From Thermoplasmata archaeon (GTDB taxonomy: Archaea; Thermoplasmatota; Thermoplasmata; Methanomassiliicoccales; Methanomethylophilaceae), in NCBI GenBank assembly GCA_015063165.1, contig SUSZ01000026.1:1-36749 (forward strand): DNA of 36,749 bases. The letters are read 5' to 3'. The notes below the pieces were generated by a model, which saw only the letters and a program-made list of their open reading frames with translations, made no database searches and was not told the DNA's origin. Below, piece by piece: positions 1-36,749 of the stretch. The position numbers and the translations under genes are program-made. The stretch's first letter is position 1. The number at the start of each line of letters is the position of its first letter.

Positions 1-124
1 AAGAGGTACTATCTATGACCGCCGTGAGAAACACGGTTATTCTGGGTCCGAGCCGTATGATGGGAAACTATCACGTACGGTTCCTTGAAGAGGGCAACCC
101 CGTGAGGGGTTGTCCTTATTCGAC
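1..124 (+). mobile_element. Group II intron, 3' end (5' part outside window)
   Basis: This is the 3' end of a group II self-splicing intron. A canonical 34-nt domain V is followed by a domain VI hairpin with a bulged A at 118, the candidate branch point. The intron should end near 124, where the sequence reads GAC, the usual AY ending. Domain VI pairs 92-101 with 106-115 around a GUGA loop, and its lower stem pairs 87-91 with 116-121 around the bulged A. A short hairpin at about 23-37 precedes domain V and may belong to domain IV. The reverse transcriptase/maturase gene would lie upstream, outside the window. Such introns are often multicopy, which fits the sequence beginning inside one. Confidence 0.85.
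50..83 (+). ncRNA. Group II intron domain V (catalytic hairpin)
   Basis: The 34-nt hairpin has an 8-bp lower helix (50-57 with 76-83), a 2-nt bulge on the 3' side, and a 6-bp upper helix capped by a GAAA tetraloop. The AGC catalytic triad is at 51-53. Length, tetraloop, bulge and triad all match family expectation, so the domain looks intact. Confidence 0.88.
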
Positions 125-137
125 TGAAAGCCACTCA

Positions 138-194
138 GCTCGCCCGTCTATCATCATGATCAGCTCGAAAAAAACGATCATCATCGTGGCGAGC
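138..194. repeat. Imperfect inverted repeat downstream of the intron
   Basis: GCTCGCC at 138-144 pairs with GGCGAGC at 188-194. The interior contains further complementary stretches (CATGATC and GATCATC). It lies in the 3' exon of the intron. It may be a terminator of the interrupted upstream unit or a transposon end; the sequence does not decide. Confidence 0.5.
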
Positions 195-196
195 CT

Positions 197-238
197 GTAT
201 CCCGCGACATGCACATAATCGTTGCTGTCGCGGGATAC
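197..238. repeat. Perfect 13-bp inverted repeat, 16-nt loop
   Basis: GTATCCCGCGACA at 197-209 is exactly complementary to 226-238. It ends 6 nt before the TATA-like box of the gene starting at 273, so it could be an operator or the terminator of whatever lies upstream. No T-run follows on the plus strand. Confidence 0.6.
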
Positions 239-244
239 CAATGG

Positions 245-253
245 TTATCTATA
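245..253 (+). promoter_or_regulatory. TATA-like box for the 273-1288 gene pair
   Basis: TTATCTATA is centred about 24 nt upstream of the ATG at 273, the spacing expected for a leaderless archaeal transcript. Confidence 0.5.
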
Positions 254-272
254 GAATGGGGGATAAGCCAGC

Positions 273-749
273 ATGTTCAAGAAGAAAGATACGAAGCTGC
301 GTGTTCTTTTCGTCGATCAGAAGAACGATTTCGTCTCCCAGATTGCGGAGTACTTCGCGAACAAGCTGTATCCTGACGTGTACGAGGTCTACAGCGCCGG
401 TCCCGAGAAGGATTTCATCGACTGCGAGCTGATCTCCGCCATGTATCAGAATGGGGAGGATCTCAGGAGGCAGGTCTCCAAGGACTTCAAGGACAAGGAC
501 TTCCTGAGGGAGGACGAGGAATACGATTACGTCGTCTTCCTGGAGAAGTCTACGTTCGACGAGTGGGCGTCCAAGACCCCGTGGAAAGGGAAGCAGATCC
601 TCGCCCCCATGAGGACCAGGCAGGAGTACACCGCCACCGACGATCTGGAGCTCTTCCAGGACTACATCCGGTCCATGGAGGAGGTCAGGGGCTGGGTCAA
701 GGCCAACATGAAGGACCCTGAGACCTTGAAGTCCTTGGTGTCCGCATGA
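273..749 (+). CDS. Low-molecular-weight phosphatase-fold protein lacking the catalytic cysteine
   Basis: The 158-aa protein resembles the low-molecular-weight protein tyrosine phosphatase/ArsC fold. It has an N-terminal beta strand LRVLFV, a region matching the AE-F segment after the P-loop, then YSAGP, and later a YDYVVFLEK strand. Family enzymes use a CX5R loop right after the first strand. Here that position reads VDQKNDFVSQ, with neither the cysteine nor the arginine, so phosphatase chemistry is unlikely and a binding or regulatory role is more plausible. The ATG lies about 24 nt after a TATA-like box and no ribosome site is evident, suggesting a leaderless mRNA. The next gene overlaps it by 4 nt (ATGA), so the two are translationally coupled. 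The family assignment rests on motif recognition only. Confidence 0.7.
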   Translation: MFKKKDTKLRVLFVDQKNDFVSQIAEYFANKLYPDVYEVYSAGPEKDFIDCELISAMYQNGEDLRRQVSKDFKDKDFLREDEEYDYVVFLEKSTFDEWASKTPWKGKQILAPMRTRQEYTATDDLELFQDYIRSMEEVRGWVKANMKDPETLKSLVSA

Positions 750-1288
750 TTCCTGTCATCGTCTATGACAAGTGCCAGTGCGATCCCAAGAAGTGCACCG
801 CCAAGCGCATGCTCAAGTTCGGGCTCGCGAAGGAGGCGAAGACCTTGGGGAACATACCCGCGGGGTCCATCGTCCTATCCCCTTTCGCGGAGAAGGCATT
901 GGCCCCCGACGACATCGGCCACGCCCGCAGAGGGCTGGTCGTCATGGACCTGACGTGGACGAACATAGACGAGTTCCCTCGCCTCAAGAAGGTGGAGGAG
1001 CGCGCTCTCCCCTATCTTCTGGCCTCGAACCCCATCAACTGGGGGAGGCCCATGGAGCTCAACAGCGCCGAGGCCGTGTTGGCTTCGCTGGTCATCCTCG
1101 GCGAGTTGGAGCAGGCCGATACTTTCCTCCCGCGCTTCAACTGGGCGCCGGAGTTCATGAGGCTCAATGGCGCCATGCTCGAGGACTATTCCAAGGCTAA
1201 GGACAGCACCGAGGTCGTCCGCATCCAGAACGAGTACATTCGTTCCGTCATCGGAGACGAGCGATCTCCTTCTCGGTCTTCCTGTTGA
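746..1288 (+). CDS. tsr3: Tsr3-like rRNA aminocarboxypropyltransferase (DUF367)
   Basis: The 180-aa protein has the features of the Tsr3/DUF367 family. The N-terminal DKCQCDPKKCTAKR cysteine-rich segment and the LPYLLASNPINWGRPMELNS block with the following AEAVLASLVILG helix are family signatures. Tsr3 transfers the 3-amino-3-carboxypropyl group of S-adenosylmethionine to a conserved pseudouridine/uridine in small-subunit rRNA. Length is normal for archaeal members. Its start overlaps the stop of the phosphatase-like gene, so both are on one mRNA. The 3' end overlaps the convergent EamA gene by about 41 bp. The last residues (DERSPSRSSC) lie in the overlap and look like run-on sequence. Confidence 0.9.
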   Translation: MIPVIVYDKCQCDPKKCTAKRMLKFGLAKEAKTLGNIPAGSIVLSPFAEKALAPDDIGHARRGLVVMDLTWTNIDEFPRLKKVEERALPYLLASNPINWGRPMELNSAEAVLASLVILGELEQADTFLPRFNWAPEFMRLNGAMLEDYSKAKDSTEVVRIQNEYIRSVIGDERSPSRSSC

Positions 1289-2156
1289 TCGCCACCAGCG
1301 CGGCCATTATCATCGCCATGCCTATCGCCGCTTCTATCGTCAGCACCTCCCCGTACAGCAGGAACCCTATCGCGGTCGCTGTGAGAGGCTCGACGAACGT
1401 TATTATCGATGCCTTTCCGGCCTCTATCCTGTCCAGAGCGTAGTTGAACAGGGTGAACGGGAGCAGGGTCATAAGAAGCCCCAGGGATACCACCAGGACG
1501 AGGTTCTCTACGGAGGACACGGTGCATTCTATGGCCCCGGGCAGGTCGCAGAACGGCGCCAGACAGACGAGGCATATCATTCCGCTGTAGAACAGGACCT
1601 CTATCGGATGATGCCCGGCGCGGGCCAGGCCTTTGGAGCAGAGGGTGTACAGCCCGAAGCAGAATCCAGAGACGGCTCCGAACGCGATTCCCAGGATGTC
1701 CATGGAGCCCGGGTCGGTTATCAGGCCGGTGCACAGGACGCATCCCACGAAAGCCATCGCCACCGCCACCACCTTGGTCGCGCTCAGGCGCTCGTGGAAC
1801 AGCGGAACGGAAAGGGCCACCACTATGAACGGTGCGAGATACTGCAGGACGGTGGAAGTCGACAGCGGTATCATCGTCATCGATTGGAAGTATAACGTGG
1901 AGTTGGCCGCTATCCCCACGGTGCCCATCGCGATCAGCAGAAGGACGTGCCATCTGTTGGGGCGGACGGCGGTCCTGCGCCTGGTCCACACGAGAGGCGC
2001 CAGGACGGCTATCACCACGATGTAGCGGACGCAGGTCATCTGCATCGTCGAGATGCCGATGTCCTCGCATCCGCGTACGAACGGGCCTAGGAATCCCCAT
2101 ATGATGCCTGCGGCCAGCGCCGCCAAGGCTCCTGCGTGTTCCTGGTTAGTTGTCAC
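1248..2156 (-). CDS. EamA/DMT-superfamily transporter
   Basis: The 302-aa, strongly hydrophobic protein has about ten membrane segments arranged as two EamA repeats. Examples are GALAALAAGIIWGFLGPFV at the start, NSTLYFQSMTMIPLSTSTVLQYLAPFIVV in repeat one, and ASIITFVEPLTATAIGFLLYGEVLT in repeat two. EamA proteins export or exchange small metabolites; the substrate cannot be read from sequence. The start is a GTG only 10 nt downstream of the P-type ATPase stop on the same strand, so it is probably the last gene of the metal-ATPase transcript, although a link to metal homeostasis is only contextual. It converges on tsr3 and overlaps its 3' end. Confidence 0.88.
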   Translation of the reverse strand: MTTNQEHAGALAALAAGIIWGFLGPFVRGCEDIGISTMQMTCVRYIVVIAVLAPLVWTRRRTAVRPNRWHVLLLIAMGTVGIAANSTLYFQSMTMIPLSTSTVLQYLAPFIVVALSVPLFHERLSATKVVAVAMAFVGCVLCTGLITDPGSMDILGIAFGAVSGFCFGLYTLCSKGLARAGHHPIEVLFYSGMICLVCLAPFCDLPGAIECTVSSVENLVLVVSLGLLMTLLPFTLFNYALDRIEAGKASIITFVEPLTATAIGFLLYGEVLTIEAAIGMAMIMAALVAINRKTEKEIARLR

Positions 2157-2166
2157 GACCGTCCGA

Positions 2167-4020
2167 TTATGATAACGAGTAGTTATTCTTTGCAGGGGTC
2201 GGCACGGTCCACTCGTTGCTCCATAGCAGGGACGCGGCGAGCAGGATCACCGCGAAAGAGCCTCCGTTGTGGATTATCGCGCCCATAGTGGGCCCGATGT
2301 CCCCGGTTATCGCCAGGGCGGTGCCTATGATGTTGATCGTCATGGAAAGGGCCAGGCCAGCGGTTATCGTCCGGGTGGAGCGCTTGCAGAGCCTCATCAG
2401 ACCCGGGACCTTGCCGATGCTGTCGTTCACGAACACTATGTCGGAGGACCCCACGGCCATGTCGTTGCCCACGGAGCCCATCGAGATGCCCACGGTGGAC
2501 CTTCTGAGAGCGGGAGCGTCGTTCATGCCGTCTCCGACCATGCAGGAGGGCCCGTTGGATTCGAAGAACTCTATGGTCCTCAGCTTGGTTTCCGGCGTGC
2601 ATTCCCATACGACGTCGTCGAGCTCGAGCATCTTCGCGACGCTGGAGCCTACCGATTCGGCATCTCCGGTGAGCATCATGGTGTACACACCTTCGGATCT
2701 GAGGCTCGCAACAGCTCCGGAGGATTCCGTCTTGACCTTGTCTTCGAGGCTCATGAATCCCGCTGTCTCGCCATCGATGCCCACGAATATCGTCGTCACG
2801 GGCAGGTCGTGGGATACTTCCAAGGCCCTATCCAATCCTTTCGGACAGCTGGACTCCATCAGCTTGCGGTTGCCGGCTGCGATATGGATGTCGTCGACGA
2901 TACCGATGACCCCTTGACCGGGGATGTTCCTGAATTCCTTAACGGTACCTGTGGGGGTATGAGAGGCGGCGATGGCCTTCCCGAGGGGGTGCTCCGAGCG
3001 AGATTCCAGCGCAGAGACCATCCCTTCCACTGCAACGCGGTCGATCCCAGGGGATGTGGAGGTGAATCCGAGCGAGGTCATCCTGCCTTCCGTGAGGGTC
3101 CCGGTTTTGTCGAACACCACGGTCTTCACCTTGGCCATGCCCTCGATGGCCGACGCGTCCCTGAGCAGAACTCCGTTCCTGGCCATGTTTCCCGCCGCGG
3201 CCATGATTCCGGTTGGCGTGGCCAGCACGAAAGCGCAAGGGCAGAACACCACCATGACCGTCAGAGCCCTGTAAACGTCTCCAGTCAGGACGTAAGCGGC
3301 TACGGTTATGATCGCCGCTCCGAGAAGGATGTACTTGGCCCACCTGTCCGCAGTCCTGACCATCCTGCTCTTTCCTGCATCCGCGTTCTCCAGCATCTTC
3401 GCCATGCGGGCGACGAAGCTGTCGGACCCGTCCCTGTCCACCCTGATGTCTATCGAGCCGTACAGGTTGCTGGTGCCCGCCAGGACCTCGTCGCCTATGT
3501 CCACGTCGGCAGGAACGGACTCGCCCGTCACGGCGGATTTGTCTATCGAAGAGCTACCGGCCACGACGGTTCCGTCGAGGGGCACGGTCTCTCCAGGGAA
3601 TATGCGCACGATGTTTCCGACCTGGATGCTCTCCACGTCCGTGGAAACGACTTCGTCTCCGGAGACCAGGTTTGCTTTGTCCACCTTCAGCTTTCCCAGC
3701 GCATCCATGCCGGCGCGGGCGTGCGAGGTCACCAGGGTTTCCATGAGCTCGCCGAAGGACATGATCACGGCCACTTCCGCGGCGGCGATGTACTCCTCCA
3801 GCAGGATGCACCCGATGAGGGCCGATACCACGAGGGTCTCCGCGGAGACCTCCTTGTTCAGCGCGTCCCGAAGGGCCTCGTACAGGATGGGTGCTCCACA
3901 TACCACGGTGGGTATAAGTGCCAGTTTTTCGAGGTCTGAATTGAAGTAAGCGTTTATAATTATAACGATTGATGCTAATATTATTCCGATATGAATCTTT
4001 TCTTCTTTCAGAACTTCCAC
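2167..4020 (-). CDS. P1B-type heavy-metal translocating ATPase, no N-terminal metal-binding domain
   Basis: The 617-aa protein has all P-type ATPase hallmarks: TGES (about residues 165-168, actuator), CPC in the sixth membrane helix (260-262), DKTGTLT with the phosphorylated Asp (304-310), the P1B-specific HP pair in SEHPLGK (344-345), TGD (451-453) and GDGMNDAP (496-503). About eight membrane helices are predictable. There is no HMA CxxC domain; the first helix begins near residue 10. The last helix carries HNGGS (584-588) instead of the DxG of Zn/Cd pumps, and the NYN/MSS pattern of Cu pumps is not obvious, so the metal is uncertain. The start is GTG at 4020. Two CsoR-type operators lie 22-64 bp upstream, and the csoR-like gene precedes it on the same strand, implying metal-induced expression. 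Confidence 0.93.
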   Translation of the reverse strand: MEVLKEEKIHIGIILASIVIIINAYFNSDLEKLALIPTVVCGAPILYEALRDALNKEVSAETLVVSALIGCILLEEYIAAAEVAVIMSFGELMETLVTSHARAGMDALGKLKVDKANLVSGDEVVSTDVESIQVGNIVRIFPGETVPLDGTVVAGSSSIDKSAVTGESVPADVDIGDEVLAGTSNLYGSIDIRVDRDGSDSFVARMAKMLENADAGKSRMVRTADRWAKYILLGAAIITVAAYVLTGDVYRALTVMVVFCPCAFVLATPTGIMAAAGNMARNGVLLRDASAIEGMAKVKTVVFDKTGTLTEGRMTSLGFTSTSPGIDRVAVEGMVSALESRSEHPLGKAIAASHTPTGTVKEFRNIPGQGVIGIVDDIHIAAGNRKLMESSCPKGLDRALEVSHDLPVTTIFVGIDGETAGFMSLEDKVKTESSGAVASLRSEGVYTMMLTGDAESVGSSVAKMLELDDVVWECTPETKLRTIEFFESNGPSCMVGDGMNDAPALRRSTVGISMGSVGNDMAVGSSDIVFVNDSIGKVPGLMRLCKRSTRTITAGLALSMTINIIGTALAITGDIGPTMGAIIHNGGSFAVILLAASLLWSNEWTVPTPAKNNYSLS

Positions 4021-4041
4021 TATGGTCAGAATTATCGCCTA

Positions 4042-4084
4042 ATACCCTATGAGGGTATCATGTATTAATACCCAGTGAGGGTAT
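4042..4084 (-). promoter_or_regulatory. Twin CsoR-type operators in the ATPase promoter
   Basis: Two 17-bp palindromes occur, ATACCC-N5-GGGTAT, at 4042-4058 and 4068-4084, with centres 26 bp apart. The G/C-tract half-sites with flanking AT resemble known CsoR/RcnR-family operators. The ATPase-proximal site ends 22 bp upstream of the GTG, where the core promoter of a leaderless mRNA should lie. The distal site touches the stop codon of the regulator gene. No such site is visible upstream of the regulator itself. Confidence 0.75.
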
Positions 4085-4356
4085 CAGAGCTTGGAGAACT
4101 GCTTCACGACCGCCGTGAACTCCTCGATGGTCCTTTCCGCGTCGCCGTGCTCTATGCCGTCCCTAACGCAGTGCTTGATGTGACCTTCCAGAATTATCTG
4201 ACCCACGCTGTGCATGGCGCTCTTTATCGCGTTGACCTGGATCAGGATGTCCTCGCAGGGAACGTCCTCGTCTATCATGCGGTCAACGGCTGCCACCTGT
4301 CCAGCGATCTTCTTGAGGCGCCTGTGGAGGTTATCGGAATCCATGCATTCTATCAT
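4084..4356 (-). CDS. CsoR/RcnR-family metal-sensing repressor (DUF156)
   Basis: The 90-aa all-helical protein of the CsoR/RcnR/FrmR family starts MIECMDSDNLHRRLKKIAGQ. The copper-sensor ligand pattern is present: a Cys in DVPCEDILIQ and the His/Cys pair of GHIKHCV (HxxxC). This C-H-C set suggests Cu(I), though relatives sense Ni/Co or aldehydes. The reading frame is open much further upstream, but the ATG at 4356 is preferred: it begins at the family N-terminus and lies about 26 nt after a TATA box at 4378-4387. A second ATG at 4344 is possible. The P-type ATPase follows 63 bp downstream behind twin operators, so repression of the pump is the likely role. Confidence 0.88.
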   Translation of the reverse strand: MIECMDSDNLHRRLKKIAGQVAAVDRMIDEDVPCEDILIQVNAIKSAMHSVGQIILEGHIKHCVRDGIEHGDAERTIEEFTAVVKQFSKL

Positions 4357-4377
4357 GTCTTCGCGTTGGAGATATGG

Positions 4378-4387
4378 TAAAATAAAT
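4378..4387 (-). promoter_or_regulatory. TATA box of the csoR-like gene
   Basis: ATTTATTTTA on the minus strand is centred about 26 nt upstream of the ATG at 4356 and supports that start. Confidence 0.6.
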
Positions 4388-4437
4388 GTTTGCCAAGATG
4401 CGGGCGCAAGGCGTTCTCCGACACGCTCGCCTTTAGC

Positions 4438-4445
4438 TTTTATAT
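4438..4445 (+). promoter_or_regulatory. TATA box of the MCM-NMD3 transcript
   Basis: TTTTATAT is centred about 28 nt upstream of the ATG at 4469, the spacing of a leaderless archaeal gene. It is divergent from the csoR promoter. Confidence 0.6.
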
Positions 4446-4468
4446 CAGGTCCATCTAATGAGTACCAT

Positions 4469-4702
4469 ATGACGGGAGACGATCTTCTCACCATGATCTG
4501 GGATGCGCTAGGCGACGACAAGCTCACCACAGCGCAGGCCACCGACAGGCTGGAGCATCTTTTCAGCTACAGGTGCCCCGACGATCTGGCGAAGACTCTC
4601 GCCAAGTACCGCAAGACAGGCCAGATCAAAGGCCAGGTGTCCTTCGAGCACGGCGGATGGATCTGGTGGGCGGACGAGGAATGCCGCAAGAAGGGGGTGT
4701 GA
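4469..4702 (+). CDS. Conserved-looking 77-aa protein upstream of MCM, unknown function
   Basis: The 77-aa protein starts MTGDDLLTMIWDALGDDKLTTAQATDRLEHLF and ends GGWIWWADEECRKKGV. No family is recognised. Its helical N-terminus with a central YRCPDDLAKTLAKYRKTGQIKG stretch looks like a small winged-helix or helical module, and the end has the pattern of a beta-hairpin wing. The longer open frame upstream is ignored because the ATG at 4469 sits 28 nt after a good TATA box. The MCM gene begins 2 nt after the stop, with its ribosome site (AAGGGGGTG) inside this gene's last codons. It therefore heads the MCM operon and may act in replication, by context only. Confidence 0.72.
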   Translation: MTGDDLLTMIWDALGDDKLTTAQATDRLEHLFSYRCPDDLAKTLAKYRKTGQIKGQVSFEHGGWIWWADEECRKKGV

Positions 4703-4704
4703 AC

Positions 4705-6798
4705 ATGGCAGTGAACTTCCAGGATAACGAGATCGAGCTCGCATGGTCCGAGGTCTTCTCCAAGGACGAGTACCGCATAGCGATAGCGGAAATAGCAAAC
4801 AAGTATCCTCAGCCCAAGAGCCTGCACGTCGATTACGCTGACATCAACGCCTACAACGTGGACTTCGCCATGTTCATCCTCGACCATCCGGACAGATGTC
4901 TTGACCTGGCCAGGAAGACCGTCCTGTCCCTGGTCCCCAACGTGAACCGTCCAGGGGACGTGATCAACGTGAGGATACACAACCTCCCCCGCGACGCCAC
5001 CGTGGAGATCAGGAACCTCAGGTCCGAGCACCTGCTCAAGCTGGTCGCGGTCGAGGGCCTCGCCAGGAAGGTCACCACCGTCAAGCCCCGCATGACCCAT
5101 GCGCTGTTCAGATGCGCACGCTGCGGAGCCGAGATGTGGGTCCCGCAGACCGGCATGCTGCTCAGGGAGCCCACCATGTGCTCCAACCTCGAGGGCGGAT
5201 GCAACAAGCAGGCCGTCCGCTTCATCCTCGACCAGAACGCCTCGGTGTACACGGACACCCAGAAGATCGAGATCCAGGAGAGCCCCGAAGGACTAAGGGG
5301 AGGAGCTCAGCCCGAGAGGATATCCGGCTACGTCGAGGACGACATCGCGGGCCAGGTCACCGCTGGGAACCGCATCACGCTCATCGGGATACTCAGGGCG
5401 GTGGAGAAGTCCGACAGGGATAAGTCCACCGTATTCGACACGTTCCTCGACGTGCTCTCGGTCGAGTTCGAGCAGCACGAGTACGACGAGATCCAGATCA
5501 CCGAGGAGGACGAGCAGAGGATCAAGGAGATGTCCGAGGACCCCCAGCTCTTCGACAACATCGTCAAATCCATCTCGCCCACGATCAACGGTCTGGACGA
5601 GGTCAAGAGGGCCATCGCCCTGCAGCTGTTCGGAGGCTCCCACAAGACGCTGGACGACGGGACGGTCATCAGGGGAGACATGCACATACTGCTCATGGGA
5701 GACCCTGGAGTGGCTAAGTCCCAGCTGCTGAGGTACATGAGCATGCTGGCCCCCAGAGGGATATATGCTTCGGGAAAGTCTGCTTCAGCGGCCGGACTGA
5801 CCGCGGCGGCGGTTAGGGACGACTTCGGGGACGGAAGATGGACCCTGGAGGCCGGCGCGCTGGTCCTTGCGGACAAGGGATTGGCATGCATCGATGAGCT
5901 GGACAAGATGACCGAGCAGGACAGGTCGTCCCTCCACGAAGCGATGGAGTCGCAGAAGATTTCCGTGGCCAAGGCAGGTATAACCGCGACCCTGCAGTGC
6001 AGATGCTCCATGCTGGCCGCGGCCAACCCTAAATACGGAAGGTTCGACGAGGACACCCCCATTTACGATCAGATCAACCTGCCTCCCGCGCTCATGTCCC
6101 GTTTCGACCTGATATTCGTCCTCACGGACCATCCCGACAAGAAGAGGGACACCCAGATCACCGAGCACATCCTCTCCGCCCATCAGCGCGGACAGGCTCG
6201 CATGCTGCCCGAGGACGCCGACATAGACGGGGTGGACATCAGGGCCATCATGGAGAGGACCAACGACATCAAGCCGGTCTACGACGTGGAGATCCTCAGG
6301 AAATACGTCGCCTACTCCAAGCGCATGGTGCCCATAATGACCGACGAGGCGTACCAGATCATCGAGAAGAGCTACCTCTCCATCAGGGCGTCCGCGCAGG
6401 GCAACTCGGTTCCGATCACAGCGAGGCAGCTGGAGGCGTTCGTCCGTCTGTCCGAGGCCTCCGCCAAGATGAGGCTCAGCGACAAGGTCACGGAGCTGGA
6501 CGCCAACCGCGCCGTGGACCTCGTCGAGTTCTATCTCAAGAAGATAGCAGGAAGCTCCGACGGAGGATTCGACATCGACAAGGTCATGTCGGGGATATCC
6601 TCGAAGAGCCGCGACAAGATCAAGGTCCTGAAGAGAATCCTCGAGGAATTCGGAGAGCCCGGGATAACGTTGGAGGAGATCATCGTGCACTGCTCCACCG
6701 AGGGCATAAGCGAGGACGAGGCCAAGTCCACATTGAACACCCTCTGCAACAACGCGGAGGTCATAAAGACCCCGAAAGGGGAGTACATGCTGGTGTGA
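4705..6798 (+). CDS. mcm: Replicative DNA helicase MCM
   Basis: The 697-aa MCM forms the hexameric 3'-5' helicase that unwinds DNA at archaeal forks. The N-terminal domain contains a zinc site (C137, C140, C159, C166) and an OB fold. The AAA+ core has Walker A GDPGVAKS (332-339), Walker B LACIDELDKM (about 393-402), sensor-1 Asn in AAANPKYGRF (441) and the arginine finger in MSRFDLIF (R466). A C-terminal winged helix (last 80 residues, ending TPKGEYMLV) is present. Length is usual for archaeal MCM. The ATG at 4705 is chosen because a GGGGGTG ribosome site lies 5 nt before it. The frame is open upstream but overlaps the 77-aa gene. The stop overlaps the start of the DUF424 gene. Confidence 0.97.
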   Translation: MAVNFQDNEIELAWSEVFSKDEYRIAIAEIANKYPQPKSLHVDYADINAYNVDFAMFILDHPDRCLDLARKTVLSLVPNVNRPGDVINVRIHNLPRDATVEIRNLRSEHLLKLVAVEGLARKVTTVKPRMTHALFRCARCGAEMWVPQTGMLLREPTMCSNLEGGCNKQAVRFILDQNASVYTDTQKIEIQESPEGLRGGAQPERISGYVEDDIAGQVTAGNRITLIGILRAVEKSDRDKSTVFDTFLDVLSVEFEQHEYDEIQITEEDEQRIKEMSEDPQLFDNIVKSISPTINGLDEVKRAIALQLFGGSHKTLDDGTVIRGDMHILLMGDPGVAKSQLLRYMSMLAPRGIYASGKSASAAGLTAAAVRDDFGDGRWTLEAGALVLADKGLACIDELDKMTEQDRSSLHEAMESQKISVAKAGITATLQCRCSMLAAANPKYGRFDEDTPIYDQINLPPALMSRFDLIFVLTDHPDKKRDTQITEHILSAHQRGQARMLPEDADIDGVDIRAIMERTNDIKPVYDVEILRKYVAYSKRMVPIMTDEAYQIIEKSYLSIRASAQGNSVPITARQLEAFVRLSEASAKMRLSDKVTELDANRAVDLVEFYLKKIAGSSDGGFDIDKVMSGISSKSRDKIKVLKRILEEFGEPGITLEEIIVHCSTEGISEDEAKSTLNTLCNNAEVIKTPKGEYMLV

Positions 6799-7091
6799 AG
6801 ATGTTCGCTAGGATGCACAAGATGGGCGGCGACACCATCCTCGCCGTCTGCGACAAGGAGGTCCTCGGGACCACGCTGGAAGGCGACGGAAGGAGAATGA
6901 CCGTCACGGAAGGGTTCTACAAGGGCGCTCCCATCGATGAGGAGGAGCTCGTGGTATGGATGAAGTCCGCGGCCTCCATGAACATCGTCGGCAACAAGGC
7001 CGTGGGGATAGCGATAAAGGAAGGGTACGCCGAGCCGGACCAGGTGTTCGAGATGGGCGGCGTCAAGTACCTCATGGTGGTGATGATGTGA
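6795..7091 (+). CDS. DUF424 family protein
   Basis: The 98-aa protein matches the archaeal DUF424 family. A short N-terminal beta segment (MHKMGGDTILAVCDKEVLGTTLEGD) precedes the family's diagnostic C-terminal half, MNIVGNKAVGIAIKEGYAEPDQVFEMGGVKYLMV. The function of DUF424 is not established. The start is taken as GTG at 6795, which overlaps the MCM stop by 4 nt; an ATG at 6801 two codons later is the alternative. Its stop overlaps the GTG start of NMD3, so MCM, DUF424 and NMD3 are translationally coupled. This favours a housekeeping role. Confidence 0.9.
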   Translation: MKMFARMHKMGGDTILAVCDKEVLGTTLEGDGRRMTVTEGFYKGAPIDEEELVVWMKSAASMNIVGNKAVGIAIKEGYAEPDQVFEMGGVKYLMVVMM

Positions 7092-8116
7092 ACTTCTGCG
7101 TCAAATGCGGCTGCGACTGCGAGGAGTCCCTCGAAGGGATGTGCATCGACTGCTGGCTTAACGGGCGCAAGCTCACCTCCCTCCCTCATCACGTCGATCT
7201 GAAGACCTGCACCAACTGCGGGGAGTTCTACATAGGGGACAGGTGGGTCCGCACCGACCTGGAGGACGCCGTCATCAAAGCCGCTCTGAACGCGAGGGAC
7301 ATCCTCAAGGACGCCGACTACCTGGCCCAGGAGGTCAGCCTGGAGGAGAACGACCCGAGGGTCTACACCGTCACCGTGTGGACGCATCTGGATGTCATGG
7401 GGCACGAGACCGAGGACGAGGCCAGCACTATAGTCCGTCTGAAGAACAGCGTCTGCAAGCCCTGCTCCAGGAAGCTCGGGAGCTACTACACCTCCATCCT
7501 GCAGATAAGGTCCGGAGCGAAGGAGCTCTCCCCCGAGCTCAAGGAGGAGACCCTGGCCATGGTCGAGGATTCCGTCGCGAGGCAGGCCGTGAACAACAAG
7601 CAGCTGTTCATAACCAAGATGGAGATCGTCCCAGGAGGGGTCGACGTGTATCTTTCCTCGATCTCGCTGGGAAAATCGCTCGCCAAGGAGCTCTCCGACG
7701 CCTACTGCGCCGAGACCAAGGAGTCTCCGAAGCTGGTCGGCCAGACCTCCGACGGCCAGGACATGTACAGGCTGACCTATCTGGTTCGTCTGCCCGAGTA
7801 CCATGTCGGAGACGTCGTCGTATGCGAGGGCAGGTACTGCAAGCTGACCAGCGTGTCCGGCATAGGCGGGCGCGTCCTGGACCTGATGAACTTCAGGGAG
7901 CATTCCGTCAGGAGGTCCGAGATGGAGGACCTCAGGATCCACGAGAAGTCCGCCGACCTTATGGACGCGACGGTCATCAACAGGTCCGAGAGCGAGATCC
8001 AGGTCATGCACCCGAGCAACTATTCCATGGTCGACCTCAGGGTCCCGGAAGGGTTCGAGGCCGGGGAGACGGTCAAGACAGTCATGATAGACGACGTCCT
8101 CTACCTGGTTCCATAA
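7088..8116 (+). CDS. nmd3: NMD3-family 60S/50S ribosomal subunit factor
   Basis: The 342-aa protein is the archaeal NMD3 homologue. It begins with the characteristic zinc-finger pairs (FCVKCGCDCEES-MCIDCW, then CTNCGEFY and later VCKPCSRK), followed by the eIF5A/OB-like beta-rich region (EYHVGDVVVCEGRYCKLTSVSGIGGRVLDL). Eukaryotic NMD3 binds the large subunit and promotes its maturation and export. The archaeal protein lacks the export-signal tail, as here, and probably acts in large-subunit maturation. The start is GTG at 7088, overlapping the DUF424 stop (GTGA). Frames open further upstream lack the family N-terminus. It is the last gene of the MCM operon; the fumarase promoter follows within 36 nt. 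Confidence 0.93.
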   Translation: MNFCVKCGCDCEESLEGMCIDCWLNGRKLTSLPHHVDLKTCTNCGEFYIGDRWVRTDLEDAVIKAALNARDILKDADYLAQEVSLEENDPRVYTVTVWTHLDVMGHETEDEASTIVRLKNSVCKPCSRKLGSYYTSILQIRSGAKELSPELKEETLAMVEDSVARQAVNNKQLFITKMEIVPGGVDVYLSSISLGKSLAKELSDAYCAETKESPKLVGQTSDGQDMYRLTYLVRLPEYHVGDVVVCEGRYCKLTSVSGIGGRVLDLMNFREHSVRRSEMEDLRIHEKSADLMDATVINRSESEIQVMHPSNYSMVDLRVPEGFEAGETVKTVMIDDVLYLVP

Positions 8117-8117
8117 G

Positions 8118-8128
8118 GTATGTTTTTA
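8118..8128 (+). promoter_or_regulatory. Possible TATA region for the fumarase genes
   Basis: The AT-rich GTATGTTTTTA sequence is centred about 28 nt upstream of the ATG at 8152, consistent with a separate leaderless transcript. Read-through from nmd3 is also possible. Confidence 0.35.
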
Positions 8129-8151
8129 CGGAAAACGCATATCCGTTCCTC

Positions 8152-9021
8152 ATGAAGACGTTGCCTGAGCCGGTGGATGAGGTCGTCGTGAAGCTTCTCC
8201 GTCTGGCTAACACCAAGCTGCCCGGGGATATCGGCTGGGCGCTCGAAGCCGCAGCCGGATGGGAGACCGGGGAGATCGCAAGCACCCAGCTCGGAGCCAT
8301 CATGGAGAACGTGAAGAAGGCCGAGCACCTGGGGCTCCCCATGTGCCAGGACACCGGGATCCCCGTGTTCTATGTCAGGGGGAAGTTCGATTCCTCCATC
8401 GCGGCGGAGATCTCCAAAGGCGTCGAAAGAGCCACGAGGATCATCCCTCTCAGGCCGAACACCGTCGACCCGCTGACCCGCGAGAACTTCGGGTTCAATC
8501 TCGGCCAGGGCATGCCCATCATCCATTTCATACCGACCGGCGACGATTTCACCGAGATAACGGTCCTTCCGAAAGGAGCCGGATCCGAGAACATGACCCG
8601 TCTGGGCATGTTGAACCCCGCGGACGGCGTCGCTGGAGTGAAGAGGTTCGTCCTCGACTCGGTCCTAGACGCGGGCGGAAGGCCCTGCCCCCCGTCCATC
8701 GTGGGCGTCGGCATAGGTGGAACCTCGGACAGATGTGTCGAGATGGCCAAGGAGGCCCTTCTATCCCCTCTCGACTCCGAGAATCCCGATCCTGTGCTCG
8801 CTAAGCTGGAGGAGGAGCTGTTTGTCGCCATCAACTCGTCCGGTCTAGGGCCTATGGGCCTCGGCGGATCCACCACTTCCCTCGGAGTGAAGGTCAGGAA
8901 GGCCGCATGCCATACCGCCAGCCTCCCCGTCGCTGTGAACATCGGATGCTGGGCTACCCGCCGTGCGTCCGCCAGGATGACCTCTGACGGCGTCGAGTAC
9001 TCTCAGGGGGTGGAGCTTTGA
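8152..9021 (+). CDS. fumA: Class I fumarate hydratase, alpha subunit
   Basis: The 289-aa subunit is the catalytic N-terminal half of a two-subunit, 4Fe-4S class I fumarase, interconverting fumarate and malate in the partial TCA route of methanogens. The three expected cluster cysteines are visible in MCQDTG (near residue 66), PCPPSIVGVGIGG and NIGCWATRR. The GLGPMGLGGSTTSLGVKV loop is typical. Tartrate dehydratase alpha is the main alternative, but fumarase is the usual role in this setting. The ATG at 8152 matches the family N-terminus; the much longer open frame upstream overlaps nmd3 and is not real. The beta subunit follows directly. Confidence 0.92.
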   Translation: MKTLPEPVDEVVVKLLRLANTKLPGDIGWALEAAAGWETGEIASTQLGAIMENVKKAEHLGLPMCQDTGIPVFYVRGKFDSSIAAEISKGVERATRIIPLRPNTVDPLTRENFGFNLGQGMPIIHFIPTGDDFTEITVLPKGAGSENMTRLGMLNPADGVAGVKRFVLDSVLDAGGRPCPPSIVGVGIGGTSDRCVEMAKEALLSPLDSENPDPVLAKLEEELFVAINSSGLGPMGLGGSTTSLGVKVRKAACHTASLPVAVNIGCWATRRASARMTSDGVEYSQGVEL

Positions 9022-9023
9022 AG

Positions 9024-9587
9024 ATGCTCAGGACCCCTCTCGTCGAATCCGATGTGAGGGAACTGCCGCTGGGAGAGACCGTCTACCTCTTCGGGAACGT
9101 CATAACCGGGCGCGACGAGATGCACATCCGCGCCCTGGAGCTCGCCAAGGAAGGCAAAGAGGTCCCTTACGACATAGAAGGGTCCGTCCTTTTCCACTGC
9201 GGACCCATAATGGTCCAGAGGGAGGACGGCTTCTGGAACGTGATCGCCGCCGGACCCACCACGTCCGCCAGGATGAACAAGCTCGAGCCGGAGATGATCC
9301 GCAGGTTCCGCATCCGTGCCATAATCGGCAAGGGAGGCATGTCGGACGAGGTCGCGGAGGCCATGAAGGAGGTCGGATGCGTGTATCTGGCAGCCACCGG
9401 CGGAGCGGCCATCTCGTTGGCGGAGGGCCTCAGGAGATGCACCGGCGTCGAATGGCTCGACCTCGGAATGGCGGAGGCCATGTGGCGCTTCGACACGGAC
9501 AGGCTCGGGCCTCTCATAGTGGCTATGGACGCCCAGGGGAACAGCCTGTACAAGAAGGTCAAGGAGTCTCTCGTCAGGACTCTTTGA
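9024..9587 (+). CDS. fumB: Class I fumarate hydratase, beta subunit
   Basis: The 187-aa subunit corresponds to the C-terminal half of single-chain class I fumarases and completes the active site with the alpha chain. Family signatures are the GNVITGRDEMHIRALE segment, the HCGPIMV motif, the AAGPTTSARM loop, IIGKGGM and the AATGGAA segment. The ATG at 9024 is preferred; a TTG at 9018 overlapping the alpha stop is an alternative two codons longer. An AGGGGGTGGAG ribosome site lies within the last alpha codons (about 9005-9015). The gene ends in a 14-bp convergent overlap with the membrane protein on the other strand. Confidence 0.92.
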   Translation: MLRTPLVESDVRELPLGETVYLFGNVITGRDEMHIRALELAKEGKEVPYDIEGSVLFHCGPIMVQREDGFWNVIAAGPTTSARMNKLEPEMIRRFRIRAIIGKGGMSDEVAEAMKEVGCVYLAATGGAAISLAEGLRRCTGVEWLDLGMAEAMWRFDTDRLGPLIVAMDAQGNSLYKKVKESLVRTL

Positions 9588-10152
9588 TCTCGTCGTCGTA
9601 CACGTATTCCTCGCCGTCGTACTCCTCTTCGAGCTCCTCGAGGTCTTCCAGACCGGCCATCGGATCGTCAGCGTCGTTGATGAGCTTGATCTTGGAGGAC
9701 TTCCTGAGGAAGCGGATCATCACCGCGCCCAGGACAAGCAGACCGAAGACTATGATCAGCCCGATGATCTCGAGGACGTGAGGGATGTCCAGTCCCCAGA
9801 TGACGGTGGTGTCTCTGAGAGACATTTGGACTTTGTAGTCCTGTCCAGTATTGTAGGTTGCCTCTACGTTGTCGAAGCCTCCACATACTACCGTTACAGC
9901 GTATTCGCCACGGGGGCATGACACGATGAATTCGCCCCTGTCGTTGGTAACGGTCCTGTAAATGTTGCCGTCAGCATCGGTAGCGGTGATCTTCGCGCCT
10001 CCTAGAGAGGTGTCGTTGCCCTTGATGACACTGTAAACATAACCTTGAAGATACTCGTAGTCCTCCGTGTCGTCGGCGACCACAGCGGACGATGCCGTCG
10101 ATATGACGAGAACCGCGAAGAATACGGCCAGGACGGAACCGAAGGACCTCAT
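9574..10152 (-). CDS. Secreted/membrane-anchored protein with carboxypeptidase-regulatory-like domain
   Basis: The 192-aa protein has a signal peptide (residues 1 to about 26, MRSFGSVLAVFFAVLVISTASSAVVA) and a beta-sandwich domain of the transthyretin/CarboxypepD_reg type (about 35-112; GYVYSVIKG, GGAKITATDADGN, TNDRGEFIVSCPRGEYAVTVV). One membrane helix (125-148) follows, with an RFLRKSSK stop-transfer and a very acidic cytoplasmic tail (LEDLEELEEEYDGEEYVYDDE). The sandwich should face outward, perhaps binding glycans or protein partners. No enzyme motif is seen. The ATG at 10152 is chosen because it starts the signal peptide and lies about 27 nt after a minus-strand TATA box; the frame is open further upstream without meaning. 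Confidence 0.8.
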   Translation of the reverse strand: MRSFGSVLAVFFAVLVISTASSAVVADDTEDYEYLQGYVYSVIKGNDTSLGGAKITATDADGNIYRTVTNDRGEFIVSCPRGEYAVTVVCGGFDNVEATYNTGQDYKVQMSLRDTTVIWGLDIPHVLEIIGLIIVFGLLVLGAVMIRFLRKSSKIKLINDADDPMAGLEDLEELEEEYDGEEYVYDDEIKES

Positions 10153-10176
10153 GCGGGGGCGTACCGTTTGGAACGC

Positions 10177-10182
10177 TAATAT
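10177..10182 (-). promoter_or_regulatory. TATA box of the membrane-anchored protein
   Basis: The minus-strand ATATTA element is centred about 27 nt upstream of the ATG at 10152. The rest of the 282-bp gap up to 10434 shows no gene. Confidence 0.5.
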
Positions 10183-10393
10183 GCTTTCGGAAAGATTCCT
10201 TTGTGATCGATGGATGTGCAGGGGCGGCTGTGGATACAGGGCCAGAAACCTGAAGGAACATGGTCGGATGCAGATGCGGAACCTAAGATTTCTCCAGATC
10301 CGATGGATCCCTGCAATGTCCAGGATTAACGAACCGGGGTTTCGCATTTTGATACAATAATATCGGAGGTTATTCGCTCCTCTTTCGAAAACG

Positions 10394-10400
10394 TTTATAT
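10394..10400 (+). promoter_or_regulatory. TATA box of the Lhr-family helicase gene
   Basis: TTTATAT lies about 38 nt upstream of the ATG at 10435, implying a short leader of roughly 10 nt rather than a strictly leaderless mRNA. Confidence 0.5.
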
Positions 10401-10434
10401 TGGCTTTCATCATGGGCTACGTATTTGTGGTCTG

Positions 10435-13400
10435 ATGATTGAGCGTATAGATAGAACCTACACTAAGGACGAGGTAATGGGGATGATGGAGCCTCTCATT
10501 TCCACGTGGTTCAACGAGAGGTTTGACGACCTTACCATACCGCAGGCTAAGGCCATACCGGTCATTCATCAGCGTCGCAGCGTCCTCGTCTCGTCCCCTA
10601 CCGGATCGGGAAAGACGCTCACGGCATTCACCAGCATCATCAACGAGCTCACCCGCTACGCCAGGGAAGGCGTGCTGGAGGAGCGCGTCTATTGCATCTA
10701 CATCTCGCCGCTGAAGGCTCTGGCGAACGATGTCAACCGCAATCTGAACACGCCTCTGGCTGAGATGAGGGAGGTGGCCGCCGCTCACGGCCTCAACATC
10801 CCCGACATCAGGGTCGCAGTCAGGTCCGGTGACACCAGCCAGGCGGACAGGCAGAAGATGGTCCGCCATCCGCCTCACATCCTCATCACCACGCCCGAGA
10901 GCCTGGCTCTCATCCTCGCAGCCCCCAAGTTCAAGGAATCGTTCAAGAAGGTCGAATGGGTCATTCTAGACGAGATCCACGACATATGCGACTCCAAGAG
11001 GGGTGCTTTCCTTTCTCTCACGCTCGAACGCCTCAGGGAGCACTGCGACACCGACTTCACCCGCATAGGCCTGTCGGCAACCCTGGCTCCGATAGAGGCT
11101 ATAGCGGGATACCTCGTGGGATGCAATCCCGACGGCTCCGTGAGGGATGCTGTCCTCATAGAGTCCGGTTCCAAGAAGGAGCTGGACCTGAAGGTCATCT
11201 GTCCTGCCAACGACATGACCGCGCTGTCCTCGGACATCGTCAACTCGATGATGTACGACACCCTGAAGGAGCTGATCGACCAGCACGAGACCACCCTGGT
11301 ATTCACGAACACCCGCTCCGGAGCCGAGAGCGTCGTCTACAAGTTGAAGGAGAGGGGTCTCGAGAACATAGAGGTCCATCATAGCTCCCTCGGAAAGGAG
11401 ATCAGGCTGGACGTCGAGGAGCGCCTGAAGCGCGGAGAGATCAAATGCGTCGTGTCCTCTACATCCCTGGAGCTGGGAATCGACATCGGTTCGGTCGACC
11501 TCGTCTGCCAGATAGGCTCCCCCAAGTCCGTCGCGAAAGGCCTGCAGAGGATCGGAAGGAGCGGGCACAGCTTCGGGAAGGTCGCGAAAGGCCGTCTCTT
11601 GGTTTTCGATCCGGACGACCTAGTGGAGTGCGCCGTTATGTGTCGCGCCGCCCATCGCAGCGACGTCGACCGCGTGGGGATACCGGAGAACTGCCTGGAC
11701 GTCCTTTCCCAGACCGTCGTCGGGATGAGCCTGGACAAGAGATGGGACACCGACGAGGCGTACGCATTGGTGAAGGGCGCCTACTGCTACCGCGACCTCA
11801 CCCGGGCCGATTTCGACAGCGTCCTGAAGTACCTCGGAAGCAAGGACGACTTCGAGGGCGTCTACTCCAAGATATGGTACGACGTCGACGAGAAGCAGTT
11901 CGGGAAGAAGAAAGGCTCCCGCATGATCTACTTCATGAATCTGGGAACCATCCCCGAAGAGGCCAACTATCGTGTCATAACAAGCCACGGCTCAGTCGCG
12001 GGAGAGCTGTCCGAGAAGTTCGTGGAGAGGCTCTCGCCCAGGGACGTCTTCGTTCTCGGAGGCCGTTCCTTCGAGTTCGTCCGTTCCAAGGGGATGACCG
12101 CGTACGTGAAGGAGGCCAACGGAAGGAAGCCCACCGTCCCTTCCTGGGCGGGGGAGATGCTTCCCCGCAGCTTCGACCTGTCAATGGACATCGCCGAGTT
12201 CAGGAAGGAGATGTCATCCCGCATAACGATGCCCGACGACGTCGCGATCAAGACGATCTCCGAGGAGTTCGACGTCAACGCGGGTTCCGCACGTTCCATC
12301 CTGTCCTATTTCAGGGAGCAGGAGGCCGTCGCAGGCTTCATCCCGGACAGCGATAACCTCGCCGTGGAGGAGTACATCGACCCCTCCGGAAACCAGAAGC
12401 TCGTCTTCCACTTCCCGTTCGGGCGCAGGGTCAACGACGCCCTGTCACGCGCTTACGCTTACAGGATGACCGCGATGATCGGCGCGAACGTTTCGGTCAC
12501 CATCTCGGACGACAGCTTTATGCTGGGATGTCCCAGAAGGTTCGACATGTCCCTGATTCCCGGCCTCATCAGAGCGACCGAGCTGGAGCAGGTCCTCAGG
12601 AAGTCCCTGAAGGACTCGGAGATCTTCAAGCTCAGGTTCAGGCACACTGCCGCGCGCAGCTTCATGATTCTCAGGAACTACATGGGAAGGCCCATCTCCG
12701 TCAACAGGCAGCAGGTGAGGTCCACCTATCTGCTGGAGATGCTGGGCGACATGGAGGGCGTCCCGGTCATCGAAGAGACCTACAGGGAGGTCATGGAGGA
12801 CGACATGGACATCAAGAACGCCGAGTACGTCCTCAATCTGCTGGATTCCAAGAAGATGGGGCTCAGGCTGATCAGCTACTCCGGGACCCCTTCCCCGTTC
12901 GCGCATTCCGCCATCCTCTCCGGATTCTCCGACATAGTCCTGATGGAGGACCGTTCCGCGCTGCTCAGGGAGCTCCACCGCAAGGTCCTGTACAGGGCGC
13001 TGGGAGACTCGGTCAGCGAGTTCGAGTTCACCGAGGACCAGATCATACCTTATTACGCTCAGAAGGCGCCTCGCATAGCCGCCAAGGAGGACATCCCCAA
13101 GCTTCTGATGAGGACCGGGCCTCTCCAGGCCATACGCGAGAGGGGGCGCAACATCTACACATACACCGACGAGGACAAGAAGGTCGTCGACGGATGGGTC
13201 AGGGAGCTGCTGGAGGACGGGGAGATCTCCACCGTCTACATGGACGACGTGCACATCATGGTCGCCTCCGAGGCCCCGTACTACGCGGCGGCCACCTGCA
13301 AGGAGCGCACACTGACCGGGATAGACGAGGACGTCCTGGAGAAGGTGGGCGACGGCGCATCCATTTCCGAGCTCGCGGAGGCTCTGGAAGCCAGCGACGA

Positions 13401-15798
13401 CGCTGTCCTGAGGTCGCTGAGGAAGCTGGAGTCGATGTACAAGGTCGCCCGCATAGACATCGACGGACGCGGGAAGTGGACGTTCGCCCGCATCGAGTAC
13501 CCCGAGATAGACCGCAGGGCGGCCACCGACCGCATCGTGCTCCGGTATCTCGACTGCTTCGCGCCTGCCACCGTCCAGGAGGTCGCATTCGCGCTGTCCT
13601 TGCCGGACGACGAAGCGCTGACCTCGCTGGAATCCCTGGTAGCGATGGAGGAGGTCTCGAAAGGGCGTTTCCTAATCTCCGAGAACGACCAGTACATGCT
13701 CAAGTTGGACCACATGAGGCTCCGCTCGGGCAAGAAGAACGTCTTCGATTACGAAACTGTGGAGCGCTACAGGCTGTCCAAGGGAAGGTCGTTCCCCGAC
13801 ATCCGCTCCTTCTTCGAGTTCTTCGGCTCCGCCGGAAGCGAGCTGGATGTGTACAACAGGGTGGAGGGCTTCGATCTCGACGAATGGTACTCCATGCGCG
13901 AGTCCGGAGAGCTCCTCCTGGGTAGGTTCGTCAGAGGAAGGGTCCGCTACGTCCTCAAGGACGAGGGAGACAGGTACGCTTCGCTCCGGCGCGAGGAGAT
14001 CCAAGCGGACGACATGAACCTTCTGGACAGGATCGACCGCATGGGAAGGGCCACGACCAGGCAGCTCGTTGCCGCCACCGGGATGGACAAGGGCGCTCTG
14101 AAGGACGCGATCTCCCGTCTGGACCGCTCTCTTCTCATAATCCGCGACTTCGACGAGAGGGAGGACTGGGGAACCGAGAACACCTATGCTGTCTACCGCC
14201 CTTCCGAGCCCGAAGGAGATCCTTCGAAAGAGCTTCTGACCAGGGCCATCAGGGCGTACGGGCCCATTCCGTCCAACGCTCTGAGGTTCCTCGTGGACCT
14301 CCCTATGGACGTCATAGAGTCTATGGCCCCCTCTCTCGGGGCTGAGACGATCACAGTCGGGGATGGGCAGGCGCAGATGCTGATCATGTCCGACGAGATT
14401 CCGAAGCTGGAGAAGGTGCCCCCGCTGGACTTCCCGCTGAAGGTCATAGCGCTGTCCGATCCGGACATCGGTTCCAAGTGGGCGGAGATCGCCGCTCGTT
14501 ACGGCGACAAGTGGATCTACCCCTTGGTGAGCGGAAACGTGGTCCGCGGAGCGCTGGAAATGTGGGAGATGTCAGGGTGCATCGAGATCCGCGCCATGGA
14601 CCTGGATTCGCCCGAGCTTCTTCCCGAGGCCTTGGAAGCCATAGACCATATGATGGGCTATTTCAGGATGAAGGGTGTCGACATCGTCCGCATAAGGGAG
14701 GTTCTGAACACTGATGCCGGACAGCTCGACACAGACATGCGCAAGGCCCTCGAGTCGGCCGGATACATATTCGTCAACGGGTTCTACGCCAAGGGCAGGT
14801 TCGAGCCCTGGACCATGACCATGAACGACATGCTCAGCTACATCTTCTACAAGCAGAAGATCGCCAGGAACATGCGTTACGGCTCTGTCGCGGACATGGT
14901 CGACGACCGCGGATACGTCCGCGGGGACCAGGAGCTTATAATCCGTGTCAACGACAAGACCACGATGAAGAGCCAGATGGAGAGGGGGGTCGTAGTCAAG
15001 ATGACCCTCTCGCCGCCCTATCAGGGATATACCGACCTGGAGCACGCGAGCCTCTACCGCGCCGAGAAGGGCGTCGAGCTCGACGAGGCCTCCAGGAACA
15101 TACTCCGGATCATCAAGGACCGCCAGCCCGTCTCCAAGAAGGACCTGGTCGCTCATTCCATGTATTCAGCCGAGAAGACGGCGGAGGTCCTGTCCGAGCT
15201 GATCAAGGGCTCAGTGCTGTACCAGGACGAGAAGTCGCAGTACAACGTGGTGCCGATGCTGGATATGGACCGCCAGGATGCGGCGAAGGAAGTCGCCAAG
15301 ATGCATTTCAAGACGTTCGGGGTGTTCTCCGCCGAAGGCCTGTCGTCGTTCCTGTCGGTGAGGATGAGCCAGGTCAGGAAGGCCCTCAGGATGCTGGAGG
15401 ACGAGGGATTCGTGAAGAAGGGATTCTTCCTCAGGGACGACCCGGTTCTCAGGTGGATGCTGACGGAGGACGTCGGCAACCGTCCCGGGCGCTTCACCGA
15501 GCAGTTCCTACTCAATACCCAGGACAACCTGCACATCTATCTGCGTGGTCTCCTGAAGGAGGAGATCGAGTCCGCCAAGGCCATCGTATTCAACGGGACC
15601 AAGGTCATAGGCTCGTTCAAGGGCAAGGTATGCTTCAGCGGCGCCAAGGTGGAGGACTTCGAAGGCTCCGACCGCGCCATGCGCATCATGAAGGAGACCG
15701 CCCAGTCGGTGGGTGTGAGCCTGGAGACGGAAAGGCAGCGCGAGGACGACGATTGGGATGTTTCGGAGTTTTATGTGAAGGTGAATCCCGGGGCATAA
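10435..15798 (+). CDS. lhr: Very long Lhr-family DEAD/DEAH helicase with extended C-terminal region
   Basis: The 1787-aa superfamily-2 helicase has an N-terminal Lhr core: Walker A SSPTGSGKT (53-61), TTPES, Walker B DEIH (about 178-181), SAT, TNTRSGAE and the motif VI segment QRIGRSGH (about 370-377). The Lhr winged-helix and beta-bundle domains follow to about residue 850. Archaeal Lhr cores are about 850-950 aa. This protein has roughly 900 more residues containing several winged-helix-like stretches and a segment near 1340-1440 (DPDIGSKWAEIAARYGDKW, LVSGNVVRGALEMWE) resembling the AlkZ-like/HTH_42 glycosylase module of long bacterial Lhr. Lhr translocates on ssDNA and is linked to DNA repair. 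The C-terminal assignment is tentative. No frameshift is seen. Confidence 0.9.
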   Translation: MIERIDRTYTKDEVMGMMEPLISTWFNERFDDLTIPQAKAIPVIHQRRSVLVSSPTGSGKTLTAFTSIINELTRYAREGVLEERVYCIYISPLKALANDVNRNLNTPLAEMREVAAAHGLNIPDIRVAVRSGDTSQADRQKMVRHPPHILITTPESLALILAAPKFKESFKKVEWVILDEIHDICDSKRGAFLSLTLERLREHCDTDFTRIGLSATLAPIEAIAGYLVGCNPDGSVRDAVLIESGSKKELDLKVICPANDMTALSSDIVNSMMYDTLKELIDQHETTLVFTNTRSGAESVVYKLKERGLENIEVHHSSLGKEIRLDVEERLKRGEIKCVVSSTSLELGIDIGSVDLVCQIGSPKSVAKGLQRIGRSGHSFGKVAKGRLLVFDPDDLVECAVMCRAAHRSDVDRVGIPENCLDVLSQTVVGMSLDKRWDTDEAYALVKGAYCYRDLTRADFDSVLKYLGSKDDFEGVYSKIWYDVDEKQFGKKKGSRMIYFMNLGTIPEEANYRVITSHGSVAGELSEKFVERLSPRDVFVLGGRSFEFVRSKGMTAYVKEANGRKPTVPSWAGEMLPRSFDLSMDIAEFRKEMSSRITMPDDVAIKTISEEFDVNAGSARSILSYFREQEAVAGFIPDSDNLAVEEYIDPSGNQKLVFHFPFGRRVNDALSRAYAYRMTAMIGANVSVTISDDSFMLGCPRRFDMSLIPGLIRATELEQVLRKSLKDSEIFKLRFRHTAARSFMILRNYMGRPISVNRQQVRSTYLLEMLGDMEGVPVIEETYREVMEDDMDIKNAEYVLNLLDSKKMGLRLISYSGTPSPFAHSAILSGFSDIVLMEDRSALLRELHRKVLYRALGDSVSEFEFTEDQIIPYYAQKAPRIAAKEDIPKLLMRTGPLQAIRERGRNIYTYTDEDKKVVDGWVRELLEDGEISTVYMDDVHIMVASEAPYYAAATCKERTLTGIDEDVLEKVGDGASISELAEALEASDDAVLRSLRKLESMYKVARIDIDGRGKWTFARIEYPEIDRRAATDRIVLRYLDCFAPATVQEVAFALSLPDDEALTSLESLVAMEEVSKGRFLISENDQYMLKLDHMRLRSGKKNVFDYETVERYRLSKGRSFPDIRSFFEFFGSAGSELDVYNRVEGFDLDEWYSMRESGELLLGRFVRGRVRYVLKDEGDRYASLRREEIQADDMNLLDRIDRMGRATTRQLVAATGMDKGALKDAISRLDRSLLIIRDFDEREDWGTENTYAVYRPSEPEGDPSKELLTRAIRAYGPIPSNALRFLVDLPMDVIESMAPSLGAETITVGDGQAQMLIMSDEIPKLEKVPPLDFPLKVIALSDPDIGSKWAEIAARYGDKWIYPLVSGNVVRGALEMWEMSGCIEIRAMDLDSPELLPEALEAIDHMMGYFRMKGVDIVRIREVLNTDAGQLDTDMRKALESAGYIFVNGFYAKGRFEPWTMTMNDMLSYIFYKQKIARNMRYGSVADMVDDRGYVRGDQELIIRVNDKTTMKSQMERGVVVKMTLSPPYQGYTDLEHASLYRAEKGVELDEASRNILRIIKDRQPVSKKDLVAHSMYSAEKTAEVLSELIKGSVLYQDEKSQYNVVPMLDMDRQDAAKEVAKMHFKTFGVFSAEGLSSFLSVRMSQVRKALRMLEDEGFVKKGFFLRDDPVLRWMLTEDVGNRPGRFTEQFLLNTQDNLHIYLRGLLKEEIESAKAIVFNGTKVIGSFKGKVCFSGAKVEDFEGSDRAMRIMKETAQSVGVSLETERQREDDDWDVSEFYVKVNPGA

Positions 15799-15804
15799 AC
15801 GGCC

Positions 15805-15812
15805 TTAAATAT
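15805..15812 (+). promoter_or_regulatory. TATA box of the HTH regulator
   Basis: TTAAATAT is centred about 27 nt upstream of the ATG at 15835 and decides that start over a TTG at 15823. Confidence 0.6.
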
Positions 15813-15834
15813 CCGCAGAAGGTTGCGTGGAAGC

Positions 15835-16221
15835 ATGAAGATCCCCTGCGAGCTCATCGTCTGGTACGTTCTGCCCATGATACGCCGCGAGATGGCCGAC
15901 GAGCTCGTCACCGTCCACAGCATGTCCCAGGCGGAGGTGGCCAGAAGGTTCGATGTCACCGATGCCGCCGTCTCCCAGTACATGAAGAAGAAGAGGGGCG
16001 GAAGACCTGATTTCGACGAGAGCGATTCCGACTACCAGAAGTTCATGGAGGAGCTCAAGGAGTCCGCCCGCAGGATCGCTCAGGAGAACGCAGACTTTCC
16101 GATGGAGATGTGCAGGCTCTGCGGCGTCTTCAAGAGGATAGGGCTTCTGGACAAGGCCTATGAGGCCCAGACCGGAGAGCCCTCTCCCAAGTGCTCCTGC
16201 AACCCGGTTAAGGCCAACTGA
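15835..16221 (+). CDS. HTH transcriptional regulator with cysteine-rich C-terminus (COG2522-like)
   Basis: The 128-aa protein has an N-terminal helix-turn-helix (about residues 20-50; MSQAEVARRFDVTDAAVSQYMKKKRGG), an acidic helical middle, and a C-terminal set of cysteines (MCRLCGVF, then PKCSCNP) giving a CxxC...CxC arrangement suited to zinc or an Fe-S cluster. The layout matches small archaeal regulators of the COG2522 type. The targets are unknown; a redox- or metal-responsive role is an inference from the cysteines. It stands alone between Lhr and the DUF4143 ATPase. Confidence 0.8.
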   Translation: MKIPCELIVWYVLPMIRREMADELVTVHSMSQAEVARRFDVTDAAVSQYMKKKRGGRPDFDESDSDYQKFMEELKESARRIAQENADFPMEMCRLCGVFKRIGLLDKAYEAQTGEPSPKCSCNPVKAN

Positions 16222-16235
16222 GGCATTCTGTTTCT

Positions 16236-16295
16236 GTGGAATTCCGATAAATCTGAATTTCACGGCCGTAAAATTCAGATTGACCTGAATTCCAC
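16236..16295. promoter_or_regulatory. 60-bp concentric dyad upstream of the DUF4143 ATPase
   Basis: Three nested inverted repeats share one centre at 16265.5: GTGGAATTC/GAATTCCAC (16236-16244 with 16287-16295), ATCTGAATTT/AAATTCAGAT (16251-16260 with 16271-16280) and the core ACGGCCGT (16262-16269). By hand count 26 of 30 position pairs are complementary. It directly abuts the AATAAAATACTA promoter box of the next gene. It may be an autoregulatory operator, a terminator for the upstream regulator, or a cruciform-forming site. Confidence 0.8.
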
Positions 16296-16298
16296 GGA

Positions 16299-16309
16299 AT
16301 AAAATACTA
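16299..16309 (+). promoter_or_regulatory. TATA box of the first DUF4143 ATPase
   Basis: AATAAAATACT is centred about 26 nt before the ATG at 16329 and favours that start over the in-frame ATG at 16320. Confidence 0.55.
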
Positions 16310-16328
16310 TGATGACGATATGGTCGTC

Positions 16329-17723
16329 ATGAGGCGCAAGATCTACGACGAGCTCGTCAGGTGGAAGGCCGAAAAGGGGCAGGAATGCCTGACCGTCAAA
16401 GGCCAGAGGCAGGTCGGAAAGACCTACATCATCGACAAGTTCGCTTCAGAGAACTATGCGCACAAGGTCTACATCGATTTCAACAGGAATCCGGAGCTCA
16501 TGGCCGCTTTCGAGAACGGGATCTCCGTCGATTCCATTGTCAAAGAGCTGTCCATCCGCATGGAAGGCTCCGAATTCGTACCTTATTCCACAATAGTCGT
16601 TTTGGATGAGATACAGGAGTGCCCGCGCGCTCGCTCCTCGTTGAAATATTTCGCTCTGGACGAACGTTACGACGTCATAGCCTCTGGATCTCTTCTTGGG
16701 GTGACCAACACCAACGCCAAGAAGAAGTCTGACAAAGGGCCGATGATGCCGATGGGATACGAGAGGGTCATCACGCTCAGGTCGATGGATTTCGAAGAGT
16801 ACCTGTGGGCCATAAACTTCCCCCAGGACATCCTGGACCAGGTGAAAGAGAAGGTGCTGTCCAGGACTCCTCTGGACCAAGCAGAATTCGAGGTCCTTTC
16901 CAGGCATTTCCGTTCTTTCATGATCGTCGGGGGAATGCCCGCATCCGTTCACGAGTTCGTGGAAAAAGGATCGTTTTCGGATTCCGGATCGGAGCTGGAC
17001 AAGATAGTGGGCAGCATAGTCAACGATATAAACCGTTATAACGACCCCATAAATTCTCGCAAGACTCAGAGATGCTTCGAATCCATACCGGAACAGCTCG
17101 GATTCAGCAACAAGAAATTCCAATACTCCCGTGTAGACAAAGGTTCCGGATCCCGTGCATCGGCGGAGAAGTATCTTGAGAACCTCCTTTGGGTGGAGTC
17201 CGCCGGGTATGGCAACTTCTGCTATTCTTTGGAATCCCCTCTTCTGCCGTTCAAGCGTATCGATGATTCTTTCAGGGTGTACATGTCGGATACTGGTATA
17301 CTCGTCAGGATGATGGGAGTCAGTGCGGCAAGGGCGATCTATGATGGTGCCATAGGATTCAACATGGGGGCCATCATGGAGAACGAGGTGGCCGAATGCA
17401 TTTCTAAATGCGGTTTCAAACCCTATTTCTATCGTAAAAGCAGTGGTAAGAACCAGATGGAGCTAGATTTTGTCATAGACCTGGGAGGTGAATCTGTCGT
17501 GATCGAGGTAAAATCCGGAAAGGATCGTTCCGCTCCATCGATACATAAGGTCATGGATGTGTTCACGGTGGACCGCAGGATGATCTTTGAGGATGGGAAC
17601 ATACTGGTGGACGGGGAAGGCATAGAGCACTACCCTCTGTTTGCAGCAGCATTCATCGGACTTTTGGAGAAGGGATCGACCATCCGTTTCCGAAGTTTTG
17701 TTTGTAAAAGAAAGTTTTATTAA
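16329..17723 (+). CDS. AAA_14/DUF4143 ATPase with PD-(D/E)XK-like C-terminus (copy 1)
   Basis: The 464-aa protein has the AAA_14-DUF4143 layout. Its P-loop is GQRQVGKT (25-32), Walker B IVVLDEIQE (DEIQ at 93-96), and a sensor-like IASGSLLG follows. The DUF4143 part includes FMIVGGMPASV and FRVYMSDTGILVRM. The C-terminus carries MELDFVIDLGGESVVIEVKSGK, the D...ExK pattern of PD-(D/E)XK nuclease-like domains. The family is widespread in gut archaea and bacteria, often multicopy, and its role is unproven; defence or regulation have been considered. The ATG at 16329 is chosen over 16320 because of promoter spacing and alignment with the paralogue at 24939. The last residues (STIRFRSFVCKRKFY) extend past the paralogue's end. 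Confidence 0.88.
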   Translation: MRRKIYDELVRWKAEKGQECLTVKGQRQVGKTYIIDKFASENYAHKVYIDFNRNPELMAAFENGISVDSIVKELSIRMEGSEFVPYSTIVVLDEIQECPRARSSLKYFALDERYDVIASGSLLGVTNTNAKKKSDKGPMMPMGYERVITLRSMDFEEYLWAINFPQDILDQVKEKVLSRTPLDQAEFEVLSRHFRSFMIVGGMPASVHEFVEKGSFSDSGSELDKIVGSIVNDINRYNDPINSRKTQRCFESIPEQLGFSNKKFQYSRVDKGSGSRASAEKYLENLLWVESAGYGNFCYSLESPLLPFKRIDDSFRVYMSDTGILVRMMGVSAARAIYDGAIGFNMGAIMENEVAECISKCGFKPYFYRKSSGKNQMELDFVIDLGGESVVIEVKSGKDRSAPSIHKVMDVFTVDRRMIFEDGNILVDGEGIEHYPLFAAAFIGLLEKGSTIRFRSFVCKRKFY

Positions 17724-17746
17724 CTAGTCTCGTATGCGACCCTTCG

Positions 17747-17923
17747 ATGTCAATGAATTCCACGCCCACACTCGCCTTAGCGGCCTCAGCGGTCGCTATA
17801 GCCGGATCGGCGATGGGTTCCGGCAAGGCATCATGTTGCAGCCGTCTCATGGACTCCGTCCAGTCTGCGGATGCCAAGTTCTGTCTCCGCAGCAACAGCT
17901 GCGGCATTATTATCGCGATTTGA
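17747..17923 (+). CDS. Possible 58-aa small protein
   Basis: The open frame starts MSMNSTPTLALAASAVAIAGSAMGSG and ends with a cysteine-containing stretch and GIIIAI. A TTTTATTAA element centred about 28 nt upstream gives leaderless spacing to the ATG at 17747. The Ala-rich hydrophobic segment (about 8-24) could be a membrane helix or signal peptide. No homologue is recognised, and a short frame in GC-rich DNA can be open by chance. It lies between the ATPase and the secreted beta-helix protein. Confidence 0.25.
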   Translation: MSMNSTPTLALAASAVAIAGSAMGSGKASCCSRLMDSVQSADAKFCLRSNSCGIIIAI

Positions 17924-18138
17924 ACGTGACGTTCGGTACGTTCGGGTTCACAGTTCAGTGTCGCGATCAGCCAGTGGATTCGTATATCCCTGCGTATCGT
18001 TCGTTTTCGTTTCTTCGAGATTGTGTCACGTTCAGCGTGATATGCGGTCGAATACCGGTCCGGCGGATTCCGGTCGGGCTTTTCGAAGCCTCTAAACTGT
18101 TTAGGAAAAACAACGAACCTAACAAAGGAGATATCGAA
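17924..18138 (+). other. Leader/promoter region of the secreted beta-helix protein
   Basis: No gene is seen in this stretch. It holds the perfect palindrome GAACGT-G-ACGTTC at 17922-17934, TCACG-N5-CGTGA near 18025-18040, and a TATA-like GTATATC near 17980. It ends in a strong AAAGGAGAT ribosome site before the ATG at 18139. The gene therefore probably has a long leader rather than a leaderless mRNA. Confidence 0.4.
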
Positions 18139-19854
18139 ATGTCAGGAAAAATGAACGCGATGGTCGTCGTTGCGACTGTAGTGCTTCTCTGCATGGGTAT
18201 GGCGGCATGCTTGTCGTACTCCTATGCAGAAGACGAGGACAGTAGCGCGATGCCTACAGGCATGGGTTTCATGCTTGAACCCGATGCCGCAGAGGGGGAT
18301 CTCTGTGAATTCGTCCCTATGGATGAACAGAACCAGATGCCTTTCATGGACAACCAGAACCAGATGCCTTTCATGGACAACCAGAACCAGATGCCTTTCA
18401 TGGACAACCAGAACCAGAACCAGATGACTCCCATGGACGGACAGGCCATGCCCGCCATGCCCCCCATGGACAGCCAGAACCAGAGCCAGATGCCCGCCCT
18501 GCCCGTCATGGACGGACAGACCATGCCCGCACTCCCCACCACCGAGGACAGATCTATGCCTGCGATGGGCGGCGCCACCGTGCCTGCCATGCCCGGACAG
18601 GATCAGAACCAGAGCCAGATGATGCCCTTCGAGGACAGCCAGGGCCAGAACCAGAACCAGATGCCCGCCATGCCCGCCATGGACGGACAGACCATGCCCG
18701 CCATGGGCGGCGCCACCGTGCCCACCATGGACAACAGCCAGATGCCTGGCGCTCAGACCCAGGGAGCCGTCACCTCTGCAACTTCGGCCACTGAGGTAGT
18801 CACTTCCACCGTCGTCAACACCGCCAAGGATCTTGTTGTCGACCTGGACAACGCCACCGTCATAGTCATGAGCGACGAGAACAACGAGGTCACCATATCC
18901 GAATCCGGAACCTACGTGGTCACCGGTACCTGCAGTGACGGCAACGTAGTCGTCAAGAAGGGAACCACCGGGGTCGTCCTCGTGCTCAAGGACCTGGATC
19001 TCACCAGCACCACCGGGGCCCCCGTGTCTCTGAACAAGAACACCGAGGTCAAGCTGGTCGTAGAGGGAACCGTCAAGCTGACCGATGCCGAGGATCCCGC
19101 CGACGAGGATTCGACGGACGAGGAAGTGGCTGACGCCTTCGATGGTGCCGCCCTGAAGGTGAAGGACGGAGCTAACGTCTACCTCACCGGAACCGGCACG
19201 CTCACCCTGGACGCCTCCTCCTGCAAGAACGGAGTGAAGGTAGGCGACGATGAGACCACCAGCTTCGTGATGGAAGGCTCCCTGACCGTCTACATAACCG
19301 CGGCGAACGACGGTCTGAACTCGGGATACGACCTCACCCTGCTCAGCGGGACCATGGTCATAACCGCAGGCGACGACGCCGTCCACGCGGACCACATACT
19401 GACTGTCGGATACTCCGATGGAACCGGACCCAGCATAACCGTGAAGAGCTCCAACGAGGGGCTCGAGGGAACCGTGGTCAACCTCTTCGGAGGATCTGCC
19501 ACCGTCAACTCCACCGACGATGCGGTCAACGCCGCGAACAGCGACGGAACCTACGTCGGAGTGCTCGACTACTCCGTCAACGTCACCGGCGGAACCTGGA
19601 CCCTCGTCTCGTCAGCCGATGGGATGGACTCCAACGGGAACGTCAATCTCCTCGGAGGAACCGTGACCATAAGGAGCGCATCCACCGGCGGAGACGCGGG
19701 GATAGACTACGACGGACAGCTCTATGTCTCGTCCGAAGCCACTCTCAACAACTACAGCGGCGTCTCCGGAGCAGACATGATGCCCGGGCAGAACGGAGGA
19801 ATGTTCCCCGGAATGTTCGGACGGACCGGACAGGGGATGACGGCAACCGTCTGA
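18139..19854 (+). CDS. Secreted Cthe_2159-like carbohydrate-binding beta-helix protein with Met/Gln/Asn-rich repeats
   Basis: The 571-aa exported protein has a signal peptide at about 1-30 (MNAMVVVATVVLLCMGMAACLSYSYA). Residues about 65-213 are low complexity, rich in Met, Gln, Asn and Pro, with three identical NQMPFMDNQ units and later MPAMP/MDGQTMPAM blocks. From about 215 on is a repetitive beta-rich domain (SGTYVVTGTCSDGNVVVKKG, GAALKVKDGANVYLTGTGTLTL, AANDGLNSGYDLTLLSGTMVITAGDDAVHAD) that matches the Cthe_2159 family, a right-handed beta-helix that binds polygalacturonate/cellulose-type glycans with calcium. The start is decided by the signal peptide and the AAAGGAGAT site 7 nt upstream; the frame is open for 135 codons further upstream. 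No membrane anchor is visible at the C-terminus. A role in surface adhesion is inferred. Confidence 0.85.
   Translation: MSGKMNAMVVVATVVLLCMGMAACLSYSYAEDEDSSAMPTGMGFMLEPDAAEGDLCEFVPMDEQNQMPFMDNQNQMPFMDNQNQMPFMDNQNQNQMTPMDGQAMPAMPPMDSQNQSQMPALPVMDGQTMPALPTTEDRSMPAMGGATVPAMPGQDQNQSQMMPFEDSQGQNQNQMPAMPAMDGQTMPAMGGATVPTMDNSQMPGAQTQGAVTSATSATEVVTSTVVNTAKDLVVDLDNATVIVMSDENNEVTISESGTYVVTGTCSDGNVVVKKGTTGVVLVLKDLDLTSTTGAPVSLNKNTEVKLVVEGTVKLTDAEDPADEDSTDEEVADAFDGAALKVKDGANVYLTGTGTLTLDASSCKNGVKVGDDETTSFVMEGSLTVYITAANDGLNSGYDLTLLSGTMVITAGDDAVHADHILTVGYSDGTGPSITVKSSNEGLEGTVVNLFGGSATVNSTDDAVNAANSDGTYVGVLDYSVNVTGGTWTLVSSADGMDSNGNVNLLGGTVTIRSASTGGDAGIDYDGQLYVSSEATLNNYSGVSGADMMPGQNGGMFPGMFGRTGQGMTATV
18331..18411 (+). 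repeat. Three perfect 27-bp tandem repeats inside the secreted protein gene
   Basis: Three identical 27-bp units start at 18331, 18358 and 18385, each encoding NQMPFMDNQ in frame. Identity at the DNA level, including third positions, indicates recent slippage or active copy-number change. Confidence 0.95.
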
Positions 19855-19958
19855 ACGGAGGGACGGTCCCATCAGGAGACATAGATGGAATAAAGAAAGA
19901 AAGATGGCCGGAAGCGCATTCATCTCCAAGTTCGAGCGCGGAGGATGAGCTGCGTGCC

Positions 19959-20009
19959 GGGTGGTCGGGGATTCTCGGCCACCCATAAACCTTTATCTCT
20001 CATTTTTTC
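19959..20009 (+). terminator. Hairpin and T-rich tract after the secreted protein gene
   Basis: A 9-bp stem (19959-19967 with 19976-19984, one G-T pair) is followed by an AT-rich stretch ending in TTTTTT. It lies between convergent genes and most likely ends the plus-strand transcript. Confidence 0.5.
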
Positions 20010-20016
20010 GGCTTCT

Positions 20017-20811
20017 TCAGATGAATTGGCTGTGGTACAGGAACTCCTGCGCGTATCCGGCGTAAGGTCCGAATATCCTCCTGCCTTCGTCGGCGACCTT
20101 CTTGTATCCGCCCGTGACGCCGTATTTGACCTCCATCACCTTGGATATGCGGGCGTCTATCGGGAAGGCTTCGAGATGTCCGTACGCGAACAAAGCGACG
20201 CAGTCGGCGACCTTGGGGCCGACCCCGTTTATTCCGATCAGGGCTTCGCAGCAGTCCTCGTAGCTCAGGTCCGCGATGGCGTCCGGGTCTATGTCCCCGC
20301 TCTCCACGCGTTCGGCCAGCTCGATGATCCTGGGCTCTCTGAACCCGAGCCTGCAGACGCATACCCTGTCCTTCCCGTCGAGGATCTGTTTAGGTGTGGG
20401 GAACGAAGACCTTCCCCCGAGGTCGGTCCCGAACTCGGTGCACACGGACTCGACCATCTTCCCGATGCGGGCGACGTTGGCGTTGGTGGCGAGAAGATAG
20501 GTGGCCAGGCATTCCCAGCGGTCCTGCCTCAGGATGCGCATCCCGGGACAGCGCTCTATAAGGTCTGCGACGTATGGATCGCGCCTGGAGACGTCGGCCA
20601 GGATGAAATCGACGTCGTCGTCGGCTCTCATGTAGTCCAGGATGCGTTTCTCGGAGCATCCTTCGACCGACATGCCGTTCTCCTCCTGCCTCAGGACGAC
20701 TATGCTGTTCCCCAGGACCCCTTCCCAGGCCCCGTCCTCCTTCTTTCTCCATCTGTGGGCCTGACCGCAGCCGAGGGTCGGGTCGAGCTGTACGTCGAGT
20801 TCCACCTTCAT
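20017..20811 (-). CDS. ogg: 8-oxoguanine DNA glycosylase/AP lyase, OGG1 type
   Basis: The 264-aa bifunctional base-excision repair enzyme has an N-terminal beta-rich OGG_N-like domain starting MKVELDVQLDPTLGCGQAHRWRK, followed by the helix-hairpin-helix GPD domain. The HhH reads LIGINGVGPKVADCVALFAYG with the catalytic lysine in GPK. The following AFPIDARI carries the conserved aspartate. Such enzymes excise 8-oxoguanine and cleave the abasic site. The length suits archaeal OGG1-type proteins. The reading frame continues hundreds of codons upstream without a stop, but the ATG at 20811 starts at the family N-terminus and a GAGGT element lies just before it. It is divergent from the GntR operon. 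Confidence 0.9.
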   Translation of the reverse strand: MKVELDVQLDPTLGCGQAHRWRKKEDGAWEGVLGNSIVVLRQEENGMSVEGCSEKRILDYMRADDDVDFILADVSRRDPYVADLIERCPGMRILRQDRWECLATYLLATNANVARIGKMVESVCTEFGTDLGGRSSFPTPKQILDGKDRVCVCRLGFREPRIIELAERVESGDIDPDAIADLSYEDCCEALIGINGVGPKVADCVALFAYGHLEAFPIDARISKVMEVKYGVTGGYKKVADEGRRIFGPYAGYAQEFLYHSQFI

Positions 20812-20928
20812 GACCTCATGATGAGGGCGGTTGTACTTGATTTGTGTGCTTGTTTCGCTATTATTTTGCCTAGGTTTTAAGAACGCTGTACCTGTTAGGA
20901 GAATCCGCAAGGTTTCATTCAATGAATA

Positions 20929-20961
20929 CTGTATATATTCGGTATATACGAATATATACAG
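20929..20961. promoter_or_regulatory. 33-bp palindromic operator over the GntR-ABC promoter
   Basis: CTGTATATATTCG at 20929-20941 and its exact complement at 20949-20961 are separated by GTATATA. The AT-rich arms include the likely TATA element of the operon starting at 20992. Position and symmetry suit autorepression by the adjacent YtrA-type GntR regulator. Confidence 0.8.
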
Positions 20962-20991
20962 GTACCGCGATGCCACATACAGAGGTTTACG

Positions 20992-21366
20992 ATGGATATC
21001 GTCGTCAGCAACTCGGACCCAAGGCCGATCTACGAGCAGATCTATTCGCAGATTCGCTCGCAGATAATCGACGGCAGGCTGAAAGAGGGGGAGATCCTCC
21101 CCAGCATGCGCGTCCTGGCCAAGGACCTGAGGGTCAGCGTGATCACCACCAAGCGCGCGTACAACGATCTGGAAGCCGAGGGTTTCATAACCACGGTCGG
21201 AGGGAAGGGGTGCTACGTGTCGTCGGTGGAGCCGTCGGCCATCCGCGAAGGGCATCTCGTCTCCATACAGGAGAACATCCGCAAGGCCGCTGAAGAGGCC
21301 AAGCAGAACGGCATCACCCTGGAGGAGCTGCACGAGATCGTGGACCTGATGTATGATGGTGATTGA
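20992..21366 (+). CDS. GntR-family (YtrA subfamily) transcriptional regulator
   Basis: The 124-aa protein has the GntR winged helix at residues 12-80: RPIYEQIYSQIRSQIIDGRLKEGEILPSMRVLAKDL, then VSVITTKRAYNDLEAEGFI and the wing VGGKGCYV. Only a short helical tail follows (about 45 residues), as in the YtrA subfamily, which typically controls adjacent ABC transporter genes. The start has AGAGGT five bases upstream. The next gene begins on the base after its stop. A 33-bp palindrome upstream is the likely binding site. Confidence 0.92.
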   Translation: MDIVVSNSDPRPIYEQIYSQIRSQIIDGRLKEGEILPSMRVLAKDLRVSVITTKRAYNDLEAEGFITTVGGKGCYVSSVEPSAIREGHLVSIQENIRKAAEEAKQNGITLEELHEIVDLMYDGD

Positions 21367-22188
21367 GTGGGCGATTTCATTATCAAAGGTCTGAGGAAGA
21401 CCTATGGGGATTTCTCCCTGGAGATCCCCGAGCTGGTCTTCAGGAGAGGCTTCGTCACAGGGATTGTCGGGGACAACGGCGCAGGGAAGACCACGCTGAT
21501 GAGATGCATGACCGGCGCTATCGTCGTGGACGAAGGCGTGATCGATCCCGGAAGCGACCTCCCTGCAGGAGTCGTGTTCGACGAGTGTCCTTTCCCGCAG
21601 GACCTGAAGTCGAAGCAGCTCTCCTCCATATTCTCGAGTATGTTCGACGGCTGGGATGACTCCGGCTTCCAGAGGATGCTGAAGGATTTCGGAATAGACG
21701 AGAGCAAGAAGGTCAAGGAGTACTCCAGGGGGATGAGGATGAAGGCGCAGGTCGCCGTCGCGCTGTCCCACCCCACGGGGATCCTGGTCCTGGACGAGCC
21801 TACCGCAGGAATGGATCCTGCAGCCAGGGAGGAGTTCCTGGATCATGTCAGGGACTACATGGTGGACGAGTCGCATTGCGCTGTGATGTCGTCTCACATA
21901 ACCTCCGATATCGAGAAGATAGCGGACTACGTCGTGTTCCTGAAGGACGGGAAGGTCATAATAAGCGGAGAGATGTCGGATGTGATCGGAAGATATGGCA
22001 TCCTGCACGCCGAGAAGGATTCGGGCCTTCGCGGAGAGAGGATAGTCAGGCGTCGCCTGCAGCCTCACGGGTGCGACTATCTCATCGACGGCATCGGGGA
22101 GTTCTCGGCCGACCATCCCGACATGAATGTGGATCCCGTCACGCTAGAAGACCTCATGATCATCATATCCAAGGGGGAAGAGGCATGA
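21367..22188 (+). CDS. ABC transporter ATP-binding protein
   Basis: The 273-aa ATPase subunit has Walker A GDNGAGKTT (about 37-45), a degenerate ABC signature YSRGMRMKAQVA (SRG rather than SGG), Walker B GILVLDEPTAGMD and the switch histidine in VMSSHIT. The SRGM signature and C-terminal extension are typical of ATPases paired with ABC-2-type permeases under YtrA control. The start is GTG at 21367, immediately after the regulator stop. The permease start overlaps its stop (ATGA). The substrate is unknown; peptide or antibiotic export and envelope stress are possibilities from context. Confidence 0.93.
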   Translation: MGDFIIKGLRKTYGDFSLEIPELVFRRGFVTGIVGDNGAGKTTLMRCMTGAIVVDEGVIDPGSDLPAGVVFDECPFPQDLKSKQLSSIFSSMFDGWDDSGFQRMLKDFGIDESKKVKEYSRGMRMKAQVAVALSHPTGILVLDEPTAGMDPAAREEFLDHVRDYMVDESHCAVMSSHITSDIEKIADYVVFLKDGKVIISGEMSDVIGRYGILHAEKDSGLRGERIVRRRLQPHGCDYLIDGIGEFSADHPDMNVDPVTLEDLMIIISKGEEA

Positions 22189-22796
22189 ACAGGATGCTCA
22201 GAAAGGAGCTCGTCAGCAACAAGGTGTTCCTCATAGCCCTGCCTGTGGCGATCATACTCTATTCCGTGATCCTGCAGTCGGGGCCGTACGTCCCGTTCAT
22301 GTTCGCCGCTTTCATGGGTACCGCCCTTCCGGCGTCCTCCGTGGACATCGACGACAAGTCGGGATGGTCCAGATTCGCCGTGTCTTCGGGAATATCGCGT
22401 AAGACTATAGTTAACTCGAAGTTCCTCATATCCCTGGTGTCTCTGGCGATATGCCAGGCGGTCGCCTTCGTCGGAGCGATGCTGATAGTCCTGATCTGGG
22501 GAGGTGAGCTCGTACTGGAAGACGCCCTTCTGGTGATCGCGCTAGCAGTCTGTCTCGGAATGGTGATGTCCTCCGCCGCCCTCTACATCGGATACAGGTT
22601 CAAGGGAGTGGCGTTCTTCATCGTGTTCCTGATCCTCGGATTCATAGTCATGGTGATACTGTTCGGCATGCAGAAGATCGTCGGGATCTTCTCCGACAAC
22701 ATGTTGGCGACCGTCGCGGTCTGCGGAGGCTCGCTGCTCGCGGCCGCTCTGCTGTATGTGCTCACGCTCAGGACCGTGGAATTCAGGGACTTCTGA
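22185..22796 (+). CDS. ABC-2 type permease, small
   Basis: The 203-aa membrane protein has about six hydrophobic segments. An N-terminal KELVSNKVFLIALPVAIILYSVIL helix, a cytoplasmic SVDIDDKSGWSRFAVSSGISRKTIVNSKF loop and four to five further helices match the ABC-2 permease pattern encoded next to YtrA-type regulators. The loop with the W-RF-S-P/G-S-R motif is common in these permeases. The start overlaps the ATPase stop by 4 nt with GGGGGAAGAGG upstream. It should pair with the preceding ATPase as a half- or homodimeric transporter. Confidence 0.88.
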   Translation: MNRMLRKELVSNKVFLIALPVAIILYSVILQSGPYVPFMFAAFMGTALPASSVDIDDKSGWSRFAVSSGISRKTIVNSKFLISLVSLAICQAVAFVGAMLIVLIWGGELVLEDALLVIALAVCLGMVMSSAALYIGYRFKGVAFFIVFLILGFIVMVILFGMQKIVGIFSDNMLATVAVCGGSLLAAALLYVLTLRTVEFRDF

Positions 22797-22846
22797 AACA
22801 ACGGACGGCCCTCGTCGGAAGGCGGGGGCATTCCTATTTTACTTGT

Positions 22847-23800
22847 TCATCTGTCCGAGGGCTTCGTCTGTTCCTCTTTCTCCGTCCTTTTTGCGAAAAA
22901 TCCTGCCAGGAGCGCTCCGGATATGTTGTGCCAGACGCTGAATATGGCTCCGGGAACGGTGGCCATCGCCAGCGAAGGGAACGAGGTGGATGCTATGGAT
23001 GTCGCCAGGCCGGAGTTCTGCATCCCCACCTCTATCGCGAGCGTCCTCCTCCTGGTCCTGTCCATTCCTGCGGGGATGGAGGCCCCGTAGCCTGCGGCGT
23101 AGCCTATCAGGTTGTGGAGCGTCACGACGGCGAAGACGGCCAGCCCGCAGGTCATGAGGCGGTCCACGGAGTGGGAGATCACGCACATCACGATGAGGGC
23201 GATCGCTATGACGGAGATCAGCGGGAGCGCTCCGGACGCCTTATCGGTGACCTCCGGGCGCAGATATGTGATCGCGAACCCTAGGATGAGCGGCGCCAGG
23301 ACCACCTTGACCATCGACAGGAACATCCCGACGGTGTCTACTTCCACAGTCTCGTTCAACGTCAGGAATACGAGGAACGGGGTCACCAGAGGAGCCAGGA
23401 GGGTGTTCACCGCGGTCATCCCCACTGAAAGCGCGACATCCCCCTTAGCGAAGTAGCTGATGACGTTGCTCGCGGTTCCGCCAGGGCAGCATCCTACCAG
23501 GATCACTCCTGCCATCAGCCCGGCTTCCAATCCGAACGCTTTCGCCAGAACGTAAGCGGTCATGGGCATGATGGTGAACTGGGCTATGCACCCTACGATG
23601 ACGTCCTTCGGACGGGTGAAGACCACCTTGAAATCGTCTACCCTGATGGTCAGCCCCATGCCGAACATGACGATCATCAGCAGATAGTCTATCCAGCCGG
23701 TGCTTATCCATAGGCCCGCGTCGGGTATCAGGAAGGCTAGAAGGGCCGCCATCAGCACGATGACCGCCATGTAGCGTCCTACGAGCCTCGAGATATCCAT
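22847..23800 (-). CDS. Bile acid:sodium symporter (BASS) family transporter
   Basis: The 317-aa, roughly nine-to-ten-helix protein carries the BASS signatures MGLTIRVDDF, the unwound-helix motif GCCPGGTASNVISYFAKGDVALSVGMT and IEVGMQNSGLATS. Family members import organic anions with sodium (bile acids, pantothenate, pyruvate or similar). In a gut archaeon the substrate need not be bile salt and cannot be read here. The ATG at 23800 is about 25 nt downstream of a minus-strand TTAATTAA box. The basic and acidic tail (FFAKRTEKEEQTKPSDR) is cytoplasmic. Confidence 0.92.
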   Translation of the reverse strand: MDISRLVGRYMAVIVLMAALLAFLIPDAGLWISTGWIDYLLMIVMFGMGLTIRVDDFKVVFTRPKDVIVGCIAQFTIMPMTAYVLAKAFGLEAGLMAGVILVGCCPGGTASNVISYFAKGDVALSVGMTAVNTLLAPLVTPFLVFLTLNETVEVDTVGMFLSMVKVVLAPLILGFAITYLRPEVTDKASGALPLISVIAIALIVMCVISHSVDRLMTCGLAVFAVVTLHNLIGYAAGYGASIPAGMDRTRRRTLAIEVGMQNSGLATSIASTSFPSLAMATVPGAIFSVWHNISGALLAGFFAKRTEKEEQTKPSDR

Positions 23801-23820
23801 GCACCGTTCACCCTAAGCGG

Positions 23821-23828
23821 TTAATTAA
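23821..23828 (-). promoter_or_regulatory. TATA-like box of the BASS transporter
   Basis: TTAATTAA is centred about 25 nt upstream of the minus-strand ATG at 23800. Confidence 0.5.
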
Positions 23829-23866
23829 CTGTTTCTCTGTCCTTTAAACAACGCTCATTCGCATTC

Positions 23867-23874
23867 TTTTATAC
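23867..23874 (+). promoter_or_regulatory. TATA box of the endonuclease IV-like gene
   Basis: TTTTATAC is centred about 26 nt upstream of the ATG at 23896, giving a leaderless transcript. Confidence 0.6.
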
Positions 23875-23895
23875 CCTTACGATATAACGAAGCGC

Positions 23896-24708
23896 ATGAG
23901 ATTCGGTCCCGCAGGATACCCTTCGGCAGGCAAGAAGCCGGAAGGCGCTTTGGAATACACAAGGGGTCTAGGCCTCGACGCCCTCGAAGTGGAGTTCGTG
24001 CGCGGAGCCCGCATCAGCCCCGAGAGGGCGCAGGAGATCGGAGCCAAGGCGAAGGAGCTGGACATCAGGCTCAGCTGCCATGCCCCTTATTTCATCAGTT
24101 TCAACTCCGACAACCCCGAGACCAGGGCGAAGAGCATCGACTGGGTCACCAGCACCGCCAGGGCTGCTCATAACCTCGGGGCCTACATCATCGTCATCCA
24201 TGCGGCGTCGTATGGCAAATCGCCCGAGACCGCCCTGGATTCGGTCATAGAAGGCCTCTCCAAGTCCAAGGACATCCTCGACGACGAAGGCATCAAGGAC
24301 GTCATCCTCGGCGTCGAGACGATGGGGAAGCTCGGCCAGTTCGGGACACTGGAAGAGATAGGACAAGTCATGCAGAGCGTGGACGGCGTCCGTCCTGTTC
24401 TGGACGTCGCTCACGTGCACGCGAGAGGACACGGCTGGCTCAAGACGAAGGACGACATGCAGTCGCTGATAGACGAGTTCTTCCCCCTCTGCGGAGACAT
24501 AGCGCACTTCCATATCAGCTGCATCAAATACGGAGACAAGGGCGAGATATCCCACCTTCCGCTGGAAGCCAAGGATCCTGACCTCCAGATGCTGGCTGAC
24601 ATCCTGAACGATTCCAAGCAGGAATGCACGTTCATCTGCGAATCCCCTCTGATAGAGAAGGATGCGGTCGTATTCAGGGACATGTTCCCGGCCTTCCGCC
24701 AGTCCTGA
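23896..24708 (+). CDS. nfo: Endonuclease IV-like AP endonuclease (TIM barrel)
   Basis: The 270-aa protein has the AP endonuclease family 2 TIM-barrel pattern. Likely metal ligands occur in order in SCHAPYF, IVIHAAS, GVETMG, PVLDVAHVHARG (Asp and His), HFHIS and FICESPL (Glu), close to the set that binds the three zincs of endonuclease IV. This supports cleavage 5' of abasic sites in base-excision repair, complementing the OGG gene 3 kb away. Sugar isomerases share the fold, but the LDVAHVHARG and HFHIS motifs favour the nuclease. The start is fixed by a TATA box and by MRFGPAGYPS, a common N-terminus in archaeal members. Confidence 0.85.
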   Translation: MRFGPAGYPSAGKKPEGALEYTRGLGLDALEVEFVRGARISPERAQEIGAKAKELDIRLSCHAPYFISFNSDNPETRAKSIDWVTSTARAAHNLGAYIIVIHAASYGKSPETALDSVIEGLSKSKDILDDEGIKDVILGVETMGKLGQFGTLEEIGQVMQSVDGVRPVLDVAHVHARGHGWLKTKDDMQSLIDEFFPLCGDIAHFHISCIKYGDKGEISHLPLEAKDPDLQMLADILNDSKQECTFICESPLIEKDAVVFRDMFPAFRQS

Positions 24709-24791
24709 GCGGGGATTATGTTTCTGTTTTCGGATTATCCGGGCAGTTCGGGGTGCCTTCAATCGGTATGCTGGTGGTTTGACAGTTCGGG

Positions 24792-24902
24792 AAGTCCGTT
24801 AGATCGTATAATTATACAGAATACCGTCCGTTAAATTGCATTAAAGTGCAGAAAGCCGTCCGTTAAATTGTAAATAAATACAAGAAACCGTCCGTTAAAT
24901 TG
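24792..24902 (+). repeat. 32-bp-period iterons upstream of the second DUF4143 ATPase
   Basis: CCGTCCGTTAAATTG occurs exactly at 24824-24838, 24856-24870 and 24888-24902. A degenerate fourth copy (11 of 15 matches) occurs at 24792-24806. All start points are 32 bp apart. The 17-bp intervals are AT-rich and only loosely alike. The last copy ends 6 bp before the TATA box. About three helical turns between copies suggests cooperative protein binding on one face. Confidence 0.9.
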
Positions 24903-24907
24903 CCATA

Positions 24908-24918
24908 ACATAAATATC
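24908..24918 (+). promoter_or_regulatory. TATA box of the second DUF4143 ATPase
   Basis: ACATAAATATC is centred about 26 nt upstream of the ATG at 24939, immediately after the last iteron. Confidence 0.6.
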
Positions 24919-24938
24919 TCCAAAAACATCAAGTTCCG

Positions 24939-26318
24939 ATGCTTCAAAGAAAGGCGTATTCCAGGTTGAAGGACTGGAAGGAGAACGGGAGAAAACCGCT
25001 TCTGGTCTATGGACAGAGGCAAACCGGCAAGACATTCATCATCGAGAGCTTCGCTAAGGAGAACTATTCTGGATATGTCTATGCTGATCTCAGCAAGGAT
25101 TCCGAGTTTCGGTCGATCTTCGAGGACCATAGCCTTTCCATCGACAGCATTATGCTCTCTATTCGCACTCTGCGCTCTCTTGGATCCGCAGATCTGTCCG
25201 ATACGCTGTTCTTTTTCGATGAGATACAGGACTGCGATGCCGCCTTCTCAGCCCTGAAGCTTTTTGCATCGGATGGGAGATACAAGGTCATAGCCTCGGG
25301 CTCCATGTTAGGGATCAAGATCAACGGGAAAGAATCCAAGGAGAGGATGGGTGTTCTGGCCCCTATGGGTTATGTAGAGCCGTACGTCATGCGCTCCTTG
25401 GATTTCGAAGAGTTCCTGTGGTCGCAAGGAGTTCCAGACGAATCTATCGAAGAAGTACGCAGGTGCATAAAGGCTCGCTCTCCGATACCTGAAGCGATAC
25501 TCGGCAGGTTTTGCGATCTGTTTCGCAGGTATATGATAGTCGGAGGGATGCCAGCCGCTGTGGAGGCATACAATGGCAACCGCGAGACGTATGCTGAGGC
25601 AATGAAAGTTCAAGAGGGGATCCTGTCCTTGGTAGGGCATGACATCAACAGGTACAACTCCGGAACGGGCATCGTCAAAACGATGGAGTGCTTCGAATCC
25701 ATTCCAGGACAGCTTTCCAAGACCAACAAGCGCTTCCATTATTCGGAGGTAGGGAAGGATAAAGCCGGATCACGCAAGTCTGCCAGCGTCTACGGCGGGA
25801 ATCTTCTGTGGATAAAAAATGCGGGGTACGGCAATTTCGTCCATGGGTTGAACCAGATAAGCCTGCCTCTCGCTGGCCAGAGGAAACCGGACCTGTTCAA
25901 GGTCTATATGTCGGATACAGGACTCCTCACGTGCATGTACGGAGAGGGGGCGGCCATAGCCATCCATTCATCCGATTATGCCTATAATCTGGGGGCTCTT
26001 ACGGAGAATATCGTGGCGAACGGGCTGGTCAAGAGCGGTTTTGACGTGTTCTACTACCAGAAGAATAACGGCGACGGACGTATGGAGATAGATTTCGTCA
26101 TAGAGGTGCCCAGCGGTGCCATGGCGATAGAGGTCAAATCGGGAAAGAGGAGGGACTCGCCATCGATAGCCAAGGTCGGCGAAGTATTCAAGGTCAGCCA
26201 TAGAGTCAAACTGGAGAACAGCAACATCTTCGTGGATCGCGACGGGATCGTCCACATGCCGTTGTTCGCAGCCTCGTTCATGGATTCCTTCGAGGAGAAG
26301 CCCTCTTTTCTCAAGTGA
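24939..26318 (+). CDS. AAA_14/DUF4143 ATPase with PD-(D/E)XK-like C-terminus (copy 2)
   Basis: The 459-aa paralogue of the ATPase at 16329 is collinear throughout. It has P-loop GQRQTGKT (25-32), Walker B LFFFDEIQD (DEIQ 94-97), IASGSMLG, the MIVGGMPAAVEAY segment, LFKVYMSDTGLLTCM, and a C-terminal MEIDFVIEVPSGAMAIEVKSGK with the D...ExK pattern. Protein divergence is large, so this is an old duplication or a separate acquisition rather than a recent copy. It is monocistronic behind four iterons; tRNA-Thr follows 130 bp downstream. The function is undetermined. Confidence 0.88.
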   Translation: MLQRKAYSRLKDWKENGRKPLLVYGQRQTGKTFIIESFAKENYSGYVYADLSKDSEFRSIFEDHSLSIDSIMLSIRTLRSLGSADLSDTLFFFDEIQDCDAAFSALKLFASDGRYKVIASGSMLGIKINGKESKERMGVLAPMGYVEPYVMRSLDFEEFLWSQGVPDESIEEVRRCIKARSPIPEAILGRFCDLFRRYMIVGGMPAAVEAYNGNRETYAEAMKVQEGILSLVGHDINRYNSGTGIVKTMECFESIPGQLSKTNKRFHYSEVGKDKAGSRKSASVYGGNLLWIKNAGYGNFVHGLNQISLPLAGQRKPDLFKVYMSDTGLLTCMYGEGAAIAIHSSDYAYNLGALTENIVANGLVKSGFDVFYYQKNNGDGRMEIDFVIEVPSGAMAIEVKSGKRRDSPSIAKVGEVFKVSHRVKLENSNIFVDRDGIVHMPLFAASFMDSFEEKPSFLK

Positions 26319-26416
26319 ACTCGGCAGATCAGAGCGCATTCCTTTCCGAAAAAGGGTCTACGATGGAGATAAGGACACTACGTGTGTGATTATCGAATAA
26401 AACCCAGTGAGACATG

Positions 26417-26426
26417 TTTTAATATC
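26417..26426 (+). promoter_or_regulatory. Promoter box of tRNA-Thr
   Basis: TTTTAATATC is centred about 28 nt upstream of the first tRNA base. Confidence 0.6.
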
Positions 26427-26448
26427 ACGTTTCAATCCACCTAATCGC

Positions 26449-26523
26449 GCCACTGTGGCTTAGGGGTATAGCGGCGGTTTCGTAAACCGCAGGCCGGGGG
26501 TTCGATCCCCTCCAGTGGCTCCA
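26449..26523 (+). tRNA. tRNA-Thr (anticodon CGT), CCA encoded
   Basis: A full cloverleaf is present: acceptor 26449-26455 with 26513-26519, anticodon stem 26474-26478 with 26486-26490 around loop TTCGTAA, and T arm 26496-26500 with 26508-26512 around TTCGATC. Anticodon CGT (26481-26483) reads ACG. The discriminator at 26520 is T, as expected for archaeal threonine tRNAs, and CCA is genomically encoded at 26521-26523. No intron is seen. Confidence 0.95.
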
Positions 26524-26554
26524 CTTCTAACATAATTCGTCCTTGGACGACAGT

Positions 26555-26596
26555 CTACAAAAAATAAGCATAAGAGGGCTCCGGAGAGCGCCTCTT
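26555..26596 (-). terminator. Intrinsic-like terminator of thiC
   Basis: On the minus strand a hairpin (AAGAGG and GCTC arms, 26572-26596, with a one-base bulge) is followed by TTATTTTTTG, directly after the thiC stop. Confidence 0.65.
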
Positions 26597-26611
26597 CATG
26601 CAGTTGTGGTT

Positions 26612-27889
26612 TCAACTCTTCTTCATGTAGGTGTCGACGATCTTGATGGCGCAGATGTCTCCGCACATGGAGCAGCCCTCGCTCTCCTCGGTGCATCCGC
26701 GGCATCTGTACCTTCTGGCCTTCTCCTCGTCGATGCACGTTCCGAACATGGTGCTCCAGTCGAGGGCCTTCCTCGCCTTGGCCATCCTGCTGTCACGCTC
26801 CCTTCCGATGCCTCTGCAGAGGTCTCCGACATGGGCAGCGATCTTCGAGGCGATGACCCCTTCCTTGACGTCGTCGACGTCGGGCAGGGACAGGTGCTCG
26901 GCAGGCGTGAGGTAGCATAGGAAATCGGCTCCGTTCTGGGCTGCGACGGCCCCTCCGATGGCTCCGACGATGTGGTCGTATCCGGGAGCTATGTCGGTCA
27001 CAAGAGGTCCCAGGACGTAGAACGGGGCATTGTGGCACATCCTCTTCTCGAGCTGCATGTTCATGGCGACCTGGTCGAGGGGAACGTGCCCCGGACCCTC
27101 CACCATGCTCTGCACCCCTGCCGCTCTGGCCCTCTCCACGAGGTGTCCGAGGTTCATTAGCTCGGCGATCTGGGCCTGGTCGGAGGCGTCGTCTATGCAT
27201 CCAGGCCTGAATCCGTCCCCGAGGGACAGGGTGAACTCGTACTTGCGGGCGAGGTCCAGGAGGTAGTCGAAGTTCTTGTACAGGGGGTTCTCCTCGCCGT
27301 TGTGGAGAATCCATGCCGTGAGGAACGAGCCGCCTCTGGATACGACGTCGGTGGTCCTTCCGCTCTTGTTCAGCCATCCGACGCTCTCCTTGGTGATCCC
27401 GCAGTGGACGGTCATGAAGTCCATTCCGTCCTTCGCGTGCTTCTCGATGCCGTTGAAGATGTCGTCCTCGGTCATCTCGACGATGGCTTTCCTTCTGGCC
27501 GCGAGCACTCCAGTCTGGTATATCGGGACAGAACCCATCATGACGGGGCATTCCGAGAGGAGCTTCCTCCTGATCGCATCTATGTCTCCGCCGGTGCTGA
27601 GGTCCATGACGGCGTCAGCCTCGTACTTCATGGCGACCCTGAGCTTCTCGATCTCGGAGTCGAGGTCCACCATGTCGCGGGAGGTTCCGAGATTCACGTT
27701 GACCTTGACGGACAGACCCTCGCCTATCGCGGCGGGTTTGGCGTCGTGGATGGGGTTGTGGGGGGCGCAGATGCGTCCCGACGCTATTCCGTTCCTGATG
27801 AACTCCGCGCTGACTCCTTCATTCTCCGCAATCTTCTTCATCAGAGGCGTGACTTCGCCTCTGCGGGCCTCTTCCATGATGGTGCTCAT
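26612..27889 (-). CDS. thiC: Phosphomethylpyrimidine synthase ThiC
   Basis: The 425-aa radical-SAM enzyme converts aminoimidazole ribotide to hydroxymethylpyrimidine phosphate for thiamine. Family landmarks are GTSRD, DLSTGGD, PIYQTG, MTVHCGI, SRGGSFL, SLGDGFRPGC, EGPGHVPL, GYDHIVGAIGGA and FLCYLTPAEHL. The C-terminal cluster motif reads CSMCGDICAIK (CxxCxxxxC), the unusual ThiC radical-SAM site. Length matches the short archaeal/anaerobe ThiC form without the N-terminal extension. The ATG at 27889 follows a minus-strand TATA box by about 29 nt, leaving no room for a leader, and no TPP riboswitch is seen. A hairpin terminator follows the stop. Confidence 0.97.
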   Translation of the reverse strand: MSTIMEEARRGEVTPLMKKIAENEGVSAEFIRNGIASGRICAPHNPIHDAKPAAIGEGLSVKVNVNLGTSRDMVDLDSEIEKLRVAMKYEADAVMDLSTGGDIDAIRRKLLSECPVMMGSVPIYQTGVLAARRKAIVEMTEDDIFNGIEKHAKDGMDFMTVHCGITKESVGWLNKSGRTTDVVSRGGSFLTAWILHNGEENPLYKNFDYLLDLARKYEFTLSLGDGFRPGCIDDASDQAQIAELMNLGHLVERARAAGVQSMVEGPGHVPLDQVAMNMQLEKRMCHNAPFYVLGPLVTDIAPGYDHIVGAIGGAVAAQNGADFLCYLTPAEHLSLPDVDDVKEGVIASKIAAHVGDLCRGIGRERDSRMAKARKALDWSTMFGTCIDEEKARRYRCRGCTEESEGCSMCGDICAIKIVDTYMKKS

Positions 27890-27913
27890 TGGCCCTGCAT
27901 ATCCGTCTACCGT

Positions 27914-27922
27914 CTTAATAGG
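27914..27922 (-). promoter_or_regulatory. TATA box of thiC
   Basis: The minus-strand CCTATTAAG element is centred about 29 nt upstream of the thiC ATG and implies a leaderless mRNA. Confidence 0.55.
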
Positions 27923-28051
27923 TAATGTCGGTCGAGGGAACTTGGATGTATGATAACAAAAATAATGTGTTCCAGGCTGTCGTCTCCACGGCCGAGCGCG
28001 TTTTCCACGAATTATTCAAGCGATTTTCAAGAAATCTGCTCTCCCTATTAT

Positions 28052-28076
28052 TACGTGCGTGTGCGCGTGCGCGTAC
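28052..28076. promoter_or_regulatory. 25-bp alternating pyrimidine-purine (Z-DNA-type) tract before gyrBA
   Basis: Every step from 28052 to 28076 alternates pyrimidine and purine, mostly CG and TG, with no interruption. It abuts the TATA element of the gyrase operon, occupying the BRE/upstream region. Such tracts convert to Z-DNA under negative supercoiling. Confidence 0.85.
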
Positions 28077-28085
28077 TAATTAATA
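28077..28085 (+). promoter_or_regulatory. TATA box of gyrB-gyrA
   Basis: TAATTAATA is placed to start transcription near 28107, shortly before the ATG at 28114. An AGAGGAT element precedes the ATG. Confidence 0.55.
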
Positions 28086-28104
28086 GTATGGGAACTTAAG
28101 GTAA

Positions 28105-30024
<1,920 letters not shown>

Positions 30025-30028
30025 TAGT

Positions 30029-32581
30029 ATGGACGGAGAGAAGAAGATCATCATCCAGCCGGTCGAGAAGGAGATGCAGCGCTCCTACATCGACTATTCC
30101 ATGAGCGTCATCGTCGGGCGCGCCCTTCCGGACGTCCGCGATGGACTGAAGCCTGTCCACAGGAAGATCCTGTTCGCCATGGACAACCTCAGCCTGACCT
30201 ACAACCGTCCCCATAAGAAGTCCGCGACCGTGGTGGGAGAGGTCCTCGGTAAGTACCACCCGCACGGAGACACCGCGGCCTACGACACCATGGTCAGGAT
30301 GGCCCAGCCGTTCTCGCTCAGATACCCTCTGGTGGACGGACAGGGTAACTTCGGTTCGGTGGACGGGGACAGCGCGGCCGCGATGCGTTACACCGAAGCC
30401 AGGATGTCCAAGATGGCCAGCGACCTTCTCGCGGACATCGACAAGAACACCGTGGACATGGTCGACAACTTCGACGGATCGCTGAAGGAGCCCTCCGTCC
30501 TGCCTTCCAAGTTCCCCAACCTCCTGGTGAACGGATCCGACGGTATCGCTGTCGGAATGGCCACCAAGATGCCTCCGCACAACCTCAGGGAGGTCTGCGA
30601 CGCGATCTCTTACGTGATCGACCATCCCGACGCCATGCTCGACGACCTCATGGCGTACATCAAAGGTCCCGACTTCCCCACCGGAGGAACGATCTACGGC
30701 ATCGGAGGCATCCGCTCGGCATATGAGACGGGCCGCGGAAGGCTGAAGGTCAGGGCCAACACCCACATTGAGGAGACGAGCAGCGGAAAGGAGCGCATCA
30801 TCGTCGACGAGATCCCCTACCAGGTCAACAAGGCCCTGCTCATCGAGCAGATCGCCGACCGCGTCAAGAACAAGGAGATCGAGGGCATCACCGACCTCAG
30901 GGACGAGTCCGACAGGCACGGCATGCGCATAGTCATCGAGCTCCATAAGGACGCAATCTCCGCCGTGGTCCTCGAGAACCTGTTCAAGAAGACCAACATG
31001 GAGATCACCTACGGCATCATCAACATCGCTCTGGTCGACAACAGGCCTTCGGTGCTGTCCCTGAAGGAGCTCATCCTGCACTACATCGCGCACAGGAGGT
31101 CCGTCGTCTACCGCAGGACCGAGTACGACCTCGCGCAGGCCCAGAAGAGGTTCCACATCCTCGAGGGCCTCATGAAGGCCATCGGCATGCTCGACGAGAC
31201 CATCAAGCTCATCCGCGAGTCCGCCAGCGTCGAAGAGGCCAACGAGGGCCTCAGGAACCTCCTGGGTATCGACGAGGAGCAGGCCAAGGCGATCCTCGAC
31301 ATGAGGCTCCAGAAGCTGACCGGGCTCGAGCTGGACTCCATCCGCGACGAGTACAGGGCCCTGGAGATGACCATGGCCGACCTGAGGGACATCCTCGCCA
31401 ACGAGTCCAGGATCAACGCCATCATCCAGGCCGAGCTGAAGGAGATGAAGGACGCCTACGGCGACGACCGCCGCACCGTCATCGATCCCAACCCGCTCGA
31501 CAGCGACGAGGAGGACCTCATCCCCAAGCAGCGCGTGGTCATCACGCTCTCCCGTGACAGCTACATCAAGAGGATCCCGCTGAGCACCTACAGGCAGCAG
31601 GGACGCGGAGGCGTAGGTCTGACAGGAATGCAGACGAAGGAGGAGGACCACGTCGATTCGATGTTCGTCACCTGCTCCCACGACTACATCATGTTCATAA
31701 CCAACAAGGGACGCATCCATTGGCTCAAGGGATACAGGATCCCCGAGGGCAGCAGGCAGTCCAAGGGCAAGCCCATCGTGAACCTCCTGCCCGACCTCGA
31801 GGAGGACGAGTACGTGGTCAACACCGTGTGCACGCCGGACTTCCCCGACGACAAGTACATCGTGTTCTGCACGAAGAAGGGACGCGTCAAGAAGACCGCG
31901 ATGTCCGCATACAGCAATGTACGCTCCAAGGGAATCAAGGCTATCGTGCTGAGGACCGACGAGGATCCCGACGTGGACGACGACGAGCTAATCGAGGCCG
32001 GCATCGCCAGCCCCGGGGACGACGTCATCATGGCTTCCAAGCGCGGAAAGGCCATCAGGTTCTCCGAGGACGAGGCCCGTCCCATGGGAAGGACCGCCTC
32101 GGGGGTCATCGGAATGAGACTCGTGGACGACGACGAGGTCGTATCCATGGCGATCGTGAAGCCCGGAGACAAGCTCCTGACCGTGACGGAGAACGGATTC
32201 GGCAAGATAACCGACGTAGAGGCCTATTCCAAGCACCACCGCGGCGGGCAAGGTGTCATAACCATCATCTGCAACGAGCGCAACGGGAACGTCCTCAGCG
32301 TGAGGAAGGTGGTCCCCGGAGACCATCTGATGCTCACGTCGAAGTCCGGAAAGGTCCTCCGCATCGAGACCGACGCCATCCGCGAGACCGGGCGCAACGC
32401 CCAGGGAGTCAAGCTCATGGATATGAGGGACGACGACAAGGTGGTGGCAGTCCAGCCCATAATGGCAGAGCCCACCGACGACGAGGTCGAGGCTATAACC
32501 GAGGCCTTCTCCGAGGTCGGGGCCGACGTCCCCGAGGAGCCGGAAGGGGCCCCAGAGACCACGGAAGAGGATTCCGAATGA
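30029..32581 (+). CDS. gyrA: DNA gyrase subunit A
   Basis: The 850-aa breakage-reunion subunit starts its core with [33 protein letters not shown]. The DNA-cleaving tyrosine is in [11 protein letters not shown] (about residue 120). The C-terminal beta-pinwheel follows from about 500, with a GyrA-box variant QQGRGGVG (about 522), which marks gyrase rather than topoisomerase IV. The pinwheel blades and acidic tail ([15 protein letters not shown]) are complete. The ATG at 30029 is used; an in-frame ATG at 30017 overlapping the gyrB stop would add four residues. A strong hairpin and T-rich tract follow the stop. Confidence 0.97.
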
Positions 32582-32586
32582 AACAC

Positions 32587-32645
32587 GCGGGAGGGCTCTC
32601 CCTCTCGCTATTTTAAATTATTTTTTAATTATTATTTTTAATTTT
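32587..32645 (+). terminator. gyrBA terminator
   Basis: A 9-bp GC-rich stem (32587-32595 with 32600-32608, loop CTCT) is followed by a long AT tract with TTTTTT and TTTTT runs. It ends the gyrase transcript and insulates the RNA candidates downstream. Confidence 0.7.
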
Positions 32646-32684
32646 CATTATATTTTAACATCAAATAAAACAAAAATCATTCAT

Positions 32685-32690
32685 TATAAA
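32685..32690 (+). promoter_or_regulatory. TATA box of RNA candidate 1
   Basis: TATAAA sits within TCATTATAAA, identical to the box of copy 2. It predicts a transcript start around 32710-32715, at the left edge of the conserved block. Confidence 0.6.
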
Positions 32691-32707
32691 CTCGGATCCT
32701 ATCGAGG

Positions 32708-32975
32708 AATCACCAGGAAGGAAGTCCGGTGCACAGGGCTTCCAGTGCTCCGGGCTCCGGTCCTGAGGATCTTTTGGAGGTGATACCACCCGAGAAGATG
32801 AGAAGGACCAGGAGCAAACTGGAAAACTCATCCTGGTCCTTGAGGCGGCTCGGCTCATGATCGAGCTGCTTAAGGCCGTCTTCCTTTGAGAAGGCGGACA
32901 AACCCCTTACGGTCGTCCTCGGACGGCCGGTCAAGGCTCGGGATGCCATTCTCGCTCGAAGTCTTAAAGGTATCC
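32708..32975 (+). ncRNA. Candidate structured RNA, copy 1
   Basis: This is the first of two nearly identical blocks in the 930-bp region after gyrA that has no recognisable protein gene. The core (32705-32933) differs from copy 2 at about a dozen positions; 32705-32799 is identical. Predicted hairpins on the plus strand are CCGGTGCAC/GTGCTCCGG with one U-U mismatch (32726-32753), AAGGACCAGGA/TCCTGGTCCTT (32803-32841), GCGGCTCG/CGAGCTGC (32845-32869), CCGTCTTC/GAAGGCGG (32877-32898) and GGTCGTC/GACGGCC with a CTCG tetraloop (32911-32928). Its own TATAAA box precedes it. The boundaries are approximate. A T-run near 33030 may end it. Antisense open frames exist but look incidental. Confidence 0.55.
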
Positions 32976-33084
32976 TTTCGGATTCGATCCTGTCGAAGAT
33001 TCGACTAACATAATTATACGATATAAATCGTTTTTATTTATAATAATGTTAAATTTAACATCAAAAGAAACATAATATAGTCAT

Positions 33085-33090
33085 TATAAA
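33085..33090 (+). promoter_or_regulatory. TATA box of RNA candidate 2
   Basis: TATAAA sits within TCATTATAAA, exactly 400 bp after the box of copy 1. Confidence 0.6.
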
Positions 33091-33107
33091 TCGGAATCCT
33101 ATCAAGG

Positions 33108-33375
33108 AATCACCAGGAAGGAAGTCCGGTGCACAGGGCTTCCAGTGCTCCGGGCTCCGGTCCTGAGGATCTTTTGGAGGTGATACCACCCGAGAAGATA
33201 AGAAGGACCAGGAGAAGACTGGAAAACTGACCCTGGTCCTTGAGGCGGCTCGGCTCATGATCGAGCTGCTTAAGGCCGTCTTCCTTTGAGAAGGCGGGCA
33301 AACCTATTACGGTCGTCCTTGGACGGCCGGTCAAAGTTTGTATATTCATCAGGGCTTGGTGACTTAAAAGTATCT
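33108..33375 (+). ncRNA. Candidate structured RNA, copy 2
   Basis: This copy is collinear with copy 1 at a fixed offset of 400 bp with no indels across the core. The same hairpins form. The tetraloop of the last hairpin changes from CTCG to CTTG while its stem is unchanged. One base pair at the tip of the AAGGACCAGG stem is lost (T to C at 33231). After 33334 the two copies diverge for about 25 nt, then share a CTTAAA-GTATC segment near 33363-33375. The variable 3' segment could be a target-recognition part. It ends before the promoter of the ABC importer; a TTTTTT run near 33450 is a possible terminator. Confidence 0.55.
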
Positions 33376-33478
33376 CCTGGAGTTCACTCATACTTTAAAC
33401 CGACTCATTCCCATGTTCGAACACTTTTCCCGTTTCTGTTCGATATCTTTTTTCGTAACCTGTCGCCCTTAAATACGT

Positions 33479-33516
33479 ATTAAAAATCGTTCAATCATTG
33501 GAACAAACCTCCAATG
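33479..33516 (+). promoter_or_regulatory. Promoter and inverted repeat at the start of the importer operon
   Basis: ATTAAAAA (33479-33486) gives TATA spacing to the ATG at 33514. CATTGGA (33496-33502) and TCCAATG (33510-33516) form a 7-bp perfect dyad with a 7-bp spacer over the start codon, a plausible repressor site or start-codon hairpin. Confidence 0.5.
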
Positions 33517-34776
33517 AGTGATACGATGAGTAAGAACGCAATCATAGCTATAATCGCCGCAGCGGTGATAATCATCGCAGCCGCAGGCGCCTATGTGCTG
33601 ACCCAGTCCGGATCGGATAACAACGAACCCGCTAAAGATAAGACGGTCACCGATTCCGAGGGGAGGGAAGTCATTGTTCCCAAGAACCTCGACAATGGAA
33701 TCATAACCGTCGGATGGAACGTTCTGAAGGTTCTGTCCTATTTCGACGCCCACAAGAAGGTCGTCGAGGTCGATTTCCAGGAGACTCAGCCTATCTACGG
33801 AAGCCTCCAGCCCCACTACTACTGCTACGACATGTCCAAGATGGCCTCTCACGAGGACTCCACCATGGGAAACTTCTCCGAATCAACCATCGAATCCATC
33901 GCAAAGAAGAACCCCAGTCTCGTGATCGTTACCACCAACGTTTATGAGAAGTTCCAGTCGAGTTTCGACTCCCTCGCCAAGAAGTGCCCCGTCCTCACGC
34001 TTAACCTCGCCGACATGAGCAACATGTTCTACACCGTCGACGCTTCCGGCAACTTCACCCTCAACGACAACATTGTCAAGAGCCTCTCCATACTCGGAGA
34101 CGTCCTCGGAGAGAGCGATGTGGACGACAAGGTCGTCAAGACCCTGAACAACACCCTCGCCGACATCAAGAGCAAGCAGGGCAGCGACACGACCACCCTC
34201 GGCAGCCTCGCCGGATCACAGATGGGGATGGGCCCTGGAGACCTCAACGCTGTCTTCCCGTTCTTCCACCCGTTCCAGATGGCCAATGTCAGCAACGCCG
34301 CCGCCGGATATTCCATACCCCCTTGGTACATCCTTCTCAACGTCGAGACGTTTACCTCGACATACGACTTCGATGTCATGTTCTATGACCCGTCCTTCCC
34401 CGCAGCCATCGCCAATCCCGACGACCAGGCCGTCCTGAAGTGGATGTACAGCCTTCAGGGAACCGACGACGAGAAGAAGGTCTACTCCTGCCTCACCACC
34501 GCTCTGTGCGGATACGAGATGATGAACGTCATCGCAGACGCCTACTACTTCGAGGTCGTCATCGGAAAGACCCTCACCCTCGACCAGATGGAGAGCATCC
34601 TCACCAAGCTCTACAAGGACCTGTACGGAGACGATGTCGGCTCCAAGATGTTCGACAATCTGGACAAGGCCTCCGCTTCCAGGGGAGCCTCCCTTGCTGT
34701 TCCTGTGGAGACCGGTCTCTGGACCGAGCTGAAGGTCGTCCTGAACAACGGAGTATACTCCTTCGCAGCCGCCTGA
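33514..34776 (+). CDS. ABC importer substrate-binding protein (Fe-siderophore/corrinoid type)
   Basis: The 420-aa protein has an N-terminal membrane anchor (about 7-30, NAIIAIIAAAVIIIAAAGAYVL) followed by a PF01497-like binding fold: TVTDSEGREVIVPKNLDNGIITVGWNVLKVLSYF, then NPSLVIVTTNVYEKFQSSFDSLAKKCPVLTLNL. The central section with GMGPGDLNAVFPFFHPFQ and GYSIPPWY is longer and more divergent than in typical FecB/BtuF proteins. The ligand is likely an iron chelate or a corrinoid; sequence does not decide. An in-frame ATG at 33526 is an alternative start. Permease and ATPase genes follow in the same orientation. Confidence 0.87.
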   Translation: MSDTMSKNAIIAIIAAAVIIIAAAGAYVLTQSGSDNNEPAKDKTVTDSEGREVIVPKNLDNGIITVGWNVLKVLSYFDAHKKVVEVDFQETQPIYGSLQPHYYCYDMSKMASHEDSTMGNFSESTIESIAKKNPSLVIVTTNVYEKFQSSFDSLAKKCPVLTLNLADMSNMFYTVDASGNFTLNDNIVKSLSILGDVLGESDVDDKVVKTLNNTLADIKSKQGSDTTTLGSLAGSQMGMGPGDLNAVFPFFHPFQMANVSNAAAGYSIPPWYILLNVETFTSTYDFDVMFYDPSFPAAIANPDDQAVLKWMYSLQGTDDEKKVYSCLTTALCGYEMMNVIADAYYFEVVIGKTLTLDQMESILTKLYKDLYGDDVGSKMFDNLDKASASRGASLAVPVETGLWTELKVVLNNGVYSFAAA

Positions 34777-34789
34777 GGATCCTGATACC

Positions 34790-35863
34790 ATGGACGAGGA
34801 AGGAATCGTCAAGAACAGCACCTCGGAGGGATACCTTAGGTACTCCCGCCGCAGGTACATGTTCCTGGCTGGATGCCTGGTCGCGCTGGTCGTCCTCACG
34901 GTGCTCACCATCCGTCTCGGTGACACCGGGCTCTCCTACGGCGAGATTCTTGGGTACCTGTTCCATCCGGACGATTCCTGGGAGAGCGCCGTGGTATGGG
35001 ACCTCCGTCTGAGGGTGATCCTCGCCACCGTGGTGGCTGGGGCGGCCCTCGGGGTGTCGGGCGCTGTGATGCAGTGCCTTCTCCGCAACCCGATGGCGTC
35101 CCCGTTCACTCTCGGGATATCCAACGCCGCAGCCTTCGGAGCCGCCTTCGCCATCCTCTTCCTCGATGGAGGGACCATAACCATGGCGACAGGCATGGTC
35201 GCACTCGACCAGCCTCTGATGGTCACCATATTCGCGTTCATATTCGCGATGGGGGCCACCCTGCTGATGCTCGGGATAGTCAAGGTCACGGACATCTCTC
35301 CCGAGTCCATAGTGCTCGCGGGGATGGCTATCAGCTCGATATTCTCGGCCCTGCTGTCGTTCCTGCAGTATATGGCAGACAGCACGAAGCTATCATCTAT
35401 AGTAGGATGGCAGTTCGGGTCCGTCAGCAGGATAACCTGGAACGAGGAGATCGCGCTGATCGTTGTGCTGATCGCCGTGGCGGCGTACTACCTCTGGAAG
35501 AGATGGGACTACAACTCCATGGAGGCAGGCGAGGATGTCGCGAAAGGACTCGGAGTCAACATCGGCCGCACCCGCATGGTCGGGCTGACGCTTTCCGCTG
35601 TTCTCACCGCTACGGTCGTCTCGTTCATGGGGATAATCGGGTTCGTCGGGCTGATCGCCCCTCATATCGTCAAGAAGTTCGTCGGGACCGACAACAGGTT
35701 CGTCATCCCCGGGTCGATGATAGTAGGTGGTCTGGTGATGATAATCGCCTACGTGGTCTCCTGCTACGCCTTCCCAAGCGTTATTCCGATAGGGATTATC
35801 ACGTCCGCGGTCGGCGGGCCGATGTTCATAGCCATACTGATCGGAAGGAGGAAGAGGAGATGA
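34790..35863 (+). CDS. FecCD/BtuC-family ABC permease
   Basis: The 357-aa permease has about ten helices. It shows the FecCD landmarks LRLRVILATVVAGAALGVSGAVMQCLLRNPMASPFTLGISNAAAFGA, the GEDVAKGLGVNIGRTR coupling loop and GIIGFVGLIAPHIVKKFVGTDNRFVIPGSMIVGG. It forms the homodimeric channel for iron-chelate or corrinoid uptake. It starts 13 nt after the binding-protein stop, and its own stop overlaps the ATPase start by 4 nt. The N-terminal 28 residues (MDEEGIVKNSTSEGYLRYSRRR) are cytoplasmic. Confidence 0.95.
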   Translation: MDEEGIVKNSTSEGYLRYSRRRYMFLAGCLVALVVLTVLTIRLGDTGLSYGEILGYLFHPDDSWESAVVWDLRLRVILATVVAGAALGVSGAVMQCLLRNPMASPFTLGISNAAAFGAAFAILFLDGGTITMATGMVALDQPLMVTIFAFIFAMGATLLMLGIVKVTDISPESIVLAGMAISSIFSALLSFLQYMADSTKLSSIVGWQFGSVSRITWNEEIALIVVLIAVAAYYLWKRWDYNSMEAGEDVAKGLGVNIGRTRMVGLTLSAVLTATVVSFMGIIGFVGLIAPHIVKKFVGTDNRFVIPGSMIVGGLVMIIAYVVSCYAFPSVIPIGIITSAVGGPMFIAILIGRRKRR

Positions 35864-36630
35864 TCGAGGTCAAGGACCTGAGGTTCAGGTACAACAGCAA
35901 GCTCCGCGACGTTCTCAAGGGCATCTCCTTCGAGTCGGAGGAGAACACCGTCATCTCCATCCTCGGACCCAACGGGACCGGGAAGACGACCTTCCTGAAG
36001 TGTCTGAGCGGTGTGAACCGCCCCACTTCCGGGAGCGTGACCGTGGACGGCACGGATATAGCAAAGATCTCTTCGAGGGAGCTGTCCAGGAAGATAGCGT
36101 TCGTCCCGCAGAGCGTCCCCATGTCCAAGCTGAGCGTGTTTGATTCGGTCATGCTCGGCAGAAGGCCGTATTTCGACCTGTCCCCTTCAAAAACGGACAT
36201 GGACAAGGTGTCCGAGGTCATCGACCGCATGGAGCTTGCCCATATCTCGCTGAAGTACGTCGACGAGATCTCCGGCGGGGAGTTCCAGAAGACCCAGATA
36301 GCGAGGGCGATAGCCCAGGAGCCGTCCGTCCTGATACTGGACGAGCCTGCTAACAACCTAGACATCGCCAACCAGCACCTGACGATGCGCATGATAATGG
36401 ACGCCGTGAGGTCGAGAGGGATGTGCACGATCATGACGATGCACGACATCAATCTCGCCCTTCATTACTCCGACAAGTTCCTCTTCCTTCTGGACGGGGA
36501 GGTTAAGGCCTACGGGGGCAGCGAGATCGTCACCTCCGAGCTGATCAAGGGGATCTACGGCGCCAACATGGAAGTTATAGAATACCGGGGATTGCCGCTG
36601 GTGGTCCCCGCTGAATCGTTGAAACCTTAA
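35860..36630 (+). CDS. FecE/BtuD-family ABC transporter ATPase
   Basis: The 256-aa ATPase powers the importer. Walker A is GPNGTGKTT (about 38-46), the Q-loop AFVPQS, the signature ISGGEFQKTQIARAI, Walker B SVLILDEPANNLD and the H-loop MTMHDINLALHYSD. The start codon overlaps the permease stop (ATGA) and has GGAGGAAGAGGAG directly upstream. The final codons (ACCTTAA) fall inside the first copy of the 41-nt terminal repeat, so the repeat abuts or slightly overlaps the gene end. Confidence 0.95.
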   Translation: MIEVKDLRFRYNSKLRDVLKGISFESEENTVISILGPNGTGKTTFLKCLSGVNRPTSGSVTVDGTDIAKISSRELSRKIAFVPQSVPMSKLSVFDSVMLGRRPYFDLSPSKTDMDKVSEVIDRMELAHISLKYVDEISGGEFQKTQIARAIAQEPSVLILDEPANNLDIANQHLTMRMIMDAVRSRGMCTIMTMHDINLALHYSDKFLFLLDGEVKAYGGSEIVTSELIKGIYGANMEVIEYRGLPLVVPAESLKP

Positions 36631-36663
36631 CTCTGTAAAATAGGGAATATAATTTTCCTACGG
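36623..36663 (+). repeat. Terminal direct repeat, copy 1 (41 nt)
   Basis: This 41-nt sequence is repeated exactly at 36709-36749. It contains an imperfect hairpin, TAGGGAA with TTTTCCTA. The first 8 nt overlap the end of the ATPase gene. It may be the start of a CRISPR array or another multicopy repeat. Confidence 0.8.
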
Positions 36664-36708
36664 CAGCATCTCGGAGCCCTGCTTGATTATCCTGGACAGT
36701 CTTTTTTC

Positions 36709-36749
36709 AACCTTAACTCTGTAAAATAGGGAATATAATTTTCCTACGG
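36709..36749 (+). repeat. Terminal direct repeat, copy 2 (41 nt), at window end
   Basis: This is an exact copy of 36623-36663, separated from it by a unique 45-nt stretch (36664-36708) that ends in a T-run. The window stops on its last base, so further units may follow and the repeat could be longer than seen. Confidence 0.8.

What the first reader, a model, noticed from the sequence alone, without database searches (positions are those of the whole stretch)
32640..33380. Two tandem, nearly identical structured-RNA candidates after gyrA, exactly 400 bp apart
Seen: a 230-bp core is repeated at a fixed 400-bp offset with no indels. Each copy has an identical TCATTATAAA box in the same place, at least five strong hairpins, and a variable 3' segment. 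There is no convincing protein gene in 930 bp. Substitutions leave most stems intact, and one falls in a tetraloop (CTCG to CTTG). Known: archaeal single-copy RNAs (SRP, RNase P) do not fit. Inference: an undescribed archaeal small-RNA family with duplicated, separately transcribed members whose 3' ends may have diverged for different targets.
Basis: partly seen in the sequence, partly recalled or inferred. Interest (0 to 1): 0.8.

Follow-up and report, generated by a model that had tools for sequence, protein, structure and literature searches.

The report
Archaeal toxin-like peptide genes with structured leaders
The two tandem "structured RNAs" beside gyrA are copies of an undescribed multicopy family of tiny genes in gut methanogens: each makes an RNA whose conserved folded leader sits before an unusually strong ribosome-binding site and a ~30-residue membrane-active-looking peptide, an arrangement that resembles the RNA-controlled (type I) toxin genes of bacteria, which I found no report of in archaea.

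Summary
In detail: 32654-32934 recurs at 33054-33334, offset 400, no indels, 93% identical; no Rfam match. The element is an undescribed, structured, duplicated archaeal RNA, but a small mRNA rather than a noncoding RNA. About 75 relatives lie in 24 of 147 Methanomassiliicoccales genomes, all in one family, often in tandem arrays. Shared anatomy: own promoter; a ~65-nt leader with two interleaved, compensating helices (P2, P3); near-perfect Shine-Dalgarno GGAGGTGA; a ~30-aa peptide, charged N-terminus then amphipathic helix (KDQG...LVLEAIRLLxELLR); a 3' hairpin; and in many relatives an antisense-facing TATA box behind it. Synonymous changes exceed expectation. A leader-only search independently found ten more leader-peptide pairs. 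Start codons sit 7-9 nt after the Shine-Dalgarno and are mostly near-cognate (CTG, ATC, ATA); several copies carry an in-frame TAG, the pyrrolysine codon here. Best explanation: a type I toxin-like peptide gene with structured leader and probable antisense RNA. Shown by comparison: coding, leader structure, leader-peptide coupling. Inferred: toxicity and the antisense RNA. The window's own two copies have ACC at the start position and a weak antisense box, so they may be silent.

The parts
32682..32690 (+). TATA box of copy 1 (CATTATAAA)
   Evidence: Identical in copy 2 at 33082-33090; ~30 nt before the leader, as in relatives; tRNA promoters of related genomes have the TATA motif at a similar distance
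32711..32787 (+). Structured leader of copy 1, ending in the SD region; identical in copy 2
   Evidence: Leader covariance model R1, 70.7 bits, E 1.5e-14 in the window (copy 2 is one of the 19 rows the model was built from); 0 differences between the copies
32714..32717 (+). P1 5' strand CAGG, pairs with CCTG 32762-32765
   Evidence: weakest helix: 47/2000 in the arm-swap test, little variation
32720..32743 (+). P2 hairpin GGAAGTCC (32720-32727) / GGGCTTCC (32736-32743)
   Evidence: Arm-swap test 0/2000; 94.7% of cells paired, 3 of 6 counted pairs with both-side changes
32726..32753 (+). P3 CCGG (32726-32729) / CCGG (32750-32753), extended by GCAC/GTGC; interleaved with P2 (pseudoknot or switch)
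   Evidence: Arm-swap test 0/2000; 98.9% of cells paired, 3 of 5 pairs with both-side changes
32776..32783 (+). Shine-Dalgarno GGAGGTGA, copy 1
   Evidence: Exact in 45 of 75 family members
32788..32889 (+). Peptide frame of copy 1, TREDEKDQEQTGKLILVLEAARLMIELLKAVFL*; start position occupied by ACC
   Evidence: Family HMM E 5.9e-15 in own genome (the window peptides are among the rows of that HMM); translation; coding tests
32900..32930 (+). 3' element AAACCCCTTAC + hairpin GGTCGTC-CTCG-GACGGCC
   Evidence: Conserved in relatives; same element after ordinary genes
32962..32972 (-). Candidate antisense TATA box, copy 1 (minus strand ..CCTTTAAG..): aligned position, weak
   Evidence: In many relatives a tRNA-like TATA motif faces backwards 65-95 nt after the stop; in copy 1 the best-scoring antisense site lies further out, so weak here
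33082..33090 (+). TATA box of copy 2
33111..33187 (+). Structured leader of copy 2 (P1, P2, P3 at +400)
   Evidence: 70.7 bits
33176..33183 (+). Shine-Dalgarno GGAGGTGA, copy 2
33188..33289 (+). Peptide frame of copy 2, TREDKKDQEKTGKLTLVLEAARLMIELLKAVFL*; start position ACC
   Evidence: Family HMM E 2.3e-15; AlphaFold2 helix, pLDDT 88.7
33300..33330 (+). 3' element and hairpin of copy 2 (CTTG loop)
33361..33372 (-). Candidate antisense TATA box, copy 2 (minus strand TACTTTTAAGTC)
   Evidence: at the family position (stop+85) but low score, 4.4 bits

Best explanation
Each copy belongs to a family of small mRNA genes that work like the mRNA of a type I toxin-antitoxin pair. Transcription starts near the P1 helix. 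The leader forms P1 and either P2 or P3 (or a partial pseudoknot); because these interleave, folding order or a partner RNA could decide whether ribosomes reach the GGAGGTGA site. Initiation occurs 7-9 nt downstream, mostly at a near-cognate codon (CTG, ATC, ATA) held in place by the very strong Shine-Dalgarno, which should keep yield low. The product is a ~30-aa peptide with a charged KDQG head and an amphipathic helix with E/R on one face, suited to inserting in or lining a membrane as bacterial TisB does. A promoter facing backwards just beyond the 3' hairpin would make an antisense RNA complementary to the 3' end, the expected repressor. Shown by comparative evidence: the reading frame, the leader helices, leader-peptide coupling, the start-codon position, and enrichment of the antisense-facing box. 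Inferred: antisense transcription, the switch, membrane action and toxicity. The window's two copies keep leader, SD and frame but have ACC at the start position, so they may be silent or RNA-only members.
For: Family: about 75 members in 24/147 genomes of the order, one family of methanogens; 15/400 in the class, no other family; twelve named-genome matches, all Methanomethylophilaceae/Thermoplasmata MAGs, several titled as sheep rumen or goat abomasum. Coding: in copies found by DNA similarity, 28 synonymous codon changes against 16.8 +- 3.4 (0/2000), control frames 13 and 6. Start: in-frame codon 7-9 nt after GGAGG is ATG or one mismatch from it in 35/50, against 8, 8, 5, 1 of 50 at neighbouring codons. 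Leader: P2 and P3 arm-swap 0/2000 each with null controls; 20 double-change cells against 6.0 +- 2.6. Independence: a leader-only search found leaders without peptide-HMM hits, and ten of the twelve genuine ones with enough downstream sequence carry a related peptide frame (some of those ten are interrupted by TAG). Antisense box: 49/73 members have the best antisense tRNA-type TATA site 65-95 nt after the stop (12.6 expected), antisense outscores sense, p = 0.007; the next gene is convergent in 41 of 68, so a forward promoter there would usually serve nothing. Peptide helix. Tandem duplication of small peptide genes is typical of type I families (own knowledge).
Against: No expression, toxicity or RNA data. 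The antisense promoter score is modest, TATA boxes are nearly palindromic, and it is weak in the window itself. About a quarter of members (window included) have no recognisable start codon; a few are frameshifted. No Pfam, NCBIfam or PHROG family matches, so function rests on anatomy alone. The peptide is less hydrophobic and more charged than many type I toxins.
Confidence: 0.55

Rival explanations
1. A noncoding structured RNA family; the apparent peptide frame is a by-product of conserved stems.
For: Strong folding and covarying leader helices; the window copies have no start codon; the leader is the best conserved part between the two copies.
Against: Frame-specific synonymous excess, frame openness (1 stop in 1095 codons against 88 and 18 in the other forward frames, though that set was selected by frame), near-perfect SD and a start-codon signal at one position only. 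In distant members the GGACCAGG/CCTGGTCC stem is lost while the peptide persists (G011, G004).
Confidence: 0.08
2. A real small peptide gene, but not a toxin: a small membrane protein, stress peptide or secreted antimicrobial, with the leader as a translation regulator and no antisense RNA.
For: Coding and leader evidence is the same; the antisense promoter is only statistically supported; copies stand alone between genes.
Against: Tandem multiplication, patchy presence with zero to a dozen copies between close relatives, near-cognate start codons and fast sequence turnover fit a product that must be kept low better than a housekeeping peptide. Export or immunity genes were not looked for systematically.
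Confidence: 0.25
3. A mobile or selfish repeat, now largely decayed, that happens to carry a peptide frame.
For: Many dispersed copies, tandem arrays, some with frameshifts or without start codons.
Against: No shared transposase or defined ends were noticed (not searched systematically); the copies keep promoter, leader, SD and frame at 65-75% identity, which decay would erase; viral contigs gave no member.
Confidence: 0.07
4. The leader is a ligand-binding riboswitch controlling a small membrane peptide.
For: Compact conserved fold with competing helices just before the SD.
Against: The helices change sequence freely while pairing is kept (P3 CCGGC/GCCGG, CCAGCG/CGCTGG, TCTGCGCAAGC/GCTTGCGCGGA), with few invariant unpaired bases; the genuine leaders found precede only this peptide.
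Confidence: 0.05

Closest known systems
TisB / istR-1 type I toxin-antitoxin pair of E. coli (PMC11449926)
   Same: ~30-aa amphipathic helical peptide with charged residues on one helix face; tight control of expression through RNA
   Different: No sequence relationship shown; Glu/Arg pattern instead of Lys/Asp; tandem multicopy; near-cognate starts; archaeal
bsrG/SR4 and txpA/RatA-type pairs of Bacillus subtilis (bsrG: PMC8309996; txpA from own knowledge)
   Same: Proposed antisense RNA overlapping the 3' end of the toxin mRNA (3' overlap stated for bsrG/SR4)
   Different: Antisense RNA here only predicted; different leader and peptide; different domain of life
hok/Sok
   Same: Toxin mRNA with alternative structures that gate translation
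   Different: Sok acts at the mok Shine-Dalgarno (PMC8309996); no mok-like overlapping frame found here
Microcystis msoT1/msoA1 (PMC12390103)
   Same: A type I-like locus outside the classic phyla, first proposed from anatomy
   Different: Bacterial and tested in E. coli; that paper states that type I pairs were known only from Proteobacteria, Firmicutes and Tenericutes

Membership tests
Type I toxin-antitoxin system | Small (<60 aa) toxic, usually membrane-active peptide gene | tested here: inconclusive
   27-35 aa coding frame under purifying selection, predicted single helix; toxicity not testable here
Type I toxin-antitoxin system | Antisense RNA antitoxin on the opposite strand | tested here: inconclusive
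   Antisense-facing TATA motif clustered 65-95 nt after the stop in 49/73 members; weak in the window; no transcript data
Type I toxin-antitoxin system | Antitoxin neutralises the toxin by pairing with its mRNA | not testable with these tools
   Needs experiment
Type I toxin-antitoxin system | Structured mRNA leader controlling ribosome access | tested here: inconclusive
   Covarying P2/P3 directly before the SD show the structure; control of access not tested
TisB family | Sequence homology to TisB | not tested
   Pfam, NCBIfam and PHROGs gave no family for the peptide; no direct comparison was made; resemblance is of style only
Known Rfam RNA family | Score above a family's gathering threshold | tested here: not met
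Archaeal RNase P RNA | Match to RF00373 | tested here: not met
   The genome's only match is at G000:C17, 204.9 bits
Pyrrolysine-containing protein (subset of members) | In-frame TAG with intact frame beyond, in a pyl-encoding organism | tested here: inconclusive
   In-frame TAG at six independent sites; PylS in all six genomes tested, three of them TAG carriers; incorporation not testable

The most novel reading that the evidence does not exclude
An archaeal counterpart of type I toxin-antitoxin loci, in which a pseudoknot-like switching leader and near-cognate start codons (CUG/AUC/AUA backed by an 8-nt Shine-Dalgarno) restrain a membrane-active peptide, with an antisense RNA from the 3' side; in some copies full-length peptide also depends on pyrrolysine at an in-frame UAG, tying it to methylamine metabolism.
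Probability: 0.3. Interest if true: 0.9.

Novelty: new variant of a known kind. Interest (0 to 1): 0.7.

Why it matters
Type I toxin-antitoxin pairs have been reported only from a few bacterial phyla (PMC12390103); I found no archaeal case in the literature searched. A multicopy family in gut methanogens would extend the principle to another domain of life, and its start codons (AUG is the main initiator in this order, GUG and UUG minor; PMC4153887) would be a natural test of how archaeal ribosomes handle near-cognate initiation. It also shows that small genes can pass as noncoding RNA when they lack an ATG.

Tried and rejected
Rfam at gathering and permissive thresholds: nothing credible. RNase P: elsewhere. 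Pfam, NCBIfam, PHROGs for the peptide: nothing (one PHROG at E 0.3). IMG/VR scans: a periplasmic-binding-protein query, a peptide DNA pattern (7 matches, one unrelated coding region without SD or leader) and a leader pattern (0). EM for a TATA motif from ORF upstream regions drifted and was replaced by tRNA promoters. MAFFT alignment of 42 leaders is out of register at P2 in some rows, so arm-swap energies and a 19-row in-phase subset chosen for similar P2 loop length were used. Leader-model hits in G012, G097, G104 and G008:C22 read as chance matches inside long open frames. No homologues of gyrA, gyrB or the periplasmic-binding gene were found at the other loci, so no conserved synteny with the window.

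Full report
Observation. The tandem repeat is exactly as described: 281 nt, offset 400, no indels, 93% identity, no Rfam match, folding energies well below shuffles (z -6.9 and -6.6). The window is a whole contig of a 2.28-Mb genome. gyrB and gyrA lie before it; a periplasmic binding protein and a FecCD permease lie after it.

Relatives. DNA similarity found further copies in the same genome (C1, C2) and in congeners, often as tandem sets spaced about 380-450 nt. Aligned, they share a TATA-like box, a leader, GGAGGTGA, a core and a 3' hairpin. The core holds one conserved frame; in relatives with a start it reads for example L-DDEKDQGRTAKLTLVLEAVRLLAELLRAVLL (G026, CTG) or MPEKKENQDDRLEKIALVLLAIRVLLELLRN (G004, ATG). 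A profile of the peptides found about 75 places in 24 of 147 genomes of the order, all in one family and four genera, and none outside that family among 400 genomes of the class. Twelve named matches are Methanomethylophilaceae or Thermoplasmata MAGs, several of the records titled from sheep rumen or goat abomasum.

Is the frame coding? Among copies found by DNA similarity, 28 codons changed synonymously against 16.8 +- 3.4 when the same substitutions are shuffled over positions (0 of 2000), while the two other frames show 13 and 6. The larger, frame-selected set gives 95 against 55 +- 6. Stems in the core may contribute to this, but they cannot easily explain the next result: the in-frame codon 7-9 nt after GGAGG is ATG or one base from it in 35 of 50 distinct members (CTG 13, ATC 10, ATG 7, ATA 3, TTG 2), against 8, 8, 5 and 1 of 50 at the neighbouring in-frame codons. 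Published genomes of the order use AUG mainly, GUG and UUG less (PMC4153887). The window copies have ACC there.

Leader. Two helices interleave: P2 (GGAAGTCC/GGACTTCC type) and P3 (CCGG../..CCGG type, usually extended). Exchanging 3' arms between 42 leaders weakens P2 from -14.0 to -10.5 and P3 from -13.3 to -9.0 kcal/mol (0 of 2000 permutations each); unrelated arm pairs show no effect. These permutations ignore relatedness, so the figure is not a strict probability. On a 19-row alignment P2 is 94.7% and P3 98.9% paired, with 20 double-change cells (all three helices) against 6.0 +- 2.6; sliding the partner by one to three columns drops pairing to 30-54%. The rows of that alignment were picked for similar P2 loop length. 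P1 is weaker. P2 and P3 share bases and cross, so they are alternatives or a partial pseudoknot.

Coupling. A covariance model of the leader alone, searched in the order, also hit places that the first peptide profile had missed. Of 18 such places inspected, four are chance matches in genes and two are cut by contig ends. Of the remaining twelve, ten carry a related frame (four of these ten, at two independent sites, contain an in-frame TAG), one has an internal TAA and one is decayed. The leader thus belongs to this peptide.

Antisense promoter. A TATA matrix from 24 tRNA promoters finds, in 49 of 73 members, its best antisense site 65-95 nt after the stop (12.6 expected); antisense outscores sense (Wilcoxon p 0.007), but sense-strand scores also cluster because TATA boxes are near-palindromic. 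The next gene is convergent in 41 of 68 cases. In the window the box is weak. I treat the antisense RNA as predicted, not shown.

TAG. In-frame TAG occurs in the hydrophilic half or at its border at six independent sites (G028:C35, G028:C29, G013:C29 twice, G105:C31 twice, G022:C67 twice, G018/G030), against two TAA (G014, G025) and no TGA there. PylS is present in all six genomes tested, of which G013, G028 and G105 carry TAG copies; TAG is rarely a stop in the relative 'Ca. M. alvus' (1.6%, PMC4153887). Readthrough with pyrrolysine is plausible and untested.

Mechanism. Small size, amphipathic helix (AlphaFold2 helix 3-36 of the translated w2 stretch, single sequence, pLDDT 88.7), restrained initiation, structured leader, tandem copies and a likely 3' antisense RNA together resemble type I toxins such as TisB and BsrG. 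Membership is not established because toxicity and the antisense RNA are untested.

Verdict. The finding is real and more interesting than described, though of a different nature: a family of tiny toxin-like peptide genes. Confidence that the family is a peptide gene with a structured leader: about 0.9; that it acts as a type I pair: about 0.5.

Noticed in passing
window 48-124: Group II intron catalytic core (RF00029, 55.7 bits) at the very start of the contig; probably the contig broke in an intron.
   Followed up: no
L042, L062, L064, L041, L045: The hairpin element AAACCCCTTAC-GGCCC-TTCG-GGGCC also follows ordinary genes in several congeners: apparently a general 3'-end element of these methanogens.
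   Followed up: partly
G028:C35:70347, G028:C29:178711, G013:C29, G105:C31, G022:C67, G018:C3 / G030:690763: In-frame TAG inside the small peptide frame, mostly 5-7 residues before the helix; possible pyrrolysine.
   Followed up: partly
L251 (G030:C1:927047-927131, minus strand): A well-conserved leader without a good SD or peptide: a decayed or RNA-only member.
   Followed up: no
window 32711-32787 against 33111-33187: Leader and SD are identical in the two copies while the sequence on both sides differs: selection or gene conversion on the leader.
   Followed up: partly
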